Positions 1 to 64,000 of a DNA stretch of 64,000 nucleotides are shown one piece after another (positions within the stretch are counted from its first letter, which is position 1; the number at the start of each line of letters is the position of its first letter). The translations under genes and the position numbers were made by a program. The notes under the pieces were generated by a model. The model was not told where the DNA came from. It made no database searches and worked only from the letters and a program-made list of their open reading frames with translations. The stretch comes from a virus, in IMG/VR virus record IMGVR_UViG_3300021963_000057, positions 40,627-104,626 of that record; one strand, given 5' to 3'.

Positions 1-1
1 G

Positions 2-715
2 TTGGAAGACGTTAAATACTTTCAAAAGAAACTGTATGGTGCCTTGTGTGTTCCAATCTCCAGGTTAGAACCTAATCAAGGATTCTCACTTGGTCGTTCA
101 TCAGAAATTACACGTGATGAATTGAAGTTCTCTAAGTTTGTGGACAGACTAAGAAACAAATTCTCCGATGTATTCAACCAAGCCTTGCGTGTACAGTGTG
201 TACTAAAAGGTATCTGTACAGATGAAGAATGGGAATTGTTTAGAGAAAACATTCATTATGATTTCATCAAAGATAATAATTTCTCCGAATTAAAAGAAGC
301 GGAATTAATTTCACAACGATTATCTCTACTTCAATCGGTTGATCCATATACTGGTCGTTACTTCTCACAAAAATGGATTCAACAAAATGTGTTGCGTCTA
401 ACAGATGATGAGATTGCTGAAATGGATTCAGAGATTGAAAAAGAAAAAGAAATGGGTCTTGGATTACCAGTCTCAGTAACAAATGATGTTGCACAACAAC
501 AAATGATGGGACAAGTTCAGACCGACCAAATGGTACAACAATCAGAATTAATGCCTGATAATGCACCGACTGGTGGTTCCAGTTCTGGTGGTGATACTTC
601 ATCATCAAAAAGTAAACCAAAAGAAAAAAGTTCCAGTGGATCAAAATCAGTTAAAGGTGACCTCAGCTTAGAAGAAGTTGAAACAACGTTTACTAGATTA
701 AAACGTATTTTATAA
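2..715 (+). CDS. 20: Portal vertex protein gp20, C-terminal part (5' end outside window)
   Basis: This is the last 237 residues of the T4-type portal protein. It forms the dodecameric ring at the capsid vertex through which DNA is packaged and to which the neck attaches. The visible part has the conserved segment around VPISRLEP and the FSLGRSSEITRDELKF block, then a helix-rich region ending in a Ser/Gly/Lys-rich tail typical of marine T4-like portals. The reading frame is open to the window edge, so the first codon (TTG) is an internal leucine rather than a start. Gene order portal, small core protein, protease, scaffold, capsid follows T4. The gene is cut by the window, not broken. Confidence 0.95.
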   Translation: MEDVKYFQKKLYGALCVPISRLEPNQGFSLGRSSEITRDELKFSKFVDRLRNKFSDVFNQALRVQCVLKGICTDEEWELFRENIHYDFIKDNNFSELKEAELISQRLSLLQSVDPYTGRYFSQKWIQQNVLRLTDDEIAEMDSEIEKEKEMGLGLPVSVTNDVAQQQMMGQVQTDQMVQQSELMPDNAPTGGSSSGGDTSSSKSKPKEKSSSGSKSVKGDLSLEEVETTFTRLKRIL

Positions 716-728
716 TTAGGAGATAAAA

Positions 729-941
729 ATGCCAACAGCAAGAGAAATCATAGATTATGCAGAAACAGACAATGCGGTTGAAATGCGTGATGCATTATAT
801 GCTGCACTACATGATAGAGTTATGTCTCATATCGAAACACATAAAGCAGAAGTTGCAAAACAACTGATGAATCCAGAAGGTGCAACCGCTGAAGATGAAG
901 TTGTGTATGCATCAGAACCTGCCGCAACAGAAGCAGAATAA
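729..941 (+). CDS. 67: Small prohead core protein, gp67-like
   Basis: A 70-residue acidic protein that starts 13 bases after the portal stop behind a TTAGGAG ribosome site. T4 has two small prohead core genes (67, 68) at exactly this place between portal and protease. Length and Glu/Ala-rich tail fit gp67, but sequence similarity alone would not prove it. It would be part of the internal scaffold and is probably cleaved by the gp21 protease during head maturation. The name is assigned mainly from position. Confidence 0.6.
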   Translation: MPTAREIIDYAETDNAVEMRDALYAALHDRVMSHIETHKAEVAKQLMNPEGATAEDEVVYASEPAATEAE

Positions 942-953
942 TTTTGACACTGG

Positions 954-961
954 TATAAATA
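954..961 (+). promoter_or_regulatory. T4-type late promoter TATAAATA
   Basis: Exact match to the T4 late promoter -10 octamer TATAAATA, 27 bases upstream of the next start. It would be read by gp55-loaded host RNA polymerase with the gp45 clamp, both encoded in this window. It serves the 988 gene and probably genes 21-23. Confidence 0.75.
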
Positions 962-987
962 TTATTCAAACATAACAGGAATTACAA

Positions 988-1509
988 ATGTCAAATTCAT
1001 TTACATATCAAGTAATAAAGGATACCACAGAACATACAGTTATTAAATTAACCGGTTCTTTTGATGGTACAGGCCAAGAAGCCAATGCTGTTCGTATTCA
1101 AGCAAATACACTATACGGTGCAATGGATACTTCTAAAGGTAACTTACTTTCTTCTAGTGCAAATACAGGTGCATTAGATTTTTACGGTTTATCTGTATAT
1201 CGTTTATGGTATGACTGTGCATCTGGTGGTGACGTAACACTTTCTTGGAACGCAGCAACACCATTGCCTATATTTGTAATGAATGGTAACGGTGAATATG
1301 ATTCTGCTGGTAACTGGGTAACAATACCAAACAACGCAAAAGGTACCACCGGATGCAAAGGTGATATTGCTGTTACAACTAGAGGTATGGCAGCAAATGA
1401 TAGTTACACAATGATTTTGGAATTACGTAAAGACAACGAACATTATCAACGTGGTCATTTGAGTGATCCAGCTGCGTTTAACTATGGCCCATATGCCATG
1501 AAACCATAA
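988..1509 (+). CDS. Putative virion structural protein, unknown function
   Basis: 173 residues, beta-rich and rich in Ser/Thr/Asn/Gly, with no signal peptide, membrane segment or catalytic motif that I can see. It sits between the gp67-like gene and the protease gene, where T4 has gene 68, and has its own perfect late promoter. A late-expressed head or decoration protein is therefore likely. I do not recognise the family. ATG at 988 follows an AACAGGAAT ribosome site. Confidence 0.7.
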   Translation: MSNSFTYQVIKDTTEHTVIKLTGSFDGTGQEANAVRIQANTLYGAMDTSKGNLLSSSANTGALDFYGLSVYRLWYDCASGGDVTLSWNAATPLPIFVMNGNGEYDSAGNWVTIPNNAKGTTGCKGDIAVTTRGMAANDSYTMILELRKDNEHYQRGHLSDPAAFNYGPYAMKP

Positions 1510-1519
1510 GGTAACAATA

Positions 1520-2164
1520 ATGAAACTCATACGAGAACTTACCGAATCGGTACAATACTTAACGGAAGAAAAAGATGGAAAGAAAACACTTTACATCGAA
1601 GGTCCGTTTCTAGTAGCAGAAGCAGTTAACAAAAACAAACGCATGTACAAAGAAGAAACAATGCGTAATGAAGTTAACCGTTACAACGAAGAATACATTT
1701 CTAAAAATCGTGCCTTTGGTGAACTGGGACATCCAGACACCCCATCCATTAATCTTGACCGTGTATCACACTTAATTGTTGGTCTGCGTCAAGAAGGAAA
1801 TGCTTGGATAGGCAAAGCAAAAATTCTTGAAACCCCTATGGGTAACATTGCAAGAAATCTTATTGAAGGTGGGGCACAACTTGGTGTATCATCTAGAGGT
1901 ATGGGTTCTCTTAAAATGGAAAACGGCATCAATGTCGTTCAAGGAGACTTTCATCTGGCCACAGCGGCAGATATTGTAGCAGACCCTTCTGCACCTGGTG
2001 CTTTTGTGCAAGGTATTATGGAAGGTAAGGAATGGATGTTAGTTAATGGTATCTGGACAGAACAACATTACGATGTTGCTAAACAGGAAATCAAACAAGC
2101 ATCAAGCAAAGATATTGAAGCAGTAAGCTTAAAAATCTTTGAAAACTTCCTTAAAAAACTTTAA
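1520..2164 (+). CDS. 21: Prohead core scaffold protease gp21
   Basis: Serine-type maturation protease that cleaves scaffold, capsid and internal proteins during T4-like head assembly. At 214 residues it is close to the T4 enzyme. The conserved GELGHP motif holds the catalytic His (about 71), and the GVSSRG motif holds the catalytic Ser (about 124). Its own N-terminus (MKLIRELTE) resembles the cleavable N-terminal peptides of internal proteins seen further along in this window. It lies directly before the scaffold gene. T4 gp21 recognises (L/I)-x-E before the cut, and such sites occur in gp22 and the 46-54 kb proteins here. Confidence 0.95.
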   Translation: MKLIRELTESVQYLTEEKDGKKTLYIEGPFLVAEAVNKNKRMYKEETMRNEVNRYNEEYISKNRAFGELGHPDTPSINLDRVSHLIVGLRQEGNAWIGKAKILETPMGNIARNLIEGGAQLGVSSRGMGSLKMENGINVVQGDFHLATAADIVADPSAPGAFVQGIMEGKEWMLVNGIWTEQHYDVAKQEIKQASSKDIEAVSLKIFENFLKKL

Positions 2165-2165
2165 A

Positions 2166-2173
2166 TATAAATA
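2166..2173 (+). promoter_or_regulatory. T4-type late promoter TATAAATA
   Basis: Exact TATAAATA octamer two bases after the gene 21 stop and 28 bases before the scaffold start. It gives scaffold and capsid genes an extra late transcript. Confidence 0.75.
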
Positions 2174-2201
2174 TCCAATATAAATCAAGGAGATTCTCAA
2201 A

Positions 2202-3464
2202 ATGGGAAAATTTAATCTGACAGACGCCGCTAAAGCAATTCTAACAGAAGGTGCAAAAGAAAATTTTGAAGCTTCTGTAAGCCGTGGCCACAAAGACGGT
2301 CCTTCAAAGTTGCCTACATCTGTTGCTTATGGCACTAAAGATGTTGGTGAAGTTGCAGGCGAAATCAAGAAGCAAGACGATGAGACTGGTGACTACACAA
2401 AAGGTACACCAACAGCAACACCTCCAGGTGCAACACCACCAGTTGGTTCACAACCTGCACAGAAGTTGTCTGGTCCTGCTGACTCACAAGGTTCTGAACA
2501 CAAAGCTGTTCAAGCTGCAGCAACTGATTACAACGCAATTCGTGACCGTATCAAAGCTAAACTTGCTCCACAAATGATGCAAGCAAATCCAGGTGCAACA
2601 TTCCAATCTTATGCTGAAGAAGCAGAAGAAGAATCTGATGATGTTGTTGCTGAAGAAAAAGAAGGTCATGAAGACTCAGCCGAAGACAAAAAAATGATTA
2701 AGGCCATGATGAAGAAACAAAAGATGAAAGAACAAATGGACCAAGACGTAGGTGCATTGCTTTCAGGTGAAGACCTTTCAGAAGAATTCAAATCAAAAGC
2801 TACTACAATTTTCGAATCTGCCGTTGTTGCTCGTTCACAATCTATCATGGAAGAAGTTGAAGAAGCATTGTACGAAGAATTCGAAGTTGCTGTTGAAGCA
2901 GTTAAAGAAGATTTGGCTAAGAAGTTGGATGACTACATCAACTACATGGCTGAAGAATGGTTCAAAGAAAACCAATTGGCAATCGAAAAAGGTCTACGTG
3001 CCGAAATCGTTGAAGATTTCATCCGTGGTCTAAAAGGTCTATTCGAAGAACACTATATTGACATTCCAGAAGAAAAAGTGGATGTTGTGGAAGAATTGAC
3101 AACTAAGGTTGAAGAATTGGAATCTTCTATCAACGAAGAAATTTCACGTAACGTTGAAATGAAGAAACAAATTAACGAGTTTAAAAAGAATGAGGCTATA
3201 CATGCAGTATGTGAAGGCCTAACGCAGACACAAGTAGAGAAACTTAAATCACTCGCAGAGAGCGTTGAGTTTACTACTGAAGAAGAATTTGGTCGCAAAC
3301 TAGAAACATTGGTAGATTCATACTTCCAACAATCAGTTAAAGCACCAGTTAGTTCTGCCCTGAACGAAGCTGTTGAAGTTGAGGACGAAAAAGCACCATC
3401 GGCTGCTGTTGATCCTGCAATTGCACAGTACGCACAAATCATCTCTAAATCATTGGTTAAATAA
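2202..3464 (+). CDS. 22: Prohead core scaffolding protein gp22
   Basis: 420-residue, very acidic, helix- and coiled-coil-rich protein between the protease and major capsid genes, the place and composition of T4 gp22. It forms the bulk of the inner core around which the capsid assembles and is then degraded by gp21. The N-terminus has an ILTE-G site suited to gp21. Residues about 40-100 are a Pro/Thr/Gln-rich linker. The C-terminal half carries long Glu/Lys heptad stretches. It is longer than T4 gp22 (269), as in many marine relatives. ATG follows a strong AAGGAG site. Confidence 0.88.
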   Translation: MGKFNLTDAAKAILTEGAKENFEASVSRGHKDGPSKLPTSVAYGTKDVGEVAGEIKKQDDETGDYTKGTPTATPPGATPPVGSQPAQKLSGPADSQGSEHKAVQAAATDYNAIRDRIKAKLAPQMMQANPGATFQSYAEEAEEESDDVVAEEKEGHEDSAEDKKMIKAMMKKQKMKEQMDQDVGALLSGEDLSEEFKSKATTIFESAVVARSQSIMEEVEEALYEEFEVAVEAVKEDLAKKLDDYINYMAEEWFKENQLAIEKGLRAEIVEDFIRGLKGLFEEHYIDIPEEKVDVVEELTTKVEELESSINEEISRNVEMKKQINEFKKNEAIHAVCEGLTQTQVEKLKSLAESVEFTTEEEFGRKLETLVDSYFQQSVKAPVSSALNEAVEVEDEKAPSAAVDPAIAQYAQIISKSLVK

Positions 3465-3504
3465 ATAAAATTTACCAACAAAAGATACTTACAAGGAGAC
3501 ACTC

Positions 3505-4851
3505 ATGTATCTAACAGAAGAACTACAAAAGAAATGGGCACCAGTGCTTGAGCACGAAGGCCTAGAGTCTATCAAAGACCCATACAAGAAAGCTGTTACA
3601 GCACTTGTTTTGGAAAACCAACAACGTGAAATGGCTGCTGCTGCACAACAGTTGAATGAAACTGCTGTTTCTGCTGCACCAACAAACGTTACAGGTTCTG
3701 GCATTTCTAACTACGATCCAATCTTGATTAGCTTGGTTCGCCGTGCATTGCCTAACTTGATTGCTTATGACGTTGCTGGCGTTCAGCCAATGACAGGACC
3801 TACAGGTCTTATCTTCGCAATGCGTGCTCGTTACGACACACAATCAGGTGGTCCATCAAATACAAACGAAGCATTCTTCAACGAAGCAAATACAGAATTC
3901 TCTGGTGCATTGTCTACATCTAACCCATACGGTTTTCGTGGTAACAACGCAACTGACATCCGTACAAGCCCTGTTCAAGACTTGACTGCTAACCACTATA
4001 CAACTGGTATCGCAATGACTACAGCAACTGCTGAAGCTTTGGGTGCTGATACAGATAGTCCTTTCAAACAAATGGCATTCTCAATTGAGAAAGTTACTGT
4101 TACTGCACAATCACGTGCTTTGAAGGCTGAATACTCTCTAGAACTTGCACAAGACTTGAAGGCAATTCATGGCTTGGACGCAGAAACAGAGTTGTCAAAC
4201 ATCCTTTCTACAGAAATTTTGTCTGAAATCAACCGTGAAGTTATCCGTACAATCTATACAACTGCTGTTGCAGGTGCTCAATATGGTACCACAACTGCTG
4301 GTGCATTTGACTTGGACACAGACTCTAACGGTCGTTGGTCAGTTGAACGTTTCAAAGGTTTGATTTTCCAAATCGAACGTGATGCTAACGTTATTGCAAA
4401 ACAAACTCGTAGAGGTAAAGGTAACGTGATGATTGTATCATCTGACGTTGCTTCCGCTATGGCTATGGCTGGTGTTCTACAGTACACTCCTGCATTGTCT
4501 GCTGACTTGCAAGTTGATGACACTGGTAACACATTTGCTGGTATGTTGCACGGTCGTATCAAGGTCTACATCGACCCATACTTCGGTGGTTACACATCTA
4601 ACCAAGAATTGGTTACAATCGGTTATAAGGGTTCTTCTCCTTATGACGCTGGTCTATTCTACTGCCCATACGTTCCTCTACAAATGGTTCGTGCAGTTGA
4701 CCAGTACACATTCCAACCAAAGATTGGTTTCAAGACTCGTTACGGCATGGTTGCAAACCCATTCGCAAACGGTCTTGCATCTGGCAACGGTGCATTGAAC
4801 CCACGTACAAACGTGTACTACCGTATCTTCCAAGTTAAAAACTTGATGTAA
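3505..4851 (+). CDS. 23: Major capsid protein gp23
   Basis: 448-residue HK97-fold major head protein. The N-terminal 65 or so residues would be the delta domain removed by gp21. The mature part has the conserved PNLIAYDVAGVQPM stretch and the QSRALKAEYSLELAQDL region, and ends in KNLM. It uses the strongest codon set in the window, as expected for the most abundant protein. A near-consensus late promoter (TAAATAAATA, about 3457-3466) and an AAGGAG ribosome site precede it, and an intrinsic terminator follows. Confidence 0.97.
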   Translation: MYLTEELQKKWAPVLEHEGLESIKDPYKKAVTALVLENQQREMAAAAQQLNETAVSAAPTNVTGSGISNYDPILISLVRRALPNLIAYDVAGVQPMTGPTGLIFAMRARYDTQSGGPSNTNEAFFNEANTEFSGALSTSNPYGFRGNNATDIRTSPVQDLTANHYTTGIAMTTATAEALGADTDSPFKQMAFSIEKVTVTAQSRALKAEYSLELAQDLKAIHGLDAETELSNILSTEILSEINREVIRTIYTTAVAGAQYGTTTAGAFDLDTDSNGRWSVERFKGLIFQIERDANVIAKQTRRGKGNVMIVSSDVASAMAMAGVLQYTPALSADLQVDDTGNTFAGMLHGRIKVYIDPYFGGYTSNQELVTIGYKGSSPYDAGLFYCPYVPLQMVRAVDQYTFQPKIGFKTRYGMVANPFANGLASGNGALNPRTNVYYRIFQVKNLM

Positions 4852-4882
4852 GATAAAAAGTCACCGCAGAGTGATATTTTAA

Positions 4883-4908
4883 GACCACCTTCGGGTGGTC
4901 TTTTTTTT
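4883..4908 (+). terminator. Intrinsic terminator after gene 23
   Basis: Seven-base-pair stem GACCACC/GGTGGTC closed by a TTCG tetraloop and followed by eight T residues. It isolates the high-level capsid transcript from downstream genes. Confidence 0.93.
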
Positions 4909-4913
4909 GGCTC

Positions 4914-4920
4914 CTAAATA
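4914..4920 (+). promoter_or_regulatory. Probable late promoter CTAAATA
   Basis: CTAAATA sits just after the gene 23 terminator and 17 bases before the tail-tube-family start. It differs from TATAAATA in the first bases but is correctly placed to restart late transcription. Confidence 0.45.
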
Positions 4921-4937
4921 CTGATAGAGGAGATAAA

Positions 4938-5450
4938 ATGACAGCACTAAACAGAAGTCCTGAAAATACAAACCTATTACAACCAACAAAGTTTTTGTTG
5001 ACATTTGACAGAATTAGAACCACACAATATTTCTGCCAAACAGTTAATCTTCCTGGTGTAAGTTTGGGTGAAGTAAGTAGGGCAACACCATTCTTGGATA
5101 TGTTTTCACCTGGCACTAAACTAACATACGATCCATTGGTCGTAGAGTTTATATTGGATGAAGAATTGCAAGGATGGAAAAATTTGTATGATTGGTTCTT
5201 GTCTATGGCTGATCCAAATGGTTTTGAAAAACGTGACGGTAGTAGAGAACTACAAATGAATAAACATTTTTCGGATGCTACTTTAACTGTGTTGAGTGGA
5301 TTAAATAATCCTTTGTTGAGAATACAATATGTTAACGTATTTCCATTGAGTATTGGAGATATTAGATTTGATACCACACAATCTGCGGATACAATATTGA
5401 CCGCAACGGCAACATTTAGATATCAATCATATACATACTTGACAGTTTAA
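4938..5450 (+). CDS. Tail tube family protein (gp19/gp54-like)
   Basis: 170-residue beta-rich protein of the T4 gp19 family. That family includes the tail tube protein and the related tube-initiator proteins of the baseplate. Visible family features are the N-terminal PTKFLLTFDRI, CQTVNLPGVSLGEV and the mid-protein WKNLYDWFLSM blocks. It is transcribed late from its own promoter after the capsid terminator. In T4, gene 19 precedes the portal gene. Here the copy lies after gene 23, so it may instead be the tube initiator or a second tube protein. The family is confident; the exact T4 counterpart is not. Confidence 0.75.
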   Translation: MTALNRSPENTNLLQPTKFLLTFDRIRTTQYFCQTVNLPGVSLGEVSRATPFLDMFSPGTKLTYDPLVVEFILDEELQGWKNLYDWFLSMADPNGFEKRDGSRELQMNKHFSDATLTVLSGLNNPLLRIQYVNVFPLSIGDIRFDTTQSADTILTATATFRYQSYTYLTV

Positions 5451-5467
5451 TCATTTTGTGTTATAAT
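5439..5467 (+). promoter_or_regulatory. Sigma-70 type promoter upstream of uvsY
   Basis: TTGACA (5439-5444) and TATAAT (5462-5467) with an exact 17-base spacer. The -35 overlaps the end of the preceding late gene. It would give early host-polymerase transcription of uvsY, uvsW and the genes beyond. Confidence 0.85.
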
Positions 5468-5534
5468 GTTTTGAATAGATAGAATGACATTAAGTTGTTG
5501 ATTCTAAAGAATAATTTGATATATTTGAATAGAT

Positions 5535-5969
5535 ATGGAAACACTTGAACAAGTTTTAAAAATGTGGGAATCGGATGCGGTTATAGACCAAACCGAGCCA
5601 TCTAAAGAACTACTAAACATTCCCAAATATCATAGTAAGTATCTTGGCATTCTTACTAAACATAAAATTGCATCAAAGAAAGCACACTTTGATTATCTAC
5701 GTATGCGTAAAGTAAAATGGGAATACTTTACTGGCAAAATGTCCGAAGAAGAATTGGAACAATACGGTTGGGAACCATTCCAGTTTGCACTCAAATCGGA
5801 TATCAATACTTACCTAGAAGCAGACAAAGACCTTATCAAGTTGCTTGAGAAGAAGGTCTACCACGAAGAAGTTATTTCTGTAATCGAATCCGTGTTAGCA
5901 GAACTTAAACAAAGAACGTGGCAGTTAAGAGATTTTATTTCTTGGGAGAAATTCGTTGCCGGACAATAA
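5535..5969 (+). CDS. uvsY: Recombination mediator UvsY
   Basis: 144-residue homologue of T4 UvsY (137), which displaces gp32 and loads UvsX recombinase on single-stranded DNA. The family pattern is visible: an N-terminal ID-x-T/S block, a basic central stretch (KVKWEYFTGKM) and the C-terminal W-Q-L-R-DFI-W-EKF motif. It lies directly before uvsW as in T4-like phages, and its partner UvsX is at 37378. It is served by the consensus promoter at 5439. Confidence 0.9.
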   Translation: METLEQVLKMWESDAVIDQTEPSKELLNIPKYHSKYLGILTKHKIASKKAHFDYLRMRKVKWEYFTGKMSEEELEQYGWEPFQFALKSDINTYLEADKDLIKLLEKKVYHEEVISVIESVLAELKQRTWQLRDFISWEKFVAGQ

Positions 5970-6012
5970 TATACTATCAATTTCAATTGATACATTAAAC
6001 CTTTTTTCTTTT

Positions 6013-6126
6013 ATGGTTGGCATGTTTTTTGCTGCAACCATGTGGAGAACTAGGGCTTTATATTATGTCGTTTTTTATTTTGTGTGTTTGGCATTATATT
6101 ACGGTTTGAGATATCATTATGGTTGA
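6013..6126 (+). CDS. Tiny membrane protein between uvsY and uvsW
   Basis: A 37-codon ORF (ATG 6013) that fills the 149-base gap between uvsY and uvsW and overlaps the uvsW start by eight bases. The product is one hydrophobic segment with aromatic residues (ALYYVVFYFVCLALYY) and a basic tip. The frame is open further upstream to a TTG at 5956 inside uvsY, so the true start may be earlier. The gap has no other use that I can see. Function unknown. Confidence 0.5.
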   Translation: MVGMFFAATMWRTRALYYVVFYFVCLALYYGLRYHYG

Positions 6127-7606
6127 ACACATTACAATAACAAAAGTAAATGAGGTGTACGGCAAAGTGGTCTGTGAACGCCACGTTGCAAGGGAACTGT
6201 CAGAATACTTCACGTTCTTTGTACCTGGTTATCAGTTCGTTCCAGCCTATCGGAATCGCATTTGGGATGGTAAGATTCGTCTATTCAATCTACAGACCAG
6301 TCAACTATATCTTGGATTGATTCCATATCTTACAGAGTTTTGTGATGAACGTGAGTATGCATACTCGCATGACCTGATTGAAGATGAATATTCTGTGTAT
6401 CATGCACACAAGTTCTTTGATACTTTGAATCTACATTCAAATGGTAAACCAATCGGTGTCAGAGAACATCAACAAAATGCGTTTATTGAAGCAATACAGA
6501 AACGTAGAACCTTATTGTTGTCACCAACCGCATCAGGCAAATCACTTATCATATACTTGTTGTTTAGACAATTATTGGATTATCAAGACCTGAAAGGTTT
6601 AATTATTGTACCGACAACATCATTGGTAGAACAGTTGTACACAGACTTCCAAGATTATTCAAGTGAAAATGGTTTTGATGTTGAAGATAATGTACACAGA
6701 ATCTACCAAGGTAAAGATAAAGTAACTGATAAAAAACTTACAATATCCACTTGGCAATCATTGTACAAACTTCCACCAGAGTATTTTCAACAGTTCGATT
6801 ATGTGATTGGTGATGAGGCACACCTATTCAAGGCACAGTCTTTAACATCTATACTGACAGCCTGTGTTAATGCCAAATACCGAGTTGGTCTTACTGGAAC
6901 TTTGGACGGAACCAAAACACACAAACTGGTATTAGAAGGTTTATTTGGCCCAACTAAAAAGGTTATCACCACCAAAGAGTTGATTGATAAGAAACAATTA
7001 TCTCCATTTAATATCAAGTGTTTGGTGTTGAAACATTCTGATGAGATTTGTCAAGAAATGAAAGACAAGTCTTATCCAGATGAATTGAAATTTTTAATTG
7101 AATCTGAAAATCGAAATCGTTTTATTCGTAACTTAGCCGTAAGTTTGAACAAGAACACGTTGGTGTTGTTTCAAATGAAGAAGCATGGTAAGTTACTTTA
7201 CGAAATGATTAAAGAAAAGGCAATTGGCCGAAATGTATTCTTTGTTGACGGTGACGTTGAAACGGATGTCAGAGAAGAAATACGCAGACTCATGGAGATA
7301 TCCGAAAACGCCATCTTTGTGGCATCGTTTGGTACAACAAGTACCGGTATCAACATCAAAAACTTACACAATATCATATTCACATCGCCGTCAAAATCGA
7401 GAGTTAGAAATTTACAATCTATTGGCCGTGGATTAAGGCAATCTGATAACAAAGAGATTGCAACACTTTATGATATTGCAGACGACTTAAGAATCAAAAA
7501 ACACACAAACTTTACTTTACAACACTTCGTTGAAAGAGTGAAGATATATAATGAAGAACAGTTCTCTTTTAAGATTTACAATATAGGACTAAAAAATGGC
7601 AGTTAA
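6119..7606 (+). CDS. uvsW: RNA-DNA and DNA helicase UvsW
   Basis: 495-residue superfamily 2 helicase. T4 UvsW unwinds R-loops and branched DNA and switches replication from origin-dependent to recombination-dependent initiation. Walker A SPTASGKS is at about 135-142. The DEAH box in GDEAHLF is at about 232, and GLTGT, SFGTTSTGINIK and QSIGRGLRQ are motifs III to VI. Length is close to T4 UvsW (503). ATG overlaps the small membrane ORF upstream, and the 3' end overlaps the next gene by 11 bases. Confidence 0.95.
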   Translation: MVEHITITKVNEVYGKVVCERHVARELSEYFTFFVPGYQFVPAYRNRIWDGKIRLFNLQTSQLYLGLIPYLTEFCDEREYAYSHDLIEDEYSVYHAHKFFDTLNLHSNGKPIGVREHQQNAFIEAIQKRRTLLLSPTASGKSLIIYLLFRQLLDYQDLKGLIIVPTTSLVEQLYTDFQDYSSENGFDVEDNVHRIYQGKDKVTDKKLTISTWQSLYKLPPEYFQQFDYVIGDEAHLFKAQSLTSILTACVNAKYRVGLTGTLDGTKTHKLVLEGLFGPTKKVITTKELIDKKQLSPFNIKCLVLKHSDEICQEMKDKSYPDELKFLIESENRNRFIRNLAVSLNKNTLVLFQMKKHGKLLYEMIKEKAIGRNVFFVDGDVETDVREEIRRLMEISENAIFVASFGTTSTGINIKNLHNIIFTSPSKSRVRNLQSIGRGLRQSDNKEIATLYDIADDLRIKKHTNFTLQHFVERVKIYNEEQFSFKIYNIGLKNGS

Positions 7607-7946
7607 AATTTTACGTTTAAAAGATGGTCTGGATATAATCTGTGACTGCATTTTTGAAAAAGATAACAAAGTGGTGATTGACAATCCCATGTTGTTTGAA
7701 CTCAGAGGCATGAATCTGGTATTGCAATACTGGTTACCAATGGCCGTAATGAAAGGTGAATCTGTTGAGATGAGAATGGATAACATTCTCTGCACGATGG
7801 ATCCAACCGATGATTTTGAAGAATACTATTCAATGTCTGTTATTAGATTGAAAGACTCTGAGAGAAAAGAAAGAGAAGTGGATCTCAACGATGAGATACT
7901 AGCAGCTTTCGAAGAAAAGGAAATTGGTAAATCCTTAATACATTAA
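7596..7946 (+). CDS. Small Lsm-like protein, paralogue of the 33221 gene
   Basis: 116-residue protein of a family widespread in T4-like marine phages and lacking known function. The N-terminus (VKILRLKDGLDII) followed by a short beta-rich core looks like an Sm/Lsm-type small barrel. It shares with the 33221 protein an L-x-x-G-x-(D/E)-(I/L)-I start, a V-I-x-N-P motif, and a P-x-x-DF-x-x-Y motif near the end, so I read the two as paralogues. It overlaps uvsW by 11 bases and is probably translationally coupled. The Lsm assignment is a fold guess. Confidence 0.65.
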   Translation: MAVKILRLKDGLDIICDCIFEKDNKVVIDNPMLFELRGMNLVLQYWLPMAVMKGESVEMRMDNILCTMDPTDDFEEYYSMSVIRLKDSERKEREVDLNDEILAAFEEKEIGKSLIH

Positions 7947-7963
7947 TATCATAGGGGGACACC

Positions 7964-8026
7964 GTGGACTATATCACATGTCAAGCCCTTTGTCAACAAC
8001 TTTTTATGGTACATTTGAATGAGTAA
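7964..8026 (+). CDS. Possible 20-codon leader peptide before gene 55
   Basis: GTG start preceded by a near-perfect AGGGGGA ribosome site. The reading frame of 20 codons ends at a TAA that overlaps the first bases of gene 55. Gene 55 itself has no visible ribosome site, so reinitiation from this leader would explain its translation. A second 14-codon frame (ATG 7978) also ends in ATGA at the gene 55 start. Coding status is unproven. Confidence 0.4.
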   Translation: MDYITCQALCQQLFMVHLNE

Positions 8027-8564
8027 ACAGAAACATTATATAAACAATGCAGACTTCCTAAAGGCACTTGTCGATTACAAGACCAGATGCGTAGAGGCCG
8101 AACAGGCTGGCAAACCAAAACCAAACATTCCCAATTACATTGGTGAATGCTTTATGAAAATTGCCGAAGGTCTATCACACAAACCAAACTTCATCAACTA
8201 CACTTACCGTGACGAAATGATTTCCGATGGTATTGAAAACTGCTTGATGTACTTTGAGAACTTTGACCCGTCTAAGTCTAACAATCCATTTGCCTATTTT
8301 ACACAAGTTATCTACTTTGCATTCCTACGTAGAATACAAAAAGAAAAGAAACAACTATACGTCAAGTACAAGGCCACAGAGATGTATGGTATTCTGGATG
8401 AATTTGAAATGTTAGAATCGGAAGATGGTAGTACCAAACAATTCGAACTATATGAAAATATTGCAGAGTTCATTGAAACATATGAAGATGCCAGAAAAAC
8501 TAAGAAGGCTGGCAAAGACGCTGCAAAGAAACCAAAAGGGCTTGAAAAATTTATTGAGGAGTGA
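8019..8564 (+). CDS. 55: Late sigma factor gp55
   Basis: 181 residues, matching T4 gp55 (185), the highly diverged sigma factor that recognises TATAAATA late promoters and works with the gp45 sliding clamp. The core block with DEMISDGIENCL, YFENFDPSKSNNPFAYFTQ and the following RRIQKEKKQ is the conserved sigma region 2-like part. A Lys-rich tail follows. The start has no obvious Shine-Dalgarno and overlaps short upstream reading frames (7964-8026), suggesting coupled translation. Late promoters in this window fit its specificity. Confidence 0.95.
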   Translation: MSKQKHYINNADFLKALVDYKTRCVEAEQAGKPKPNIPNYIGECFMKIAEGLSHKPNFINYTYRDEMISDGIENCLMYFENFDPSKSNNPFAYFTQVIYFAFLRRIQKEKKQLYVKYKATEMYGILDEFEMLESEDGSTKQFELYENIAEFIETYEDARKTKKAGKDAAKKPKGLEKFIEE

Positions 8565-8568
8565 TATA

Positions 8569-9009
8569 ATGAAAGTTGGATTTACTTGTTCCACTTTTGA
8601 TTTGTTTCATGCTGGGCATATTATAATGCTCAAGGAAGCCAAACAACAGTGTGATTATCTTATAGTTGGATTACAAACTGACCCCACTATTGATAGACCA
8701 AAAGAAAAGAACAGACCGGTTCAAAGCATTTTTGAAAGGTATGTACAACTACAGGCCTGCAAATATGTGGATGAAATTGTGGTTTATGCCACGGAAAAAG
8801 ACCTGTTGGATATATTGCTTTCTTTTCCAATTAATGTTAGAATCTTAGGTGATGAGTATGAAAGCAAAACCTTTACTGGTAGACAAGAGTGTATGAATAA
8901 AGGTATAAAATTTTACTTTAATAAACGTGAACACACCTTCTCAACAACAGAGTTGAGGCAAAGAGTTGTGGATGCGGAAGCAGAAAAGTTGATGAAAAAT
9001 ATAGTATGA
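8569..9009 (+). CDS. Cytidylyltransferase-like nucleotidyltransferase
   Basis: 146-residue HxGH-type nucleotidyltransferase, TagD-like (glycerol-3-phosphate cytidylyltransferase fold). The nucleotide-binding F-D-L-F-HAGH motif is at residues 10-17. A conserved VGLQTDPT turn and a C-terminal FSTTELRQR motif (ISSTxxR equivalent) complete the site. I chose ATG 8569 over upstream alternatives because of the GAGGAG site seven bases before it and the exact start of the fold. Substrate is unknown; it might feed surface glycan or lipid modification. It overlaps gene 47 by four bases. Confidence 0.88.
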   Translation: MKVGFTCSTFDLFHAGHIIMLKEAKQQCDYLIVGLQTDPTIDRPKEKNRPVQSIFERYVQLQACKYVDEIVVYATEKDLLDILLSFPINVRILGDEYESKTFTGRQECMNKGIKFYFNKREHTFSTTELRQRVVDAEAEKLMKNIV

Positions 9010-10073
9010 AAGTTGCGATAATTACCGACCAACATTTTGGTGCCAGAAACGATTCAACATTGTTTTTGGATTTCTTTGAGAAGTTTTATAAAGAGACTTT
9101 CTTTCCGGCCTTGGTAAAAGAAAAAATTGATACCGTACTTATTCTTGGTGATACGTTTGACCGTAGAAAGTATGTTAACTTCTTCTCATTGAAACGTGCC
9201 AAACAAATGTTCTTTGACCCGTTGTTTGACTTGGGCATTCAAGTGCATATGTTGGCCGGTAACCACGACACATACTTTAAAAATACCAACGATGTTAATT
9301 CTGCCGACTTGTTGTTAGGTGAATACGGTATTACACTAAATGTTATTGACCATCCAACCGAAATATATGTTGGACCACATAAGATTTGTATGATGCCTTG
9401 GATTTGTCCCGAGAATTATGAAGATTCTTTAGAGACATTGAAAGAGACCGATGCAAAGTTTTGTATGGGTCATTTTGAAATTGCAGGCTTTGCCATGTAT
9501 CGTGGTATGCCATCTGAAGGAGGGTTAGACCGTGGTATTTTTAGGAAGTTTAGTCACACTTTTAGTGGTCATTACCATCACAAATCTTCTAGTGATGATA
9601 TCTACTATTTGGGCAATCCATACGAACTTACTTGGCAGGATTATAATGACCCTCGGGGTTTTCATTTGTTTGACTTGGATACTCACCAACTTGAATTCAT
9701 AGAAAATCCAAATAAAATGTTCCATCGTATTATTTACGATGACAAAGAACAATCTATCAAAGAGATTGACGGTAAAGATTTAAAACCATACACAAACACA
9801 TATGTTAAAGTGGTTGTAATTAATAAAAACAACCCGTATTTGTTTGACAAATTCATGAATAACCTGTATAATGTAAACCCTGCTGATATTACTATTGCAG
9901 AAGATTTTACAGAATTAGAAGATGGTGATGAAGCGATTGATGAAGCCGAAGACACACTCACCATATTAAACAAGTATGTTGATGGTATTACGGAAGAAAG
10001 TATTGACAACGACAAGTTGAAAACATTATTGAAAGAACTCTACGTAGAGGCATTGAATACTGAACAAGCATGA
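9006..10073 (+). CDS. 47: Recombination endonuclease subunit gp47 (Mre11-like)
   Basis: 355-residue calcineurin-fold nuclease, the partner of gp46 in the T4 Mre11/Rad50-type complex that resects DNA ends. Metal-binding motifs appear in order: ITDQHFG, LGDTFDRR, AGNHDT, GHFE and SGHYHH. Length matches T4 gp47 (339). It overlaps genes on both sides by four bases (ATGA junctions), so gp47 and gp46 are coupled. Confidence 0.95.
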   Translation: MKVAIITDQHFGARNDSTLFLDFFEKFYKETFFPALVKEKIDTVLILGDTFDRRKYVNFFSLKRAKQMFFDPLFDLGIQVHMLAGNHDTYFKNTNDVNSADLLLGEYGITLNVIDHPTEIYVGPHKICMMPWICPENYEDSLETLKETDAKFCMGHFEIAGFAMYRGMPSEGGLDRGIFRKFSHTFSGHYHHKSSSDDIYYLGNPYELTWQDYNDPRGFHLFDLDTHQLEFIENPNKMFHRIIYDDKEQSIKEIDGKDLKPYTNTYVKVVVINKNNPYLFDKFMNNLYNVNPADITIAEDFTELEDGDEAIDEAEDTLTILNKYVDGITEESIDNDKLKTLLKELYVEALNTEQA

Positions 10074-11788
10074 TTTTATTCCAAAAGATTAAGTGGAAGA
10101 ATTTTCTATCCACTGGAGCACACTTTACTGAAATTGATTTTACCAAGTCCAATAACACATTGATTATTGGTCACAATGGCGCAGGCAAGTCCACAATTTT
10201 GGATGCATTATGTTTTGGATTGTTTGGTAAACCTTTTCGTAAGATTAACAAGCCACAATTACTCAACTCTGTCAACGGCAAAGAAGCCGTTGTAGAAGTT
10301 CATTTCAATATTGGACAAAAAAGATACAAAGTAATTCGTGGTATTAAACCAAATGTATTTGAAATTTATCTGAATGATGTATTGCTGAACCAAGATGCAG
10401 CTGCAAAAGACTATCAAGAGATACTAGAGAATAATATTCTCAAACTAAATTACAAGTCCTTTACGCAGGTTGTCATTCTTGGTTCAGCATCATTTGTTCC
10501 GTTCATGCAGTTATCGGCATCTGACCGTAGAGCAATCATTGAAGACCTACTAGACATTCAAATTTTTTCCTCAATGAACAATGTTATCAAGGAGAAGAAC
10601 TCGGCCATCAAAGAAGAATTGAATAAAACCAAGTATGCAATTTCTCTTACCGAAGAAAAGATAACTCTACAAAAACAAAACATCGAAGAACATAAAAAGA
10701 ACCATGATGCAGAAATTAAACGCAAACAGGAAGAAATAGAAAAATCAAAAACTCAAATGAGTACATTGCAAAGTGATATTCAGTTGATTAATAAACATAT
10801 TGCGGTATTACAGAATAGGGTTGGTGATAAGAAAGAGAAGCTGGATAAAAAATCCAAGAGTCTATTTCAAATCAAAGGTAAAGTGCAAACTAATATTGAC
10901 CGAAACCAAAAGGAGATTGACTTCTATGAAAACAACCACGATTGTCCAACTTGCAAACAGTCTATCACACCTGAGTGGAAAGATTCTCAAGTACAAGAAA
11001 AGTCAGAGAAAATCACTACACAAAAAACTGGATTGGTTGAGATTGAACAGGAACTAACCAAAGTAACTGCCGAAATCAAATTAATAACAGATATACTTTC
11101 GCATATCAGTGAACATAATGGTGAAGTTATTAAACATACTTCTACCATATCAGCAATAAACAACTACATCACCAAGTTGAATACTGAGATTGATGAGTTG
11201 ACTAAGAAACAAACCAACACAGAAGGTAGTGACCAAAAGTTAACTGAATTGAATACTGCACTGGAAGAACACCGTAAAGCTTATGAAGTGAGTTTGACCG
11301 AAAAACATTACCATGAATTTGCAGGTACTTTGTTGAAAGATGGCGGCATTAAGACACGTATCATTAAACAATATTTGCCAATTATGAATAAGTTGATTAA
11401 CAAGTACCTGAAAGCCATGGACTTCTTTGTCAACTTTAACATCAACGAAAACTTTGAAGAAACAATTAAGAGTAGACACCGTGATGACTTCTCTTATGCC
11501 AATTTTTCGGAAGGTGAAAAAATGCGTATTGATTTGGCACTATTGTTTACTTGGCGACAGATTGCCAAACTAAAGAATAGTACGAATACAAATTTGTTGA
11601 TACTTGATGAAGTGTTTGATTCTAGCCTTGATACCGTAGGTACTGAAGAATTTCTGAAGTTGATACAAGAAATGGGTGCAGATACGAACGTGTTTGTTAT
11701 CTCACATAAAGGCGACCAACTGTTCGATAAGTTCCGTTCGGTTATTAAATTTGAAAAGAAAAATAATTTTTCAAGGATTGCAAAATGA
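10070..11788 (+). CDS. 46: Recombination endonuclease subunit gp46 (Rad50/SbcC-like)
   Basis: 572-residue SMC-family ATPase. Walker A GHNGAGKST is at about 34-42, a long coiled coil follows, and a CPTC zinc hook sits near residue 297. The second half carries the signature FSEGEKMRIDLAL and Walker B LLILDEVFD. With gp47 it processes DNA ends for recombination-dependent replication. T4 gp46 is 560 residues. It overlaps both neighbours by four bases. Confidence 0.95.
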   Translation: MILFQKIKWKNFLSTGAHFTEIDFTKSNNTLIIGHNGAGKSTILDALCFGLFGKPFRKINKPQLLNSVNGKEAVVEVHFNIGQKRYKVIRGIKPNVFEIYLNDVLLNQDAAAKDYQEILENNILKLNYKSFTQVVILGSASFVPFMQLSASDRRAIIEDLLDIQIFSSMNNVIKEKNSAIKEELNKTKYAISLTEEKITLQKQNIEEHKKNHDAEIKRKQEEIEKSKTQMSTLQSDIQLINKHIAVLQNRVGDKKEKLDKKSKSLFQIKGKVQTNIDRNQKEIDFYENNHDCPTCKQSITPEWKDSQVQEKSEKITTQKTGLVEIEQELTKVTAEIKLITDILSHISEHNGEVIKHTSTISAINNYITKLNTEIDELTKKQTNTEGSDQKLTELNTALEEHRKAYEVSLTEKHYHEFAGTLLKDGGIKTRIIKQYLPIMNKLINKYLKAMDFFVNFNINENFEETIKSRHRDDFSYANFSEGEKMRIDLALLFTWRQIAKLKNSTNTNLLILDEVFDSSLDTVGTEEFLKLIQEMGADTNVFVISHKGDQLFDKFRSVIKFEKKNNFSRIAK

Positions 11789-12378
11789 ATACAGAAGATA
11801 TTGTCTTATATAACACAGAAGAAACGATTAAGGTTGCACCGACAGCCGAAAAGGTTGAAACGTTTGACTTGGTACCGCCAGACCATCCAGCACTTTACAA
11901 AGTCCTACCAGAGTTTGATTTTGAAAATGCACCAATCAATCCAAATAGTTTTGCATCTACATTGGTGGAGACTTGTAGAAAACATCATGGTATTGGTCTA
12001 TCTGCAAATCAATGTGGTTTTGAATACCGTGTTTTTGTTATGGGTGCCGGTGAAGAATATGTGGCATATTTCAATCCAAAAATCATTTCATCAAGTGGCG
12101 AAAAACACATGGAAGAAGGATGCCTTTCATTTCCTTTCTTAAATCTCCACATTACCAGACCAGAAACTGTAGAGGTTGAATACCAGGATTTCACAGGTGA
12201 GAAACGTACCAAAACTTTTAATGGCATATCTGCAAGATGTTTTCTTCATGAGCTTGACCACATGAACGGGATAGTGTATACTAGTCGTGTAAAACCACTT
12301 GCGTTACAATTTGGTTTGAAAAAGTTGGATAAAATTAGACGCAAGTACTTTAACCCTAAGAAAACCAAAAGAACTTAA
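11785..12378 (+). CDS. def: Peptide deformylase
   Basis: 197-residue PDF, removing the formyl group from nascent proteins. All three motifs are present: GIGLSANQ (69-76), EGCLS with the metal-binding Cys (about 113) and HELDH (155-159). Cyanophages and other marine myoviruses carry similar enzymes, usually read as supporting synthesis of rapidly turned-over host or phage proteins. An extra N-terminal stretch of about 35 residues precedes the catalytic domain. Four-base overlap with gene 46, and the last base is shared with the next ATG. Confidence 0.95.
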   Translation: MNTEDIVLYNTEETIKVAPTAEKVETFDLVPPDHPALYKVLPEFDFENAPINPNSFASTLVETCRKHHGIGLSANQCGFEYRVFVMGAGEEYVAYFNPKIISSSGEKHMEEGCLSFPFLNLHITRPETVEVEYQDFTGEKRTKTFNGISARCFLHELDHMNGIVYTSRVKPLALQFGLKKLDKIRRKYFNPKKTKRT

Positions 12379-13643
12379 TGGCCACACCTATAGATTATGT
12401 TGATGCTCAGTGGGAAAAATGGCAGGTACTAAATGATCCTGAACGTTTCGAACACATTGACACTGAGCAATTGAAAGAGATATTGATTAAGGACCTTACG
12501 TATGCCTCACAAATGGATGTACGTGAGTATACCTTATATCAAAAGTGGTTAGAGGTGCATGAGAAATATCCAACCAGAACAATCAGTACACTCTTTGATG
12601 AAGAAGTGCAATTGGTAGATGTTACACAAAAGAAACTGGTTGAGAAAGTCAAAAAAAACTTTTGGATGCCAGAAGGTCCAGATGACTATGAAAAATTAAA
12701 GCCAAGATTAGTCTTATCTAACGGACCTTTGGCAGAAACATGGAATACAGTACGTACATTTTCTTCTACGATGAAGAATAACTCCAACATTGGCCGCAAT
12801 CTTTATTACACTGTGGTTGATGAAAACACCGACAAGTATCTTGGTGTTATCTGTATATCATCTGACTTCTTGGACTTGACTCCAAGAGATACCGCAATTG
12901 GTTGGCCACGTGATGTTAAGACACAACAAGGCATGATTAATCATACAGCAATTGGTTCTACAATCGTTCCACTACAACCACTTGGTTTCAATTATATGGG
13001 TGGTAAATTGTTGGCATTGTTGTGTCTTGCTGATACCGTACAGAATGATTGGAAAAGACAATATGGAGACGTTCTTGTTGGAGTTACAACTACTTCCCTT
13101 TATGGCAACACTAAGTCCAATGGTCTATCTCAGTATGATGGTCTTGAACATTGGAACAAAATGGGTTTCTCTAGTGGTTCGGTTGCTTTTGAACCGTCCA
13201 GAAAAACCAGAGCAATGATTTATGATTGGGTAAAAGAGAATCACACACGTAAATATTTTGAGTGGTGGGAAGCCAAGAATCAAAAAGGTTTGCCACTTAA
13301 ACGTGACCACAAAAATCGTACATTAAATTTTGCGTATGGTAAGTTGGGTATTCCAAAAGAACTTATCCGTACAGAGCATCAGAGAGGCATCTATTTCTCA
13401 CCTCTCTATAACAACACCAATGAATATCTTAGGAAAGAAATTGGTGATGAACAACTGGTCAAATCATTTGATACCAGTGAAGAAACCTTGACGCAAATTT
13501 GGAAAACCAAATATGCCAAAGGTCGTATATCAATGTTGAAGAAAAAGAATAATGTATCTTATGAATCATTATTTTATGATGACTTGATATACCTGTCTTG
13601 GGAAGAAACCAAGGCTAAGTATCTACCACAAGTTGGCAGATAA
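12378..13643 (+). CDS. DUF4338-like protein, paralogue of the 40113 gene
   Basis: 421 residues, no signal or membrane segment. The core stretch with PLQPLGFNYMGGKLLALLC, a following W-x-x-x-YG, and TTSLYG...LSQYDGL matches the same region of the 40113 protein (PAQPFGYNYLGGKLLAAIC ... TTSLYG ... SQYDGMK), so the two are paralogues. The pattern is remotely reminiscent of DUF4338 (the DruA family of Druantia systems), which has a similar L-A-x-x-x-L...W-x-x-x-YG...ETF arrangement. That link is my inference. Function unknown. It is the last gene of the uvsY-46 operon. Confidence 0.6.
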   Translation: MATPIDYVDAQWEKWQVLNDPERFEHIDTEQLKEILIKDLTYASQMDVREYTLYQKWLEVHEKYPTRTISTLFDEEVQLVDVTQKKLVEKVKKNFWMPEGPDDYEKLKPRLVLSNGPLAETWNTVRTFSSTMKNNSNIGRNLYYTVVDENTDKYLGVICISSDFLDLTPRDTAIGWPRDVKTQQGMINHTAIGSTIVPLQPLGFNYMGGKLLALLCLADTVQNDWKRQYGDVLVGVTTTSLYGNTKSNGLSQYDGLEHWNKMGFSSGSVAFEPSRKTRAMIYDWVKENHTRKYFEWWEAKNQKGLPLKRDHKNRTLNFAYGKLGIPKELIRTEHQRGIYFSPLYNNTNEYLRKEIGDEQLVKSFDTSEETLTQIWKTKYAKGRISMLKKKNNVSYESLFYDDLIYLSWEETKAKYLPQVGR

Positions 13644-13664
13644 AAAAGTATACCGCCAATATAC

Positions 13665-13693
13665 TTGACACACACACTAAGTAATAGTATAAT
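13665..13693 (+). promoter_or_regulatory. Consensus sigma-70 promoter
   Basis: TTGACA (13665-13670), 17-base spacer, TATAAT (13688-13693). It gives a leader of about 50 bases before the HTH gene. Confidence 0.9.
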
Positions 13694-13750
13694 GTGAATA
13701 CTTGCGAAATGCAAGACTTTTGTTTTTAACTTTGTCATTAGGAGATTATT

Positions 13751-14023
13751 ATGACTACCAAAATTTCTGCGAAAGAAAAAATCCTCAATTATTTGAGCAA
13801 GACTGAGGGTTACAACACCCTTTCCACAGCACAAGCACGTGCTCGTTTCGGAATCCAAAATGTTTCCGCACGTATTGATGAGTTGCGCCAAGAAGGCCAC
13901 TGCATCTACACCAACACCAAAACACGTGGTGATGGTTCTAAGGTATCTGTATACCGTTTGGGTACACCAACTAAAGCAATGGTTCGTACCGCACTTAAAG
14001 CTGGTTACAGCTTCAGCGCTTAA
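13751..14023 (+). CDS. Small helix-turn-helix protein
   Basis: 90-residue winged-helix-type protein. The first 55 residues form a typical three-helix HTH (STAQARARFGIQNVSARIDELR), followed by a wing with a basic turn (TRGDGSKVSVYRLG). Such proteins are common in marine T4-like phages without assigned targets. It stands as a monocistron between a consensus early promoter and a strong terminator, as expected for an early regulator or DNA-binding protein. It could instead be an abundant architectural protein. Confidence 0.8.
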   Translation: MTTKISAKEKILNYLSKTEGYNTLSTAQARARFGIQNVSARIDELRQEGHCIYTNTKTRGDGSKVSVYRLGTPTKAMVRTALKAGYSFSA

Positions 14024-14033
14024 TTATTAAGCT

Positions 14034-14067
14034 AATAGGGATCCATGCCGGATCCCTATTTTTGTTT
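14034..14067 (+). terminator. Intrinsic terminator after the HTH gene
   Basis: Eleven-base-pair stem (AATAGGGATCC with its complement), five-base loop, then TTTTTGTTTT. An ATG inside the loop at 14045 is not the start of the next gene. Confidence 0.92.
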
Positions 14068-14077
14068 TGGAGAGAAA

Positions 14078-14896
14078 ATGGAAATTTCAATTAAAAAAGA
14101 AGAACTTCAGAAGAAAAGCATTTTCGTTGCTACACCTATGTACGGCGGCATGAATCATGGACTTTATGCCAAGGCATGTCTTGATTTACAAGCACTCTGT
14201 ATGCAATATGGTGTTACAGTGAAATTCTCATTTCTTTTCAATGAGTCTTTAATTACACGTGCTAGAAATTATCTTGTTGATGAATTCTTGCACCGTTCAG
14301 ATTGCACACACATGTTGTTCATTGATGCTGATATTCACTTCAATCCACAAGATGTTATTGCCTTGTTGGCCTTAGACAAGGATGTTATTGGTGGTCCTTA
14401 TCCTAAGAAAGCGATTAAGTGGTCGTCAGTTAAGAAAGCATTGGCTAAAAATCCAGATATGGAAGCAAGTGCTTTAGATAAAGTTACTGGTGATTATGTT
14501 TTCAATCCAGTAAGAGGCACAGATAAATTTAGTGTTGCCGATCCACTTGAAGTGTTGGAAATCGGTACCGGTTTTATGATGGTTAAACGTGAAGTTTTCC
14601 CTAAGTTTGCAGAAGCATTCCCACATCTACGTTACAAACCAGACCACGTTGGCCAAGCCAACTTTGATGGTTCACGTTACATTCATGCGTTCTTTGATAC
14701 GTTGATTGACACCAAAGATTCTCCAACAGGCGGTGGTTCAGACCGTTACTTGTCAGAAGATTACATGTTCTGTCAACTGTGGCGTAAGATTGGTGGTTCT
14801 ATTTGGTTGTGTCCTTGGATGCGAGCAGACCACATTGGTACCTATCACTTTAAAGGTGATATGCCAGCAGTAGCAAATTACGTTGGAGAAATGTAA
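14078..14896 (+). CDS. GT-A fold glycosyltransferase
   Basis: 272 residues. N-terminal ATPMYGGM, a conserved RNYLVDEFL helix and the metal-binding FIDADI (DxD) motif mark a GT-A nucleotide-sugar transferase of a family frequent in cyanophages. The C-terminal part has FMMVKREVF and a DHIGTYHF motif. ATG 14078 follows GGAGAG. The longer frame would start inside the terminator loop. Donor and acceptor are unknown; glycosylation of phage DNA, virion protein or host surface are all possible. It overlaps the next gene by one base. Confidence 0.85.
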   Translation: MEISIKKEELQKKSIFVATPMYGGMNHGLYAKACLDLQALCMQYGVTVKFSFLFNESLITRARNYLVDEFLHRSDCTHMLFIDADIHFNPQDVIALLALDKDVIGGPYPKKAIKWSSVKKALAKNPDMEASALDKVTGDYVFNPVRGTDKFSVADPLEVLEIGTGFMMVKREVFPKFAEAFPHLRYKPDHVGQANFDGSRYIHAFFDTLIDTKDSPTGGGSDRYLSEDYMFCQLWRKIGGSIWLCPWMRADHIGTYHFKGDMPAVANYVGEM

Positions 14897-15558
14897 TGAT
14901 TGTTGGTTTACTTGGATTCATTGGTTCAGGTAAAGGCACTGCCGGTGACATTCTTAAAGACCTTGGCTTTACTCCTGTGAGTTTTGCCAAAGGTGTTAAA
15001 GATGTTGCCGCAGAAATGTTTGGTTGGCCACGACACCTATTAGAAGGTGATACTGAACAGTCCAGACAATGGCGTGAACAACCAGATAAATTCTGGTCAG
15101 AAGAATTTGGTCGTGAGTTTACACCAAGACTAGCACTACAATTAATGGGTACAGAAGTTGGTCGTGAAGTTTTTCACTCTGATTTTTGGATCATCAAATT
15201 GAAAAATTATATACAAAAAAATCCAAATCAAGATTATGTTATTACTGATGTACGTTTTCAAAATGAAATTGAATTCGTTCATCAGAACAAAGGCATTCTC
15301 ATAGAGATACAACGTGGTACTACACCACATTGGTATGAGATTGCATCCAAGGCCAATCGTGGTGACTGGAAAGCGGAAGAATTTATGTTGAAGCAATCTG
15401 GTGTACATGAATCTGAATGGCGTTGGATTGGTGGTTACGTTGACCATCACATTGACAACCAAGGTTCTTTGGAAGAATTAAAGAACAAATTGATTAAATG
15501 CTTGACAACCTCTTATGGTCCAGGTATAATGAGTGAATTGAAACAAGGAGTATCGTAA
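14896..15558 (+). CDS. 1: Deoxynucleoside monophosphate kinase (gp1-like)
   Basis: 220-residue P-loop kinase like T4 gp1, which phosphorylates dNMPs in the phage dNTP-synthesis complex. P-loop GFIGSGKGT is at residues 7-15. A mid-protein LMGTEVGRE and DVRFQNEI stretch are characteristic of the T4 gp1 family. Works upstream of the NrdA/NrdB, ThyX and dCMP deaminase enzymes encoded elsewhere in the window. One-base overlaps on both sides. Confidence 0.88.
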   Translation: MIVGLLGFIGSGKGTAGDILKDLGFTPVSFAKGVKDVAAEMFGWPRHLLEGDTEQSRQWREQPDKFWSEEFGREFTPRLALQLMGTEVGREVFHSDFWIIKLKNYIQKNPNQDYVITDVRFQNEIEFVHQNKGILIEIQRGTTPHWYEIASKANRGDWKAEEFMLKQSGVHESEWRWIGGYVDHHIDNQGSLEELKNKLIKCLTTSYGPGIMSELKQGVS

Positions 15559-16235
15559 TGAAATTATCTAATGAGACCTTAACGGTTCTTAAAAACTTTG
15601 CCAACATTAATCCTGGTATTGAGTTTAAGACTGGTAAGAAATTGACAACTATTTCCGCAACAAAGACTGTCTTGGCAAAGGCAGGCATCAAAGATGACTT
15701 TCCACAGGATTTCTGCATCTATGATTTGAACCAGTTTTTGTCCGTACAATCTCTGTACAAAGATGGTGAAATTGATTTTGATGACAAACATGTTATCTTC
15801 AAAGTTGGTCGTAAGAAACTAAACTATCGCAAAACTGCAAAGAGCATGATTGTGACACCACCAGATAAAGAATTAACATTGCCTTCTGTTGATGTGTCAT
15901 TCACATTGAAAGAAGAAGAACTTGCTTCTATCCTAAAGACTGCGAGCATCCTACAATCACCTAACATTGCCATCATGTCTGATGGTGAAAAGATTTCTAT
16001 CACAACCTGTGATGCAAAAGATAACTCTGCACATACCGATTCAACAGAAATTGCTGATGGTAACGGCAAGAAGTTTAAGGCTTTGTTTTTGACAGAGAAC
16101 TTTAAAATGATTTCTGGTTCTTATGAAGTACAAATTTCATCTAAAGGTTTGTCATACTTCAAGAACACTAAAGAAGATATGGAATACTGGATCGCCATCG
16201 AAGCCAAAGAATCTGACTTGTCGTTCGGAGAATAA
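15558..16235 (+). CDS. 45: Sliding clamp gp45
   Basis: 225-residue trimeric processivity clamp for gp43 and co-activator of gp55-dependent late transcription. Length equals T4 gp45 (228), and the pattern of two repeated beta-alpha-beta domains is visible (LSNETLTVLKNFANINPG at the start). It precedes the DsbA-like gene, and the clamp loader genes 44/62 follow a few kilobases on. The last residues (DLSFGE) match the usual clamp C-terminus. Confidence 0.93.
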   Translation: MKLSNETLTVLKNFANINPGIEFKTGKKLTTISATKTVLAKAGIKDDFPQDFCIYDLNQFLSVQSLYKDGEIDFDDKHVIFKVGRKKLNYRKTAKSMIVTPPDKELTLPSVDVSFTLKEEELASILKTASILQSPNIAIMSDGEKISITTCDAKDNSAHTDSTEIADGNGKKFKALFLTENFKMISGSYEVQISSKGLSYFKNTKEDMEYWIAIEAKESDLSFGE

Positions 16236-16236
16236 T

Positions 16237-16512
16237 ATGACTAAAGTAAATACACTATTTGGTTCTTTTGATGAAGACCAACTGAAAAAACTTAAAGGTT
16301 ATGTTGATGAAATGGTTCTACACATGAACCGAAATCAATCAAACAACGATGCAATGAAAGACATTGTAGATGTTGCCAATGAAGAATTAAAAGTGCCTAA
16401 GAAGATTATCAAGCGTATGGCAAAAACACAATTTAAAAACTCATTTCAAACTGAAGTGGCAGAATCAAAAGAATTTGAAGCCTTGTTTGAAAGTATGAAT
16501 GGAGTTAAATGA
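16237..16512 (+). CDS. dsbA: DsbA-like double-stranded DNA binding protein
   Basis: 91-residue small helical charged protein directly after gene 45. T4 DsbA (89 residues) binds late promoter regions and modulates late transcription. Length, charge pattern and the helix containing DAMKDIVDVANEELKV fit. I chose ATG 16237, one base after the clamp stop codon; an upstream frame would overlap gene 45 deeply. Assignment rests on size, composition and position. Confidence 0.6.
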   Translation: MTKVNTLFGSFDEDQLKKLKGYVDEMVLHMNRNQSNNDAMKDIVDVANEELKVPKKIIKRMAKTQFKNSFQTEVAESKEFEALFESMNGVK

Positions 16513-16709
16513 TGGGTGAAATACGCACATGGATTGATAAAGAACAGTACATTGCTGTACTTGAAAAAGAAATCAGTGTATTACAATCCAGATATGATCC
16601 AAGTCAAGAAGGCACTGGTCATTACAATACAGCAATTCATGTATTGCAAAATAGAGTCGCTGAACTTGAACTAGAAATGATTTGGCCATTTCCAGATGCA
16701 ACAAATTGA
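16509..16709 (+). CDS. Small hypothetical protein
   Basis: 66 residues with a coiled-coil-like helix (KEQYIAVLEKEISVLQSRY and AVLQNRVAELELEM-type heptads). Overlaps the preceding gene by four bases (ATGATG, either start possible) and the next by 14. No family recognised. Confidence 0.6.
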   Translation: MMGEIRTWIDKEQYIAVLEKEISVLQSRYDPSQEGTGHYNTAIHVLQNRVAELELEMIWPFPDATN

Positions 16710-17046
16710 AATACCATTCTTCTATCCACTAACGGAACAAACTTCGTTGGAGTTAGATTTTACTCCAAGTGAACAATGGATTGCAGAGTGGCGAAACAAA
16801 CAATGGAGTCCTGTCACCAGTGGCAGTTACTTAATTAGTAATGGTGGTGTTGGTATTGGAACAATCGCAGCATCATGGTCACAACCAACAACCGAGTTTG
16901 TTATAAGACCTAGTGAAAAGAATGTTGGTAAGTGGGAAATCACAAGCGGAATGTTTGTGTATAGACCCACTAAGCCAAATACAGTCGTAAGATTTTTTGC
17001 CAAGTTACTGCTTGGCTTTAAATGGCACGATGAAATTCAATCGTAA
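16696..17046 (+). CDS. Hypothetical protein
   Basis: 116 residues, soluble, Trp- and beta-rich (WSPVTSGSYL, WEITSGMFVYRP), with a basic C-terminus FFAKLLLGFKWH. No recognised domain. It is the last gene of the clamp operon and is followed by a terminator hairpin. Confidence 0.6.
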   Translation: MQQIEIPFFYPLTEQTSLELDFTPSEQWIAEWRNKQWSPVTSGSYLISNGGVGIGTIAASWSQPTTEFVIRPSEKNVGKWEITSGMFVYRPTKPNTVVRFFAKLLLGFKWHDEIQS

Positions 17047-17063
17047 AAAATTGGATATAGTAT

Positions 17064-17090
17064 TGAAACAATAATTATTGTTTCATTTTT
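17064..17090 (+). terminator. Terminator hairpin
   Basis: Perfect 22-base palindrome TGAAACAATAA/TTATTGTTTCA followed by five T residues. AT-rich but long. Ends the gene 45 operon. Confidence 0.75.
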
Positions 17091-17153
17091 AATTAGAGTT
17101 CGTGTCTTGTTAAGGTTTTCTTACAGCACCTACTTATTTTATAAGGAAAAATC

Positions 17154-18167
17154 ATGTTCGATACAAAAACTATCGACCCTAATAAGGTCACGTTTACACA
17201 AATCAAATCTCCAGGCATACGATTCAAAGACCGTGTCCGCATTAAATTCTCGGAGATAAATTCCCCTGCTTTTAAAACTGGTAATCCTGTTAGGATGAAA
17301 GGTAAAAACGTTTCTCATATTCAACGATTGGAAATTTCATTTGCTCAAGGTATTGATTACACCCAAATGCCTCCTTCGGTGATTGAAAAATCCAATAATG
17401 ACGGTGGAATTATCACAAAGTATGAATTAATTACAGGCAACCATAGTTTCGAAGCCATGAAAAATATTGGTTTCGATGAATGGGTGTTTGATATCTATGA
17501 ATTAATTCCAAATTCTGGATATGGATATGAAGATGCTATTCGTACATTCCAATTAAAAGAAAACAATGAATCTCCAAAGTTAGGTTCTTGCGAGGAAGAT
17601 GTTGTAAATATTATTTGTCGATTGATAGACCATGCTTCAAAATTGGTTGAAGCAAAAGAGGATAGTATTAAATCTTATGTTGATTCTGTTTGCACATACA
17701 TGCACTGGCAAACAAGATCCAAAATTGTGAGAGATACGATTCGTAAACTATCAAAGAGTGGTAAAAACCCATACAGAGATTATATCACTTATACTGCAAG
17801 TGATGTGGGTGAATTTTTGCAAAAAAATACAGACCTTGTTGCTTTTGGTGAATTTGATATGACTCGACAAAAAACTGGTTGGTCAATTTTAGAGGGATAT
17901 GAATATGAAATTTTGATGAATGCTATTAAAAAATATCATTCTGAAAAACGTGAATCCTACTTCACACTACATACAGGAAGTTTAACGGACAAACTATCAA
18001 CTGCCAAAGAGAAACGTCAGAAGATGGTTAACAATCTAAGCAACCTCGAAAACTCTTTGTTGAGTGTTTTTGAATATTATCAATTAAATGGAAAATTTCC
18101 ATGGCATACTATGGGTGCTTTGCCACAAGATGTCCGTGGTGGTGAACAAGATTATATCTATTTCTAA
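17154..18167 (+). CDS. ParB-like domain protein
   Basis: 337 residues. Residues about 55-120 resemble the ParB/Srx-like nuclease or nucleotide-binding domain: an MPPSVIEK strand, then YELITGNHSFEAMKNIG, matching the (I/V)-x-G-x-H/R-R-x-x-A pattern of ParB box II. The rest is helical and uncharacterised. ATG follows ATAAGGA. It stands alone between a terminator and the next promoter. It may be a DNA-binding or nuclease protein, or a free-standing CTPase-type switch. Function not established. Confidence 0.6.
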   Translation: MFDTKTIDPNKVTFTQIKSPGIRFKDRVRIKFSEINSPAFKTGNPVRMKGKNVSHIQRLEISFAQGIDYTQMPPSVIEKSNNDGGIITKYELITGNHSFEAMKNIGFDEWVFDIYELIPNSGYGYEDAIRTFQLKENNESPKLGSCEEDVVNIICRLIDHASKLVEAKEDSIKSYVDSVCTYMHWQTRSKIVRDTIRKLSKSGKNPYRDYITYTASDVGEFLQKNTDLVAFGEFDMTRQKTGWSILEGYEYEILMNAIKKYHSEKRESYFTLHTGSLTDKLSTAKEKRQKMVNNLSNLENSLLSVFEYYQLNGKFPWHTMGALPQDVRGGEQDYIYF

Positions 18168-18172
18168 GTGAC

Positions 18173-18201
18173 TTGACATGGCCTTCGGGCCATGTTATAA
18201 T
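18173..18201 (+). promoter_or_regulatory. Sigma-70 promoter with a hairpin filling its spacer
   Basis: TTGACA (18173-18178) and TATAAT (18196-18201) with a 17-base spacer. An eight-base-pair TTCG hairpin (ACATGGCC/GGCCATGT, 18176-18195) occupies the spacer and part of the -35. It is followed by TATAATTTTATTTTA, so on the incoming transcript it can also act as a terminator. Drives genes 44, 62 and regA. Confidence 0.85.
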
Positions 18202-18227
18202 TTTATTTTATATTATGGAGAATTTGA

Positions 18228-19160
18228 ATGTCGCACATTTTATGGGTCGAAAAGTATCGTCCTAAAACTATTGAAGATTGTATTCTTCCTGATGGTATCA
18301 AAGCAACATTTCAGGAGTATGTAAACCGCAAAGAGATTCCTAACCTCTTGTTGTCTGGTTCTGCTGGTGTTGGTAAAACTACAATTGCAAAAGCACTTTG
18401 TGAAGAAGTCGGTTGCGATTACATTATGATTAACGGTTCAGACGAATCGGGTATTGATGTTCTACGGAACAAAATCAAGAACTATGCATCATCTATGTCC
18501 CTGTCAGGCGGCCGCAAGGTCGTTATCATTGACGAAGCGGACTATCTAAATCCAAATTCAACTCAACCTGCCATGCGTGGTGCGATTGAGGAGTTTGCAT
18601 CTAACTGTTCTTTCATCTTCACATGTAACTTTAAAAACAGAATCATTGACCCAATTCATTCTCGTTGTACCGTTGTTGATTTTAAAATCAATGGCAGTAA
18701 ACAAAAGATGGCAGCTGCCTTCTTCAAACGTGTTGAGTGGATTCTTGAACAAGAAGGAGTTACTTATGATAAGCAAGTGGTTGCTGCCGTTATCACGAAA
18801 CATTTTCCTGATAATCGCCGTGTTCTCAACGAGCTTCAGCGTTATAGTGTTAGCGGCACAATTGACAAAGGTATTCTTGCATCAGTTTCCGATGTGCAGC
18901 TAAATGAGTTGGTGACTTCACTTATGAACAAAGACTTTGCTTCTTGTCGTAAATGGGTCACAAACAACCTTGATAATGATATCACCAGAATCTTTAGAAA
19001 TATCTATGATGGTTTGTATGAGAAGTTGAAACCAAATTCTGTGCCACAAATGGTACTAATCTTGGCAAAGTATCAATATCAATCAGCCTTTGTTGCAGAC
19101 CATGAAATCAATTTGATTGCCTGTCTGACAGAAATTATGGTCGAATGTGAATTCAAATGA
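18228..19160 (+). CDS. 44: Clamp loader large subunit gp44
   Basis: 310-residue AAA+ ATPase forming with gp62 the loader for the gp45 clamp. Walker A GSAGVGKTT is at about 44-52, Walker B VVIIDEAD at about 97-104. The SRC motif (HSRC) provides the arginine finger. Near-identical length to T4 gp44 (319). Four-base overlap with gene 62. Confidence 0.96.
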   Translation: MSHILWVEKYRPKTIEDCILPDGIKATFQEYVNRKEIPNLLLSGSAGVGKTTIAKALCEEVGCDYIMINGSDESGIDVLRNKIKNYASSMSLSGGRKVVIIDEADYLNPNSTQPAMRGAIEEFASNCSFIFTCNFKNRIIDPIHSRCTVVDFKINGSKQKMAAAFFKRVEWILEQEGVTYDKQVVAAVITKHFPDNRRVLNELQRYSVSGTIDKGILASVSDVQLNELVTSLMNKDFASCRKWVTNNLDNDITRIFRNIYDGLYEKLKPNSVPQMVLILAKYQYQSAFVADHEINLIACLTEIMVECEFK

Positions 19161-19546
19161 GTCCGTTCGATTATGCCGATTACATCCTGAGAAAGAAGGT
19201 GCCGGATGGTGAATTGGACTTCAAAGATTATGCACCTTTTCTAATCAATAGGTCTTTGTCCAACCATTTAGATTGTGTCTTGTACGCCAACGACATGAAC
19301 CTCTGGCCAGGAATCGACAAGGACATGCAATACCAGTATCTTCTAAATAGTATCAGGCCTATGAAACGTAAGTTCGTTCCATGGCAAAAGGCCGATTCTG
19401 AGAAGGATATTGAGTGCGTGAAAACCTATTTTGGGTATTCAAACTCCAAGGCTAAAGAAGCCCTACGTATCCTCACCGATGAACAAATCGCTGATATAAA
19501 AACAAAAATAGATACAGGCGGAGTGAAGAATAATGATAGAAATTAA
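19157..19546 (+). CDS. 62: Clamp loader small subunit gp62
   Basis: 129 residues, shorter than T4 gp62 (187) but in the conserved 44-62-regA order. The N-terminal FDYADYILRKK block and NDMNLWPGIDKDMQYQYLLNS are typical of marine T4-like gp62. Overlaps genes 44 and regA by short stretches, so the three are translationally coupled. Confidence 0.9.
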   Translation: MSPFDYADYILRKKVPDGELDFKDYAPFLINRSLSNHLDCVLYANDMNLWPGIDKDMQYQYLLNSIRPMKRKFVPWQKADSEKDIECVKTYFGYSNSKAKEALRILTDEQIADIKTKIDTGGVKNNDRN

Positions 19547-19940
19547 AGACTTAGTTGAAGTGACGTTGGATGACAAAGATGATTTTTTAAAGGTACGTGA
19601 GACACTGACCCGTATTGGTGTTGCCTCTAAGAAAGACCAGACACTGTACCAATCTTGCCACATTCTCCACAAGCGTGGACAATACTATGTGGTACATTTC
19701 AAAGAACTATTTGCCTTAGATGGCAAACCAACCGACATTACCGAAAACGACCTATCACGTAGGAATGCCATTGCAAACCTATTGGAAGATTGGGGTTTGG
19801 TAAAGATTGTCAACAAAAAACAAACCGAGGTGCCACCACCTATCTTCTTGTCACAGATTAAAATATTGTCACACAAAGAAAAGAATGACTGGCAACTTAC
19901 ACCAAAGTATAATATTGGTAAAAAACCGAACGGTTCTTGA
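19533..19940 (+). CDS. regA: Translational repressor RegA
   Basis: 135-residue mRNA-binding protein that represses translation of many T4 early genes by covering their start regions. Close match to T4 RegA (122): KVRETLTRIGVA, LYQSCHILHKRGQYYVVHFKE and LLEDWGLVKIV blocks are all present. It may regulate the upstream 44/62/45 genes as in T4. Confidence 0.96.
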   Translation: MIEIKDLVEVTLDDKDDFLKVRETLTRIGVASKKDQTLYQSCHILHKRGQYYVVHFKELFALDGKPTDITENDLSRRNAIANLLEDWGLVKIVNKKQTEVPPPIFLSQIKILSHKEKNDWQLTPKYNIGKKPNGS

Positions 19941-19965
19941 CAACTAGTATAAATACTGATATAAT
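19937..19965 (+). promoter_or_regulatory. Overlapping early and late promoters
   Basis: TTGACA (19937-19942) and TATAAT (19960-19965) with a 17-base spacer. Inside the spacer lies a perfect late octamer TATAAATA (19948-19955). The same 29 bases can thus serve host sigma-70 early and gp55 late. Drives the structured leader and hsp20. Confidence 0.88.
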
Positions 19966-19971
19966 AGTCCC

Positions 19972-20093
19972 ATTCGGGATGGGAAAAAAGGTGCTCCACC
20001 TACCTTAGGAGCGTACTAAAACGGGCAAACGTATTGTCACTGGAGAACGTAACCAGTACCTCAACCGATACGCCTTCGGGGTATCAATTTTTT
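19972..20093 (+). ncRNA. Structured leader or small RNA upstream of hsp20
   Basis: About 120 bases between the promoter and a terminator-like hairpin. It contains several hairpins in a row: TCCCAT/ATGGGA, GGTGCTCC.../...GGAGCGTAC and GTA(TT)GTCACTGG/CCAGTAC. It ends in a TTCG stem followed by ATTTTTT. No reading frame. It could be a free small RNA that ends at the hairpin, or a 5' leader controlling hsp20. Confidence 0.5.
20067..20093 (+). terminator. Terminator-like hairpin before hsp20
   Basis: GATACGCC-TTCG-GGGTATC stem with one bulged base, followed by AATTTTTT. Lies 24 bases before the hsp20 start, so it would act as an attenuator. Confidence 0.65.
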
Positions 20094-20116
20094 AATCTCG
20101 CTTTTAGGAGAAACAC

Positions 20117-20572
20117 ATGACAAATCTTATGAAAGATTTTTTCACGGCCGACAAAATGTTCAGCCAAATTCAACCATTCAGTGTAGGATTCAACGACACG
20201 TTGGAACTTATGCGTGAAGCAGCAGCGGCCGCTGCATCTAAAGCCGTAGCATATCCTCCATACAACATCAAACAGGTAAAAGAAAACAAGTACGTCATTG
20301 AAATGGCAGTTGCTGGTTTTGCTAAGTCCGATATTGAGATGACTTTGGAAGGAAATAAACTTGTAATTAAAGCTGCATCTAAAGAAGATGATTCTGAGGA
20401 ATATCTATACAAAGGTATTGCCAACCGTGCATTTGAACGCACCTTTACTCTCGCAGATAAAGTAGAAATCAAAGATGCAGAAATGATGAATGGCATGCTT
20501 AAAATTTGGTTAGAAAACATGGTCAAAGTTCAAGATGCCGTTAAGAAAATTACTATTAAGGACAGCGAATGA
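20117..20572 (+). CDS. hsp20: Small heat-shock protein Hsp20
   Basis: 151-residue alpha-crystallin chaperone common in cyanophages and relatives. The central crystallin domain runs from about residue 50 (YNIKQVKENKYVIEMAVAGF) to the A-x-x-x-NG-x-L motif (AEMMNGMLKIWL). Probably protects virion or replication proteins during assembly. It has an unusually long structured 5' leader and a TAGGAG site. A 21-codon ORF overlaps its stop. Confidence 0.94.
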   Translation: MTNLMKDFFTADKMFSQIQPFSVGFNDTLELMREAAAAAASKAVAYPPYNIKQVKENKYVIEMAVAGFAKSDIEMTLEGNKLVIKAASKEDDSEEYLYKGIANRAFERTFTLADKVEIKDAEMMNGMLKIWLENMVKVQDAVKKITIKDSE

Positions 20573-20634
20573 ATTGGTGGCCTGTCTCCGATGAGGAGTG
20601 GGAACAACTGAATTATCCAGAAAAGTTCCGGTAA
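20569..20634 (+). CDS. Possible 21-residue peptide after hsp20
   Basis: ATGA overlap with the hsp20 stop, then 21 codons giving an aromatic, acidic peptide (MNWWPVSDEEWEQL...). Ends just before the next terminator/promoter. It may be coupled to hsp20 translation. Too short to be confident. Confidence 0.35.
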   Translation: MNWWPVSDEEWEQLNYPEKFR

Positions 20635-20640
20635 TAGTAA

Positions 20641-20667
20641 AGAGGTTGCTTGACAACCTCTTTTTTT
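20641..20667 (+). terminator. Terminator overlapping a promoter
   Basis: AGAGGTTG/CAACCTCT stem with a five-base loop, then seven T residues. The 3' half of the loop and stem is also the -35 box of the following promoter. Confidence 0.85.
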
Positions 20668-20678
20668 ACCTGTATAAT
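20650..20678 (+). promoter_or_regulatory. Sigma-70 promoter nested in a terminator
   Basis: TTGACA (20650-20655), 17-base spacer carrying the terminator T-run, TATAAT (20673-20678). Start of transcription would fall at about 20685, on the ATG of the next gene. Confidence 0.85.
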
Positions 20679-20684
20679 ATCACT

Positions 20685-20867
20685 ATGAAAACTGAAAAAC
20701 AATACATCAAAAAAGTTCGTGTTAAAACCACGTTGGAGAATTACTACGTGTGTTCACCAGAGACTAAAGAGATTGATGGTGTTCAATTCGTTTACGTAAT
20801 TAAGAACATTGGTATTAGGGAAACACCTAAACTAATGAGGAAAGAATCATTAGAATACGTCAAATAA
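20685..20867 (+). CDS. Small basic protein, possibly from a leaderless mRNA
   Basis: 60 residues, Lys-rich, one compact beta-rich unit (KVRVKTTLENYYVCSPE...). The ATG lies about seven bases after the TATAAT, so the transcript would start at or next to the initiation codon. Upstream in-frame starts run through the terminator hairpin and are unlikely. Ends at the 5' end of tRNA-Met. No family recognised. Confidence 0.6.
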   Translation: MKTEKQYIKKVRVKTTLENYYVCSPETKEIDGVQFVYVIKNIGIRETPKLMRKESLEYVK

Positions 20868-20942
20868 GGGCCTATAGCTTAATGGTAAAGCAGTGAACTC
20901 ATAATTCATTGAGTCTAGGTTCAATTCCTAGTGGGCCCACCA
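20868..20942 (+). tRNA. tRNA-Met (CAT)
   Basis: Full cloverleaf, 75 bases with encoded CCA. Acceptor GGGCCTA pairs with TGGGCCC, and the anticodon loop is CTCATAA. First base pair is G-C, so elongator-like; an Ile2 role with lysidine cannot be excluded. It begins one base after the preceding stop codon. Confidence 0.92.
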
Positions 20943-20960
20943 TTTTTATTAAGGAGTATC

Positions 20961-21410
20961 ATGTCGATTACAATTAAAAATCTTGAGAGTGCATTGGCTG
21001 GAGAAAGTCAGGCACATATCAAATATCGTTACTTTGCTAAGATTGCTCGTGAAGAAGGTCACGAAGAAATTGCAAAACACTTTGAACACACAGCTGACCA
21101 AGAATTGCTTCATGCATGGGGTCATTTGGAGTTGTTGATTGGTAAACCATCAACCAAAGAATGTTTGGAGAAAGCAATTGAAGGTGAAACATATGAGTTC
21201 ACACAGATGTATCCAAATATGAAAGCAGAAGCAGAGTTAGAAGGAAATCAGGAAGCTGTTCGTGAAGCTGCACATCAAATTGCAGAATCACAAACTCACG
21301 CTGAAGAATTCCGTGCAGTACTTGCTAAGGCAGAAAAACGTTTCGCTGCTTTGACTAAGATTGAAAAACGCCATGCAGAAGCATATCAACAAAAATTGGG
21401 AGAACTATAA
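20961..21410 (+). CDS. Rubrerythrin-type ferritin-like di-iron protein
   Basis: 149-residue four-helix di-iron domain of the rubrerythrin family, which reduces hydrogen peroxide. Paired metal motifs are visible: E-S-x-A-H-x-K-Y near residue 14, E-x-x-H in DQELLHAWGHL, and late E-x-x-H (EKRHAEAY). It lacks the usual C-terminal rubredoxin domain, which is instead encoded by the next ORF. ATG 20961 follows AAGGAG. A phage role could be to blunt oxidative stress during infection. Confidence 0.87.
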   Translation: MSITIKNLESALAGESQAHIKYRYFAKIAREEGHEEIAKHFEHTADQELLHAWGHLELLIGKPSTKECLEKAIEGETYEFTQMYPNMKAEAELEGNQEAVREAAHQIAESQTHAEEFRAVLAKAEKRFAALTKIEKRHAEAYQQKLGEL

Positions 21411-21544
21411 TGAGTGAAATACATGTGTGCGTAGTTTGTGGACATGAACATGATGAAGCAACAGAAGGTGCATGGAACACATTGCCTGATGACTTTATTT
21501 GTCCTGAATGTGGATGTGGTAAAGAAGATTACGAGGTCCTGTGA
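21410..21544 (+). CDS. Rubredoxin-like protein
   Basis: 44-residue single-domain rubredoxin. Two knuckles CVVCG (Cys 7, 10) and CPECG (Cys 31, 34) are spaced as in rubrerythrin tails. The start codon overlaps the stop of the rubrerythrin gene (TAATG), and its own stop overlaps the next GTG. It would pass electrons to the adjacent di-iron protein, so the two genes together equal one classical rubrerythrin. Confidence 0.88.
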   Translation: MSEIHVCVVCGHEHDEATEGAWNTLPDDFICPECGCGKEDYEVL

Positions 21545-21969
21545 AACAAAAATTTCGTGATGCGTATATGAAAGTGGCTGAGACATTCGCAGAATTGTCC
21601 TCGGCTGTTAGACTTCATGTTGGTGCCATTGTAGTCAAAGATGACAGAATTATTTCAATTGGTTACAATGGTATGCCCTCAGGTTGGGATAACAACTGTG
21701 AGTATGAAGAAGGTGATGAGTTAGGTGGTTATTATTTAAAAACTAAACCTGAGGTGTTACATGCTGAAACAAATGCGATTGCCAAGTTGGCTAAATCTAA
21801 CGAATCTGGTATGGGTGCTACTATGTTTATTACCCATGCTCCATGTTTGGACTGTGCCAAACTTATCTACCAAAGTGGTATTAACCATGTTTTATACCGG
21901 AACTCTTATCGGAGTGATGATGGTATCAAGTTTTTGGAAAAAGCCTTAGTCACTGTGGAAAAAATCTAA
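21541..21969 (+). CDS. cd: Deoxycytidylate deaminase
   Basis: 142-residue zinc deaminase converting dCMP to dUMP, the substrate for ThyX (58669). HAE motif at 74-76 and PCLDC at 101-105 supply zinc ligands and the catalytic Glu. Starts with GTG, with GAGG seven bases upstream, and overlaps the rubredoxin stop. Shorter than T4 Cd (193), like most marine phage versions. Confidence 0.93.
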   Translation: MKQKFRDAYMKVAETFAELSSAVRLHVGAIVVKDDRIISIGYNGMPSGWDNNCEYEEGDELGGYYLKTKPEVLHAETNAIAKLAKSNESGMGATMFITHAPCLDCAKLIYQSGINHVLYRNSYRSDDGIKFLEKALVTVEKI

Positions 21970-21973
21970 TCAT

Positions 21974-21980
21974 CTAAATA
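21974..21980 (+). promoter_or_regulatory. Possible late promoter CTAAATA with following hairpin
   Basis: CTAAATA followed at 21982-22003 by a seven-base-pair hairpin (CTAAGGG/CCCTTAG). The 3' strand of the hairpin runs into the AGGAG ribosome site of the next gene, so the hairpin could reduce its translation. Confidence 0.4.
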
Positions 21981-22012
21981 ACTAAGGGTAATGTCGCCCT
22001 TAGGAGACCAGG

Positions 22013-22531
22013 ATGATTATTCGTGTGGTTAACTGTCCGGATAGAGACTTCAAACCCTTTATAGAAAGGGCAGCACAGTTTTACGCCAAGGAACTAATAC
22101 CCAATACACGCATAAGAAACAACTGTACAACAGAAATAAAGTTCTGTACAAAGATTAATGAATATGGTTTTGCAAGTATTGAAGATTACAATACCAGAAA
22201 ACAACCTCGAAAATTCTTAATAGAGATTCATCCCAACCTTGGTTCAAGAAGAATACTGGAAACACTGGCACATGAAATGGTTCATGTGAAACAATACATC
22301 GAAGGTGAAACCAATGATGAATTGACCAGATGGAGAGGTAAGAGAGTTGATCCAGACAAAATTGATTATTGGGTTCAGCCATGGGAGATAGATGCTTATG
22401 GTCGTGAACCAGGATTACTTACAAAGTTTGCAATATCGGAACATTTGTGGGAAGTATTTGATGATTTTGTTGATCCTTCCGGTCCAATAAATTGTTATCC
22501 TATTGCATGGAAATTAAAGAATGTCAGTTGA
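22013..22531 (+). CDS. SprT-like zinc metallopeptidase
   Basis: 172 residues with the zincin motif HEMVH (87-91) and a third ligand candidate in the WEIDAYGRE region. SprT-like proteins in phages are of unknown substrate. The cellular relative Spartan degrades DNA-protein crosslinks. The ribosome site sits next to a small hairpin (see 21974). Confidence 0.82.
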   Translation: MIIRVVNCPDRDFKPFIERAAQFYAKELIPNTRIRNNCTTEIKFCTKINEYGFASIEDYNTRKQPRKFLIEIHPNLGSRRILETLAHEMVHVKQYIEGETNDELTRWRGKRVDPDKIDYWVQPWEIDAYGREPGLLTKFAISEHLWEVFDDFVDPSGPINCYPIAWKLKNVS

Positions 22532-23060
22532 AGCGGATAGATTTACTTACGGCCAAGGTAACATAAAGATTGTTACAAATTTTCCAGGAAAAAAAGTCAA
22601 GTTAGGAAAATATTGTTCAGTTGCAGCAGATGTTCAAGCTTTTCTTGGTGGTAATCACAGAGTTGATTGGATAACAACGTTTCCTTTTGGTCACATAAGC
22701 ACAAGCGAAATCAATGTATCTAAAGTAGATGGACATCCAGGTACAAATGGTGATATCATTATTGGCAATGATGTTTGGTTAGGAACAGGATGTGTCTTAA
22801 TGTCTGGTATAACAATTGGTGATGGTGCTGTCGTTGCTGCACATTCTCATGTTGTTAAAGATGTTGCACCTTATACTCTTGTTGGTGGAAATCCAGCAAA
22901 GCCAATCAAACTTAGATTCGAACAACATATTGTTGATGCATTAATGGAATTAAAATGGTGGGATTTAGATGTTGATGTGGTAAAGTTAATCGTTCCGGTC
23001 TTGTGTGCTGAACCAAATTATGATACAATCCAAGACTTAATACAAAAATATAAAAAATAA
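22521..23060 (+). CDS. Hexapeptide-repeat O-acetyltransferase (CatB/Vat-like)
   Basis: 179-residue left-handed beta-helix acetyltransferase. Repeats of the I-G-x-x-x-x type run from about 20 to 130 (IIIGNDVWLGTGCVL, ITIGDGAVVAAHSHV), with the xenobiotic acetyltransferase motif VVKDVAPYTLVGGNPAK. The active His is probably in GNHRVDW. It may acetylate a sugar on host or phage glycans. Overlaps the protease gene by 11 bases. Confidence 0.88.
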   Translation: MSVEADRFTYGQGNIKIVTNFPGKKVKLGKYCSVAADVQAFLGGNHRVDWITTFPFGHISTSEINVSKVDGHPGTNGDIIIGNDVWLGTGCVLMSGITIGDGAVVAAHSHVVKDVAPYTLVGGNPAKPIKLRFEQHIVDALMELKWWDLDVDVVKLIVPVLCAEPNYDTIQDLIQKYKK

Positions 23061-23074
23061 TTTCAAAAAACCGC

Positions 23075-23103
23075 TTGCCGAGGCTTAAAAGTTCCTATAT
23101 AAT
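23075..23103 (+). promoter_or_regulatory. Sigma-70 type promoter
   Basis: TTGCCG (23075-23080), 17-base spacer, TATAAT (23098-23103). It shares the GCTTGCC-AG start with the promoter at 27880. Confidence 0.75.
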
Positions 23104-23109
23104 AACACT

Positions 23110-23223
23110 ATGAAAAATATTAAACACATATCCTTATCGTTGCAGCCGGAGTATCGCACATTTAATTGCGCTGATAGCTCATGGGCGATTACGACCGGGT
23201 TTTGTGTAAAGATGGAGAACTAA
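23110..23223 (+). CDS. 37-residue ORF or small RNA unit
   Basis: An isolated unit of promoter, about 175 transcribed bases and terminator. The only frame is 37 codons from an ATG seven bases after the -10, so it would be translated from a leaderless message. The same RNA could instead be a non-coding RNA: it has no ribosome site and contains several GC-rich inverted segments. No homologue recognised. Confidence 0.4.
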   Translation: MKNIKHISLSLQPEYRTFNCADSSWAITTGFCVKMEN

Positions 23224-23253
23224 TACAGAAGTTCTAAAAAAGACTCCAAACAC

Positions 23254-23286
23254 AAAACCCTAGACCTAAAAAATCTAGGGTTTTTT
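23254..23286 (+). terminator. Intrinsic terminator
   Basis: AAAACCCTAGA and its complement TCTAGGGTTTT with a nine-base loop, then T-rich sequence. Closes the small unit at 23075. Confidence 0.93.
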
Positions 23287-23313
23287 GTTTGTTGTTTCAA
23301 TACAACGTAGTGG

Positions 23314-23341
23314 TTGCCAGAATCTTTGGTTCTGTTACAAT
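23314..23341 (+). promoter_or_regulatory. First tRNA-array promoter
   Basis: TTGCCA (23314-23319) and TACAAT (23336-23341), 16-base spacer. TACAAC sits exactly seven bases before the -35, as it does at 24174 and 28104. Confidence 0.65.
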
Positions 23342-23347
23342 ACACAC

Positions 23348-23373
23348 TGTTCTTTAAAAATTTGTTGTAGTTT
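23348..23373 (+). promoter_or_regulatory. boxA-like antitermination leader, copy 1
   Basis: 26-base sequence beginning TGTTCTTTAAAAATTT, identical to 24231-24256. The first 12 bases closely match rrn boxA (TGCTCTTTAACA), which recruits NusB/NusE for antitermination. It sits between promoter and first tRNA. Confidence 0.7.
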
Positions 23374-23377
23374 ATGT

Positions 23378-23453
23378 TGGGGTTTCGCCTAGTGGCCTAA
23401 GGCAACGGTCTTTGAAATCGTCATCATCAGTTCGAATCTGATAACCCCTGCCA
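23378..23453 (+). tRNA. tRNA-Gln (TTG)
   Basis: Anticodon loop CTTTGAA, encoded CCA. Begins with T like bacterial tRNA-Gln; position 72 is T, so the first acceptor pair is open. Confidence 0.93.
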
Positions 23454-23530
23454 TATAAAAACACACTGCTACAATAGCAGGCGAAAGTCCTACGCTAGAA
23501 GTTAAAACTAGGTAGTGTGTTTCTATATGG
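23451..23530 (+). ncRNA. Structured element E1 (80 bases, family B)
   Basis: A 17-base inverted repeat (5' arm 23451-23467 including the CCA of tRNA-Gln, 3' arm 23514-23530) with one mismatch closes a three-hairpin interior: GCT/AGC, AGGC-GAAA-GTCCT and CTAG/CTAG. It shares AAAACACACTGC...AGTGTGTTT ends and exact 80-base length with the element at 29919. Function unknown. Confidence 0.55.
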
Positions 23531-23535
23531 TTAAT

Positions 23536-23627
23536 GGAAGATGATGCAGCGGGGATGGTCCTGCGACTGGCCTTGAAAACCAGGTTCTCAGAAATGGGAT
23601 GGGGTTCGACTCCTCCGTCTTCCGCCA
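23536..23627 (+). tRNA. tRNA-Ser (TGA)
   Basis: Class II cloverleaf with long variable arm, anticodon loop CTTGAAA, discriminator G and encoded CCA. Confidence 0.93.
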
Positions 23628-23632
23628 AACAT

Positions 23633-23720
23633 AGAAGGTTGCCCGAGTGGTTAAGGGAGCAGTTTGCTAAACTGTCGTTGCGAAAGCGGCGCATCGGTTC
23701 GAATCCGATACCTTCTGCCA
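23633..23720 (+). tRNA. tRNA-Ser (GCT)
   Basis: Class II, acceptor AGAAGGT/ACCTTCT, anticodon loop TTGCTAA, encoded CCA. Confidence 0.93.
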
Positions 23721-23726
23721 GTAAAT

Positions 23727-23818
23727 GCCAGCGAGACTGGGTAGTCAGAGAGGTCTTATACACCTTTTAGCGCCAGATTAGCGTTCTTGAGTGAGTTCGA
23801 GTCTCACCGCTGGTACCA
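23727..23818 (+). tRNA. Class II tRNA with anticodon TAT (Ile or Leu-like)
   Basis: 92 bases. Acceptor GCCAGCG/CGCTGGT, good T arm, encoded ACCA and a five-base-pair variable arm (AGCGC/GCGTT). Anticodon loop reads CTTATAC, that is UAU, which would decode AUA. A long variable arm is foreign to tRNA-Ile, so identity is uncertain. Confidence 0.75.
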
Positions 23819-23833
23819 AATGAAAGAGAAGTT

Positions 23834-24073
23834 ATGTGGAATATTAAAATTGAAAATGGAATGATATTAAATGCAAGTCCAACTTTGGACGATGCAATGA
23901 AGTTTGCAAAAGGTTACAACAAGTTTGTAACCATCACCGATGGCACTACAGAGATTGTAGGTAAGTTTGGTGTTGATGCAGTAGAAGAAAAAGTTTTACC
24001 AGATGGTGGAACATACGATTGGACTATGCGGCGTGATGAAACACACCGTAGTTCAAGGAAGAAATTAATGTAG
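23834..24073 (+). CDS. Small hypothetical protein within the tRNA array
   Basis: 79 residues, mixed alpha/beta, no recognised domain. ATG follows AGAGAAG. Its TAG stop overlaps the first bases of tRNA-Cys, so translation and tRNA processing of the same transcript compete there. Confidence 0.6.
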   Translation: MWNIKIENGMILNASPTLDDAMKFAKGYNKFVTITDGTTEIVGKFGVDAVEEKVLPDGGTYDWTMRRDETHRSSRKKLM

Positions 24074-24145
24074 GTGTGACCCGAAAGGCTAGGGAACGGA
24101 TTGCAACCCCGTTTTATGCAGGTTCGATTCCTGTCACCTACTCCA
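24070..24145 (+). tRNA. tRNA-Cys (GCA)
   Basis: Acceptor GTAGGTG/CACCTAC, anticodon loop TTGCAAC, discriminator T (a Cys identity element), encoded CCA. Confidence 0.93.
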
Positions 24146-24173
24146 AACACGTTGTAGAAATACAACACACTGG

Positions 24174-24202
24174 TTGACAATGATTCATGGTTGTGTTATA
24201 CT
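24174..24202 (+). promoter_or_regulatory. Second tRNA-array promoter
   Basis: TTGACA (24174-24179), 17-base spacer, TATACT (24197-24202). Preceded by hairpin GTTGTA-GAAA-TACAAC, whose TACAAC is seven bases from the -35. Confidence 0.78.
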
Positions 24203-24230
24203 TCATCTATGAATTGAGAAATCAATCAAA

Positions 24231-24256
24231 TGTTCTTTAAAAATTTGTTGTAGTTT
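24231..24256 (+). promoter_or_regulatory. boxA-like antitermination leader, copy 2
   Basis: Exact 26-base repeat of 23348-23373, again between promoter and the first tRNA of a transcript. Confidence 0.7.
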
Positions 24257-24259
24257 TTT

Positions 24260-24334
24260 GCACCTATCGTCTATCGGTTAGGACGCTGCCCTTTCAAGGC
24301 GGAAAGAGGAGTTCGATTCTCCTTAGGTGTACCA
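24260..24334 (+). tRNA. tRNA-Glu (TTC)
   Basis: Anticodon loop CTTTCAA, acceptor GCACCTA/TAGGTGT, encoded CCA. The CCA is also the start of the 17-base-pair stem of the next element. Confidence 0.93.
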
Positions 24335-24458
24335 TTTGTTTTGCTGATGTAAGCCACAGCAGAAACGTTCAATGCTGAGTAACTATGTATATAAACGGTC
24401 AGTTCTAGCTAGCAATCCCGTTGAGCATAGCAAATAGTGCGTCAGCAAAACAAATGGT
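24331..24458 (+). ncRNA. Structured element E2 (128 bases)
   Basis: Perfect 17-base-pair terminal stem (24331-24347 with 24442-24458) enclosing a branched interior: CAGCA/TGCTG, CTATG/CATAG and nested AACGG/CCGTT stems. Lies between tRNA-Glu and tRNA-Lys. No reading frame. Confidence 0.55.
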
Positions 24459-24465
24459 AAGATAT

Positions 24466-24540
24466 GGGGGTATAACTTAACGGCTAAAGTATCTGGCTTT
24501 TAACCAGGAAATCAGAGTTCGATTCTCTGTGCCCCTACCA
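24466..24540 (+). tRNA. tRNA-Lys (TTT)
   Basis: Anticodon loop CTTTTAA, acceptor GGGGGTA, encoded CCA. Confidence 0.93.
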
Positions 24541-24548
24541 AAAAATTT

Positions 24549-24634
24549 GGAGATGTAGGAAAATTGGTAACCCCAGTGGACTGTAAATCCGCCGCCCCTG
24601 TGCATTGTGTGTTCAAGTCACACCGTCTCCACCA
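24549..24634 (+). tRNA. tRNA-Tyr (GTA)
   Basis: Class II, anticodon loop CTGTAAA, acceptor GGAGATG/CGTCTCC, encoded CCA. Confidence 0.93.
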
Positions 24635-24639
24635 AATTT

Positions 24640-24714
24640 GGTCCTGTCATATAGTGGCTATTATACCGGCCTGTCTAGTCGGATATCGGGGTTCGATTCC
24701 CCGCAGGATCGCCA
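24640..24714 (+). tRNA. tRNA-Asp (GTC)
   Basis: Anticodon loop CTGTCTA, discriminator G, encoded CCA. Confidence 0.93.
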
Positions 24715-24787
24715 GAGCAAATGGCTAGGTACCTAGTCCAACGGTTGTAAGTGACGATGGGTGATATCGGAACTTTCAAGATTTTAT

Positions 24788-24862
24788 TCCACAGTAGCAC
24801 AGCGGTAGTGCAGTTGACTGTTAATCAATTGGTCGTAGGTTCGATCCCTGCCTGTGGAGCCA
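24788..24862 (+). tRNA. tRNA-Asn (GTT)
   Basis: Anticodon loop CTGTTAA, acceptor TCCACAG/CTGTGGA, encoded CCA. Confidence 0.93.
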
Positions 24863-24867
24863 TTTTT

Positions 24868-24930
24868 AGGATCGGTTCAGCAATAAACAAGCTAACTTTG
24901 GATGTCTAGCGACAAAAACGATCCTGTTGT
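24868..24930 (+). ncRNA. Structured element E4 (family A)
   Basis: Terminal stem AGGATCG (24868-24874) with CGATCCT (24919-24925), followed by GTTGT. CAGCAA lies just inside the 5' arm. The interior has a GCTAAC/GT(C)TAGC hairpin with seven-base loop TTTGGAT, which looks like an anticodon loop for Pro (UGG). The next gene is tRNA-Pro (TGG). No T arm. Confidence 0.55.
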
Positions 24931-24935
24931 ATTTT

Positions 24936-25009
24936 CTCGGTGTAGTGAAATGGTATCACCCGTGCTTTGGGAGCATGTAGCGCAAGTTCGATTCTTGCCA
25001 CCGAGACCA
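24936..25009 (+). tRNA. tRNA-Pro (TGG)
   Basis: Acceptor CTCGGTG/CACCGAG, anticodon loop TTTGGGA, encoded CCA. Confidence 0.92.
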
Positions 25010-25017
25010 GTATTTTT

Positions 25018-25092
25018 GGGCTGATGGTATAATTGGGAACACAGTGGCCTTGCAAGTCACAGTTGGGGGTTCGATTCCCCCTCGGTCCACCA
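25018..25092 (+). tRNA. tRNA-Ala (TGC)
   Basis: Anticodon loop CTTGCAA. The acceptor has the G3:U70 pair that specifies alanine. Encoded CCA. Confidence 0.94.
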
Positions 25093-25097
25093 AATTT

Positions 25098-25172
25098 GGT
25101 TCAGTAGCATAGTGGCAGTGCAGCATCTTCATACGGTGCCTTGTGTGAGTTCGATTCTCACCTGAACCACCA
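25098..25172 (+). tRNA. tRNA-Met (CAT), second copy
   Basis: Acceptor GGTTCAG/CTGAACC, anticodon loop TTCATAC, encoded CCA. It could be elongator Met, or Ile2 if the C is modified. Confidence 0.9.
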
Positions 25173-25178
25173 GATTAT

Positions 25179-25254
25179 GGGTCTTTAGCTCAGTGAACAG
25201 AGCTCTTGGCTACGAACCAAGAGGTCGGGGGTTTGAATCCCTCAAGACCCTCCA
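25179..25254 (+). tRNA. tRNA-Arg (ACG)
   Basis: Anticodon loop CTACGAA, acceptor GGGTCTT/AAGACCC, encoded CCA. The A34 would need host TadA to become inosine. Confidence 0.92.
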
Positions 25255-25260
25255 TGATTT

Positions 25261-25334
25261 TCCCGGATAGTTAAATGGCATAACAATCGGCTGATAACCG
25301 GTCATCGCAAGTTCGATTCTTGCTCTGGGAACCA
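25261..25334 (+). tRNA. tRNA-Ile (GAT)
   Basis: Anticodon loop CTGATAA, acceptor TCCCGGA/TCTGGGA, encoded CCA. Confidence 0.93.
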
Positions 25335-25339
25335 TTTTT

Positions 25340-25404
25340 AGGATAGTAACAGCAACTAAAATACTTCAAACTTGTAACTTGAAAAGTAAAATCTATCCTG
25401 TTGT
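25340..25404 (+). ncRNA. Structured element E5 (family A)
   Basis: Stem AGGATAG (25340-25346) with CTATCCT (25393-25399), then GTTGT. ACAGCAA lies inside the 5' arm. The inner hairpin ACTTCAA/TTG(A)AAGT carries a loop containing CTTGTAA, an anticodon-like sequence (UGU, Thr). Lies between tRNA-Ile and tRNA-Trp. Confidence 0.55.
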
Positions 25405-25409
25405 ATTAT

Positions 25410-25483
25410 ATCTCGATAGTGTAATGGCAGCATACCAGTCTCCAAAACTGTTGGTCGGGGTTCGAGTCCCTGTCGGGATGCCA
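25410..25483 (+). tRNA. tRNA-Trp (CCA)
   Basis: Anticodon loop CTCCAAA, acceptor ATCTCGA/TCGGGAT, discriminator G, encoded CCA. Confidence 0.92.
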
Positions 25484-25512
25484 GTGTTAGTAAAAAAAGA
25501 AAGGTGATTGAT

Positions 25513-26001
25513 ATGAAAAAGTTCGACATACAAGAAGTTAAGCAATTCCTTGCAAGTCAAGGACCAGATACGAAAGTATATTTGGGTGCTGACTCAGAAC
25601 GTATCCGTGTAAACGGTGTATGGTATGCAGACTATGCTTTGGCTGTCGTAGTTCATATTGATGGCCGCCATGGTTGTAAGATTTTTGGTTTCGTTCAACG
25701 TGAGTTGGACTATGACCACAAGAAAAGTAAACCTGCAATGCGGTTAATGACCGAAGTGTATAAGGTTTCAGAATTGTTCCAAGACTTGGCTGATGTATTA
25801 GAAGATTTCCATGTTGAAGTTCATTTGGACTTAAACAAAGATGACTTGTACGGAAGTTCATGTGTTGTACAACAAGCGATTGGTTATATCAAGGGTACAT
25901 GTAACATGACACCTATGGTTAAACCAGACGCACCAGCTGCAAGTTTCTGTGCTGACAGATTGAAAAGAATCTTGGCAGAACAAGAAGCTTTGCAGGTCTA
26001 A
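25513..26001 (+). CDS. RNase H-like fold protein (YkuK/DUF458-like)
   Basis: 162 residues. The first strand pair VYLGADSERI with conserved Asp, an HLDLNKDD segment and a C-terminal helix follow the pattern of the YkuK/DUF458 predicted RNase H-like nucleases found in bacteria and phages. ATG 25513 is preceded by AAGGTG. Lying inside a tRNA array, it may act on RNA, but that is inference from context. No membrane or signal segment. Confidence 0.7.
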   Translation: MKKFDIQEVKQFLASQGPDTKVYLGADSERIRVNGVWYADYALAVVVHIDGRHGCKIFGFVQRELDYDHKKSKPAMRLMTEVYKVSELFQDLADVLEDFHVEVHLDLNKDDLYGSSCVVQQAIGYIKGTCNMTPMVKPDAPAASFCADRLKRILAEQEALQV

Positions 26002-26049
26002 CAGACCCCCGTGAATAAACACGGTTAAAAATTCCAAAGTTTACTTTGG

Positions 26050-26124
26050 GGAGATATTAGTTTAGTGGCAAAACCACGGGTTGTGATTCCGTTATCATGA
26101 GTTCGATTCTCATATATCTCCCCA
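26050..26124 (+). tRNA. tRNA-His (GTG)
   Basis: G-1 paired with C73 (His identity), acceptor GAGATAT/ATATCTC, anticodon loop TTGTGAT, encoded CCA. Flanking sequence extends the acceptor helix by about 11 further pairs (TTTACTTTGGG with CCCAAAGTAAA). Confidence 0.93.
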
Positions 26125-26137
26125 AAGTAAATTTTAT

Positions 26138-26212
26138 GCCTCGTTAACTCAGCGGTAGAGTAACTCTTTTACACGGAGAAGGTCGGCAGTTCAATCCTGT
26201 CACGAGGTACCA
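26138..26212 (+). tRNA. tRNA-Val (TAC)
   Basis: Acceptor GCCTCGT/ACGAGGT, anticodon loop TTTACAC, encoded CCA. One mismatch at the outer end of the anticodon stem. Confidence 0.9.
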
Positions 26213-26215
26213 AGT

Positions 26216-26382
26216 TTTGTAAGTGTAGATGTTGAGAAAGTTTTTGTAGGCATACAAGAATGAGGATAGTGCTTTGCCGATGCCAAGTATCAACTATTAC
26301 TACGTACCTCTATACAGTCGGCCGCTTCAAAGAAAATACTGTTAAAATGGTGAGAAATAAGCGAGGTCTCATTACTTACAAA
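26216..26382 (+). ncRNA. Closed-stem region of unknown function
   Basis: 167 bases between tRNA-Val and tRNA-Phe closed by a perfect nine-base-pair stem (TTTGTAAGT 26216-26224 with ACTTACAAA 26374-26382). The interior has several inverted repeats (CAGT/ACTG, TGAG/CTCA, GATAGT/ACTAT). No open frame of note. Confidence 0.4.
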
Positions 26383-26390
26383 TTCATTAT

Positions 26391-26466
26391 GCTGCTTTAG
26401 CTGATGTGGTCATAGCAGGGGTCTGAAGAACCTCGGAAAGTAGTTCGATTCTACTAGGCAGCACCA
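26391..26466 (+). tRNA. tRNA-Phe (GAA)
   Basis: Acceptor GCTGCTT/AGGCAGC, anticodon loop CTGAAGA, encoded CCA. Confidence 0.92.
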
Positions 26467-26472
26467 AGTTTT

Positions 26473-26574
26473 AGGATAGGTTCAGCAAAAAATTCACATG
26501 CGAATGGTTCGCAATTTGCCTTTTAAGCAAACCTTGTGGGTTCAATTCCCACTGTAAAAAAACTATCCTGTTGT
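26473..26574 (+). ncRNA. Structured element E6 (family A) with tRNA-Lys-like interior
   Basis: Stem AGGATAG (26473-26479) with CTATCCT (26563-26569), then GTTGT; TTCAGCAA follows the 5' arm. Inside is a near-complete tRNA-like cloverleaf: short D-like arm (26499-26513), anticodon arm TTTGC-CTTTTAA-GCAAA (26515-26531, UUU), T arm GTGGG-TTCAATT-CCCAC (26536-26552) and an imperfect acceptor-like helix TTCACA/TGTAAA. There is no free CCA end, so it looks like a tRNA mimic. Confidence 0.65.
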
Positions 26575-26578
26575 ATAT

Positions 26579-26655
26579 ACCCAAGTGACGGAATTGGTAT
26601 ACGTACTTGTCTCAAACACAAGGTTATGTGGGCTCGAATCCCACCTTGGGTACCA
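26579..26655 (+). tRNA. tRNA-Leu (CAA) with short variable arm
   Basis: Acceptor ACCCAAG/CTTGGGT, Leu-like D arm (GACGGAATTGGTATACGT), anticodon loop CTCAAAC, encoded CCA. The variable region is only five bases, unlike normal class II tRNA-Leu. Confidence 0.87.
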
Positions 26656-26658
26656 TAT

Positions 26659-26733
26659 GGGTTGTAAGCTTAAGTGATGAAGCAACCGGCTCTTAACCGG
26701 AAGAACAGAGTTTGATTCTCTGACGACCCACCA
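26659..26733 (+). tRNA. tRNA-Lys (CTT)
   Basis: Anticodon loop CTCTTAA, acceptor GGGTTGT/ACGACCC, encoded CCA. Confidence 0.92.
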
Positions 26734-26738
26734 ATCAT

Positions 26739-26812
26739 GCTCTTATAGGTAAATGGCATACCACATCCATGGTAAGGATGTATTCTAAGTTCGATTCTTA
26801 GTAGGAGCACCA
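26739..26812 (+). tRNA. tRNA-Thr (GGT)
   Basis: Anticodon loop ATGGTAA, acceptor GCTCTTA/TAGGAGC, encoded CCA. Confidence 0.92.
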
Positions 26813-27009
26813 ACTTGTTTTAATGTTGTTAAGACAAACTCTTTTTCTTGTTGAATATATAATTCATCATCTATGAAAGATTTTTTCTCAGTAACATATG
26901 ATTCGATGAAATCAGATTCAATACAGTAATAAGCATGAGGCACATATTTTTGGTGTGCGAATAGTTTATAAAATATTTGTACTGTAGGTTTTTGTTCGTA
27001 AGGTATCAT
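26785..27009 (-). CDS. Possible minus-strand small protein inside the tRNA array
   Basis: 74-codon frame from ATG 27009 filling the 210-base gap between tRNA-Thr and tRNA-Leu (TAG) and ending antisense to tRNA-Thr. The predicted product has a natural composition (KLFAHQKYVPHAYYCIESDF...). AATAAATA, close to a late promoter octamer, lies just upstream on the minus strand. No family is recognised and the ribosome site is weak. Confidence 0.4.
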   Translation of the reverse strand: MIPYEQKPTVQIFYKLFAHQKYVPHAYYCIESDFIESYVTEKKSFIDDELYIQQEKEFVLTTLKQVGAPTKNRT

Positions 27010-27022
27010 ATGAGTATTTATT

Positions 27023-27099
27023 GCCCCGGTGACGGAATTGGTATACGTGTTGGTCTTAGAAGCCAAATTTTAGGAGTTCGAGTCTCCTCTGGGGCACCA
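27023..27099 (+). tRNA. tRNA-Leu (TAG) with short variable arm
   Basis: Acceptor GCCCCGG/CTGGGGC, Leu-type D arm identical to that of tRNA-Leu (CAA), anticodon loop CTTAGAA, encoded CCA. Variable region only about five bases. Confidence 0.87.
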
Positions 27100-27105
27100 A
27101 ACATT

Positions 27106-27180
27106 CCGGCGTTAGTATAATGGATAATACAGCGGTCTTCTACACCGTGAATGTGGGTTCGATTCCTGCACGCCGGACCA
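27106..27180 (+). tRNA. tRNA-Arg (TCT)
   Basis: Acceptor CCGGCGT/ACGCCGG, anticodon loop CTTCTAC, encoded CCA. Confidence 0.92.
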
Positions 27181-27198
27181 TTTTTTGAGGAGTTTAAT

Positions 27199-27774
27199 AT
27201 GCCATCAGTATTTCTTACAAGTGACACACACTTTGGTCACGCTGGTGTGTGTAGATTTCTCCGTGATGACGGTGTGACAAAGCTTAGGCCATGGGATAAT
27301 CCAGAAGAAATGGATGAAGAAATGGTGAAGCGTTGGAACGAAACAGTCGGGCCAAATGATAAAGTATATCATCTTGGTGATGTTGTTATCAACCGCAAAG
27401 CACTTAGCATTATGCATAGACTTAACGGTGATAAAGTTCTGATTCGTGGTAACCATGATATCTTCAAAGATGAGGATTATAGACAACACTTCCGTGAGCT
27501 ACGTGCTTATCATGTAATGAACGGAATGATTCTGTCTCATATTCCAATTCATACAGAAAGTCTTGGTCGTTTTGGTGTCAACATTCATGGACATCTTCAT
27601 GCTAACCGTGTGACTATGGGAAATGGATATAGAAGTGTAATCGACACCAGATACCATTGTGTTTGTGTTGAACAAACAGATTTCAGACCGATTCTTTTTG
27701 AGGATGTTATGAAACGAATCAAAGAAGAAGGTGGTGAGGTCGGTTTCCGTAATGGAAACGGACCTGCCATGTGA
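27199..27774 (+). CDS. Calcineurin-like metallophosphoesterase
   Basis: 191 residues with the full metal-site series: SDTHFGH (8-14), LGDVV, RGNHD and IHGHLH. Similar small phosphoesterases occur in many phages, and substrates range from nucleotides to RNA ends. ATG 27199 follows GAGGAG. The stop is directly followed by tRNA-Leu (TAA), so the gene is embedded in the tRNA transcript. A role in RNA end processing is possible but unproven. Confidence 0.88.
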   Translation: MPSVFLTSDTHFGHAGVCRFLRDDGVTKLRPWDNPEEMDEEMVKRWNETVGPNDKVYHLGDVVINRKALSIMHRLNGDKVLIRGNHDIFKDEDYRQHFRELRAYHVMNGMILSHIPIHTESLGRFGVNIHGHLHANRVTMGNGYRSVIDTRYHCVCVEQTDFRPILFEDVMKRIKEEGGEVGFRNGNGPAM

Positions 27775-27775
27775 T

Positions 27776-27859
27776 GCGAGTATGGGGGAATTGGTAGACC
27801 CAGCAGACTTAAAATCTGCCGCCTTGTGCGTACCGGTTCGACTCCGGTTACTCGTACCA
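27776..27859 (+). tRNA. tRNA-Leu (TAA)
   Basis: Normal class II tRNA-Leu with variable arm CGCCTTGTGCG, anticodon loop CTTAAAA, acceptor GCGAGTA/TACTCGT, encoded CCA. Confidence 0.93.
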
Positions 27860-27879
27860 AATATTTTTTAAAAATATGC

Positions 27880-27908
27880 TTGCCAAGAGATTGAAAAGCA
27901 TATATAAT
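27880..27908 (+). promoter_or_regulatory. Third tRNA-array promoter
   Basis: TTGCCA (27880-27885), 17-base spacer, TATAAT (27903-27908). Start of transcription falls a few bases before tRNA-Gly (GCC). Confidence 0.75.
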
Positions 27909-27919
27909 ACACACATGAT

Positions 27920-27994
27920 GCGGGCGTGGTGCTAGTGGTAACACGTAACCTTGCCAAGGTCAAGTTGCGGGTTCGATTCCCGCCGCCCGCTCCA
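27920..27994 (+). tRNA. tRNA-Gly (GCC)
   Basis: Acceptor GCGGGCG/CGCCCGC, anticodon loop TTGCCAA, discriminator T, encoded CCA. Confidence 0.94.
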
Positions 27995-28000
27995 ATTTTC

Positions 28001-28074
28001 GCCCTACTAGTATAATGGCATTACACTGGTTTTGTAATCCTGTGATGGCAGTTCGATTCTGTCGTGGGGCACCA
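28001..28074 (+). tRNA. tRNA-Thr (TGT)
   Basis: Acceptor GCCCTAC/GTGGGGC, anticodon loop TTTGTAA, encoded CCA. The anticodon stem has T-T mismatches. Confidence 0.87.
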
Positions 28075-28103
28075 AACATTGTGGTATATTTACAACATAC
28101 CGC

Positions 28104-28132
28104 TTGACTACAACAAATTTTTGTGTTATACT
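28104..28132 (+). promoter_or_regulatory. Promoter of the Ro-like unit
   Basis: TTGACT (28104-28109), 17-base spacer, TATACT (28127-28132). TACAAC lies exactly seven bases before the -35, as at the two boxA promoters. The spacer contains CTACAACAAATTTTT, the reverse complement of the last part of the boxA leaders. Confidence 0.75.
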
Positions 28133-28161
28133 ACACAGTATTGAAAGATTGAAAAGGTTTT

Positions 28162-28318
28162 AGGTTAGTTACAGCATTATTCATTAATACTGGACTGTTA
28201 GGTAACTATGGTAAATGCTGGAGGTTTCGACCTTTGAAGGTGTTTATTGAAATAGTCCTAACAAAGGTGAGTTTCGATTTTCTCACTGTAAACAAAAAGT
28301 AGAAAGCTAACCTGTTGT
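28162..28318 (+). ncRNA. Structured element E7 (family A), first RNA of the Ro-like unit
   Basis: Stem AGGTTAG (28162-28168) with CTAACCT (28307-28313), then GTTGT. ACAGCA follows the 5' arm. The interior is larger than in other copies: a CAGCATT/AATGCTG helix, a TGTTAGG/CCTAACA helix, and a T-arm-like hairpin GTGAG-TTTCGAT...-CTCAC. No reading frame. It is transcribed ahead of the DUF2828 protein. Confidence 0.6.
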
Positions 28319-28322
28319 TTTT

Positions 28323-28443
28323 AGAATACTCACAGCAAACAATTTTTCCGCTTATAACGGAGAGGTTACAGGTTCGAATCCTGTTTTACGCTTCATGCGT
28401 GAATAGCACAATTGGTAGTGCGCTAAAAAATGTATTCTGTTGT
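28323..28443 (+). ncRNA. Structured element E8 (family A) holding a permuted tRNA-Ile (TAT)
   Basis: Outer stem AGAATAC (28323-28329) with GTATTCT (28432-28438), then GTTGT. Inside, in this order: anticodon arm TTCCG-CTTATAA-CGGAG (28346-28362), variable AGGTT, T arm ACAGG-TTCGAAT-CCTGT (28368-28384), acceptor 3' strand TTTACGC (28385-28391), linker TTCAT, acceptor 5' strand GCGTGAA (28397-28403), TA and D arm GCAC-AATTGGTA-GTGC (28406-28421). All four helices are complete, but the 3' half precedes the 5' half. It is either a circularly permuted tRNA gene or a Y-RNA-like tRNA mimic. Confidence 0.8.
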
Positions 28444-28463
28444 TTTTTTATGAGGAGTAAGTT

Positions 28464-29891
28464 ATGTCAACTTTTGTAGATGCCGTTGTTAATCAAGATG
28501 CCCGTACCGCAAACGGTATGAAGGCTCGTAAGTCCACTGCTAATGCAGTTGTAGATTTGTTCTACAATGCAGGTGCTTCACGTGGTAAAAACATTGTGCC
28601 TGCTTTTGCAGCTGCAATGGCAGAAAACCGTGAACTCGCTTTGCGTGTTGCTGCTTGGTTGCGTGATGCTCGTGGTGGTGCCGGTGAACGTGAATCGTTC
28701 CGTACTATCTTGCGTTATTTGGAAAAGAATGACGTAGAAGCCGCAAAAGCATTGTTGACAAAGGTTCCTGAATTGGGCCGTTGGGACGACATTTTTGTAT
28801 TTGATTCTGACGTTATGAAGTCAGCAGCATTCACTATGTTGGGTGATGCGCTTCGTGCGAAGAATGGATTAGCTGCAAAGTGGACTCCTCGCCAAGGTAA
28901 ACTAGCGGCTGAAATCCGTCAGTTCTTTGGTATGTCCCCAAAGTTTTACCGTAAGTCTTTGGTTGAAATGACCAAAGTAGTTGAAACTCAAATGTGTGCG
29001 AAAGATTGGGATTCCATTAATTTCTCACACGTACCTTCCGTAGCGGCATCCCGTTACAAGAAGGCTTTTAATCGTAACACTCCAACTTATGCAGCTTATG
29101 TTGCTTCGTTGGTTAAGGGTGATAACCCTGAAGTTAAGGTTAATGCAGGTGCTGTGTTCCCATACGATGTGCTGAAAGGCCGTATCGGTGGTTACATTAA
29201 ATTCGACAAGACCGAATTGGACTTGGTGCAAAAACAATGGGAGGCTTTGCCTAACTTTGTTGGTGACGCAAACATTCTACCTTTGGTGGATGTTTCAGGT
29301 TCAATGACCTGCGCTGCAGGTGGTTATGGTTCCAAATCAGGTCTAACCTGTTTGGAAGTAGCAGTCTCTTTGGGACTATACTTGGCAGATAAGAATGAAG
29401 GCAAGTTCAAGGACACCTTCCTAACTTTCTCTGACAAACCAGAATTGTTGCACTTGAAAGGTAACATTAACCAAAAGATTGACCAAATGGTTAAATCTGA
29501 TTGGGGTATGTCTACTAACCTACACAAGGCGTTTGAAAGAATCCTTGATGTAGCAGTAAAAGGTGGCGTGCCACAAGAAGAAATGCCAGCGATGGTATTG
29601 ATTCTGTCAGACATGCAATTTAACGCTTGCGTTAGACATGATGACTCTGCTATGCAGATGATTGCACGTAAGTACAAAGAAGCAGGATATGATTTGCCAA
29701 AAGTTGTATTCTGGAACTTGAATGCCGCATACGGCAACGCTCCAGTAAAGTTCGATACTTCTGGTACTGCATTGGTATCTGGTTTCTCACCAGCAGTCGT
29801 AAAACCACTGTTGGCTGGTGACCTAGAAACCTTTACACCAGAATCTGTGATGCTTAAAACCATCATGGATGACCGTTACAAAGTATTGTGA
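28464..29891 (+). CDS. DUF2828 protein, TROVE-VWA (Ro60-like)
   Basis: 475 residues. Residues 20-240 carry the DUF2828 hallmarks: LRDARGGAGER (66-76), GRWDD (105-109), AKW at 138-140, a FYRKSL...VVETQMCAKDW stretch and VPSVAASRY. This helical-repeat region is related to the TROVE domain of Ro60, a ring-shaped RNA-binding protein. The C-terminal half is a von Willebrand A domain with the MIDAS motif DVSGS (276-280). In bacteria, Ro (Rsr) binds Y RNAs, some of which mimic tRNA. Here two structured RNAs, one with a whole tRNA fold, precede the gene on the same transcript. GAGGAG ribosome site; terminator follows. Confidence 0.82.
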   Translation: MSTFVDAVVNQDARTANGMKARKSTANAVVDLFYNAGASRGKNIVPAFAAAMAENRELALRVAAWLRDARGGAGERESFRTILRYLEKNDVEAAKALLTKVPELGRWDDIFVFDSDVMKSAAFTMLGDALRAKNGLAAKWTPRQGKLAAEIRQFFGMSPKFYRKSLVEMTKVVETQMCAKDWDSINFSHVPSVAASRYKKAFNRNTPTYAAYVASLVKGDNPEVKVNAGAVFPYDVLKGRIGGYIKFDKTELDLVQKQWEALPNFVGDANILPLVDVSGSMTCAAGGYGSKSGLTCLEVAVSLGLYLADKNEGKFKDTFLTFSDKPELLHLKGNINQKIDQMVKSDWGMSTNLHKAFERILDVAVKGGVPQEEMPAMVLILSDMQFNACVRHDDSAMQMIARKYKEAGYDLPKVVFWNLNAAYGNAPVKFDTSGTALVSGFSPAVVKPLLAGDLETFTPESVMLKTIMDDRYKVL

Positions 29892-29898
29892 TGGTATG

Positions 29899-29923
29899 GG
29901 GACTCGAAAGAGTCCTCATTTTA
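29899..29923 (+). terminator. Terminator of the Ro-like unit
   Basis: GGGGACTC-GAAA-GAGTCCTC hairpin followed by ATTTT, eight bases after the stop codon. Confidence 0.8.
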
Positions 29924-29998
29924 AAACACACTGCCGAAGTTGGTTCGGTTAGGCAGGCTGCATCCAACAAGCCATGTCCGTGAGTGTGTTTTAAAATG
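29919..29998 (+). ncRNA. Structured element E9 (80 bases, family B)
   Basis: Perfect 15-base-pair terminal stem (29919-29933 with 29984-29998). Interior hairpin CCGAA-GTTGG-TTCGG and a second hairpin GGCT/AGCC whose loop contains CCAAC, so the two loops can kiss over five pairs. Same length and same AAAACACACTGC/AGTGTGTTTT ends as E1 at 23451. Confidence 0.6.
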
Positions 29999-30016
29999 AT
30001 GTATATATAGATATAT

Positions 30017-30090
30017 GCGGGATTAGTTTAATGGCAAAACTAGAGATTTCCAATCTTTCGTCATCAGTTCGATTCTGATATCCCGCTCCA
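30017..30090 (+). tRNA. tRNA-Gly (TCC)
   Basis: Acceptor GCGGGAT/ATCCCGC, anticodon loop TTTCCAA, discriminator T, encoded CCA. Confidence 0.93.
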
Positions 30091-30096
30091 TTTAAT

Positions 30097-30166
30097 GCGG
30101 CAAACGTAATAACATCACAGGAATGCCCTTCTTGTGACGGCTGTGGAAATCAGTCTTGCCGCTCCA
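30097..30166 (+). ncRNA. tRNA-like structure without D arm
   Basis: Seven-base-pair acceptor GCGGCAA/TTGCCGC followed by T and CCA as in a tRNA. A nine-base-pair hairpin with TGCCC loop replaces D and anticodon arms. A T-arm-like GGCTG-TGGAAAT-CAGTC precedes the acceptor 3' strand. Lies between tRNA-Gly and the groES-like gene; CCA is 14 bases before that start. Confidence 0.55.
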
Positions 30167-30179
30167 CTTTGAGGACACT

Positions 30180-30425
30180 ATGAATATTAAACCATTGCAC
30201 GATAAAGTATTGATTGAACGGCTTGAGAACATCAAAGAGACCGCTTCAGGTATCATCCTAAGACACTCCGAAGAACCTGATAGAGCAAGAGTACTTGCAG
30301 TTGGTCCATTAGTTACTGAGGTGCAGGTTGGTGATGTAGTTCAACCAGATTGGGGTAAAGCTGCAGCAGTGCAAGAATATTTCGTAGTGAAGATTGAAGA
30401 TATTGCTTATATCTACGGAGAGTAA
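30180..30425 (+). CDS. GroES-like co-chaperonin
   Basis: 81-residue Cpn10 (IKPLHDKVLIERLENIKETASGIIL, mobile loop then beta barrel, ending IEDIAYIYGE). Shorter than GroES (97) and T4 gp31 (111). Like gp31 it could redirect host GroEL to fold the major capsid protein. ATG 30180 follows TTGAGGAC. Earlier in-frame starts would run through the preceding tRNA-like structure. Confidence 0.85.
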   Translation: MNIKPLHDKVLIERLENIKETASGIILRHSEEPDRARVLAVGPLVTEVQVGDVVQPDWGKAAAVQEYFVVKIEDIAYIYGE

Positions 30426-30427
30426 AA

Positions 30428-30526
30428 ATGGAAATAGGAATTTTACTGTTAGGTGTGTCGTTTAGTTTAGGAACGATTGGTGCTTTGGCAATTTATATCT
30501 CATACATACTCAATTCCGGAGAGTAA
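30428..30526 (+). CDS. 32-residue membrane peptide
   Basis: MEIGILLLG... single hydrophobic helix spanning residues 3-27, ending NSGE. Starts three bases after groES with GGAGAGT upstream; the next gene follows by three bases. Function unknown. Confidence 0.55.
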   Translation: MEIGILLLGVSFSLGTIGALAIYISYILNSGE

Positions 30527-30528
30527 AA

Positions 30529-30756
30529 ATGTCAGATGGTGGTAAAGGTTCTAGTCCAAGACCGTTCAGTGTTTCACAAGAAACATTTGGTAATAACTAC
30601 GACAATATTTTTAGAAAACCATCACAAAAAGAAGTAGAACAAGATAAGTACGAACAAGAAGAATTCGATAGAATCTTAGAAGAAAATCGTTTACGTCAAA
30701 AGGCTTTAGAAGCCATGGTCCATGAAAATGAAAGATTGGGCTTATACAAAGATTGA
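30529..30756 (+). CDS. Conserved small phage protein
   Basis: 75 residues beginning MSDGGKGSSPRPFSVS and continuing NNYDNIF, a motif set conserved in many tailed phages without known function. C-terminal half is a charged helix. Ends directly at the following tRNA. Confidence 0.75.
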   Translation: MSDGGKGSSPRPFSVSQETFGNNYDNIFRKPSQKEVEQDKYEQEEFDRILEENRLRQKALEAMVHENERLGLYKD

Positions 30757-30829
30757 TGCGGATTGGTGAAATAGTATCACAGTGGGCTCATAATCCTCAG
30801 TTCCGGTGCAACTCCGTGGTCCGCAACCA
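30757..30829 (+). tRNA. tRNA-Met (CAT), third copy, degenerate
   Basis: Acceptor TGCGGAT/GTCCGCA, D arm good, anticodon loop CTCATAA, encoded CCA. T arm and anticodon stem each contain a mismatch and the variable region is short, so it may be decaying. It abuts the minus-strand operon end. Confidence 0.65.
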
Positions 30830-31603
30830 CTAATCTTTATACACTTCATATATAAATTCCGCTTCAGGAATTCTAGTCTTAGTGTTCTTACTACCAAGAA
30901 CCACAACAATTCTATCACCTTCACTTGTATCTAATAGAAGGGTGATACATCCACCCGATTCATTTATAAATCCAGTTTTACTAACTATGATATTTTGGTA
31001 ATGACCAATCATAGGGTTTGTATTGCGGAAAACAAACCATTTTTTCTTCACTTGTATTTTTATTTCAGACCTACGGCTAGCATAGACAATACTTTCATAT
31101 TCAGCCGCTGCCTTTGTTAATGTTATAAGTTCTCTTGCCGTACTAACATTTCTTTCATCCAGACCAGTTGGTTCATATACTATGGATTTTTCCATGTTTA
31201 ATTTCTTCAACTTGTCATTCATTGCCTTTACACAGGCCGTCATACCACCAGGATAATTTTCACATAAAGTATACGCAGCTCTGTTGTTGCTATGTACTAT
31301 TGTCATCAAAATTAAATTTGACCTACTCACTAATTGGTTCTTTACTGGTAACCTATCACGCAATTTTGTAGTCATTGTCAACATTTGGTTCATATCAGGT
31401 TTTGTGTCCATCACAACCATAACAGTTAACAATTTTGTTATACTAGCGATTGACCTAACCTTATCAACATCTTCGCCATCTATTATGGTACCATTTAAAT
31501 CCGACACAAGCCAGGATTTGGCCGTAAAGAATCCTGCTTGGACTGTTTGTTGGCCAAGAAGTAAGGTAAAAAATAACAGTATAGTAAAAATTCTATATAA
31601 CAA
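30830..31603 (-). CDS. PBP7-type D-alanyl-D-alanine endopeptidase
   Basis: 257-residue serine peptidase of family S11. N-terminal signal peptide (to about QA-GFF). Active-site motifs SITK (54-57), SNN (105-107) and KTG (209-211) are in correct order. The enzyme cleaves peptide cross-links in periplasmic peptidoglycan. TTG start with GGAG seven bases upstream. Last gene of a minus-strand membrane operon. Host wall remodelling, superinfection exclusion or lysis aid are plausible; it is not the main endolysin (see 55186). Confidence 0.85.
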   Translation of the reverse strand: MLYRIFTILLFFTLLLGQQTVQAGFFTAKSWLVSDLNGTIIDGEDVDKVRSIASITKLLTVMVVMDTKPDMNQMLTMTTKLRDRLPVKNQLVSRSNLILMTIVHSNNRAAYTLCENYPGGMTACVKAMNDKLKKLNMEKSIVYEPTGLDERNVSTARELITLTKAAAEYESIVYASRRSEIKIQVKKKWFVFRNTNPMIGHYQNIIVSKTGFINESGGCITLLLDTSEGDRIVVVLGSKNTKTRIPEAEFIYEVYKD

Positions 31604-31628
31604 TCGAATGCTCCGTAGGGATTATACA

Positions 31629-31907
31629 TCATGGTGCCTCCACCCTAGATTTACATGCTCTAGCATTGTTTATGGAAGTCGTATGTACAACTTTATTTCC
31701 ACCTCTTGTTGATGGACATTTATATTCACACACTTGTAATCCTTTCGAATCGGTAAAAGTTCTGTCCAGTTTACAGTATTCGGAACTTTGATAAGTGCTT
31801 TTTGTATATATGACAGCATCCGGCATCAAATTTATATTGATGGTCGGATGTGTAACAATTAATGTGGCACTAGTTGTCAACAATGTGAATAGAAGTTTAT
31901 TTTTCAT
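31629..31907 (-). CDS. Small secreted protein
   Basis: 92 residues, cleavable signal peptide (MKNKLLFTLLTTSATLIVT), mature part with five Cys. Overlaps the preceding gene by four bases (ATGA). No family recognised. Probably periplasmic. Confidence 0.65.
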   Translation of the reverse strand: MKNKLLFTLLTTSATLIVTHPTININLMPDAVIYTKSTYQSSEYCKLDRTFTDSKGLQVCEYKCPSTRGGNKVVHTTSINNARACKSRVEAP

Positions 31908-32167
31908 TTGTTAAAAAAGTCCATGAAAAATTTAAAGAAACGCATTTTTTCGGCATCAAAGTCGTGCGTCAAATCTTCAATTTGTTTATTCTTCCGATCC
32001 AATTCTTCTTTAATATCAATATACAAATAATAAGCAACTAATGAAAAACATAAACTAAATGTAACAATTACAATAATTATGTTTATGAAATCTACCAGTA
32101 AAATAATAAAAACTGGTGAGAGCAGTAGACCAGCAACTATGAGTGCTGATTGGTAATTTGTTTTCAT
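31904..32167 (-). CDS. Small membrane protein
   Basis: 87 residues with two hydrophobic helices (about 8-26 and 28-50) and a charged coiled-coil tail (KEELDRKNKQIEDL). Four-base overlaps on both sides. Function unknown. Confidence 0.65.
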   Translation of the reverse strand: MKTNYQSALIVAGLLLSPVFIILLVDFINIIIVIVTFSLCFSLVAYYLYIDIKEELDRKNKQIEDLTHDFDAEKMRFFKFFMDFFNK

Positions 32168-32304
32168 CTTTTAGTATACCACCAAACAAATGTTAGTACA
32201 CCAGCACCAGCCAATAACAGTAAAAGATAAAAGAATAATAAAAATTTAGCTAATCCTAAGTCATCAAATACCCATTCTAAAAATGTGTATCTATTGTTTT
32301 TCAT
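32164..32304 (-). CDS. 46-residue membrane protein
   Basis: Single strong transmembrane helix (AKFLLFFYLLLLLAGAG) with basic C-terminus WWYTKR. Overlaps the stop of the 276-residue protein and the start of the next gene, both as ATGA. The continuous chain of overlaps supports it as a real gene. Confidence 0.65.
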   Translation of the reverse strand: MKNNRYTFLEWVFDDLGLAKFLLFFYLLLLLAGAGVLTFVWWYTKR

Positions 32305-33131
32305 TCTTGATTTGTTATTAACCTCTTATTACTTTCGTAGTTTTGTTCATCCAGATATCTTATTGCATCTTTAATTTTTTGAGCTTCATATCTTTTTTGT
32401 TTCTCCAATTCATTTCGATAGGTTCCACTCCATAATTCTGGATGTCTTTCTCTTGAATCATAGTATAACCAAGTCCAAAATAAACCCATGAAAACAAACA
32501 AAATAAGAAATGCACCAATCATACCAAATTCCATCTTATAGTGTTCAATTCTTTGTGCTCTTCTTTTTGCTTTTTTGGCTTCTTCTTCCATTTGTTTAGC
32601 AACAAGAATTTTTTGTTGAGCACCCAACTCCTTTGTCATATTCTCAACATCAGTATACAAAGCACCAAGTTCAGGTGGACTTTGATATATCATTAGTTCA
32701 CGCAATTCTGTACCCATTTGTTCTAATTGTTTTTTCATTAGAACACGTTGCAAAGCACGTTTTGCTAAACTGTCGCCACCGGTATAGACTTCGGTTTTAC
32801 TACGCTTTTCTTCTTGTTCTAATACTGCCAAACATTTGTAGTAATTGTCATAATATTGCCCAAGGTAATCACCTATCTCTGTATAAATATTGGTGCTTTC
32901 TTCGCTACGTTTATTCAATTCTTTAATACGTGTTTTTTCTTCCTGTAACTGTTTCGCAGCTGCAGGAGGTACAGGTTTACCTTCATATTTTTTGTGGAAC
33001 TGGTCGTCCAAATCCTTGAGGACTGCTTTAACATCCCCAGCGGCACCTTTAATATCTTTGTATAATTGACAACCTTTTTTGACAGCGGCAACTGCACCGT
33101 TGGCCAAGGCGAAAAGTGTGAACGGATCCAT
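32301..33131 (-). CDS. Coiled-coil membrane protein
   Basis: 276 residues: helical coiled-coil region to about 200, one transmembrane segment (FGMIGAFLILFVFMGLFW), then a charged tail. First gene of the minus-strand operon. The start codon directly follows TATAAA, with a divergent + strand promoter nearby. Function unknown; a role at the host membrane is likely. Confidence 0.7.
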   Translation of the reverse strand: MDPFTLFALANGAVAAVKKGCQLYKDIKGAAGDVKAVLKDLDDQFHKKYEGKPVPPAAAKQLQEEKTRIKELNKRSEESTNIYTEIGDYLGQYYDNYYKCLAVLEQEEKRSKTEVYTGGDSLAKRALQRVLMKKQLEQMGTELRELMIYQSPPELGALYTDVENMTKELGAQQKILVAKQMEEEAKKAKRRAQRIEHYKMEFGMIGAFLILFVFMGLFWTWLYYDSRERHPELWSGTYRNELEKQKRYEAQKIKDAIRYLDEQNYESNKRLITNQE

Positions 33132-33149
33132 TTTATACCATTTTTTCTA

Positions 33150-33178
33150 TTGACAGCATACTAAAAAAATGATATAAT
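33150..33178 (+). promoter_or_regulatory. Promoter of the replication operon
   Basis: TTGACA (33150-33155), 17-base spacer, TATAAT (33173-33178). Only 19 bases from the divergent minus-strand gene. Confidence 0.88.
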
Positions 33179-33220
33179 GTTTGATCCAAATCAACTATAA
33201 TTATTTAGGACAGGACTATT

Positions 33221-33532
33221 ATGAAAATATATGCAATGAAATTAGTAACCGGTGAAGAACTCATTGGTGAAGTTGAATCGGAATATGCTGATGGAATGGT
33301 AATTAAAAACCCATTGGGTATTGCGATTGTACGTGGTAAAGATGGTCAACCAAACGTAGGTTTTGCACCATTTCCAATCCACGCAGAACAAAAATCAGAC
33401 TCAACCATTGACTTGAGGCGTGAACATATTGTATACTACTATGTTCCAGCAGAAGATTTTGTTAAGAACTACGACCAAATTTTTGGTGTAGGCATCATTC
33501 TTCCAGGTCAACAACAAATTATTACAGGTTAA
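33221..33532 (+). CDS. Small Lsm-like protein, paralogue of the 7596 gene
   Basis: 103 residues, MKIYAMKLVTGEELIGEV start, VIKNP motif, P-AEDF-x-x-x-Y near the end, aligned with the 7596 protein motif by motif. Precedes the polymerase gene and overlaps its start (TAATG), so translation may be coupled. The Lsm-like fold is my inference from size and strand pattern. Confidence 0.65.
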   Translation: MKIYAMKLVTGEELIGEVESEYADGMVIKNPLGIAIVRGKDGQPNVGFAPFPIHAEQKSDSTIDLRREHIVYYYVPAEDFVKNYDQIFGVGIILPGQQQIITG

Positions 33533-36075
33533 TGTCAACTTTTTACACAAATGTTCAATCTCTAGGTGGTAGAATTCTTTACCGTGGTGTCAAAGACGGT
33601 AAAAAAATCAAACTAAAGATTGATTATGAACCACAGTTGTATCTTCCTGCACGTAGTGGCAAAGGTACACACAAATCACTTGATGGTTTAGACCTTGTTC
33701 CAAAACGATTTGATGGCATTCGTGAAGCCAGAGAATACGTCAAACAATATGATGGTCTTCCAGGTGCACCAAAAATCTATGGTAATACCAGATTTGAATA
33801 TGCATTTATCGCCGAACAACATCCAGATATGGTTGATTGGGAACAAGATAAAATCAGCATTGCAATTATCGACATTGAGGTTGGTTCGGAAAATGGTTTC
33901 CCTGATCCATATCTTGCAAATGAACCTATCACCGCCATCGCATTGACATTCTTAAATGGCCACACCTATGTGTTTGGTTGTGGTGATTTTCGTAATGACA
34001 ATCCAGATACAGTAACATACATTAAATGTAAAGATGAATACAGTCTTTGCAATAAGTTTCTTGAGTTGTGGTCTAGAATGTATCCAGATGTTATCACTGG
34101 CTGGAACACCAAGTTCTTTGATATACCATATCTTGTCAATCGTTTTCGCAAGATTCTTGGTGAAGATAAGGCCAAGATGTTATCACCATGGAACTATATC
34201 AGTGAACGTAAAACCAATATCAATGGTCGTTTGTTGATTGCATACAGTTTTGTTGGTATCGAATCACTCGACTACATTGAACTATACAAATGGTATGCGC
34301 CAGGTGGTAAGTCACAAGAATCTTATCGTTTGGATAATATTGCACAAGTGGAACTTGGTGAAGGCAAGATTTCTTATGATGAGTATGAAAACTTACACCA
34401 ACTTTACCGATTGAATTATCAACTGTTTATTGAATACAACATTAAAGACGTTGCGTTGATTATCAAACTTGAAGATAAATTGAAGTTATTGGAACTGGCC
34501 TTAACTCTTGCATATGATACCAAGTGTAACTATGAAGATGTATTTGCACAGACACGTATGTGGGATTCTCTGACATATTCCTATTTGCTGGGTAAAGACA
34601 TTATTGTTCCACCAAAAGAAGTGCAAGACAAAGATGCTGCGTTCGAAGGTGCATATGTCAAAGAACCACAAGTTGGTCTACACAATTGGGTTGCATCGTT
34701 TGACTTGAACAGTTTGTATCCACACTTGATGATGCAATATAACATTTCACCAGAAACGTTGATTGAACCGGAAAACTACACACAAGAAATGCGTGACATT
34801 CTTTCACAAGGTGTTACTGTTGATAAACTCTTGAAAAGACAAATTGACATGTCAAGTTTAGAAGGTGCCACATTAACACCTAATGGTCAATTCTTTCGTA
34901 CAGACATGCAAGGTTTCTTACCTAAGATGATGGTCGAAATGTATGATGACCGTAAGAAATTCAAAAAGATGATGTTGCAGGCACAACAAGAGTATGAAAA
35001 TGAGAAAGATGAATCTAAAAAATATGAAATCGAAAAACGAGTTGCAAGATATAACAACCTACAACTTGCAAAGAAGGTTTCTCTTAACTCTGCTTATGGT
35101 GCTCTTGGTAGCCAGTATTTCCGCTTTTATGATTTACGAATGGCTCTTGGCGTCACTACTGCTGGCCAGTTGTCTATTCGGTGGATTGAAGCTAAGATAA
35201 ATCAATATATGAACAAACTTCTCGGTACAGAAAATGATTATGTTATTGCTTCTGATACCGATTCTATCTATCTCCGTATGAGTGAGTTGATGGATAAGTT
35301 TGTTAAAGACCAAACAGATAAACAGAAAGTCATTTCTGTCATGGATAAAATCTGTGAAGAAAAGATTCAACCATATATCGACAAGTCATACCAAGAGTTG
35401 GCCGATTATGTCCACGCATATGCACAGAAGATGCAAATGAAACGTGAAGGTCTTTCCGACAAAGGTGTATGGACTGCCAAGAAACGTTATATTCTAAATG
35501 TGTATAACAACGAAGGTGTTCAGTATGCCGAACCACACATGAAAGTGATGGGTTTGGAAATGATTAAGTCTTCCACACCATCTGCTATCCGTGAGAAGAT
35601 GAAGGCTGCCATCAAGTTGATGATGACCGGTACAGAACAACAAGTACAAGACTTTATTGCCAACTTCAGGAAAGAATTTAGAACATTGCCTGCGGAAGAA
35701 ATATCTTTTCCACGTGGTCTAAATGGGCTAAATACTTATTCCGATCCAGTGATGTTGTTCAAAAAAGGAACACCTATTCATGTTCGTGGTGCAATCGTAT
35801 ACAACCACAATCTAAAACAACTAGGTCTAACTAAGAAATATCCACTTATTCAAGAGGGTGAAAAACTTAAATTTACCTATCTGAAAATGCCAAATCATTT
35901 TAAGAATGATGTGGTTTCTTTCCCTGGTAGAATACCTAAAGAATTCGAACTTGACAACTATATTGATTATGATGTACAATTCGACAAAGCGTTTCTGGAA
36001 CCAATTGGTGTTATTTTAAAGTGTATGAATTGGTCTGCGGAAAAAACTAATTCTTTAGAGGACTTTTTCGGATGA
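33532..36075 (+). CDS. 43: DNA polymerase gp43
   Basis: 847-residue family B polymerase with 3'-5' exonuclease (T4: 898). Exo I motif IIDIEVG at 112-118. Polymerase motifs DLNSLYP (A), KKVSLNSAYGALG (B) and SDTDSIY (C) are intact. No intein or intron, unlike the split versions in some relatives. Works with gp45/44/62, gp41 and gp61. Overlaps the next gene by four bases. Confidence 0.97.
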   Translation: MSTFYTNVQSLGGRILYRGVKDGKKIKLKIDYEPQLYLPARSGKGTHKSLDGLDLVPKRFDGIREAREYVKQYDGLPGAPKIYGNTRFEYAFIAEQHPDMVDWEQDKISIAIIDIEVGSENGFPDPYLANEPITAIALTFLNGHTYVFGCGDFRNDNPDTVTYIKCKDEYSLCNKFLELWSRMYPDVITGWNTKFFDIPYLVNRFRKILGEDKAKMLSPWNYISERKTNINGRLLIAYSFVGIESLDYIELYKWYAPGGKSQESYRLDNIAQVELGEGKISYDEYENLHQLYRLNYQLFIEYNIKDVALIIKLEDKLKLLELALTLAYDTKCNYEDVFAQTRMWDSLTYSYLLGKDIIVPPKEVQDKDAAFEGAYVKEPQVGLHNWVASFDLNSLYPHLMMQYNISPETLIEPENYTQEMRDILSQGVTVDKLLKRQIDMSSLEGATLTPNGQFFRTDMQGFLPKMMVEMYDDRKKFKKMMLQAQQEYENEKDESKKYEIEKRVARYNNLQLAKKVSLNSAYGALGSQYFRFYDLRMALGVTTAGQLSIRWIEAKINQYMNKLLGTENDYVIASDTDSIYLRMSELMDKFVKDQTDKQKVISVMDKICEEKIQPYIDKSYQELADYVHAYAQKMQMKREGLSDKGVWTAKKRYILNVYNNEGVQYAEPHMKVMGLEMIKSSTPSAIREKMKAAIKLMMTGTEQQVQDFIANFRKEFRTLPAEEISFPRGLNGLNTYSDPVMLFKKGTPIHVRGAIVYNHNLKQLGLTKKYPLIQEGEKLKFTYLKMPNHFKNDVVSFPGRIPKEFELDNYIDYDVQFDKAFLEPIGVILKCMNWSAEKTNSLEDFFG

Positions 36076-37367
36076 TATTTTTAACCTTACTAACAGCAAT
36101 AGCATTATCGGCCGTTGCTGGTTACTATTCTGTTATTGGTTTAGCAGAAATCTTTCCAGGTTCTTTCTGGCCAGTCATTATTATGGGTTCGATACTTGAA
36201 GCATCGAAACTAGTAACTGTATCTTGGTTGTATAGGAACTGGAAAAAATGTCCAATATTAATCAAATCCTATTTGTCAGTTGCCGTAACGATTTTGATGT
36301 TGATTACTTCCATGGGTATCTTTGGTTTCTTATCAAAGGCCCATCTGGAACATTCATCAGATAATGCACCACTTGTGGATAAAATTGCATTACTGGATGA
36401 AAAGATTAAAACGGAGAAAGAAAATGTCGAAGCAAACCGCAAGGCAATTAAACAGTATGATGAGGTTGTGGACCAAACTATGGGTCGCTCAACTGATGAA
36501 AAAGGTGCCGCAACAGCGCAAGCAATACGGCGTTCCCAACAGAAAGATAGGACTAGAATACTACAAGAAATTCAACAGTCGCAAGCCGCCATTGCCAAAT
36601 ACTCCGAGGAACGTGCGCCTCTATCTACAGAGCTTAAAAAGGTCGAAGCGGATATCGGACCAATCAAATACATTGCAGCCTTGGCGTATGGTACAGAGGC
36701 TTCTACAGATATTATCGACAAAGCAGTAAGACTTGTTATTCTATTGATTATTGTTGTGTTTGATCCATTGGCAATTTTATTGTTGATTGCATACAACATG
36801 TCAATGAAAGAAAAAGAAGGTTACAATGATGTTGAGACATTCTTTAAACGTGCTAGAGAAACTGCCAAAGAATTGGATGAAGAATCTAAAAAAGGTTTTG
36901 TAGCACAAGAGATTGCATCTGTGATACCTGAAGCGGTAATAGAAGAAGAACCTGAAACTGTGTCTGTCAATAGTGAATTGGTTATGGCTCACATGGTGAA
37001 AGCACTTCAAGAATTAAATGAAAAAGTTGATAATCGTGTTGATCCACATGCATACTTAAAGAAACCATTTAAACACTTTGAGAATTTGAAACCAATGGTT
37101 GCACCAGTTAAACAAATACCTGAAGCAATACCTGTTGAACAACCAAAACAAGATACTGTTGAAATTAAAAAAGATAACATGATTGTAATTGATGATGTGA
37201 CTGGTGAAACAATACCACCAATTACACATGAAAAAGTCGAGGTTCATGTGGCACCAGGAATGCATGAAGAACATCATGTACCTATTAAAACACTTGAACC
37301 TAAGTATGATTATGAAGAACCTTATTCGTTCAAAGAAAAAGAAGTTCGTGATGCTGGTAAATTTTAA
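36072..37367 (+). CDS. Multi-pass membrane protein with coiled coil
   Basis: 431 residues. Four predicted transmembrane helices: at about 5-20, 30-50, 65-90 and 215-240 (LVILLIIVVFDPLAILLLIAYNM). A long charged coiled coil lies between the third and fourth, and a Pro/Glu-rich cytoplasmic tail follows. The layout and the FDPLAxLLL motif resemble DUF4407-type proteins. It lies between polymerase and uvsX in an otherwise replicative operon; perhaps it tethers replication to the membrane. Confidence 0.7.
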   Translation: MIFLTLLTAIALSAVAGYYSVIGLAEIFPGSFWPVIIMGSILEASKLVTVSWLYRNWKKCPILIKSYLSVAVTILMLITSMGIFGFLSKAHLEHSSDNAPLVDKIALLDEKIKTEKENVEANRKAIKQYDEVVDQTMGRSTDEKGAATAQAIRRSQQKDRTRILQEIQQSQAAIAKYSEERAPLSTELKKVEADIGPIKYIAALAYGTEASTDIIDKAVRLVILLIIVVFDPLAILLLIAYNMSMKEKEGYNDVETFFKRARETAKELDEESKKGFVAQEIASVIPEAVIEEEPETVSVNSELVMAHMVKALQELNEKVDNRVDPHAYLKKPFKHFENLKPMVAPVKQIPEAIPVEQPKQDTVEIKKDNMIVIDDVTGETIPPITHEKVEVHVAPGMHEEHHVPIKTLEPKYDYEEPYSFKEKEVRDAGKF

Positions 37368-37377
37368 AGGATGAAAT

Positions 37378-38445
37378 ATGAGTATATTAGATAAAATTAA
37401 AAAGAATAGTAGTATCAAAGATTCTGCTATCTTAGCTAAATCAAAATTCTTCAATGAGAAGGATATGATTCCAACAGCAGTGCCGATTATTAACGTGGCA
37501 CTTTCTGGTAAATTAGACGGTGGTCTAACACCAGGTCTTACAATGTGGGCAGGTCCATCCAAACACTTTAAGACAGCATTTTCCTTATTGATGGCCAAAT
37601 CTTACTTGGACAAATATGAAGATGCAGCACTATTATTCTACGATTCGGAGTTTGGTACTCCGCAGTCTTACTTTGATTCTTTTGGCATCGACACTAACAG
37701 GGTGCTCCATACTCCTCTTACAGATATTGAACAACTCAAATTCGATGTGATGGCACAGTTGACACAATTGGAACGTGGTGATAAATTAATTATCGTCATT
37801 GATTCTATTGGCAACTTAGCATCAAAGAAAGAAGTTGAAGATGCATTGGCGGAAAAATCAGTTGCTGATATGTCACGTGCAAAACAAGTTAAGAGTTTGT
37901 TTCGTATGGTAACACCACACTTGTCTTTGAAAGACATTCCAATGATTGTTGTTAACCATACATACAAAGAGATTGGTATGTTCCCGAAAGATATTGTTGG
38001 TGGTGGTACTGGTTCATACTACTCAGCGGATAATATCTTTATTATTGGTAGACAACAAGAAAAAGACGGTACAGAAGTTACCGGTTACAATTTCATAATT
38101 AACGTAGAGAAAAGTAGATATGTCAAAGAAAAATCTAAAATACCTGTGTCTGTATCTTTTGACGGTGGTATTAGCACTTGGTCTGGTTTGTTGGACCTTG
38201 CTTTGGAATCCAAGCATGTGGTTAAACCAAAAAATGGTTGGTATCAACGTGTTGACGCTGATGGTGTGATTGAAGAAAAGAATTACCGTGAGAAGGACAC
38301 CGATTCCAAAGAGTTCTGGATGCCTATTCTTAAACAGAAATCTTTCCGTGATTTCATTGAGAACAAATACCGTGTGGCCGCCGGAGAAATTATGACAAGT
38401 AATGTCGATGAAACATTTGACATTGAAACTATGAATGGTGCATGA
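37378..38445 (+). CDS. uvsX: Recombinase UvsX
   Basis: 355-residue RecA-like strand exchange protein (T4: 391). Walker A GPSKHFKT at 59-66, the distinctive T4-type P-loop, with Walker B LIIVIDSIG. UvsY at 5535 is its mediator. Overlaps the next gene by four bases. Confidence 0.96.
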   Translation: MSILDKIKKNSSIKDSAILAKSKFFNEKDMIPTAVPIINVALSGKLDGGLTPGLTMWAGPSKHFKTAFSLLMAKSYLDKYEDAALLFYDSEFGTPQSYFDSFGIDTNRVLHTPLTDIEQLKFDVMAQLTQLERGDKLIIVIDSIGNLASKKEVEDALAEKSVADMSRAKQVKSLFRMVTPHLSLKDIPMIVVNHTYKEIGMFPKDIVGGGTGSYYSADNIFIIGRQQEKDGTEVTGYNFIINVEKSRYVKEKSKIPVSVSFDGGISTWSGLLDLALESKHVVKPKNGWYQRVDADGVIEEKNYREKDTDSKEFWMPILKQKSFRDFIENKYRVAAGEIMTSNVDETFDIETMNGA

Positions 38446-38768
38446 TGGTAGAAGGAATAGATTACTGCTTCATCTATCCAAAGGATGATAAAACAGCAGT
38501 CAACATTAAATTTTTGGAAGGTCCTTACAAAGATACCATCTTCAAATATGGTAAAGTTAAATTTAAGGAAGAAAACGAACAGGTCTATTTACTTTTTGCT
38601 TATGATGTGTTAGAATCACCAGTCAAGAAGCCAGCCAAGCTGGAAAAAGATAGTGACTTTAAAAATTATATTGGTGACTTATTGGTAGAAATAATGTCAT
38701 CTAACATGGAACAGGAAGTGATTGATGAGACTGGAACAAACGATTCTCAAGAATTTAATTTACAATGA
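38442..38768 (+). CDS. Conserved hypothetical protein between uvsX and gene 41
   Basis: 108 residues, beta-rich N-terminal half (YCFIYPKDDKTAVNIKFLEGPYKDTIFKYGKVKF) and an acidic C-terminus. The same position holds a similar small protein in other marine T4-like phages. Overlaps uvsX (ATGATG start) and runs 44 bases into gene 41. Function unknown. Confidence 0.65.
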   Translation: MMVEGIDYCFIYPKDDKTAVNIKFLEGPYKDTIFKYGKVKFKEENEQVYLLFAYDVLESPVKKPAKLEKDSDFKNYIGDLLVEIMSSNMEQEVIDETGTNDSQEFNLQ

Positions 38769-40116
38769 AGAATACTTACGTAAGGTACTCCCGTTCATCA
38801 AAGAGGATTACTTCCCGGATAGGACCGACAGAGCAATCTTCATTGAGATTTCCAAGTTCACAGAATCTTACAATTCTCCACCAACGATTGAAGCACTTGA
38901 ATTGGCCGTCAAAGAGAGGCGAAATCTCACAGATGATGAAGTGGAGAAGTGCGAGACTAGTCTACAAGAGATTGTTAAATCTAAAGAAGAAATCTCCAAG
39001 ATTGACTGGCTGGTTGATAAAACCGAAAAATTCTGCCAAGAGAAGGCCATATACAATGCTGTATTGGGGTCTATTTCCATCCTTGACGGAAAAGACAAGA
39101 CCCAAGATAAAGGGTCTATACCTAAATTACTTTCCGATGCGTTAGCAATTTCTTTTGATAGTTCGGTCGGTCACGATTACTTGGAAAACTCCGATGAACG
39201 ATATGAATTCTACCACAGACATGAAGAAAGAATTCCTTTTGACCTAGAATTCTTCAACAAGATTACAAAAGGTGGTTTGCCTAACAAAACACTTAACATT
39301 GCTCTTGCGGGTACTGGTGTTGGTAAATCATTGTTCATGTGTCACGTGGCCGCAGGTGCTATGGTACAAGGCAAGAATGTTCTTTATATCACCATGGAAA
39401 TGAGTGAAGAAAAGATTGCTGAACGTATTGATGCCAACTTATTGAACGTCACAGTAGATGACCTTGTGAATTTACCGAAAGATATGTATGATAAAAAGAT
39501 TGAAAGACTTCGTGAAAAGACTGTTGGAAAACTTATCATTAAAGAATATCCAACAGCGTCTGCAAGCAGCACACACTTTCGGACCTTACTCAATGAGCTC
39601 AATCTTAAAAAGTCTTTTGTTCCTGATATTATTTTTATTGATTATCTCAATATTTGTTGCTCATCGAGGATCAAGGCCGGAGCTAACATCAACTCCTACA
39701 CCTACGTCAAGTCCATTGCAGAAGAGCTGCGAGGTCTTGCCGTTGAGTTCGGAGTACCTATTGTTTCTGCGACACAAACAACTAGAGGTGGATTTACTTC
39801 TTCCGATCCCGGACTCGAAGACACAAGTGAGTCTTTTGGTTTGCCCGCTACAGCTGACTTGATGTTTGCTCTTATTTCTTCCGAAGAACTAGAAGAAATG
39901 GGACAGATTATGGTGAAACAGTTGAAGAATCGTTATAATGATCCAACATATTTCAAACGTTTTACACTAGGCATAGATAGAGCAAAGATGAGACTATTTG
40001 ATGTTGAACAATCGGGTCAAGATGGCATTACAGATTCTGGCCAAGATAAACCACTCAACACATTTGGTAACAGAGAGAAACCACAGAAGAAATCATTTGA
40101 TGGATTTAAAGTATGA
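38725..40116 (+). CDS. 41: Replicative DNA helicase gp41
   Basis: 463-residue DnaB-family helicase (T4: 475). Walker A AGTGVGKS, Walker B FIDYLN and the C-terminal R-finger stretch LKNRYND are present. ATG 38725 is preferred over the adjacent TTG because AGGAAG lies eight bases before it. Pairs with the gp61 primase at 57640. Confidence 0.95.
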   Translation: MRLEQTILKNLIYNEEYLRKVLPFIKEDYFPDRTDRAIFIEISKFTESYNSPPTIEALELAVKERRNLTDDEVEKCETSLQEIVKSKEEISKIDWLVDKTEKFCQEKAIYNAVLGSISILDGKDKTQDKGSIPKLLSDALAISFDSSVGHDYLENSDERYEFYHRHEERIPFDLEFFNKITKGGLPNKTLNIALAGTGVGKSLFMCHVAAGAMVQGKNVLYITMEMSEEKIAERIDANLLNVTVDDLVNLPKDMYDKKIERLREKTVGKLIIKEYPTASASSTHFRTLLNELNLKKSFVPDIIFIDYLNICCSSRIKAGANINSYTYVKSIAEELRGLAVEFGVPIVSATQTTRGGFTSSDPGLEDTSESFGLPATADLMFALISSEELEEMGQIMVKQLKNRYNDPTYFKRFTLGIDRAKMRLFDVEQSGQDGITDSGQDKPLNTFGNREKPQKKSFDGFKV

Positions 40117-41219
40117 AATTAGAATTTAATGATGCAGTACATTGTGCCAAAGTATTTGAAGATTACTTTGGTAACTTTGACCGTATTGATGAATATATGC
40201 GTGACCAGAAGTTGAATTCTCTGGCTGAACTTCCAGCCAATCCATTGTTTCCAATTGAAGATGAGTTATTTCAAGACTTCACAATGAAACCGGAAGATAT
40301 GGATTTTGAAGTTGTTGAGATTGATACCGAAACATGGACCAATCTATTGAACATCACTTCATCACATGTGAATATTCCACCAGTTGGTCGTAATGTCAAA
40401 GTGGCAGTACGTGAGAAGAACACAGGAAAGTACGTAGGTTTCATCCGTCTTGGTTCACCTGTAATCAACTGTAAACCTCGTAATGAATTGCTTGGACAAG
40501 TGTTTACACAAAAACCTGAGTGGGGTAAACGATTCAACAACTCTGCAATGATGGGTTTTGTTATCGTACCTGCACAACCATTTGGTTATAATTATCTTGG
40601 TGGTAAACTTCTGGCTGCAATCTGTACGTCACATGAAGTACGTGAGATTGTGAATAAGAAGTATGGTATGAATTTATGTTTGTTTGAGACTACCAGTTTG
40701 TATGGTAGTTCTAAGACTGTATCTCAATATGATGGTATGAAACCATATATCAGATATAAAGGTCTGACAGATTCTGATTTTCTGCCGATGATGCACGGTA
40801 AACCTTATTCAGACCTACGTGATTTCGTGCAGGATAAAGTCGGACCTTTGGTTGAAGATGATGCTTCTAGTAAGAAACTAAAAATCTCCATGAAGATTAT
40901 ATCACTTACTAAAGCAGCACTTAAAGGTACACCTGAAGGGGATACATTCTTAGCAACGATTGAGAAGGCCAAGGGGTTGACAGAACAAAAAAGATATTAC
41001 ATTAGTGATTATGGTTTCAGTAACATGGTCGACTATGTAAATTGTAAGACGGACGTGCTTATTCCTGGTGAAAATTATGAGAAACACAATCTGGTAAACT
41101 TGATTGAATGGTGGAGGAAAAAGGCTTGTAATCGGTATGAAACATTGTATAATGAAAACCGTTTGAAGAATGAACTTGAAATTTGGACTTCCGGAAAGGA
41201 GATCCAAATTATAAGATAA
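40113..41219 (+). CDS. DUF4338-like protein, paralogue of the 12378 gene
   Basis: 368 residues. PAQPFGYNYLGGKLLAAIC, KKYGMN, TTSLYG and SQYDGMKP align with the 12378 protein in order and spacing, while the ends differ. Fused neither to helicase nor nuclease. It overlaps gene 41 by four bases and ends near a late promoter. Same remote resemblance to DUF4338. Confidence 0.6.
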   Translation: MKLEFNDAVHCAKVFEDYFGNFDRIDEYMRDQKLNSLAELPANPLFPIEDELFQDFTMKPEDMDFEVVEIDTETWTNLLNITSSHVNIPPVGRNVKVAVREKNTGKYVGFIRLGSPVINCKPRNELLGQVFTQKPEWGKRFNNSAMMGFVIVPAQPFGYNYLGGKLLAAICTSHEVREIVNKKYGMNLCLFETTSLYGSSKTVSQYDGMKPYIRYKGLTDSDFLPMMHGKPYSDLRDFVQDKVGPLVEDDASSKKLKISMKIISLTKAALKGTPEGDTFLATIEKAKGLTEQKRYYISDYGFSNMVDYVNCKTDVLIPGENYEKHNLVNLIEWWRKKACNRYETLYNENRLKNELEIWTSGKEIQIIR

Positions 41220-41222
41220 ATA
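41215..41222 (+). promoter_or_regulatory. Near-consensus late promoter GATAAATA
   Basis: One mismatch to TATAAATA, 18 bases before the next start. It switches the end of the replication operon to late expression. Confidence 0.5.
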
Positions 41223-41240
41223 CTTTTTTTGAGGGTTATT

Positions 41241-42317
41241 ATGGCCTATACATTTTTTCCAAAAACAGCAACCGAAATCAAACAAACTTTAAAAGGCGAC
41301 AAAGCAAAGATAGATGATATTATCAATGTCTTTGCTTATTTGAAATCAAAATTTCCAAAAGTCGAAACTCCAATCAATGTTGATCCTGCAGCAATTGCTA
41401 AGATTAATGTTACAAGAGATTTACAAACTGATATTGACCTTGCAAAGATAAAAAGAGAAGCCAAAGTTACAAAAATTACCATGAAATATGGTTCTGGATC
41501 ATCTGGCGGCCGAGGTGTACAGAACAAAGGTAATGCATATGAAGGACAACTTGCAGACGCATTGAGACAATGGTGGAAAGGTGAAAAAATAACTGATCCA
41601 AAATTGTTGCAAGCAGTAGATGATGTAGTTAAACTTCATGATTTAAAAAAATGTAAAAGCCTAGAAGTCAAAGAGGTTGGTGAACTCAACAACAAAAGAC
41701 CTTTCATCTTCTCACCACAAGTTCTCATTTCGTCAAAAATTCCTGTACATGATAATAATTTGGGGCCAGTTGTTACCGACATTACATTGATTTGCGATAA
41801 AAAAGAAATCTATCTAAGTTTGAAAACTGGTGGTACTGTTACATTTTTCAACTCGGGTGTTAGGACTGTTCTTTCTCCGGCCGAAATCAAAACCGGAAGA
41901 ATTGCCAACAAGGATGGTTTGAAAATACTTAATATGTTTAATATTAATGATGCTTTGTTTTGTGACATTTTTAATGGTAAACTTAAACAAGGTTATGTTG
42001 AAGATGTTTGGAAAACAATGTCAGCAAAACAAAAAAGTGAATTGAAAAACTTTTTGATTTCTGGTGTTGGCCATGGATATACGATTGTACATAAACTGAC
42101 GGGTAAAACTGAAGTGTATGAGATTGACAAAAAGTATATGATGGAGGCTGCAACACCTAAATCGTGCAACGTCTACTATGGTGGTAAATCGGGAACAGGT
42201 AAGCGTATTGACATGGAAATAGAAACAGGTCATTACATTCTTAAACTAAACATACGTGATACACAAGGTGGTGATGGTTATCCTACCCGTATGATGTGTG
42301 ACTACTCTTACATTTAA
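41241..42317 (+). CDS. Hypothetical protein, possible nuclease fold
   Basis: 358 residues. A Gly/Ser-rich turn at about 90-98 (GSGSSGGRG) precedes a domain. Its TDITLICDKKEIYLSLKTGG stretch has the D...E-x-x-L-S-L-K layout of some PD-(D/E)xK nucleases. The tail (GTGKRIDMEIETG) is also conserved-looking. ATG 41241 follows GAGGGT. Driven by a near-consensus late promoter. Nuclease reading is weak. Confidence 0.55.
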   Translation: MAYTFFPKTATEIKQTLKGDKAKIDDIINVFAYLKSKFPKVETPINVDPAAIAKINVTRDLQTDIDLAKIKREAKVTKITMKYGSGSSGGRGVQNKGNAYEGQLADALRQWWKGEKITDPKLLQAVDDVVKLHDLKKCKSLEVKEVGELNNKRPFIFSPQVLISSKIPVHDNNLGPVVTDITLICDKKEIYLSLKTGGTVTFFNSGVRTVLSPAEIKTGRIANKDGLKILNMFNINDALFCDIFNGKLKQGYVEDVWKTMSAKQKSELKNFLISGVGHGYTIVHKLTGKTEVYEIDKKYMMEAATPKSCNVYYGGKSGTGKRIDMEIETGHYILKLNIRDTQGGDGYPTRMMCDYSYI

Positions 42318-42318
42318 A

Positions 42319-42621
42319 ATGGCACTAACTGATTTCGATAAAATTTTAAAAAGTTACGAAGATACTGAAAATGATTTCGGTTTCTCCGCTATATCTGAAC
42401 ATGAATACAACTCTACAATCAAAGAGAGTGTGCAGACTGTTGAGAATTACAAAGTCAATTTGTCTGAAACGGAAAGACGTTTGGCTGAAGTGGAGAAGAT
42501 GATTATCCCTTTCCTAAAGAAACTACATAGTACAGGAGATAAAGAATATATCTACTGGCCTAATCGTAAACCAGCAATTGAAAAACAGATTGAGGCAATT
42601 TTAAAATTAACTAGAGGATGA
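42319..42621 (+). CDS. Conserved hypothetical protein
   Basis: 100-residue helical protein: DFDKILKSYEDTENDFGFS start, coiled-coil centre (LSETERRLAEVEKM) and IYWPNRKPAIEKQI tail. Similar small proteins occur in many T4-like marine phages. It starts one base after the preceding stop codon. Confidence 0.68.
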   Translation: MALTDFDKILKSYEDTENDFGFSAISEHEYNSTIKESVQTVENYKVNLSETERRLAEVEKMIIPFLKKLHSTGDKEYIYWPNRKPAIEKQIEAILKLTRG

Positions 42622-42627
42622 TAAATT

Positions 42628-43347
42628 ATGAAGCCGTTAGTGACTGTGATTACACCTACAACAGGTGCACCGTATCTACGCCAAGCGATAGAGTCGGTTA
42701 AAAATCAAACTTATGATAACATTCAACACTTAGTTGTTGTAGATGGACAACCAAAAGGTCGTGTGATTGCTAGAGAATATCCACACCTTGATGTAATCGA
42801 CCTCCCATACCCAACAGGAACCGACCGGTTCAACGGACACCGAATCTATGGTGCATCAGTCTACCTTGCAAAAGGTGACTTGGTTTGTTTCTTGGATGAA
42901 GATAACTACTATGATTACACACATATTGAATCTCTTGTGGATGTAATTCAAAGAGGTAATGATTGGGCTTATTCTTTACGTAAGATTGTAGACAAAGATG
43001 GTAATCATGTCTGTTTGGATGATTGTGAATCATTAGGTAAATGGGAATCTTGCATTGGTGATTATTTTGTTGACGTTGGTTGTTTCTTTTTACCAAAGAT
43101 GATTGCAATTCAAACAAGTCCAATCTGGTACCGTAAGGCAAGAGAACCAGGAGTACCAGAAGTTGATAGAATGTTGACTCACGTATTGAGAAACAACAAC
43201 TTGAAATACGACACTAATGCAAATTACAGTTTGAACTATCGTACAGGCAACACCCATTTGTCTGTACAATCTGAATTCTTCTTACAAGGAAATAAGAAGA
43301 TGCTTGAAAAATATAATGGAGATTTACCATGGAACAAAAAGACCTAA
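42628..43347 (+). CDS. Family 2 glycosyltransferase
   Basis: 239 residues, GT-A fold. VTVITPTTG start, nucleotide-binding VVVDG and metal-binding LDEDN (DxD equivalent). First of five genes for glycan or small-molecule modification. Overlaps the next gene by 19 bases. Confidence 0.87.
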   Translation: MKPLVTVITPTTGAPYLRQAIESVKNQTYDNIQHLVVVDGQPKGRVIAREYPHLDVIDLPYPTGTDRFNGHRIYGASVYLAKGDLVCFLDEDNYYDYTHIESLVDVIQRGNDWAYSLRKIVDKDGNHVCLDDCESLGKWESCIGDYFVDVGCFFLPKMIAIQTSPIWYRKAREPGVPEVDRMLTHVLRNNNLKYDTNANYSLNYRTGNTHLSVQSEFFLQGNKKMLEKYNGDLPWNKKT

Positions 43348-44189
43348 TCATAGGCGCATTTAAAAACTATAACTACGAACAAGTCAAGCCTTGGATTGAA
43401 TCAATCAATGAGTGTGGTTTCAAAGGCGATAAAGTACTGATTGCAATTGACGCAACACAAGAAACAATCAACAAGATTACACAAGCCGGATTCATTGCTA
43501 TATCAGCAAAATCTATGTCTGGTGCAATGTTTCATATGGAACGTTTCATTCACATCTATGACTATCTGAAAAAACATCGTGATGAATATCGTTATGTTGT
43601 TAGTACGGATGTGCGTGATGTAATCTTTCAAAAAGACCCTATGGAATATTTGTCACATATCATTACCAGAAATTCTGGTTATGAATTGATTGGTGTTTCG
43701 GAGTGTATCAAAATTAAAGATGAACATTGGAACCGTGATAACATTTTAAAGTGTTTTGGTCAATATTTTTATGAAGATATTAAAGACTATGAAGTTTTAA
43801 ATGTTGGTACATTGGCCGGTCTTTCTCATGTTGTTTGTGATTTGTGTGGTATGTTATATCAGTTATCCATGAATAGAGCAGATTGGGTTGCTGACCAAGC
43901 TGCATATAATGTATTGACAAGTTGGTATCCATACATTGACAAAATTTATATCAGTGGTTTGAATGATGGTTTCTGTTGCAACTTACACGTTACTAACAAA
44001 CCAGTTGAGAAAGAACACTTCGCACCATTTATTACGGAAAAACATCCAATCTTTGAGGATGGTGTGATGAAAACCGGTGATGGTCAACCATACTACATTG
44101 TACACCAATATGACCGTGATCCAGAATTGAAGAAATTTTATCATGATAAGTATAAGGTTGAAGAATTAATTACTTTTAGGACAATATAA
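43329..44189 (+). CDS. Putative glycosyltransferase
   Basis: 286 residues. VVSTDVRDVIFQKDP holds a DxxD motif typical of GT-A-like transferases acting on cell-surface glycans; the N-terminal strand IIGAFKNYNY fits the same fold. Shares its last base with the next ATG. Substrate unknown. Confidence 0.75.
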   Translation: MEQKDLIIGAFKNYNYEQVKPWIESINECGFKGDKVLIAIDATQETINKITQAGFIAISAKSMSGAMFHMERFIHIYDYLKKHRDEYRYVVSTDVRDVIFQKDPMEYLSHIITRNSGYELIGVSECIKIKDEHWNRDNILKCFGQYFYEDIKDYEVLNVGTLAGLSHVVCDLCGMLYQLSMNRADWVADQAAYNVLTSWYPYIDKIYISGLNDGFCCNLHVTNKPVEKEHFAPFITEKHPIFEDGVMKTGDGQPYYIVHQYDRDPELKKFYHDKYKVEELITFRTI

Positions 44190-44992
44190 TGATTACTATC
44201 GTTACTGCTTTTTATGACATTGGCCGTGGTGAATGGACACCAGATAAGGGACTGCCACATTATCTACAGAGAACTACTGATACATACATCGAGCGTTTTT
44301 CACATATGGCTCAGATGGAAAACGAAATGGTTGTATTCTCTACACCGGATATTATTGAGAAACTGAAACCTTTGCGTGGTGATAGACCAACAAAATTTGT
44401 TTCATTTGATATATTTGATAAGTATAAAGATTTGATTAGAGATGTACACAACATTCAAAAGACTGATGCATTTCAGAATCTAATCATTCCACAACAACGA
44501 GCAAATCCTGAATATTGGAATGCACACTATGTTGTTGTCAACTTTCTCAAGTCTGTGTTTGTAAATTTAGCAATCAGACACAATATGGTTAGTAATGAAT
44601 TGGTTTCTTGGTTGGATTTTGGTTACTGTCGTACAGCAGATAAAGTTCCCGCAAGTAAAAAATGGTCTTATGATTTTGATGTTAATAAAATGCACTTATT
44701 CAATTACAAAGAATATGATGGTAAACCGATACATGAGATAATTGCAACAAACGATGTTTATATTCTTGGTGCAAAGATTGTTGGTGGTGTAACAGCATGG
44801 CCTAAATTTGAATCTGCAATGAAAGAGAATTTGGTTGACTTGGGCACGAACGGTTTAATTGATGACGACCAGACACTTATGTTAATGTCAACAATTAGAT
44901 ATCCAGAATTGTTTGAACTACACAAGATTCCAGACCACCAACTCGGTCTTGATCCGTTTGTTATTTTTAGTGACTTTAATAAAGAGGTATAA
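44189..44992 (+). CDS. HtrL/YibB-type glycosyltransferase
   Basis: 267 residues with the family signatures VTAFYDIGRGEW at the start, WLDFGY in the middle and a DDDQTLML motif. HtrL/YibB proteins sit in lipopolysaccharide or capsule loci. Here it lies in a five-gene glycan cluster. Confidence 0.82.
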   Translation: MITIVTAFYDIGRGEWTPDKGLPHYLQRTTDTYIERFSHMAQMENEMVVFSTPDIIEKLKPLRGDRPTKFVSFDIFDKYKDLIRDVHNIQKTDAFQNLIIPQQRANPEYWNAHYVVVNFLKSVFVNLAIRHNMVSNELVSWLDFGYCRTADKVPASKKWSYDFDVNKMHLFNYKEYDGKPIHEIIATNDVYILGAKIVGGVTAWPKFESAMKENLVDLGTNGLIDDDQTLMLMSTIRYPELFELHKIPDHQLGLDPFVIFSDFNKEV

Positions 44993-44993
44993 T

Positions 44994-45560
44994 ATGAGTG
45001 ATGTAATTAAATTTAATACTGAAACACAAGCATTTGGTGTGCAACGTGCAGTAGCCAAGTGTTCCGGTTACGGACTTGGTGAATTGACAAAAGGTATGAA
45101 ACGTGGTTTAGAAATTGGATGTTCTGAAGCTCACACATCAAAGTTTCTACTTGATACTAATCCAGAATTGACACTATATTCAATCGACCCATATGTTCTA
45201 TATACAGATTGGAACGGTAATGTATTGAATGATAGACAAGAGTTCTTTGAACGTGTTACAAAAGAAATGGCTGTCTATGGTGATAGGTTTATTTTGATTA
45301 GAGATTTCTCGGACAATGTTTTTGGCCGTTTTGAGGATGGCGAATTTGACTTTATCTTTATTGATGGATTGCACACCTACGAACAATTAACAAAAGATTG
45401 TCACAACTACTATTCTAAAGTTAAAGTTGGTGGAATCTTCTCTGGTCACGACTATGAGGTTATTCCTGGTGTGAATCGAGCAGTAAAAGAGTTTGCACCA
45501 ACCAAAACTGACAAAGTTCTTACAACTGAATGTGATGTTTGGTACTGGTATAAAAAATGA
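44994..45560 (+). CDS. Class I SAM-dependent methyltransferase
   Basis: 188 residues. SAM-binding GLEIGCSEAHTS motif I, SIDP motif, FDFIFIDGLHTYEQ motif typical of the Methyltransf_24 family. ATG 44994 after AGAGGT. Likely methylates a sugar made or transferred by the neighbouring enzymes. Confidence 0.87.
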   Translation: MSDVIKFNTETQAFGVQRAVAKCSGYGLGELTKGMKRGLEIGCSEAHTSKFLLDTNPELTLYSIDPYVLYTDWNGNVLNDRQEFFERVTKEMAVYGDRFILIRDFSDNVFGRFEDGEFDFIFIDGLHTYEQLTKDCHNYYSKVKVGGIFSGHDYEVIPGVNRAVKEFAPTKTDKVLTTECDVWYWYKK

Positions 45561-46231
45561 AATCCATTTTTATCGTAACTTCATGTTTGCGACCAGCAAT
45601 CGGTGTCTTTAGTCCTGATGAACGTTTGAAACAAACATTAGAAACTATTGATTCCATTAGAAAAAAATCTCCAGATTCATTCATCATATTGTCTGATATA
45701 TCAATAGAACCACTGATAGAAATATATGGAGAGTTGATTTCTAAAGTGGACCTATTCTTAAATTTGAATCAAGTTGATTATCTATTACACTTCACTAAAA
45801 ATGGAATGAAAAGCCAAGGTGAATGTGCTATGATGCATGTTGTATTGAACTACCTAAAACAAAATACACAATTATTGGAAGGTGTTGACCGCATTTTTAA
45901 AATAACTGGTCGACTGCAACTTGATGATGGTTTTGATGTGAAAGAGTATGAAGGACTTAATGGTAAATATGTATTTAAGAAACGTATACCAACTTGGATG
46001 ACTGAACCAATTTATGGTGCAACACACGTTTTTGATACTAGACTGTGGTCAATGTGTACATCCTTGATTGAAACTCACACGCAAGCACTAGAAAAAGTGT
46101 TTCCCCTATTAGGTCCAATCGACCTGGAACACGCATACTTCACTGTTTTAGATAAAGAAAAAGTGGTAGAATTTGACAAAGTGCATTGTCGGGGCCAAGT
46201 GGCATCTACCGGTGAATGGAAATTTGACTAA
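45557..46231 (+). CDS. Putative WavE-like glycosyltransferase
   Basis: 224 residues. FIVTSCLRP start, repeated D-x-x motifs and FKITGRLQLDDGFD, a block seen in WavE/LPS-synthesis transferases. Four-base overlap with the methyltransferase gene. Last gene of the glycan cluster. Confidence 0.65.
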   Translation: MKSIFIVTSCLRPAIGVFSPDERLKQTLETIDSIRKKSPDSFIILSDISIEPLIEIYGELISKVDLFLNLNQVDYLLHFTKNGMKSQGECAMMHVVLNYLKQNTQLLEGVDRIFKITGRLQLDDGFDVKEYEGLNGKYVFKKRIPTWMTEPIYGATHVFDTRLWSMCTSLIETHTQALEKVFPLLGPIDLEHAYFTVLDKEKVVEFDKVHCRGQVASTGEWKFD

Positions 46232-46260
46232 TTTAGTTCACTATATATCGAAGCCAAGAT

Positions 46261-46301
46261 TTGACAGTTTTGTGAATCTGTGGTATAATCCATTATAAAT
46301 A
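46261..46301 (+). promoter_or_regulatory. Tandem early and late promoters
   Basis: TTGACA (46261-46266), 17-base spacer, TATAAT (46284-46289), followed five bases later by a perfect late octamer TATAAATA (46294-46301). Drives the internal-protein region. Confidence 0.85.
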
Positions 46302-46345
46302 ACCCTACGGACAACCAAAGTGTGTTGTATTTCAATAGGTAGACA

Positions 46346-47548
46346 ATGTTATCTTTCAAATCGTTTTTAACAGAGCAAGAGGATCCTGAAGAAGGCGCCA
46401 GTCGTCAGATTAAACACTTGACGCATGTGGAAGACCGTCCTCTCCAAACAGGTGAAAAAGGTGCAAAGCACGCTATTGCTTCATTATCGGCCGCAGCAGA
46501 ACACATCAAGTCTGGTAATAAATCCTCTGAACTGACCACAAAATATGATGGCTCACCCGCACTTGTTTATGGTCACCACCCAAAGACAGGTAAGTTCTTT
46601 GTTGCATCTAAATCTGCTTTCAACAAAACACCAAAGATTAACTACACACCAAAAGATGTAGATATGAATCATGGCCATGCACCTGGTCTGGCCGCAAAAC
46701 TAAAAGATGCACTGACACATTTACCTAAGATTGCACCTAAAAAGGGTGTTTATCAAGGTGATATGATGTTTGGTACAGACAAAGAAGATAAGAAAAGTGA
46801 AAAGGGTGGTGGTACATCATTTCATCCTAATCCATCCGGTCTAACATACACTGCACATGGAACTCACGAAGGTTCTGTTAAAAAAGCAAAGATTGGTGTT
46901 GTGACACACTTATCCTACCATGGTAAAGATGCAGCAAGTCTAAATGCGTCACATGAAGTCGACCACGAAAACTTCAATAAACATTCGGATGTATTCTCTG
47001 TTGACCCAAGAATGGACACATCAAAAGTACATTTCAGTCCAGAAGAACAGAAGAAATTCAACAAACATATTACAGCAGCTCAAGCAGTACACGATACTCA
47101 TGGTGATGATATGTATGCTGGTACCAGCGCACACCACGGAATTGGCGGTTCATTAGAAACATATATGAATCACACTGTACGTACAGGTGAAGAAGCAAAT
47201 CACAAAAACTTTAAGAATTGGTTGGAAACCAAAAAGAATAAAGATATTGATAAACTTAAAGTTGAAAAGAATAGAAAAACAAAACAAGCCGAACTTAAAG
47301 ATGAACTAGGCAAGATTGAACGTAACAAGAAACATTACAATAATCTTTTCAAAATGCATGGTGAATTACAAAAAGCCAAAGATACACTCATTGGTGTTAT
47401 GAATCAACACCAAGAATTCCAACACACACATGGCGGCGAATCTGCGAATCCTGAAGGATATGTTTTCCATCACGGTAAAGAATCTGATAAATTTGTTAAT
47501 CGTGCGGAATTCTCACGTAGAAATTTTGCTGGAATAAGAAACATATGA
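46346..47548 (+). CDS. Ligase-like nucleotidyltransferase with capsid-targeting-like N-terminus (DUF6267-like)
   Basis: 400 residues. Motifs of the nucleic-acid ligase/capping superfamily appear in order: TTKYDGSPAL (K66-x-D-G, motif I), YQGDMMF (motif III, about 136-142), PEGYVF (motif IV, about 369-374) and DKFVNR (motif V). A Lys-rich helical insert occupies about 280-345. The first ten residues (MLSFKSFLTE) resemble the cleavable T4 capsid-targeting peptide. I infer an RNA or DNA ligase-like enzyme that may travel in the head. Overlaps the next gene by four bases. Confidence 0.7.
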   Translation: MLSFKSFLTEQEDPEEGASRQIKHLTHVEDRPLQTGEKGAKHAIASLSAAAEHIKSGNKSSELTTKYDGSPALVYGHHPKTGKFFVASKSAFNKTPKINYTPKDVDMNHGHAPGLAAKLKDALTHLPKIAPKKGVYQGDMMFGTDKEDKKSEKGGGTSFHPNPSGLTYTAHGTHEGSVKKAKIGVVTHLSYHGKDAASLNASHEVDHENFNKHSDVFSVDPRMDTSKVHFSPEEQKKFNKHITAAQAVHDTHGDDMYAGTSAHHGIGGSLETYMNHTVRTGEEANHKNFKNWLETKKNKDIDKLKVEKNRKTKQAELKDELGKIERNKKHYNNLFKMHGELQKAKDTLIGVMNQHQEFQHTHGGESANPEGYVFHHGKESDKFVNRAEFSRRNFAGIRNI

Positions 47549-49326
47549 AAAAGTTTTTAGAAAAATTACACGAAGATGCACAGACCCACACACCTGTGGT
47601 GATGGCATTTGGTCGCATGAATCCACCAACTATTGGCCATGAAAAATTGGTTGATAGAGTAAAACAATTGGCCAAAGACTATAAAGCACCACATCACATT
47701 ATTGTGTCACATTCTATGGACGCAAAGAAGAATCCATTGGAACTTGCAAGTAAAATCAAACACGCAAAAAGATTCTTTCCTGGTGCAAACATTACTGGTT
47801 CAAGTAAAGAGAAACCAACATTTCTACAACACGCAGCTGCATTACATCAAGCAGGTCACGACCACTTGATAATGGTTGCAGGTTCGGATCGTATACCAGA
47901 ATATGAACAAAAACTAAACCAATACAATGGCGAAGGTCCAGGTAAACTATTCAACTTCAAGAAAATTGAAGTCAAGTCTGCTGGCCAACGTGACCCTGAT
48001 GCTGAAGGTGCGGAAGGTATGTCTGCTTCTAAGATGCGTGAACACGCAAAGAGTGGTGATTTTAACTCCTTCAGACAAGGTGTTCCATCACATGTTCCAG
48101 AAAAACATGCGAGAGAATTGTTCCGTGATGTTCGTAAAGGCATGGGACTAAATGAAGATTATAACCGTGGTCTATTCAAAGCAATATTTGTGACTGGTGG
48201 ACCAGGTTCAGGTAAAGATGTTATCATCCGTGAAGCAATTGCTGAAAGTAAAGCAGTTGAACTAAACTCAGTACAAGCATTTGACTTATTAATGGACAAA
48301 CAAAAATTGTCCGAAAAAACAACCGACTATCGTAGAGAAGCTATTCGTAATCGTAGTCCACTAATCATTAACGGTCCTGCTGATGACCACACAAGAATTA
48401 TTACCATCAGAGAAGAACTAGAAGAATTTGGTTATGAAACTGTAATGGTGTTTGTTGATACAACTAACGAAGCCAGTAAAGAACGCAATGAGAAGTTGAC
48501 CAAGTCAATTTCAGAATCAGTTAGATATGACAAGTGGCAATTAGCACAAACTTCAAAAGAAGCATATCGTCAGAATTTTTCCAACTTTATAGATTTCAAT
48601 AATAGTTCATCTTTTGAAGAAATTCAAGAGGATATTAGTGATACTTATGGAAAAATAAATAGGTTCATCGAGGACAAAAATTACAATGAAATTGCGTTCT
48701 CTTGGTTGTCAAGTCGTGGTAAAATTAGTATCACATCATTATTTAAGGAAAATGAAAATGTTAAGAAAAATTCTAGATTTTTTGAAAGTTACAAAACCAA
48801 GCGCACCAGCGGAAGTCCAAGTCTCAACACCGGCACCGGTCCAAGAGCAGACGGTCCAGGAGACAGCACCCCAGATAATCGTGCAGGAGACTCCAACGCA
48901 GACAACATCAAGTGGGACAGAAACAGTAAGCGAGGAAGTTACACCTTCAAAACCTACAGTGAAGAAGGCCCCAGCCTCAAAGTCAGCCCAATCCCCAAAG
49001 AAAGCAACTTCTCCAAGGACAAAGAAAAAGTAAAGCGTAATCGTTTTACCGACTCACCAACTGTTAATCAACGTATGAGAAACATATCGACAGTTGGTCC
49101 AGAATTCGATACACGCCAACAGGGAACAGTATACCCTATGTCTGGTCTAGGCGATGTAACATATAGAGAACATGTAGATTTTAAGAATTTTAGGGAATCA
49201 CATAATGATCCTTCTGATTCAGAAATGGGTGTTTATGGTGTTTTAGGTGGTTCTTCAAATAAAGAACCGATGGAAAACCCAAAAGATAAATTTGGTTCTA
49301 GTTCAATAAAGAAGAAAAAGAAATGA
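47545..49326 (+). CDS. NMN adenylyltransferase-like domain fused to a P-loop kinase domain
   Basis: 593 residues. N-terminal domain is an HxGH nucleotidyltransferase (FGRMNPPTIGH at 22-32, GMSASKMRE at 158-166) like NadM/NadR. Residues 213-400 form a P-loop domain (GGPGSGKD at 218-225) resembling small kinases. The C-terminal 190 residues are low-complexity and end in KKKKK, with the conserved RQQGTVYPMSGLGDVTYRE block. N-terminus MKKFLEKLHE is capsid-targeting-like. Bases about 48790-49030 also carry an overlapping frame and are unusually C-rich. Confidence 0.8.
   Translation: MKKFLEKLHEDAQTHTPVVMAFGRMNPPTIGHEKLVDRVKQLAKDYKAPHHIIVSHSMDAKKNPLELASKIKHAKRFFPGANITGSSKEKPTFLQHAAALHQAGHDHLIMVAGSDRIPEYEQKLNQYNGEGPGKLFNFKKIEVKSAGQRDPDAEGAEGMSASKMREHAKSGDFNSFRQGVPSHVPEKHARELFRDVRKGMGLNEDYNRGLFKAIFVTGGPGSGKDVIIREAIAESKAVELNSVQAFDLLMDKQKLSEKTTDYRREAIRNRSPLIINGPADDHTRIITIREELEEFGYETVMVFVDTTNEASKERNEKLTKSISESVRYDKWQLAQTSKEAYRQNFSNFIDFNNSSSFEEIQEDISDTYGKINRFIEDKNYNEIAFSWLSSRGKISITSLFKENENVKKNSRFFESYKTKRTSGSPSLNTGTGPRADGPGDSTPDNRAGDSNADNIKWDRNSKRGSYTFKTYSEEGPSLKVSPIPKESNFSKDKEKVKRNRFTDSPTVNQRMRNISTVGPEFDTRQQGTVYPMSGLGDVTYREHVDFKNFRESHNDPSDSEMGVYGVLGGSSNKEPMENPKDKFGSSSIKKKKK
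48758..49033 (+). CDS. Overprinted ORF inside the NMNAT-kinase gene
   Basis: 91 codons in another frame, with AAGGAA seven bases before the ATG. Product is Pro/Ala/Thr/Val/Lys-rich with a very basic tail (MLRKILDFLKVTKPSAPAEV... ending TSPRTKKK). The host gene's third codon positions turn C-rich exactly here, unlike the rest of the window, as expected if two frames are constrained. It may alternatively reflect acquired linker DNA. Confidence 0.45.
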   Translation: MLRKILDFLKVTKPSAPAEVQVSTPAPVQEQTVQETAPQIIVQETPTQTTSSGTETVSEEVTPSKPTVKKAPASKSAQSPKKATSPRTKKK

Positions 49327-49535
49327 AAAAATTCACAGAATTTGTAAAAGAATCCACACCAGAAACGGCACACCACGATGCTCAAGAAATCAAACGTCAA
49401 AAGAAACATTTGATGGATAAAGCAAAAGAGTATGGTGACCAAGCTGATAGAGAAAAACAATTCGGTCACGGCGGCGCCGCACAAGCTAAAGGTGAAACTA
49501 TGGCTGCAGCTGCAAAAAATATCAAAGGAGCATAA
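49323..49535 (+). CDS. Small protein with capsid-targeting-like N-terminus
   Basis: 70 residues. MKKFTEFVKE-S N-terminus is very close to the T4 internal-protein leader; the rest is a charged, Ala/Lys-rich helix ending KGA. Overlaps the previous stop by four bases. Likely an internal head protein; not otherwise recognised. Confidence 0.65.
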   Translation: MKKFTEFVKESTPETAHHDAQEIKRQKKHLMDKAKEYGDQADREKQFGHGGAAQAKGETMAAAAKNIKGA

Positions 49536-50321
49536 ATGATTAACTTAAAAAAACAAGATCCTATTGCTGATGCAGTAAAAGAAATTTTACAACAAGAGGC
49601 ACTAAAGGGCAATCAACATAAAATTGATAAAAACAAGAATAACAAAATTGATGCGGAAGACTTTAAACTTCTACGCAAAGAAGAAAATGTTGATGAAGCT
49701 CTGAAAGGCAATCAACATAAGATTGACAAGAATAAAAACAATAAGATTGATGCAGAAGATTTCAAAATTCTTCGTAAAGAAGAAACTGTTGAAGAAGGCA
49801 TCAAAGACATTGCTAAGAAAGCATTCAAAGCTTTGACTGGTGGTTCAGACGAAGACCAACGTAAAGACCTACAACGTAAGATGGGTCTACCACAAACTGG
49901 TCAGAAACCAACTCAAAAAGAAGAAGTTGAACAGATTGATGAACTATCAAAATCAACTTTAGGTTCTTATGTAAAAGGTGCAGCAAGAGATGTTGGTGTT
50001 TCTCGTAAACTTAGTGCTGACTTTGAGAATAAGGCAGATAAGTCTAGAAATGCTAGCTCAAAGACAGCAAATTCTAGTATTTCCAAAAGATTCAATGACA
50101 TAGCCAAAAAGCGTCAGGCAGGCATTGGCCAAGCAGTTGAACGATTAACAAAGGAAGAAGTCATGCCAAAAACATTGAAACAATTCAAAGAAAATGCATT
50201 TGACTGGAAAAAGAAACCAGAACCAACACCAAACGGTGGTTCAGGTGTAAAACAAGGCACACGTTATGGTGGTTCCAAACAAAAAGATGTACCTGAAAAG
50301 GATACTGACGAAAAAAAGTAA
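49536..50321 (+). CDS. EF-hand repeat protein, probable frameshift gene (short product)
   Basis: 261 residues as read in frame. Two 33-residue tandem repeats (about 22-87) each contain DKNKNNKIDAED, an EF-hand or dockerin-type calcium loop. Then a VEQIDELSKSTLGSYVKGA block common in marine T4-like head-associated proteins, and an internal MPKTLKQFKEN that resembles a targeting peptide with a ribosome site before it (ATG 50163). The stop follows an A_AAA_AAG slippery site, and the -1 frame continues 49 codons (see next entry). Confidence 0.72.
   Translation: MINLKKQDPIADAVKEILQQEALKGNQHKIDKNKNNKIDAEDFKLLRKEENVDEALKGNQHKIDKNKNNKIDAEDFKILRKEETVEEGIKDIAKKAFKALTGGSDEDQRKDLQRKMGLPQTGQKPTQKEEVEQIDELSKSTLGSYVKGAARDVGVSRKLSADFENKADKSRNASSKTANSSISKRFNDIAKKRQAGIGQAVERLTKEEVMPKTLKQFKENAFDWKKKPEPTPNGGSGVKQGTRYGGSKQKDVPEKDTDEKK
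49599..49796 (+). repeat. Two 99-base tandem repeats encoding EF-hand-like loops
   Basis: Units 49599-49697 and 49698-49796 encode nearly identical 33-residue segments (ALKGNQHKIDKNKNNKIDAED...). The DNA differs at many third positions, so the duplication is old and kept by protein selection. Confidence 0.85.
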
Positions 50322-50467
50322 ATGAGGCAAAGGGACCAACCAGTCAAGAGGACGGTCCTTTTGTCTCTAGTATCAACGATACACACGATTTAAAGCCATT
50401 GAACCACGCAAGGTACTTAGCCAAACAATCGTTAGATAAAGTTCAAAAAGATATGATGAACAAATAA
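50312..50467 (+). CDS. Predicted -1 frameshift site and C-terminal extension
   Basis: Heptamer A AAA AAG (50312-50318) directly before the zero-frame TAA. After a -1 slip the frame reads VNEAKGPTSQEDGPF... for 49 codons to TAA at 50465. A hairpin (AAAGGGACC with GGTCCTTT) starts 10 bases after the heptamer. The extension has no start of its own and ordinary coding composition. The run of seven A could alternatively hide an assembly indel; then the gene is simply longer. Confidence 0.65.
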   Translation, partial: KKVNEAKGPTSQEDGPFVSSINDTHDLKPLNHARYLAKQSLDKVQKDMMNK

Positions 50468-50476
50468 GGCACAATA

Positions 50477-51922
50477 ATGAGCAAAGCACAAACATTAAAA
50501 TCTATAATCAAAAAGGGTGGCGCAGAAAAGTCAACCTTTGGAACCAATCCTTGGGATCCATGGTCCGCAAAAGCAAACATTGCGGAAGATGCTGCTTTGG
50601 ATCAATATTTGACTTCTAGAGGTATCAATCCAAAACATGTCACTAAAGACCAAAAGGTTGCACATTCTAAGATGGGTCAGTTCCTAAAATGGAAAAGAGA
50701 CCATATGTCGGAAGCTGTGGATAGAAAAGACACTATCACTTTTGATATTCCCTTATTGATTCGTGTTTTGGAATTTACTAGAGAAGATTTGAAGTCTGAT
50801 ATCAACCTACACAAGATGGTTGAAAGATTATTGAATATTCGTGGTAAAGGCACATTGACCATGAAAGAATATGGTAGAATTGTCAAAGAAGAATATTCAG
50901 AAGAAGAAGTTGAACAGATTGTTGAAATAACAACTACTGGTTATCACGCAGCTGCTATTAAGAGCAGAAATGATGCTGCTGTTAAAGTCATGTCTAGTAT
51001 GGGTAAAGACAAGGAAGCAAAAACAAAACTTGATGCTCGCAACAGAGGTCTTAAAAGACTAAGTGACAGGACACATGCTGATATGAAGAAGGCCAATTCT
51101 GGTCCACAAAAACCTATAGAACACAAACCAAGTAGCATGAGTTCTCCACAGGCATACTATGCATCCAAGAAACCAGGTGAATATACTGGTGACTCTGTTC
51201 AGTATTCAGATGACACAAATGTTATTTCCGAAATCAGTAGTGCAACTTTAGATAGTTACAAAGAAAAGGCTAAGAAGTCTGCTGATGAATTGTCAGCAAA
51301 AGGTCAATATAGAAAATCTACAAACCGTTGGGGTAACATTATGAAAGCCACCGGTAAACAGATTGATAAAACAACTGCTGATATCAAGAAGTCTTTGAAT
51401 AAAGAAGAAACTGTTTCGGAAGTTGCACCTCCAGGTTTTGAAGGCACTGTTAAAGCCATGAAGAAATACAAGGGTATTGATAATCCTTGGGCACTTGCAT
51501 GGTCTATGAAGAACAAAGGTTACAAGTCTCACAAGAAGTCAGACGGTACACCTAAGAACGAAAATTACCAAGACCCAATGGCCGCTTCGTCAATGCCTTG
51601 TGATTGTGCAAACAGTCCTGATGATGTGGAACCAAAAGATAAGAATAAAAAATTGATTCAAATGTCCAAGTCTGCTCGAATTATTAAAAACCTTTACAAA
51701 AAGAAAGGTATGAAAGAGGAAACTTACGACCATGAAAAGGAAGACAAATCTGTTGCAACATATGGTAAAAAACCAAAAATGCAACAGGTTAGTACAAGTT
51801 TAGAGGAACCAAAAGCCGCAGCGGTCCTAACAGGCGGTACCACCATGACTGGTGAAAAGCGTGATACCATCGAAATCGACCCTATGATGAAGATGCGTAA
51901 ACCAATTTCTGGAAAAAGATAA
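50477..51922 (+). CDS. Large putative head-associated protein
   Basis: 481 residues, Lys/Ser-rich, modular. Contains the EEVEQIVEIT and SEISSATLDSYKEKAKKSADEL blocks related to the block in the preceding gene, and an APPGFEGTVKAMKKYKGIDN segment typical of internal or capsid-associated proteins of marine T4-like phages. No enzyme motif. It follows the EF-hand gene and precedes the Ig-like virion protein, so a structural role is likely. Confidence 0.6.
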   Translation: MSKAQTLKSIIKKGGAEKSTFGTNPWDPWSAKANIAEDAALDQYLTSRGINPKHVTKDQKVAHSKMGQFLKWKRDHMSEAVDRKDTITFDIPLLIRVLEFTREDLKSDINLHKMVERLLNIRGKGTLTMKEYGRIVKEEYSEEEVEQIVEITTTGYHAAAIKSRNDAAVKVMSSMGKDKEAKTKLDARNRGLKRLSDRTHADMKKANSGPQKPIEHKPSSMSSPQAYYASKKPGEYTGDSVQYSDDTNVISEISSATLDSYKEKAKKSADELSAKGQYRKSTNRWGNIMKATGKQIDKTTADIKKSLNKEETVSEVAPPGFEGTVKAMKKYKGIDNPWALAWSMKNKGYKSHKKSDGTPKNENYQDPMAASSMPCDCANSPDDVEPKDKNKKLIQMSKSARIIKNLYKKKGMKEETYDHEKEDKSVATYGKKPKMQQVSTSLEEPKAAAVLTGGTTMTGEKRDTIEIDPMMKMRKPISGKR

Positions 51923-51925
51923 ATA
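51918..51925 (+). promoter_or_regulatory. Near-consensus late promoter GATAAATA
   Basis: One mismatch to TATAAATA, 32 bases before the Ig-like protein gene; overlaps the preceding stop. Confidence 0.5.
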
Positions 51926-51957
51926 CAAAGATAACCCTCGGTTAAAAGGAGAAAAAC

Positions 51958-52635
51958 ATGTCATCTTGGGGAAATAACGATAACGCAGCTAACGCACCAT
52001 ATTGGGCCGTTAACTCAACAATAGTCAATGCAGCTGACGTAAAAGCAGTTGCAGCTGCGCCTACCGCAGCAAACGTTGAATTACTTTATGGTAATACAAC
52101 TGCTGATGTTTATACAACAGGTCAAACTATTGGTTTGTTTGCTGTTGATACACAAGAAGCTTCAGCAACAAATAGAGTACATTCTGGTTGGGTACTAAGA
52201 ACTACTGGTTCTGGCGGCCGTGCCAACCGTGTACAAGAAGAAGTTTTGGTAGCATTAAGTGGTTTGTCTGCTGATGGTGTTGATGGTGATGCACAAGCTT
52301 ACGCTAACGTAACAATCACATTGTCTGGCCCATCTAGTGCATCAATTGTTGCAAATACAGACTACGCAAACTTGGTATCATTCAGTGTAACACCTACATT
52401 GGACGGAAACACCGCTGCAACATTGACATATCAGTGGCAATACAATGCAGGTTCAGGTTGGGCAAACATTCCTGCAAACACAGTGCCAATTCAGTACAAC
52501 GGCGCAACGTCAGCAACATTGTTCGCAAGACCAAAGACTACAGCAAATACAGGAACAGTATATCGTGTTACCGTTACTGCTGCAGACCAAGGTGTGTCAG
52601 CAACATCTGCAAACGCAACTATCACTATAACCTGA
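51958..52635 (+). CDS. Ig-like virion decoration protein
   Basis: 225 residues, Ala/Thr/Asn-rich. Residues about 120-225 form an immunoglobulin-like beta sandwich (LTYQWQYNAGSGWANIP, VYRVTVTAADQG), the type used for surface decoration (Hoc-like). N-terminal 110 residues (MSSWGNNDNAANAPYWAVNS) are a conserved module of marine T4-like structural proteins. Own late promoter and terminator suggest high late expression. Confidence 0.75.
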   Translation: MSSWGNNDNAANAPYWAVNSTIVNAADVKAVAAAPTAANVELLYGNTTADVYTTGQTIGLFAVDTQEASATNRVHSGWVLRTTGSGGRANRVQEEVLVALSGLSADGVDGDAQAYANVTITLSGPSSASIVANTDYANLVSFSVTPTLDGNTAATLTYQWQYNAGSGWANIPANTVPIQYNGATSATLFARPKTTANTGTVYRVTVTAADQGVSATSANATITIT

Positions 52636-52638
52636 TAG

Positions 52639-52659
52639 AAGGGGCTTCGGCCCCTCTTT
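52639..52659 (+). terminator. Intrinsic terminator
   Basis: AGGGGC-TTCG-GCCCCT hairpin followed by CTTTA. T-run is short, but the stem is strong. Confidence 0.82.
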
Positions 52660-52662
52660 AAT

Positions 52663-53049
52663 ATGTTTGATGATTTGAATGAAGACAATTTTATGATGTA
52701 TGCTATGAAATGCTATACGTCACCACATTGTATTATGTCGGAATTTGAGGGAGATATCAAAAGAACAAAATACCTGAAAAGGTTGTTTCGTAGATACAAG
52801 GTAACTAAATCCCTCAAAGAACGACTAATTCTAAACCATATCATTTTATTGAATAATGTTTTTGGTACGGAAGCAACCGCAAGAATATTGTTCTATAAGA
52901 CTGATGAACGAGATTATGATATTCTAAAAACTTTTTTAGATTACCTTGACATTATGCCCGACTTTGTTTATGGAATTAATGGAAAAACTATATCATCATC
53001 CGATTTACCACTAGATATGAATGTCGCAGAGATATTAAGAAACATATGA
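52663..53049 (+). CDS. Conserved hypothetical protein
   Basis: 128-residue helical protein (MFDDLNEDNFMMYAMKCY start, RTKYLKRLFRRYKV, LNHIILLNNVFG). A widespread family in T4-like marine phages with no known function. Overlaps the following gene by four bases. Confidence 0.72.
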   Translation: MFDDLNEDNFMMYAMKCYTSPHCIMSEFEGDIKRTKYLKRLFRRYKVTKSLKERLILNHIILLNNVFGTEATARILFYKTDERDYDILKTFLDYLDIMPDFVYGINGKTISSSDLPLDMNVAEILRNI

Positions 53050-53699
53050 AAAAATTCAACGAATACATCAACGAAGTAAAAGAACCAACAGGTGACTTAA
53101 AAAAGGCTTGTTGGACTGGTTATACTGCTGTCGGTACAAAAAAGAAAAACGGTAGAACCGTTCCTAATTGTGTTCCGGAAGAAGTTGAAATAGACGAAAA
53201 CCATATTGCCATCGCCATGGGTAAAGAGATGGATGATGAAGGTAGTATGATTATGAATCAGTTGGATCAAATGGAACGTTCCATCAACATGTTGCGTGGA
53301 GTCGTTAAGGATCCAAACATGCAAGTACCTGCATGGGTTCAGTCTAAAGTTACATTAGCAGCAGATTACATCGAAACTGTTGCTGGTTATATGTCTAGTA
53401 AAAACGAAGAAGTTGACCTAGAAGAAACTGCTGCATGGCAACGCAAAGAAGGTAAGAGTGAATCTGGTGGTTTGAATGCCAAAGGTGTTGCAAGTTATCG
53501 TAGAGAGAATCCAGGTTCTAAACTAAAAACAGCTGTCACAACTAAACCATCAAAATTAAAACCAGGTTCTGCTGCTGCAAATCGCCGTAAATCATTCTGT
53601 GCTAGAATGTCTGGTATGAAGAAAAGATTAACTTCAGCAAAAACTGCTAATGATCCAGATTCACGTATCAATAAGTCTCTACGTAAGTGGAATTGCTAA
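53046..53699 (+). CDS. DUF6321-like protein with capsid-targeting-like N-terminus
   Basis: 217 residues. MKKFNEYINE leader, then a small CWTGYTAVGTKKKNG...PNCVPEE module, a helical centre, and a very basic C-terminal block (GGLNAKGVASYRRENPGSKL, RKSFCARMSGMKKRL) of the DUF6321 type, which looks nucleic-acid binding. Probably packaged in or associated with the head. Confidence 0.72.
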   Translation: MKKFNEYINEVKEPTGDLKKACWTGYTAVGTKKKNGRTVPNCVPEEVEIDENHIAIAMGKEMDDEGSMIMNQLDQMERSINMLRGVVKDPNMQVPAWVQSKVTLAADYIETVAGYMSSKNEEVDLEETAAWQRKEGKSESGGLNAKGVASYRRENPGSKLKTAVTTKPSKLKPGSAAANRRKSFCARMSGMKKRLTSAKTANDPDSRINKSLRKWNC

Positions 53700-53944
53700 T
53701 GGTAACATTCAAAGAATTTATTACAGAAAAGGGTAGATGTTGGACTGGTTACAAACCTGTTCCTGGTAAAAAACCATATTCTGACGGCAGCTGTGTGAAA
53801 GAAGATGGTATGGCCGGTGCACCAGCAAATGCTGTGGGTGGTGGAAACATTGCTGGTTCAGGCGGAGCTGGCGGAGAACCTGGAGTTTCTAAGAAAAGAA
53901 ATCCAGTAATGTCATTCTTCAAACGTAAACAGCAAAAGATGTAA
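53699..53944 (+). CDS. Small protein with capsid-targeting-like N-terminus
   Basis: 81 residues. MVTFKEFITE-K leader almost identical in pattern to T4 internal proteins, then RCWTGYKPVPGKKPYSDGSCVK, related to the CWTGY module of the preceding protein, and a Gly-rich basic tail. Overlaps the previous stop (TAATG). Confidence 0.7.
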   Translation: MVTFKEFITEKGRCWTGYKPVPGKKPYSDGSCVKEDGMAGAPANAVGGGNIAGSGGAGGEPGVSKKRNPVMSFFKRKQQKM

Positions 53945-53945
53945 T

Positions 53946-54401
53946 ATGTGGATATTGGAATGGTTGCCTAATTGGATTTTCTACGCCGTCTTATTAGCCG
54001 GCGTTTTTGGTTTGGTTGTTACGTATCTAATTCGATTCTTAAGTTTTATTCCTTTCCTTTACGTCTATAAGACTCCCATACAACTCATTTCTATTGCAGC
54101 AATTGCAATCGGCACTTTCATGGCCGGTGCTATACATGATAATGAATCGTGGGAAGCAAAAGTTCGTGAAATGGAAGAAAAAGTTGCCGCAGCAGAAGCA
54201 CAATCAAAAGAAGAAAATATTAAGATAGTTGAGAAAGTGGTAAACAAAGTACAAATAGTCAAGACCCGTGGTCAAGACATTGTTAAATATGTAGATAGAG
54301 AAGTGGTCAAATACGACACAAAATTTGCACCTGGAGGTGTCTGTGAGATACCTAAAGAGTTTATCAAAGCACATAATGATGCAGCAGAGGCACCAAAATG
54401 A
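53946..54401 (+). CDS. Inner-membrane spanin (Rz-like)
   Basis: 151 residues: two hydrophobic segments near the N-terminus (about 8-35 and 45-65) and a periplasmic coiled coil (WEAKVREMEEKVAAAEAQ...). It pairs with the lipoprotein gene whose start overlaps its stop by four bases, the classical Rz/Rz1 order. Two membrane segments rather than one is unusual. Confidence 0.72.
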   Translation: MWILEWLPNWIFYAVLLAGVFGLVVTYLIRFLSFIPFLYVYKTPIQLISIAAIAIGTFMAGAIHDNESWEAKVREMEEKVAAAEAQSKEENIKIVEKVVNKVQIVKTRGQDIVKYVDREVVKYDTKFAPGGVCEIPKEFIKAHNDAAEAPK

Positions 54402-54658
54402 AATATTTGTTTATCATATTACTATTGGCTGGTTGTTCAACTACTGTTCCAGTTACAGCAAAGTTTCCTGATGCACCAGGTAATGTGGCAATGACTGCTT
54501 GTCCACAATTACAAAAATTAAATGAAGATGCCAAGTTAAGTGATATTAGTAAAACTGTGTCTGTAAACTATGGTACATACTATGAATGTGCTGTAAAAAC
54601 AGATGCATGGATTGAATGGTATCAAATACAAAAACGTATTTTTGAAGGTGTAAAATGA
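54398..54658 (+). CDS. Outer-membrane lipoprotein spanin (Rz1-like)
   Basis: 86 residues with lipoprotein signal (FIILLLAGC, Cys 13). Small periplasmic domain. With the preceding gene it would fuse inner and outer membranes at lysis. Confidence 0.75.
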   Translation: MKYLFIILLLAGCSTTVPVTAKFPDAPGNVAMTACPQLQKLNEDAKLSDISKTVSVNYGTYYECAVKTDAWIEWYQIQKRIFEGVK

Positions 54659-55176
54659 CAGAAGAACAAGAAGTTACAAAAGAACGCACTGGTTGGATTA
54701 TCACATTTTTGGCTGCACTACTGGCCATCACATCACTTTTAGATGGTGGTAATTCATCACAAATTTTGGATAATACAATCGAAGCAAACAATGTTTGGTC
54801 GTTCTATCAAGCAAAAAGTATTAAACAATCGTTAGCTGAAATATCATATGATAATGCAGTTCGTAATGGTGACAAGAAAAAGGCTGAAGTTATGAAAGCC
54901 AAAATTGCACGTTATGAATCAGAACCTTCAACTGGTGAAGGTAAAAAGGAATTGTTGGAAAAGGCTCGTGCAATTGAAGCAGAGAGAGCAGAAGCGGAAC
55001 TAAGAAGTCCGTGGTACACATACTCAAATGCTTTCTATCAAATTGCAATTGTTATATTAGCTGCATCTATGTTGACATTGAGTAAGAGAATGTATTGGAT
55101 CGGCATCGGCCTCGGTGTTTTTGCAGTATTGTTGATGACTCAAGGTGCTTTGTTATGGTTACCGATAACATTATAA
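54655..55176 (+). CDS. DUF4337-like membrane protein
   Basis: 173 residues, N-terminal membrane segment, then ANNVWSFYQAKSIKQS, the DUF4337 signature, a charged helix, and two further membrane segments at the C-terminus. Lies within the lysis region; function unknown, possibly membrane stress related. Confidence 0.75.
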   Translation: MTEEQEVTKERTGWIITFLAALLAITSLLDGGNSSQILDNTIEANNVWSFYQAKSIKQSLAEISYDNAVRNGDKKKAEVMKAKIARYESEPSTGEGKKELLEKARAIEAERAEAELRSPWYTYSNAFYQIAIVILAASMLTLSKRMYWIGIGLGVFAVLLMTQGALLWLPITL

Positions 55177-55185
55177 GGACTGAAA

Positions 55186-55809
55186 ATGGAATTAACAAAA
55201 GAACAATTAAAACAATTACTTCCAAAAAACCCATACATTGACCACTGGCACCATGCCTTGTCAATTTTATTACCTGATTATGAAATCAATACACCTCAGA
55301 GAATGGCGGCTTTCATAGCACAATGTGCTCATGAGTCTGGTGGTTTCATGGTTCTCAAAGAGAATCTAAATTACAAAGCAGCATCACTACGCAAGTTATT
55401 TGGTAAGTATTTTCCAACAGATGAACTTGCACAACAATATGCATCAAAACCAAACAAACAAGAAGCAATTGCAAACCGCATCTATGCATCACGTATGGGT
55501 AATGGTGATGAATCTTCTGGTGATGGTTACAAGTTTTGTGGTCGTGGTTTGATTCAATTGACTGGTCGTGACAACTATACTTTTTTTGCAGGTTCACTAG
55601 GCATCTCTGTTGAGGAAGCATCTGAGTATCTACAAACATTTGAAGGTGCAGCACAATCAGCATGTTGGTTTTGGGAAACAAATAACTTGAACCAATGGGC
55701 AGACAAAGGTGATATCGTTACATTAACAAAACGCATCAATGGTGGTACCATTGGACTTGAGGATCGTATTAAACATTATGAACATGCACTTCACGTTTTT
55801 GGAGTGTAA
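55186..55809 (+). CDS. Glycoside hydrolase family 19 endolysin
   Basis: 207-residue chitinase-like lysozyme. Catalytic Glu in QCAHESGG (E50) and the second acid in LKENLNY (E59), then FCGRGLIQLTG with the conserved Gly/Arg/Gln loop. No signal peptide, so it needs a holin for export. Main muralytic enzyme in this window. Confidence 0.92.
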   Translation: MELTKEQLKQLLPKNPYIDHWHHALSILLPDYEINTPQRMAAFIAQCAHESGGFMVLKENLNYKAASLRKLFGKYFPTDELAQQYASKPNKQEAIANRIYASRMGNGDESSGDGYKFCGRGLIQLTGRDNYTFFAGSLGISVEEASEYLQTFEGAAQSACWFWETNNLNQWADKGDIVTLTKRINGGTIGLEDRIKHYEHALHVFGV

Positions 55810-55811
55810 TC

Positions 55812-56087
55812 ATGTCTGATAGAAAACTATTATATGTAGCAGTTGCAATGCTGCTTTTACCATTATCATTAGCCTTTTTTGGTGGTGATAGATTCCGTTA
55901 TCCATGCCAGGATCCAGATAATTGGGACAAAGAGTTTTGTAAAATGCCGAAGTGTGATGTGACAAGAACTTGTCCTGAACACATTTTTAAAGGACAACGT
56001 GATCCAAGATTAGGACCAGATGTACCTAAGATTGCGACACCAGCACAATGTACTACACCAACACAAGGAGCGAATTGTGGAAAATAA
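55812..56087 (+). CDS. Small secreted or membrane-anchored protein
   Basis: 91 residues. N-terminal hydrophobic segment (LLYVAVAMLLLPLSLAFF), then a Cys/Pro-rich periplasmic part. Two bases after the endolysin stop. No family recognised. Confidence 0.6.
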   Translation: MSDRKLLYVAVAMLLLPLSLAFFGGDRFRYPCQDPDNWDKEFCKMPKCDVTRTCPEHIFKGQRDPRLGPDVPKIATPAQCTTPTQGANCGK

Positions 56088-56547
56088 TAATAATTTCATG
56101 TACACCGAAGAACAGTTGATGGCTCGACTGAAATTCTTTATTGGTATTTGTTTGGCATTAACATTGACAGGTATTGTATTTGTTGTGTTATACTCCATCA
56201 TCTTTGTAACTCAACCATTAAATGCTATCAGTCCAATTGACCAAAAGTTTTTTGAGTTAATTATTCCGATTGCAACATTTTTAACTGGTACTTTATCTGG
56301 TATTATGTTGGCTGGTAACGATAAAGACCTGAGAGCAAAAGCACTAGAAGCAGCCAATAAACCTCCAGTAGTTTCAGGACCACCACCAAATGCGCCTTCA
56401 ACAAATACACCAAGCAACAATGTTACATTTGGAACGTCAACGCCAAATGCAACAACACCACAAGCAGCAGCTGCACCAACAGCACAAGTCATCACAGGCT
56501 TTGGCGGCAAACCAGCACCTGCACCAGCCCCACAACCAGAAATCTAA
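56077..56547 (+). CDS. Two-helix membrane protein, holin candidate
   Basis: 156 residues from GTG 56077 (AAGGAG six bases upstream). Two transmembrane helices at about 20-45 and 65-85, then a Pro/Ala/Asn-rich cytoplasmic tail. Size and position after the endolysin suggest a holin or an antiholin, but the long tail is atypical. Overlaps the previous gene by 11 bases. Confidence 0.6.
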   Translation: MENNNNFMYTEEQLMARLKFFIGICLALTLTGIVFVVLYSIIFVTQPLNAISPIDQKFFELIIPIATFLTGTLSGIMLAGNDKDLRAKALEAANKPPVVSGPPPNAPSTNTPSNNVTFGTSTPNATTPQAAAAPTAQVITGFGGKPAPAPAPQPEI

Positions 56548-56551
56548 ATAA

Positions 56552-56770
56552 ATGAACTTCTTAACAAGTATGTTAACGGATGGTGTCAATGGCACCATTT
56601 CAAGCAAAAGAGTAGTTACACTATCAGCTTTCTTATTGTGTGCTTTAGCATTTGTTTGTGAACTTATATATGGGCTTGATGTGAAACGAGAAACTTTTGA
56701 TTCAATGATGTATATTGTGATTGCGGGTTTGGGTTTTACAGCTTCGGAAAAATTTACCAAAAAGGATTAA
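56552..56770 (+). CDS. Small two-helix membrane protein, holin candidate
   Basis: 72 residues with two hydrophobic helices (about 22-42 and 50-66), a short loop and a charged KKD tail: a class II holin topology. Very close after the preceding membrane gene. One of the two is likely the holin of this phage. Confidence 0.6.
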   Translation: MNFLTSMLTDGVNGTISSKRVVTLSAFLLCALAFVCELIYGLDVKRETFDSMMYIVIAGLGFTASEKFTKKD

Positions 56771-56772
56771 AA

Positions 56773-56970
56773 ATGAAAAAGATTTTATTGGCCGTTGGCC
56801 TATGTGTATCATTGTTTGCACATTCAGCAGAAACAACTAAAGTGTGTGTTGATGTTAAAGACAAAGCAGGTCAAGTTGTTAAGGACAAAAAAGGTAATGT
56901 GAAACAAAATTGCAAAGAAATGAAAGTCCATAAAAAACTTGATGGCACGAAAGTACCTGAGAAAAAATAA
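56773..56970 (+). CDS. Small secreted basic protein
   Basis: 65 residues. Signal peptide ([19 protein letters not shown]), mature part Lys-rich with two Cys. Periplasmic; function unknown. Shares the last base with the next ATG. Confidence 0.6.
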
Positions 56971-57278
56971 TGTTAACAGTAACTGAGGCCGCCAACGAAC
57001 AGATAAAAGAAATTCTGTTGGGAGAACAATCAAAGTATGTTAGAGCCTTTGTAGAAGGCGGTGGTTGTTCTGGCTTCAATTATGGATTCATGTTGGATGA
57101 TGTGGTGAATGAGGATGATTTTCAGTTGTCAGAACATCTAATTGTAGATTCTATGAGTATGCAATATTTAACCGGTGCAACAATTGACTATAAGGTGGAA
57201 CTTATGGGTGCAAATTTTGTTGTAAACAATCCAAATGCCAAATCTACCTGTGGATGTGGCAGCAGTTTTAGTGTATAA
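56970..57278 (+). CDS. A-type iron-sulfur carrier (IscA/ErpA-like)
   Basis: 102 residues of the HesB/IscA family. Cluster ligands are GGGCSGF and the C-terminal STCGCGSSF pair. Transfers Fe-S clusters to target enzymes. Such genes occur in marine myoviruses. Lies after secreted proteins but is itself cytosolic. Confidence 0.93.
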
Positions 57279-57289
57279 GAAAGAAATAA

Positions 57290-57592
57290 ATGGCAACCAC
57301 AGTAGAAAGAATCGGCATCGTTGAAACTAAGGTAGAGAACCTTAGTGAAAAAATGGATGAATTAAAGGTTGATGTTAAAGAGATGCATGATTGCCTTGAT
57401 AAAACAAGGGACGGTTTACTGGAAAAATTGGATGAAATGTATGGTGCATCATGTGCCCAACATGCCGAACTTGCCAAAAAGCTTGGTGAACTGGAAAAAG
57501 TCAGACAAAAGATTGTCTGGATGGTTGCCGGTGCCGTTGCGGTACTCGGAATACTTTCTGGTCACTTGAAAGAGATACTTGCATTTTTATGA
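57290..57592 (+). CDS. Coiled-coil protein with C-terminal membrane anchor (XhlA-like)
   Basis: 100 residues: N-terminal coiled coil (VETKVENLSEKMDELKVDVKEM), then one transmembrane helix (IVWMVAGAVAVLGILSG). Layout as in XhlA haemolysin-like proteins that accompany holins. Could take part in lysis. Confidence 0.6.
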   Translation: MATTVERIGIVETKVENLSEKMDELKVDVKEMHDCLDKTRDGLLEKLDEMYGASCAQHAELAKKLGELEKVRQKIVWMVAGAVAVLGILSGHLKEILAFL

Positions 57593-57607
57593 TAATTAGT
57601 GTATAAT
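57579..57607 (+). promoter_or_regulatory. Promoter upstream of the primase gene
   Basis: TTGCAT (57579-57584), 17-base spacer, TATAAT (57602-57607). Confidence 0.7.
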
Positions 57608-57639
57608 CTAGTTTCTTGTAAACTCCACACTATTTTGTT

Positions 57640-58653
57640 ATGTCCGTTTTTATTGATAGAACCTTTTTGCTGAGGGTATCCCCGAAGCTTCAAAAATTCA
57701 CACAGAAGAAAGATAACCTGTATAATTTCAGGTGTCCACTCTGTGGCGATTCAAGCAAGAACAAAACCAAAGCCCGTGGTTATGTTTACGAAAAAAAGAA
57801 CAACTATTTCTATATGTGCCACAATTGTGGTGCATCCACTTCCTTTTACAATTTCCTGGAGAAGGTAGATTCAACCCTAGTTAAAGAATATGCACTTGAG
57901 AGGTATAAAAATGGTGAGCAAGGCCGTGATAACTACGTCAAACCGACTTTCGAGGAACTTCACACGGAAGTACCTAAATTTAAGAGGTCTTTGGGAATCC
58001 CATCGGTCCACTCTCTACCAGAAGAACATTATGCTAAAGTGTATGTTAAGTCACGCAAAATACCCGAGAGATTTCATTCGGATTTATACTTTGCAGAAGA
58101 TTTCAAGAGTTTCGTGGAATCGCTCAAAATTGAAAAAGAAGGACTCAAAGAGGATGATCCACGGCTTGTAATTCCTTTCTATGACGAAGATAAGAACCTT
58201 GTGGCATTTCAAGGTCGTGCTTTAGGTGAATCTAAACTAAGATATATCACCGTAAAGACAGACAAAGATAATCACAAGTTATTCGGGACTGACCGGATCG
58301 ACACGGAACAGATGATTTATGTTGTGGAAGGTCCTATTGACTCTATGTTCTTGGAGAATGCCGTAGCGACTGCGGATTCTAATCTGATGGCTGCATCCAA
58401 ACACTTTGATAAGTCTAAAATTGTCTTGGTGTATGATAATGAACCACGGAACAAAGAACTACATAAACAGATGGACAAGGCTATCGAGGAACACTACAAC
58501 GTGGTAATCTGGCCAGAAATGATTGAAGAAAAAGATATAAATGACATGGTTTTGAATGGATTCTCACCAGATGAAATTCAAGATATCATAAGTAAACATA
58601 CCTTTGTGAATTTGAGAGCAAAGATGGAATTTATTAATTGGAAAAAAACTTGA
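57640..58653 (+). CDS. 61: DNA primase gp61
   Basis: 337 residues (T4: 342). Zinc ribbon with CPLCG and CHNCG (Cys pairs around residues 32-70), then a TOPRIM-type domain (YVVEGPIDSMF, LVYDNEPRN). Makes RNA primers with the gp41 helicase. First gene of a nucleotide-metabolism operon. Confidence 0.94.
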   Translation: MSVFIDRTFLLRVSPKLQKFTQKKDNLYNFRCPLCGDSSKNKTKARGYVYEKKNNYFYMCHNCGASTSFYNFLEKVDSTLVKEYALERYKNGEQGRDNYVKPTFEELHTEVPKFKRSLGIPSVHSLPEEHYAKVYVKSRKIPERFHSDLYFAEDFKSFVESLKIEKEGLKEDDPRLVIPFYDEDKNLVAFQGRALGESKLRYITVKTDKDNHKLFGTDRIDTEQMIYVVEGPIDSMFLENAVATADSNLMAASKHFDKSKIVLVYDNEPRNKELHKQMDKAIEEHYNVVIWPEMIEEKDINDMVLNGFSPDEIQDIISKHTFVNLRAKMEFINWKKT

Positions 58654-58668
58654 AATGGAGATTTTGTT

Positions 58669-59319
58669 ATGCAGGTAAAATTAATATCATACACACAGGG
58701 AACAGACGGTAAGAATTTGTTAGAACAGGTTGCTTTTGCAGCCAGAGTCTCAAATCCTGCCAATCAAAATAATACCGAAACATCTGAAAAGTTAGTTCGG
58801 TATCTTATCAAAAATCAACATTGGTCACCACTAGAAATGGTGAGTATTTGTTTAGAGATAGACACTACAAGAGATATTGCAAGACAGATTTTAAGGCATC
58901 GTTCTTTTTCCTTTCAGGAATTTAGTCAGCGGTATGCTGATGCGTCCCAATTAGGATTTGAAATGAAAGAAGCAAGACTACAAGACTTAAAGAATCGTCA
59001 GAATAGTATTGCTACTGATAATCTTGCATTACAGGCCTGGTGGGAAGAACGCCAAAAGAGAGTTATTGAAGAATGTAAAAATGCTTATGAATGGGCATTA
59101 ACGAATGGTATTGCTAAAGAACAAGCGAGAGCAGTTCTACCGGAAGGTATGACCGGTTCACGTTTGTATATGAACGGAACGCTTCGTAGTTGGGTTCACT
59201 ATATACAACTCCGTAGCGCAAACGGAACACAGAAAGAACATCAAGATGTTGCATTAGCCTGTGCTGATGCCATTGAGCCAATTTTCCCTATGATTAAGGA
59301 GTACACCAATGGACAGTAA
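58669..59319 (+). CDS. thyX: Flavin-dependent thymidylate synthase ThyX
   Basis: 216 residues. Signature RHRSFSFQEFSQRY (76-89, RHRx7S) and a C-terminal RSWVHYIQLR. Makes dTMP from dUMP supplied by the dCMP deaminase at 21541. T4 itself uses ThyA; ThyX is typical of marine phages. Confidence 0.95.
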   Translation: MQVKLISYTQGTDGKNLLEQVAFAARVSNPANQNNTETSEKLVRYLIKNQHWSPLEMVSICLEIDTTRDIARQILRHRSFSFQEFSQRYADASQLGFEMKEARLQDLKNRQNSIATDNLALQAWWEERQKRVIEECKNAYEWALTNGIAKEQARAVLPEGMTGSRLYMNGTLRSWVHYIQLRSANGTQKEHQDVALACADAIEPIFPMIKEYTNGQ

Positions 59320-59668
59320 GAATGATGTAAGAATCTTTATGGATGCATGTGACCAAAAAGCAAGAGATTTCGGTCCACAAGCAGAACTCTACATGGACTT
59401 GATTATGGAAGAATTTAAGGAACTCGTTACTGCTTATGGCAGTCGGAACCTTGTAGAAATTGCAGACGCAACTGCGGATTTAAAATGGGTCATTGAAGGC
59501 CTTGAACACACACTCAACATTCCACAACAAGAAGTTTGGGACGAAGTTGCACGTAGCAATTTGGCCAAAATTTCTGAAGGTGGAAAAGTATTAAAAAGAG
59601 AAGATGGCAAAGTGTTAAAACCAGAAGGTTGGACGCCACCTAATATTAAAGCAATTATAAGAAAGTAA
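59309..59668 (+). CDS. MazG-like nucleotide pyrophosphohydrolase
   Basis: 119 residues, all-alpha NTP-PPase fold. EEFKEL and EIADATADLKWV provide the E-x-x-E...D metal site. May hydrolyse aberrant dNTPs or (p)ppGpp, as suggested for cyanophage MazG. Overlaps thyX by 11 bases. Confidence 0.8.
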   Translation: MDSKNDVRIFMDACDQKARDFGPQAELYMDLIMEEFKELVTAYGSRNLVEIADATADLKWVIEGLEHTLNIPQQEVWDEVARSNLAKISEGGKVLKREDGKVLKPEGWTPPNIKAIIRK

Positions 59669-59672
59669 AAAT

Positions 59673-61463
59673 ATGGAATACATGGGTGTCAAAATAGACT
59701 TAGAAAAAGATAAACTATTTGATGAATTAGGAATCAAAAGATTACAAGAATCTTATATGCGTGATGATGAAACATCACCACAACAGAGGTTTGCATATGT
59801 ATCATCGTCATTTGGAAGTAATACTGAACATTCTCAGCGCCTTTACAATTACGCCTCTAATCATTGGCTTAGTTATAGTACTCCAATTCTTAGCTACGGT
59901 CGTTCTAAGCGTGGGATGCCTATTTCATGCTTTCTTAACTATATTGAAGACACTGCGGAGGGTCTAGTTGATAATCTTAGCGAAACTAATTGGCTTTCTA
60001 TGCTTGGCGGTGGTGTTGGTATTGGCTTTGGTATACGTAGTGCAGACGACAAGAGTACTGGCGTTATGCCGCACCTCAAAATTTACGATGCTTCATCTCT
60101 TGCTTATCGTCAGGGTCGTACTCGCCGTGGAAGTTATGCTGCTTATCTTGATATCAGTCATCCCGATATTATACCATTTTTAGAAATGCGTAAACCAACA
60201 GGTGACCCCAACGTGCGTTGTCTGAATCTACATCATGGTATTAACATCACTGATAATTTTATGCACTTGATTGAAAACTGTATGTTGGATCCAGAAGCCG
60301 ATGATTCATGGCCTTTGATTGATCCAAAGTCGGGAGAAGTAAGAGAAACAGTTTCTGCCAAACATCTATGGCAACAAATCTTGGAATTGCGTATGCACAC
60401 AGGTGAACCTTACATTCACTTCATTGATACCAGTAACAATATGTTACCACAATTCTTAAAAGATAAAGGATTGAAAATTCATCAATCAAATCTTTGTTCT
60501 GAAATTATTTTACCAACAAATGAAGAAAGAACAGCTGTATGTTGCCTATCATCTTTAAATTTGGAGTACTATGATGAATGGAAGAATGACTCTTTATTCC
60601 TTAGGGATGTTGCTGAAATGCTCGATAACGTTCTGGAGTTTTTTATTACTAATGCACCTGATACCATTTCCAGGGCTATATACTCTGCTAGCCGTGAGCG
60701 TTCTATTGGCATTGGTGCCTTAGGATTCCATGCATATTTACAGAAAAACAATATTGCATTTGAAGGTGTGATGGCCAAGGTTGCCAACAATCAAATTTTT
60801 AAACACATCAGAGAAAGGCTAAATGATGCCAATCAATATCTCGGAAAAACTAGAGGTGAGGCTCCTGATGCTGCTGGCACTGGCCAGCGGTTCAGTCACC
60901 TTATGGCTATTGCTCCAAATGCTTCTTCGTCTATCATTATGGGAAATACTAGCCCTAGCGTTGAGCCTTATCGTGCTAATGCGTACCGTCAAGATACTCT
61001 TTCGGGAGCTTTTCTAAACAAGAATAAGTATCTAGACAAAATCATTCAGAAACACGCTGAGATTCATCCCGAAGGATGGGCAGATGAAGTATGGAGTAGT
61101 ATCATTGCAAATGATGGTTCTGCACAACATTTAGAATGGTTGGATGAAAATGAGAGAGCAGTATTCAAAACATCCATGGAAATCGACCAACGTTGGGTTA
61201 TTGAGTTGGCTGCTGACCGCCAACACTATATTGACCAAGCACAATCATTGAATTTGTTCTTCCGTCCAGATGCACACATTAAATACATTCACGCCATTCA
61301 TTTCATGGCATGGAAAAAAGGATTAAAAACTCTTTACTATTGCCGTTCAGAAAAAATTGGTAAGGCCGACAAAGTTTCCAAGAAAATTGAACGTCAAGTG
61401 ATTAAAGAATTGGACATGGTCCAAGTAGCACAAGGAAATGATTGTATCGCATGTGAAGGATAA
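59673..61463 (+). CDS. nrdA: Ribonucleotide reductase large subunit NrdA
   Basis: 596 residues, class I alpha subunit without the N-terminal ATP cone, hence shorter than E. coli NrdA (761). ISCFLNYIEDT, GGGVGIGFGIRS, NLCSEI and PNASSSIIMGNTSPS match substrate and radical-transfer sites. C-terminal CIACEG is the redox Cys pair. NrdB follows at 62582. Confidence 0.96.
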   Translation: MEYMGVKIDLEKDKLFDELGIKRLQESYMRDDETSPQQRFAYVSSSFGSNTEHSQRLYNYASNHWLSYSTPILSYGRSKRGMPISCFLNYIEDTAEGLVDNLSETNWLSMLGGGVGIGFGIRSADDKSTGVMPHLKIYDASSLAYRQGRTRRGSYAAYLDISHPDIIPFLEMRKPTGDPNVRCLNLHHGINITDNFMHLIENCMLDPEADDSWPLIDPKSGEVRETVSAKHLWQQILELRMHTGEPYIHFIDTSNNMLPQFLKDKGLKIHQSNLCSEIILPTNEERTAVCCLSSLNLEYYDEWKNDSLFLRDVAEMLDNVLEFFITNAPDTISRAIYSASRERSIGIGALGFHAYLQKNNIAFEGVMAKVANNQIFKHIRERLNDANQYLGKTRGEAPDAAGTGQRFSHLMAIAPNASSSIIMGNTSPSVEPYRANAYRQDTLSGAFLNKNKYLDKIIQKHAEIHPEGWADEVWSSIIANDGSAQHLEWLDENERAVFKTSMEIDQRWVIELAADRQHYIDQAQSLNLFFRPDAHIKYIHAIHFMAWKKGLKTLYYCRSEKIGKADKVSKKIERQVIKELDMVQVAQGNDCIACEG

Positions 61464-61464
61464 A

Positions 61465-61707
61465 ATGTTAGATTATATCGTAACATTTTTAGCAATCGCA
61501 ATTTTGGATGTTGTTTATACGTACTACTTAAGATGTGTGCAAAACAATCAAGCAATGGCTGCAAGTTTATGGGCTGTTGCTTGTTATGTCTTAGGTAGTA
61601 TTGCTGTTATTAATTATACGCAAAATAATTGGTTAATGTTACCTGCAATGGCAGGAGCATTTTTTGGAACATATGTCGGAATGATACTAAAAAGAAATGA
61701 CAAATGA
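61465..61707 (+). CDS. Small three-helix membrane protein
   Basis: 80 residues with three hydrophobic segments (about 4-22, 32-50, 56-74). ATG 61465 follows GAAGGAT. Sits between nrdA and the GATase-like gene. Similar small proteins appear near nucleotide genes in marine phages; function unknown. Confidence 0.65.
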   Translation: MLDYIVTFLAIAILDVVYTYYLRCVQNNQAMAASLWAVACYVLGSIAVINYTQNNWLMLPAMAGAFFGTYVGMILKRNDK

Positions 61708-62342
61708 AACCTACAATCGCTTTATTCTTACACCAACCAAAATGTTCAGTGCAATCTGGCAACGGAATAATTAAAGCACTAGAATCACATTATAATTTTA
61801 AAATATTCACAAGACACGAACTGGAAAATGACTTCTTTGATAATGTCGATATTGTTGCTTTTCCTGGCGGTTTGGGTGACAGCGATAGTTTTGATTATTT
61901 GTTTAAAGATAATTGTAACCGCATTTCTGATTTTTTTCATAATGGCGGTCGTTACCTGGGAATTTGTATGGGTGCTTATTGGGCTGGCAATCACTATTTT
62001 AATTTTTTGGATAATGTGAGTGTTGAACAATACATAACAAGACCAAATACAGACACACGTAGGCCTCATGCAAAAAACTTAAAGGTTGAGTGGCTAGGTA
62101 AAGAAGAAAAAATGTTCTTTTATGATGGTTGTGCTTTTGGTCCAGGTCAGTATGATATAATTGCAAAGTATATGAATGATGATCCAATGGCTATTATTCA
62201 AAATAGAGTGGGATTAATTGGTTGTCATCCTGAAAGTCAACCACATTGGTATGAGTCTTATAGTTGGATGAAAGGCCACTATCATGATGGCAAACAACAC
62301 AAATTATTATTAAATTTTGTAAACGAATTAATGGAGAGATAA
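61704..62342 (+). CDS. Biotin-protein-ligase N-terminal-like, class I GATase fold
   Basis: 212 residues. AFPGGLGDSDSF and LGICMGAYWAG with the nucleophile-elbow Cys, then GCHPESQPHW, as in the BPL_N family (DJ-1/PfpI-like fold). Catalytic role in phages is not known. Four-base overlap with the membrane gene. Confidence 0.8.
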   Translation: MKPTIALFLHQPKCSVQSGNGIIKALESHYNFKIFTRHELENDFFDNVDIVAFPGGLGDSDSFDYLFKDNCNRISDFFHNGGRYLGICMGAYWAGNHYFNFLDNVSVEQYITRPNTDTRRPHAKNLKVEWLGKEEKMFFYDGCAFGPGQYDIIAKYMNDDPMAIIQNRVGLIGCHPESQPHWYESYSWMKGHYHDGKQHKLLLNFVNELMER

Positions 62343-62585
62343 ATGAAGATATTAAGATTTACCGCATCATGGTGCCAACCATGCAAATCATTGGCAAAGA
62401 ATTTAGAAGAAGCAAACTTATCACTACCAATTGAGGTGGTTGATATTGATGTTCAATCTGATATTGCAGTTGAGTATGGTATTCGTGGTGTACCAACCTT
62501 GGTGTTGACTGATGGCACAGTTGAAATTAAACGCTTAGTTGGTTCTAAGACTGTCACAGAATTAAAAGAATGGGCAACAACATGA
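62343..62585 (+). CDS. nrdC: Thioredoxin-like protein
   Basis: 80-residue compact thioredoxin. Active site WCQPC (Cys 11, 14) and cis-Pro in GVPTL. It directly precedes nrdB with a four-base ATGA overlap, so it probably reduces the phage ribonucleotide reductase. The symbol follows T4 usage. Confidence 0.9.
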   Translation: MKILRFTASWCQPCKSLAKNLEEANLSLPIEVVDIDVQSDIAVEYGIRGVPTLVLTDGTVEIKRLVGSKTVTELKEWATT

Positions 62586-63568
62586 TTAAGAAAGTCGATT
62601 CTAGACTTACAGATGAAAGAAACAGTTTCAAACCTTTCAACTATCCATGGGCATATGATGCTTGGCTAAAACATGAACAGTCGCATTGGCTCCACACAGA
62701 AGTTCCAATGATGGAAGACGTTAAAGATTGGAAGAAAAAACTAACTAAAGAAGAAAAACAATTTCTTACACACATCTTCCGTTTCTTCACACAAGGTGAT
62801 ATTGACGTTGCTGGTGGTTATGTGAAGAATTATCTTCCATACTTTCCTCAACCAGAAGTTCGTATGATGTTGTTAGGTTTTGCTGCTCGTGAAGCATTAC
62901 ACGTTGCTGCTTATTCACATTTAATCGAAACACTTGGTCTACCAGAAACAACATATAACCAATTCTTAGATTACCAAGAAATGAAAGACAAACATGATTA
63001 TGTGTTGGATATTTCTTCTAAGAATGGTGATGCCGCTTCAACTGCAACCCACATCGCCGTGTTCAGTGCTTTCACTGAAGGGATGCAGTTGTTCAGTTCT
63101 TTCATTATGTTATTAAACTTCCCTCGCATGGGTAAAATGAAAGGTATGGGACAAATCGTTACTTGGTCTATCGTTGATGAAACTATGCACGCTGAATCAA
63201 TGATTAAATTGTTTCGTACCTACATAGAAGAAAATAAAGAGATATGGAATGACGAACTCAAATCACGAATCTACACCATCGCCGAAAAAATGGTCGAACT
63301 GGAAGATAAGTTTATTGACCTCGCCTTTTCTATGGGCGCTATGGACGGTCTTTCTAGTGAAGATGTCAAAAAGTATATCCGTTATATTGCTGATAGGCGT
63401 CTTATATCTCTTGGCCTTAAGGGTATTTTTAAAGTAAAGAAGAACCCACTACCATGGGTTGAGGAAATGATTAACGCACCAACACACACCAACTTCTTTG
63501 AGAACCGTGCAACCGATTATGCCAAGGGTGCATTGTCTGGAGATTGGGGTGATGTGTGGGCACATTAA
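62582..63568 (+). CDS. nrdB: Ribonucleotide reductase small subunit NrdB
   Basis: 328 residues, class I beta. Metal ligands TQGD (D), then E and H in REALH; the radical Tyr is in AAYSHL four residues after the His, spaced as in E. coli (D84, E115, H118, Y122). ATG 62582 is chosen for the ATGA overlap with thioredoxin. Confidence 0.95.
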   Translation: MIKKVDSRLTDERNSFKPFNYPWAYDAWLKHEQSHWLHTEVPMMEDVKDWKKKLTKEEKQFLTHIFRFFTQGDIDVAGGYVKNYLPYFPQPEVRMMLLGFAAREALHVAAYSHLIETLGLPETTYNQFLDYQEMKDKHDYVLDISSKNGDAASTATHIAVFSAFTEGMQLFSSFIMLLNFPRMGKMKGMGQIVTWSIVDETMHAESMIKLFRTYIEENKEIWNDELKSRIYTIAEKMVELEDKFIDLAFSMGAMDGLSSEDVKKYIRYIADRRLISLGLKGIFKVKKNPLPWVEEMINAPTHTNFFENRATDYAKGALSGDWGDVWAH

Positions 63569-63577
63569 AGGAAAAAT

Positions 63578-63766
63578 ATGTCAACAAGAACAATAACAGC
63601 GGAGTGCAGTAGTTGTGAATCCAGCTACGATGTAATTTATATGGAAGAACTAGTATCAGAAGATTTACCAGAGTTTTGCCCTTTTTGTGGTGAACCCATT
63701 GATTCATTATCCGAAGATGAATATATAGAGGATGATGAACTTGATGATGATGATAAATGGGACTGA
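63578..63766 (+). CDS. Small zinc-ribbon protein
   Basis: 62 residues with two CxxC pairs (CSSC, CPFC) and a very acidic tail ending DDDKWD. Possibly a nucleic-acid or protein adaptor. Overlaps the next gene. Confidence 0.7.
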   Translation: MSTRTITAECSSCESSYDVIYMEELVSEDLPEFCPFCGEPIDSLSEDEYIEDDELDDDDKWD

Positions 63767-64000
63767 ATTGGACATATAAAAATAAAGACTTTACGGAAGA
63801 ATTGATTGGTGACAATTATGGATTTGTGTATCTTATAACCAACAATGTAACAAATAAAAAATACATTGGTAAGAAATTTTTCTACTCCTCAAAGACGAAA
63901 CAAGTAAAAGGTAAGAAGAAACGTTTCAAAGTTTCCTCAGACTGGCAAACTTACTACGGAAGTAATGAGGAATTGAAAAAAGATGTTATAATGCATGGAC
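63757..64000 (+). CDS. GIY-YIG-like nuclease, 3' end outside window
   Basis: ATG 63757 opens a frame that runs to the window edge (81 codons). YGFVYLITNNVTNKKYIGKK is the GIY-YIG pattern, followed by the FYSSKTK and SDWQTYYGSN blocks of a T4-like phage family. Starts within the last codons of the zinc-ribbon gene. Partial. Confidence 0.8.
   Translation, partial: MGLNWTYKNKDFTEELIGDNYGFVYLITNNVTNKKYIGKKFFYSSKTKQVKGKKKRFKVSSDWQTYYGSNEELKKDVIMHG

What the first reader, a model, noticed from the sequence alone, without database searches (positions are those of the whole stretch)
28104..29923. Phage Ro-Y-like unit: promoter, two structured RNAs, DUF2828/TROVE-VWA protein, terminator
Seen: one promoter (28104-28132), two closed-stem RNAs (28162-28313 and 28323-28438), then a 475-residue protein with DUF2828 hallmarks and a VWA MIDAS motif (DVSGS), then a terminator. 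Known: bacterial Ro (Rsr) proteins are often encoded beside Y RNAs, and YrlA-type Y RNAs carry tRNA-like modules. Inference: this phage carries its own Ro-like ring protein with dedicated tRNA-mimic RNAs. Possible roles are tRNA surveillance, RNA decay control or counter-defence against tRNA-targeting toxins. I know of no described T4-like phage system of this form.
Basis: partly seen in the sequence, partly recalled or inferred. Interest (0 to 1): 0.92.

Follow-up and report, generated by a model that had tools for sequence, protein, structure and literature searches.

The report
Phage Ro ring with tRNA-mimic RNAs
A T4-like virus of bacteria carries a ring protein related to human Ro60, together with a set of small RNAs that all end in the same docking stem but present different pieces of tRNA; the same docking stem turns up in hundreds of related phage loci, in some phages built into tRNA genes themselves.

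Summary
Promoter, RNA1 (28162-28313), RNA2 (28323-28438) and the gene are at the stated coordinates; the terminator hairpin is real but weak. The protein is a Ro/TROVE ring plus VWA (AF2 pLDDT 90; best PDB match Ro60, E 9e-9). It belongs to a known phage family (phrog_850, 672 phage records). RNA2 is a circularly permuted tRNA mimic of YrlA type, with strong covariation in all five helices. Phage Ro/Y-RNA pairs are already known, so this is not a new system class. The new part is larger than the claim. Both RNAs end in one strict clamp: a 6-7 bp covarying stem, then YNGCA exactly 10 nt after the stem begins. The phage has five such RNAs, all in this window. In about 180 related loci clamps lie on the gene's strand 525 times against 40. 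Each clamp closes a different module: permuted tRNA, normal-order tRNA, T-arm-like hairpin, or isolated anticodon stem-loop (90 of 166 minimal modules; about 7 expected). In KVP40, S13, Ahp1, APT65 and BUCT-ZZ01 the clamp is an extra arm inside tRNA genes, most with encoded CCA. Best reading: a Ro-Y RNP that displays tRNA parts to tRNA-recognising proteins. Partner and purpose are inferred.

The parts
28104..28132 (+). sigma-70-like promoter TTGACT-17 nt-TATACT with extended -10
   Evidence: 10/12 match; same promoter just ahead of the first clamp RNA in 14 related loci
28162..28313 (+). RNA1: clamp RNA; clamp strands AGGTTAGTTACAGCA and AAAGCTAACCT(GTTG); T-arm-like hairpin GTGAGTTTCGATTTTCTCAC at about 28267-28286
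   Evidence: z -3.45; 21 homologues aligned, clamp and hairpin pairs covary, 7 pairs with double changes
28323..28438 (+). RNA2: permuted tRNA mimic inside the clamp; order clamp 5' strand, anticodon arm 28346-28362 (loop CUUAUAA), T arm 28368-28384, acceptor hairpin 28385-28403 sealed by UUCAU (no CCA), D arm 28406-28421, clamp 3' strand
   Evidence: fold; Rfam YrlA E 2.7e-6, below gathering score; 28 pairs, 95.4% paired, 148 double-change cells against 46.8 shuffled
28464..29891 (+). Ro-like ring protein, 475 aa: TROVE-like helical ring plus VWA domain, MIDAS DVSGS coded at 29289-29303
   Evidence: phrog_850 E 3e-140; DUF2828 and DUF7788; AF2 pLDDT 90.1, pTM 0.89; Foldseek 1yvr E 9e-9, 9kop E 2e-8
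29898..29923 (+). terminator-like hairpin GGGGACTC-GAAA-GAGTCCTC followed by ATTTT
   Evidence: sequence; not flagged by the scan; hairpin kept with changed sequence in relatives
24868..24925 (+). third clamp RNA (58 nt), between tRNA genes
   Evidence: strict clamp AGGATCGGTTCAGCAA...CGATCCTGTTG; fold z -2.1; matched by model R1
25340..25399 (+). fourth clamp RNA (60 nt): anticodon-loop-like CUUGUAA in a short hairpin
   Evidence: strict clamp AGGATAGTAACAGCAA...CTATCCTGTTG; matched by R1; fold energy alone not above chance (z -0.96)
26473..26569 (+). fifth clamp RNA (97 nt): tRNA-like in normal order inside the clamp, anticodon loop CUUUUAA (Lys-like), degenerate acceptor, no CCA
   Evidence: strict clamp; Rfam tRNA 36.3 bits at 26492-26560; fold z -2.6

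Best explanation
A phage ribonucleoprotein of Ro/Y-RNA type. Shown: the protein is predicted as a Ro60-like ring with a VWA domain, and its gene travels with RNAs that share one strict, covarying terminal clamp, in array, in strand and across very different phages. Inferred with good support: the clamp is the docking site for the ring. Shown: the part enclosed by the clamp is exchangeable and often made of tRNA pieces (whole permuted tRNA, whole tRNA in normal order, T-arm-like hairpin, isolated anticodon stem-loop). Inferred, weaker: docked on the ring, these pieces act as baits that bring proteins recognising tRNA (host or phage nucleases, modification or decay enzymes) to the ring or occupy them, so the phage controls the fate of tRNA-like RNA during infection. 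RNA2 itself cannot supply translation: its acceptor stem is sealed by a UUCAU loop with no CCA.
For: Fold: 1yvr Ro autoantigen E 9e-9, TROVE 9kop E 2e-8. Clamp: 525 hits on the gene strand against 40 on the other; CAGCAA 322 against 10 upstream of the gene; stem offset peaks at -10 (80%; background 4-17% inside or beyond the motif and about 43% further upstream). Covariation. Controls: T4 and T5 have no Ro gene and no clamps in their tRNA clusters except one chance hit on the other strand in T5; 7 of 10 bacterial-assembly loci with the gene have clamps beside it. Modules: 412 distinct; anticodon stem-loops in 90 of 166 minimal modules, shuffles mean 6.7, maximum 17; 25 matches to the permuted-tRNA model at E <= 1e-8 in 74 loci; 7-bp acceptor stems kept, 27 of 40 sealed by loops of 6 nt or fewer. 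Clamp arms in tRNA genes.
Against: No binding data. The clamp lacks the GNCGAAN(0-1)G motif that I recall for bacterial Y RNAs, so docking by the same surface is an assumption. Sequence search gives no match to TROVE in Pfam or to PDB chains. Large and other modules are not obviously tRNA-like. Phages with the gene but no clamp found: vB_OspM_OC; in Munch only two model matches far from the gene, not inspected. Module counts are not independent: many are relatives.
Confidence: 0.62

Rival explanations
1. Decoy shield: the anticodon loops and whole tRNA mimics are sacrificial substrates or inhibitors for host anticodon nucleases, held stable by the Ro ring, protecting the phage's roughly 30 tRNAs.
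For: Isolated anticodon stem-loops with U33 and A37 are the commonest minimal module; they sit in tRNA-rich phages. A competitive-inhibitor role was proposed for the YrlA tRNA-like domain (PMC7790460).
Against: T-arm-like, large and other modules are not explained; YrlA was not cut by the anticodon nuclease studied (PMC7790460). No nuclease was identified here.
Confidence: 0.3
2. RNA decay or quality-control machine as in Deinococcus: the Y RNAs tether the ring to PNPase or another nuclease and steer structured RNA decay.
For: Known function of Rsr/Y RNA (cited in PMC7790460); the ring fold matches.
Against: Does not by itself explain the diversity of modules or the clamp arms inside CCA-bearing tRNA genes.
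Confidence: 0.3
3. Permuted and clamp-bearing tRNA genes are precursors of working tRNAs; the clamp is a splice or assembly element and Ro an assembly chaperone.
For: Six of 40 permuted modules encode CCA inside the acceptor loop; tRNA genes with a clamp arm often keep CCA and score 41-57 bits as tRNA; an RNA ligase gene lies nearby in LAh_6, Munch and CKA15.
Against: Most acceptors are sealed without CCA, RNA2 among them; several clamp arms replace the anticodon loop.
Confidence: 0.12
4. The closing stems are processing or stability elements of a tRNA operon, unrelated to the Ro protein.
For: Clamp RNAs lie within tRNA clusters and share U-rich borders.
Against: Absent from the T4 and T5 tRNA clusters, which lack Ro; the densest clamps lie directly beside the Ro gene across many phages.
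Confidence: 0.08

Closest known systems
Bacterial Ro60 (Rsr) with YrlA-type Y RNAs (Salmonella rsr-yrlBA, Deinococcus)
   Same: Ro ring protein beside ncRNAs; YrlA is a circularly permuted tRNA (PDB 6CU1, PMC11472068); RNA2 has the same order of arms and matches Rfam YrlA
   Different: Protein is the DUF2828 type, not matched by Pfam TROVE; a different, strict docking motif (YNGCA 10 nt after the stem begins); sets of up to eight RNAs with exchangeable modules; clamp built into tRNA genes
Phage Ro-like proteins (phrog_850, DUF2828; mycobacteriophage 'Ro-like RNA binding protein')
   Same: Same protein family; Y RNAs have been suggested beside them (PMC12282133 and the paper it cites)
   Different: I found no text in the library that defines the clamp, the module sets, the anticodon stem-loop modules or the tRNA chimaeras; the 2014 paper on bacterial and phage Y RNAs could not be read here
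Permuted tRNA genes of algae and archaea (from memory)
   Same: 3' half of the tRNA encoded before the 5' half
   Different: Here the ends meet in a shared clamp and most acceptors are sealed by a short loop without CCA

Membership tests
Ro60/Rsr (TROVE) proteins | TROVE helical ring followed by a VWA domain | tested here: met
   AF2 with 70 homologues, pLDDT 90.1; Foldseek 1yvr E 9e-9, TM 0.59/0.55; 9kop E 2e-8
Ro60/Rsr (TROVE) proteins | Sequence match to the TROVE family or a solved Ro chain | tested here: not met
   Pfam gives DUF2828 and DUF7788 only above cut-off; no PDB sequence match to Ro
Ro60/Rsr (TROVE) proteins | MIDAS residues of the VWA domain | tested here: met
   D276, S278, S280, T351, D383 invariant in 70 sequences
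Ro60/Rsr (TROVE) proteins | Binds Y RNA | not testable with these tools
   needs biochemistry
YrlA-type Y RNA (for RNA2) | Circularly permuted tRNA module: anticodon, T, acceptor hairpin, D arms closed by a terminal stem | tested here: met
   all five helices covary
YrlA-type Y RNA (for RNA2) | Rfam YrlA covariance model | tested here: inconclusive
   35.7 bits, E 2.7e-6 in a 391-base search, gathering score 69
YrlA-type Y RNA (for RNA2) | Ro-binding motif of bacterial Y RNAs, GNCGAAN(0-1)G (from memory) | tested here: not met
   clamp is AGNNNN-NNNN-YNGCA instead
Functional tRNA (for RNA2) | CCA or open acceptor end | tested here: not met
   acceptor sealed by UUCAU

The most novel reading that the evidence does not exclude
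Phages that encode a Ro ring run a general 'tRNA-part display' system: a universal docking clamp, exchangeable modules copied from tRNA (down to single anticodon stem-loops), and even tRNA genes with the clamp grafted in, used to capture or mislead host enzymes that attack or process tRNA.
Probability: 0.35. Interest if true: 0.93.

Novelty: new variant of a known kind. Interest (0 to 1): 0.78.

Why it matters
It turns a loosely annotated gene of 672 phage records into a definable RNP: a simple sequence rule finds its RNAs in lab phages (Vibrio KVP40, Listeria CKA15, and by covariance model a Felixounavirus). It gives a natural series between tRNA, permuted tRNA and Y RNA, and a direct test of what the tRNA likeness of Y RNAs is for. 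If the bait step is right, it is a new kind of counter-defence or tRNA control.

Tried and rejected
Single-sequence AF2 gave a useless model (pLDDT 40); rerun with 70 homologues. phmmer and profile searches against PDB sequences found nothing relevant. Rfam at gathering threshold misses RNA1, RNA2 and the minimal modules. The strongly transcribed ncRNA loci of Listeria phage CKA15 (059-061, PMC12282133) are not clamp RNAs; its clamps lie at 25290-25552 of the record instead, between genes 056 and 055. The idea that RNA2 is a working permuted tRNA gene was dropped for this phage because the acceptor is sealed and lacks CCA. T4 rnaC/rnaD and the T5 stable RNAs were checked as possible clamps: none. 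The key 2014 paper and two reviews are not held.

Full report
Setting. The window is part of a 104,626-base IMG/VR virus record. Gp23, a capsid scaffold protein, UvsX, UvsW, a gp44-like clamp loader and DNA polymerase B mark it as T4-like. The gene lies in a cluster of about 30 tRNA genes.

Observation. The promoter is not above chance by count but is conserved just ahead of the first RNA in 14 relatives; the terminator hairpin is conserved in shape, weak in its U run.

Protein. It is phrog_850, Pfam DUF2828 plus DUF7788; 672 phage records carry it at less than 60% identity. With 70 homologues AF2 gives pLDDT 90.1 and pTM 0.89. The best PDB matches are Ro60 (1yvr, E 9e-9, TM 0.59/0.55) and a TROVE structure (9kop, E 2e-8); the rest are mostly VWA domains. 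So it is a Ro-like ring by fold, though no sequence search reaches TROVE.

RNA2. Its arms run anticodon, T, acceptor hairpin, D, closed by the terminal stem: a circularly permuted tRNA. Twenty homologues pair in 95.4% of cells, with 148 double-change cells (46.8 in shuffles) and 30-49% paired in slid controls; all five helices contain double changes. Rfam YrlA matches at E 2.7e-6, below its gathering score. That YrlA is a permuted tRNA is known (PMC11472068). In RNA2 the 7-bp acceptor stem is sealed by UUCAU.

The clamp. RNA1 and RNA2 share 5' ttttAGRNTANNTNCAGCAA and 3' AAAANTANYCTgttg. Upstream of homologous genes in IMG/VR contigs lie arrays of RNAs with these ends and different inserts. 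Two non-circular checks: CAGCAA occurs 322 times on the gene strand and 10 times as its complement in 117 kb upstream of the gene; taking each CAGCA[AT], the seven bases starting 10 nt before it have a downstream complement in 80% of cases, with a clear peak at -10/-11. With the full rule there are 525 hits on the gene strand and 40 on the other. The stem covaries while pairing is kept.

The set in this phage. The whole record holds five convincing clamps, all within window 24868-28438: two minimal ones, a Lys-like tRNA in normal order (26473-26569), RNA1 and RNA2. RNA1's relatives keep the clamp, a hairpin GTGAGTTTCGATTTCTCAC that resembles a T arm, and AAAAAGTAGAAAAC; the rest varies or is missing.

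Modules elsewhere. 412 distinct modules were collected, up to eight beside one gene. Of 166 minimal modules, 90 contain a hairpin with a 7-nt loop having U at the second and a purine at the sixth place, as in anticodon arms; shuffles give 6.7 (maximum 17 in 200). Common loops are CUUGUAA, CUUGAAA, CUUCUAA and CUUUUAA; the type recurs in Mycobacterium, Aeromonas and Vibrio phages. Related modules inflate these counts. A covariance model of RNA2 gives 25 matches at E <= 1e-8 in 74 loci, among them a Felixounavirus and Sinorhizobium phage phiM12; ten of these are sequences the model was built from, and two span neighbouring clamp-bearing tRNA genes rather than one permuted module. Of 40 parsed acceptors most keep 7 bp; 27 are sealed by loops of at most 6 nt, 6 encode CCA in the loop.

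Clamp inside tRNA genes. In Cronobacter S13, Citrobacter Ci1, Synechococcus BUCT-ZZ01, Aeromonas Ahp1 and APT65, and Vibrio KVP40, tRNA genes of about 112-121 nt carry a roughly 40-nt insert; those listed by Rfam score 41-57 bits as tRNA (the Ahp1 gene is annotated as a pseudo-tRNA). The insert is the clamp turned inside out: 3' strand, short loop such as GUAA or GACA, 5' strand, then YNGCA. It lies on the 5' side of the anticodon arm (BUCT-ZZ01, Ahp1 and KVP40 179304 keep a CUGUUAA loop) or replaces the anticodon loop (KVP40 181101, APT65 966). Most end in encoded CCA; KVP40 181101, both APT65 genes and Ahp1 do not. RNA2 is thus the same kind of object opened at the clamp instead of at the acceptor.

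Controls. T4 and T5 lack the gene and show no clamp in their tRNA clusters, apart from one chance hit on the other strand in T5. Ten loci with the gene in bacterial assemblies, probably phage or prophage contigs, show clamps beside it in seven.

Outside evidence. In Listeria phage CKA15 the homologue CKA15_055 was found in purified particles (20 peptides), and the authors proposed Y RNAs near it (PMC12282133). Its clamps lie directly upstream of the gene, not at the most transcribed loci. An RNA ligase gene lies nearby in CKA15, LAh_6 and Munch.

Mechanism. Shown: fold, clamp, linkage, covariation, module classes. Inferred: the clamp docks on the ring. Inferred more weakly: the tRNA parts are baits for proteins that recognise tRNA; whether this blocks nucleases, recruits decay or modification enzymes, or aids tRNA assembly is open.

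Novelty. Phage Ro and Y RNAs as such are known, so this is a new variant: the docking rule, the module sets, the anticodon stem-loop modules and the tRNA chimaeras were not found in the library, which lacks the main paper on bacterial Y RNAs.

Noticed in passing
window 29921-29995: A second closed-stem element (ATTTTAAAACACACT...AGTGTGTTTTAAAAT, z -3.6) just after the terminator; relatives keep the stem but carry a different insert or none at all.
   Followed up: partly
window 30097-30165: tRNA-shaped element GCGGCAA...TTGCCGCTCCA without a D arm (z -3.3), not called as a tRNA.
   Followed up: partly
window 12378-13643 and 40113-41219: Two proteins with a DruA domain (Pfam PF14236, E 2e-20 and 4e-9), also known from the Druantia defence system.
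   Followed up: no
window 23727-23818: ARAGORN calls a 92-nt tRNA-Ile(TAT) with an odd anticodon position; Rfam does not list it at its gathering score.
   Followed up: no
L099 3518-4073: Listeria phage CKA15 region reported as its most transcribed ncRNA loci; long structured RNA, not of clamp type.
   Followed up: partly
L018 2572-2788, L073 2628-2845, L080 2617-2855: Large modules (about 217-240 nt) inside the clamp with no Rfam match in the one locus tested (L080); what they mimic is unknown.
   Followed up: partly
L208 16861-17279: Synechococcus phage BUCT-ZZ01 carries a tmRNA call and a tRNA-Pyl(CTA) call near its Ro locus.
   Followed up: no

What the first reader, a model, noticed from the sequence alone, without database searches (positions are those of the whole stretch)
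28323..28443. Circularly permuted tRNA-Ile(UAU) fold inside a closed RNA
All parts of a tRNA are present with full pairing but in the order anticodon arm, T arm, acceptor 3' strand, five-base linker, acceptor 5' strand, D arm. The junction between D arm and anticodon arm is where the outer AGAATAC/GTATTCT stem attaches. The acceptor is closed by TTCAT, so there is no CCA end unless the linker is processed. Permuted tRNA genes are known from some algae and archaea. tRNA-mimic Y RNAs are known from bacteria. Either reading is new for a T4-like phage.
Basis: seen in the sequence. Interest (0 to 1): 0.9.

Follow-up and report, generated by a model that had tools for sequence, protein, structure and literature searches.

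The report
Phage Y RNA mimicking a tRNA
A T4-like phage carries, directly in front of a gene for a Ro60-type RNA-binding protein, a small RNA shaped like a complete tRNA whose chain has been cut and re-joined at a different place; it is a phage version of the known tRNA-mimicking 'Y RNAs', and this phage and its relatives carry several of them, built in more than one topology, among their tRNA genes.

Summary
Window 28323-28438 folds as described: outer stem, anticodon arm, T arm, acceptor hairpin, D arm. The fold is kept by compensatory changes in relatives. It is not a permuted tRNA gene. It is a tRNA-mimic Y RNA (YrlA-like; Rfam RF02553, 35.7 bits, E 1.7e-5, below the gathering score), 26 bases upstream of a gene whose predicted structure best matches Ro60/TROVE proteins. 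YrlA is already known to be a circular permutation of tRNA, and phage Y RNAs were reported before. All 72 relatives tested carry Ro-stem RNA modules within 500 nt upstream of this gene; minus-strand and reversed controls carry none. The 'Ile(UAU)' identity is not conserved: 14 different triplets occur in 20 anticodon-like loops, although the tRNA-like loop shape is kept. Some relatives close the acceptor with 3-4 bases, leaving no room for CCA. What may be new: the complete anticodon arm, 4-5 Y RNAs per phage spread through the tRNA cluster, and at least three chain topologies of 'tRNA + Ro stem', including CCA-ended versions annotated as pseudo-tRNAs in phage KVP40. Function (tethering Ro60 to a tRNA-binding or RNA-decay partner, or acting as a decoy) is inferred.

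The parts
28323..28438 (+). tRNA-mimic Y RNA, permuted topology (type P): Ro stem, anticodon arm, T arm, closed acceptor, D arm, Ro stem
   Evidence: fold, covariation, Rfam YrlA RF02553 at 28336-28449
28323..28329 (+). 5' strand of outer stem (putative Ro60-binding stem), followed by the conserved CAGCAA motif at 28333-28338
   Evidence: motif invariant in A2 columns 10-15
28344..28364 (+). anticodon-like arm, loop CUUAUAA (triplet UAU at 28353-28355, U33, A37)
   Evidence: loop survey
28368..28384 (+). T arm ACAGG-UUCGAAU-CCUGU
28385..28403 (+). acceptor-like hairpin UUUACGC-UUCAU-GCGUGAA (3' strand first)
   Evidence: compensatory changes; loop becomes UUCG in L004 and L005
28406..28421 (+). 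D arm GCAC-AAUUGGUA-GUGC
28432..28438 (+). 3' strand of outer stem, followed by conserved UGUU and a U-run
28464..29891 (+). Ro60/TROVE-like protein gene (475 aa; DUF2828 + DUF7788, phrog_850)
   Evidence: predicted structure best matches Ro60/TROVE structures 9kop, 9l5y, 9nen, 1yvp, 2nvo
28163..28312 (+). second Ro-stem RNA directly upstream, with a large branched domain (GGUUAG...CUAACC-UGUU)
   Evidence: module finder; fold
26474..26568 (+). Ro-stem RNA with canonical-order tRNA-like domain attached through a short acceptor stem (type C)
   Evidence: Rfam tRNA hit 26492-26560, 36.3 bits; covariation in 7 homologues
24869..24924 (+). small Ro-stem RNA between tRNA-Asn and tRNA-Pro
25341..25398 (+). 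small Ro-stem RNA between tRNA-Ile(GAU) and tRNA-Trp
28104..28132 (+). sigma-70-like promoter TTGACT-17-TATACT with extended -10, likely start of the Y RNA/Ro60 transcript
   Evidence: consensus match only; the scan finds no more sites than shuffles do

Best explanation
The element is a phage-encoded Y RNA of the YrlA type, the RNA partner of the phage's own Ro60-like protein. Its outer stem, with the conserved CAGCAA internal-loop strand and the UGUU flank, is the Ro60-binding module. Its tRNA-like domain is the effector-binding module. It looks permuted because the chain ends lie in the Ro stem, which leaves the tRNA body at the D-arm/anticodon-arm junction, and the acceptor is closed by a loop. 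The RNA is therefore expected to be folded and perhaps modified like a tRNA, but not CCA-tailed or aminoacylated. Most likely action (inferred): the phage Ro60 ring holds the stem, and the tRNA-like end recruits or imitates a tRNA-binding partner (an exoribonuclease such as PNPase in the Deinococcus precedent, or a phage nuclease). This would steer RNA turnover or repair during infection or gate the Ro60 channel. Shown here by computation: fold, covariation, gene association, protein fold. Inferred: Ro60 binding, expression, partner, effect.
For: Rfam YrlA match over the full model, 35.7 bits, E 1.7e-5. Adjacent gene: phrog_850 'RNA-binding protein', 3e-140, with best structural matches TROVE/Ro60 (Z 16.5 and 14.7, then human Ro60 12.7). 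In other viral contigs the same frames match both phrog_850 and TROVE PF05731. All 72 relatives tested have at least one Ro-stem module within 500 nt upstream; minus-strand and reversed controls have 0, shuffles 0.07%. A scan blind to proteins, for T-arm then D-arm in permuted order, gave 24 contigs, mostly with a self-pairing acceptor, of which 20 carry phrog_850; contigs without acceptor pairing (ordinary tandem tRNAs) gave 3 of 24. Most modules lie within 1.4 kb of the Ro60-like gene on the same strand. Covariation. Published YrlA structure 6CU1 superposes on tRNA as a circular permutation (PMC11472068); YrlA's basal stem binds Rsr and its tRNA-like domain binds PNPase (review PMC8394870).
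Against: The score is below Rfam's gathering threshold (69). The Ro-stem sequence differs from the RF02553 consensus, and a full anticodon arm is absent from that consensus. The protein gives no PDB match by sequence and no Pfam TROVE match at 1e-3, and the model has moderate confidence (pLDDT 68, pTM 0.55). No transcript or binding data exist for this phage.
Confidence: 0.85

Rival explanations
1. A true circularly permuted tRNA gene: the RNA is cut in the acceptor loop, trimmed, CCA-tailed and the D/anticodon gap joined to give tRNA-Ile(UAU), as in some algae and archaea.
For: All tRNA arms are present with covarying pairs and a U33/A37 anticodon loop. One S13 relative keeps GACCA in the acceptor loop (L207 7155-7287), which suggests descent from tandem tRNAs.
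Against: Homologues close the acceptor with UUCG, UCAU or 3-nt loops. The anticodon triplet is not conserved. The outer stem is conserved and tied to a Ro60-like gene. The window already has a candidate tRNA-Ile(UAU) at 23727-23818.
Confidence: 0.04
2. A decoy: the tRNA-like Y RNA with an intact anticodon arm soaks up or inhibits host anticodon nucleases or other tRNA-targeting defences, with Ro60 protecting or presenting it. (This is a rival on function; it is compatible with the Y RNA identity.)
For: A complete anticodon arm with U-turn-type loop and many different triplets; location in a cluster of 28 tRNAs. PMC7790460 proposes that YrlA may competitively inhibit an anticodon nuclease.
Against: No nuclease target identified. 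Some homologues (L074) lack the anticodon arm. In Salmonella YrlA was not cleaved (PMC7790460), which fits an inhibitor but not a substrate decoy.
Confidence: 0.2
3. The conserved stem is a cis-element of the Ro60 mRNA (leader structure controlling its translation or stability), not a separate RNA.
For: It lies 26 nt before the start codon with a U-run after the stem; modules sit immediately upstream in 72 of 72 relatives.
Against: The same module occurs up to 3.6 kb upstream between tRNA genes and in 4-5 copies per phage. Permuted modules exist kilobases from, and in G021 downstream of, the gene.
Confidence: 0.08
4. Chance or degenerate pseudo-tRNA with no function.
For: T4-like phages carry many tRNA remnants.
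Against: Compensatory changes, universal association, strand bias 96 to 4.
Confidence: 0.01

Closest known systems
YrlA / bacterial tRNA-mimic Y RNA (Rfam RF02553; Salmonella YrlA, PDB 6CU1)
   Same: Ends in a basal stem, then T arm, closed acceptor hairpin and D arm in permuted order; next to a Ro60 gene.
   Different: Here a complete anticodon arm precedes the T arm; Ro-stem sequence AGGNNA..CAGCAA/..CCUGUU differs; score below the family threshold; several Y RNAs per genome mixed among tRNA genes.
Deinococcus radiodurans Rsr-Y RNA-PNPase complex (RYPER)
   Same: Ro60-like protein (2nvo is among the structural matches) and a Y RNA encoded beside it; proposed tether.
   Different: No partner exonuclease known here; protein is of the DUF2828/phrog_850 branch.
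Phage Ro60/Y RNA systems (mycobacteriophages; Listeria CKA15; Thermus phage phiLo Ro60 structure 9l5y)
   Same: Phage-borne Ro60-like gene near tRNA genes; CKA15 has three very highly transcribed, apparently non-coding regions upstream of it (PMC12282133), and I find three small Ro-stem RNAs upstream of the Ro60-like gene of another Listeria phage, LP-125.
   Different: Those studies in the held library do not describe the tRNA-like module topologies.
Circularly permuted tRNA genes of algae and archaea
   Same: Order of tRNA halves reversed.
   Different: No mature CCA end or joining of halves expected; break at the D/anticodon junction with a Ro stem attached.

Membership tests
YrlA-type Y RNA (RF02553) | Encoded near a Ro60 gene | tested here: met
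   Ro60-like gene at 28464-29891, 26 nt downstream
YrlA-type Y RNA (RF02553) | 5' and 3' ends pair in a basal stem | tested here: met
   AGAATAC/GTATTCT, compensatory changes
YrlA-type Y RNA (RF02553) | T arm, closed acceptor hairpin, D arm in that order | tested here: met
YrlA-type Y RNA (RF02553) | Rfam covariance model above gathering score (69 bits) | tested here: not met
   35.7 bits, E 1.7e-5; other Ro60-linked viral YrlA-like RNAs also score 31.9-52.7, so the model is narrow. I therefore call it YrlA-like, not a member of RF02553
YrlA-type Y RNA (RF02553) | Binds Ro60; carries D and pseudouridine modifications | not testable with these tools
   needs pull-down and modification mapping
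Ro60/TROVE protein | TROVE HEAT-repeat ring plus vWA domain | tested here: met
   predicted model best aligns over 27-475 to TROVE/Ro60 structures, Z 16.5, at moderate confidence
Ro60/TROVE protein | Pfam TROVE PF05731 match | tested here: inconclusive
   not matched by the window protein at 1e-3, but both PF05731 and phrog_850 match the same frames in other viral contigs
Permuted tRNA gene | CCA-capable mature acceptor end | tested here: not met
   TTCAT loop here; 3-4 nt loops in homologues
Permuted tRNA gene | Conserved anticodon identity | tested here: not met
   14 triplets in 20 loops

The most novel reading that the evidence does not exclude
Phages keep 'tRNA body + Ro60-binding stem' as one composite RNA in several chain topologies: permuted with closed acceptor (window 28324-28437), canonical order with the Ro stem on the acceptor end (window 26474-26568), and free CCA-ended tRNA with the Ro stem inserted at the D/anticodon region and closed by a UGANAA-type loop (KVP40 'pseudo-tRNAs', Cronobacter S13, Citrobacter Ci1, Aeromonas AsFcp_1 and LAh_6). 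Selection would act on the three-dimensional particle, not on the order of its parts, and the CCA-ended forms could bring Ro60 to charged or repaired tRNAs.
Probability: 0.5. Interest if true: 0.8.

Novelty: new variant of a known kind. Interest (0 to 1): 0.6.

Why it matters
Ro60-like genes turn up in at least 672 of 50,697 phage records, including Felix O1 and KVP40, yet their RNA partners are mostly unannotated or filed as odd tRNAs. A simple stem rule finds these RNAs in all 72 close relatives tested and in most, not all, of the published phages sampled. This makes the role of phage Ro60 testable in laboratory phages. Natural topological isomers of the same tRNA-like particle are a clean experiment on what Ro60 and its partners recognise.

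Tried and rejected
Direct DNA search with the 121-nt element in phage records: no match. Exact pattern for the closed Ro stem in viral contigs: no match, because the stem varies. An HMM from close relatives was too narrow to find the TROVE-like neighbours; phrog_850 and PF05731 were used instead. Rfam at gathering threshold finds none of these Y RNAs. The minus strand also folds, as expected of a tRNA-like sequence, but module motifs are on the plus strand only. My stem-by-stem table is biased because the parser demands pairing; I rely. The original Y RNA papers (Chen 2014; Wang 2018; Sim 2018, 2020) are not held, so whether they already describe an anticodon arm or CCA-ended forms could not be checked; searches of the open library found no such description.

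Full report
WHAT IS THERE. A seven-base-pair outer stem encloses, in order, an anticodon-like arm, a T arm, an acceptor helix whose 3' strand comes first and is closed by TTCAT, and a D arm. The free energy is 3.45 standard deviations below dinucleotide shuffles. ARAGORN does not see it, because the order is permuted.

Twenty-six bases downstream starts a 475-residue gene. It belongs to phrog_850 ('RNA-binding protein', E 3e-140) and matches the Pfam domains DUF2828 and DUF7788. Its predicted structure (moderate confidence, pLDDT 68) aligns best with a TROVE domain, the Ro60 of Thermus phage phiLo, human Ro60, the Ro autoantigen and Deinococcus Rsr. In other viral contigs the same frames match both phrog_850 and TROVE PF05731. 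Rfam's YrlA model, the bacterial tRNA-mimic Y RNA, aligns end to end with 28336-28449 (35.7 bits, E 1.7e-5), below its gathering score.

ASSOCIATION. In 72 relatives with enough upstream sequence, every one has at least one 'Ro-stem' module within 500 nt upstream of this gene (mean about two). The module rule is a six-pair stem, CAGCA or CCGCA after the 5' strand, and CCTG or TCTG at the 3' strand. Minus-strand and reversed controls gave none, and shuffles 0.07%. A protein-blind scan for T arm then D arm in permuted order was split by whether the intervening acceptor pairs with itself. Of 24 contigs chosen mainly for such pairing, 20 carry phrog_850; of 24 without it, 3 do. Most of the former modules lie within 1.4 kb of the gene on the same strand.

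COVARIATION. On a sequence-based alignment of 15 homologues, 97.3% of cells pair, with 75 two-sided changes against 24.5 +/- 4.1 in shuffles and at most 17 with slid partners. Acceptor, T arm, anticodon arm, D arm and outer stem all show compensatory pairs.

NOT A PERMUTED tRNA GENE. Homologues close the acceptor with UUCG, UCAU, AGU or UUU, so there is no room for NCCA. The anticodon triplet is UAU here, but 14 triplets occur in 20 seven-base loops, while U33 (18/20), purine 37 (20/20) and A38 (20/20) are kept. The loop shape is conserved and the codon meaning is not. The window has a separate candidate tRNA-Ile(UAU) at 23727-23818.

MORE THAN ONE Y RNA. The module rule finds five RNAs in the window, all on the plus strand and none on the minus strand. 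Two are small and lie between tRNA genes (24869-24924, 25341-25398). One of 95 nt (26474-26568) contains an Rfam tRNA match (36.3 bits, above threshold). One is a large branched RNA (28163-28312). The fifth is the reported element. In the window's 13.5-kb tRNA-cluster stretch and 20 corresponding regions of relatives there are 96 modules on the gene strand and 4 on the other. The 95-nt type has its D, anticodon and T arms in canonical order and hangs from the Ro stem by a short acceptor stem; seven homologues show 31 two-sided changes against 8.5 +/- 2.3 in shuffles and at most 5 with slid partners. The same genome therefore holds two tRNA mimics mounted on the Ro stem in different ways.

A THIRD TOPOLOGY. 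In other phages, most of them T4-like, the Ro stem is closed by a short loop (usually C-UGANAA-G) and sits inside an ordinary-order tRNA with free acceptor and, in most cases, encoded CCA. Examples are Cronobacter S13 (annotated tRNA-Ser of 121 nt and tRNA-OTHER of 113 nt), Citrobacter Ci1, KVP40 'pseudo-tRNAs', Aeromonas AsFcp_1 and LAh_6. These are, up to details, circular permutations of the window element. One S13 RNA (L207 7155-7287) is permuted like the window's but keeps GACCA in its acceptor loop, which suggests, as inference, an origin from tandem tRNA genes. Felix O1 and a Klebsiella phage carry the permuted form near their Ro60-like genes, and Listeria phage LP-125 has three small Ro-stem RNAs directly upstream. 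In the Listeria phage CKA15, three highly transcribed regions upstream of the Ro60-like gene were measured and suggested to be Y RNAs (PMC12282133); that LP-125's three RNAs correspond to them is my inference. In CKA15 the Ro60-like protein was also found in purified particles.

MECHANISM. By established knowledge of bacterial Ro60 (reviewed in PMC8394870), the basal stem binds the Ro60 ring and the tRNA-like domain binds a partner, PNPase in the known case. I propose the same division of labour here (about 0.5 for a tether to an RNA-processing partner, 0.2 for a decoy of tRNA-targeting nucleases as suggested for YrlA in PMC7790460, the rest for gating or unknown). A possible phage partner is the RNase H-like protein PF04308 at 25504-26001, whose KVP40 counterpart is encoded directly downstream of the Ro60-like gene. 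Fold, covariation, association and protein family are shown by computation; binding, expression in this phage, partner and effect are inferred.

NOVELTY. That YrlA is a circular permutation of tRNA is published (PMC11472068), and phage Y RNAs were reported before. What I did not find described in the open library is the retained, covarying anticodon arm, the arrays of Y RNAs within phage tRNA clusters, and the coexisting topologies. The primary Y RNA papers were not readable here, so this novelty is provisional. The Ro stem's binding to Ro60 remains an inference in every topology, and the CCA-ended class rests on about nine examples without a formal covariation test.

CONTEXT. The window is from a T4-like phage: major head protein, DNA polymerase, UvsX, clamp loader, helicases, SbcC-like nuclease subunit and primase match the corresponding phage families. 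The record is 104,626 bases.

Noticed in passing
window 26474-26568: Ro-stem RNA holding a canonical-order tRNA-like domain (D, anticodon UUU-like, T arms) on a short acceptor stem; covarying in seven relatives.
   Followed up: yes
L207 6896-7138; L203 ~7890-8128; L211 5382-5628 and 7179-7294; L218 9936-10055; L208 2506-2633: Over-long or pseudo tRNAs of S13, Ci1, KVP40, AsFcp_1 and LAh_6 are full tRNA cloverleaves, most with an encoded CCA end, carrying an inserted hairpin like the Ro stem (usually a C-UGANAA-G loop, then CAGCA or CUGCA).
   Followed up: partly
L207 7155-7287: Permuted Y RNA of phage S13 whose acceptor loop still contains GACCA, a possible relic of an origin from tandem tRNA genes.
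   Followed up: no
window 28163-28312 and many relatives: Large Y RNA type with a conserved hairpin GUGAG-UUUCGAUUU-CUCAC whose loop looks like a T loop; another long type in L007, L010, L016 and L042 carries CCAGAAAAUAAAUUAC...CAUCCAG. No Rfam family matched either long type.
   Followed up: partly
window 25504-26001: RNase H-like protein (PF04308) inside the tRNA/Y RNA cluster; its KVP40 counterpart lies directly after the Ro60-like gene, so it is a candidate partner nuclease.
   Followed up: partly
window 23727-23818 and 23536-23623: Candidate tRNA-Ile(UAU) with an unusual long variable arm, and a weak tRNA-Sec-like match next to it.
   Followed up: no
L155 6477-6635: Permuted tmRNA (RF04321) in a viral contig that also carries a permuted YrlA-like RNA and a Ro60-like gene.
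   Followed up: no
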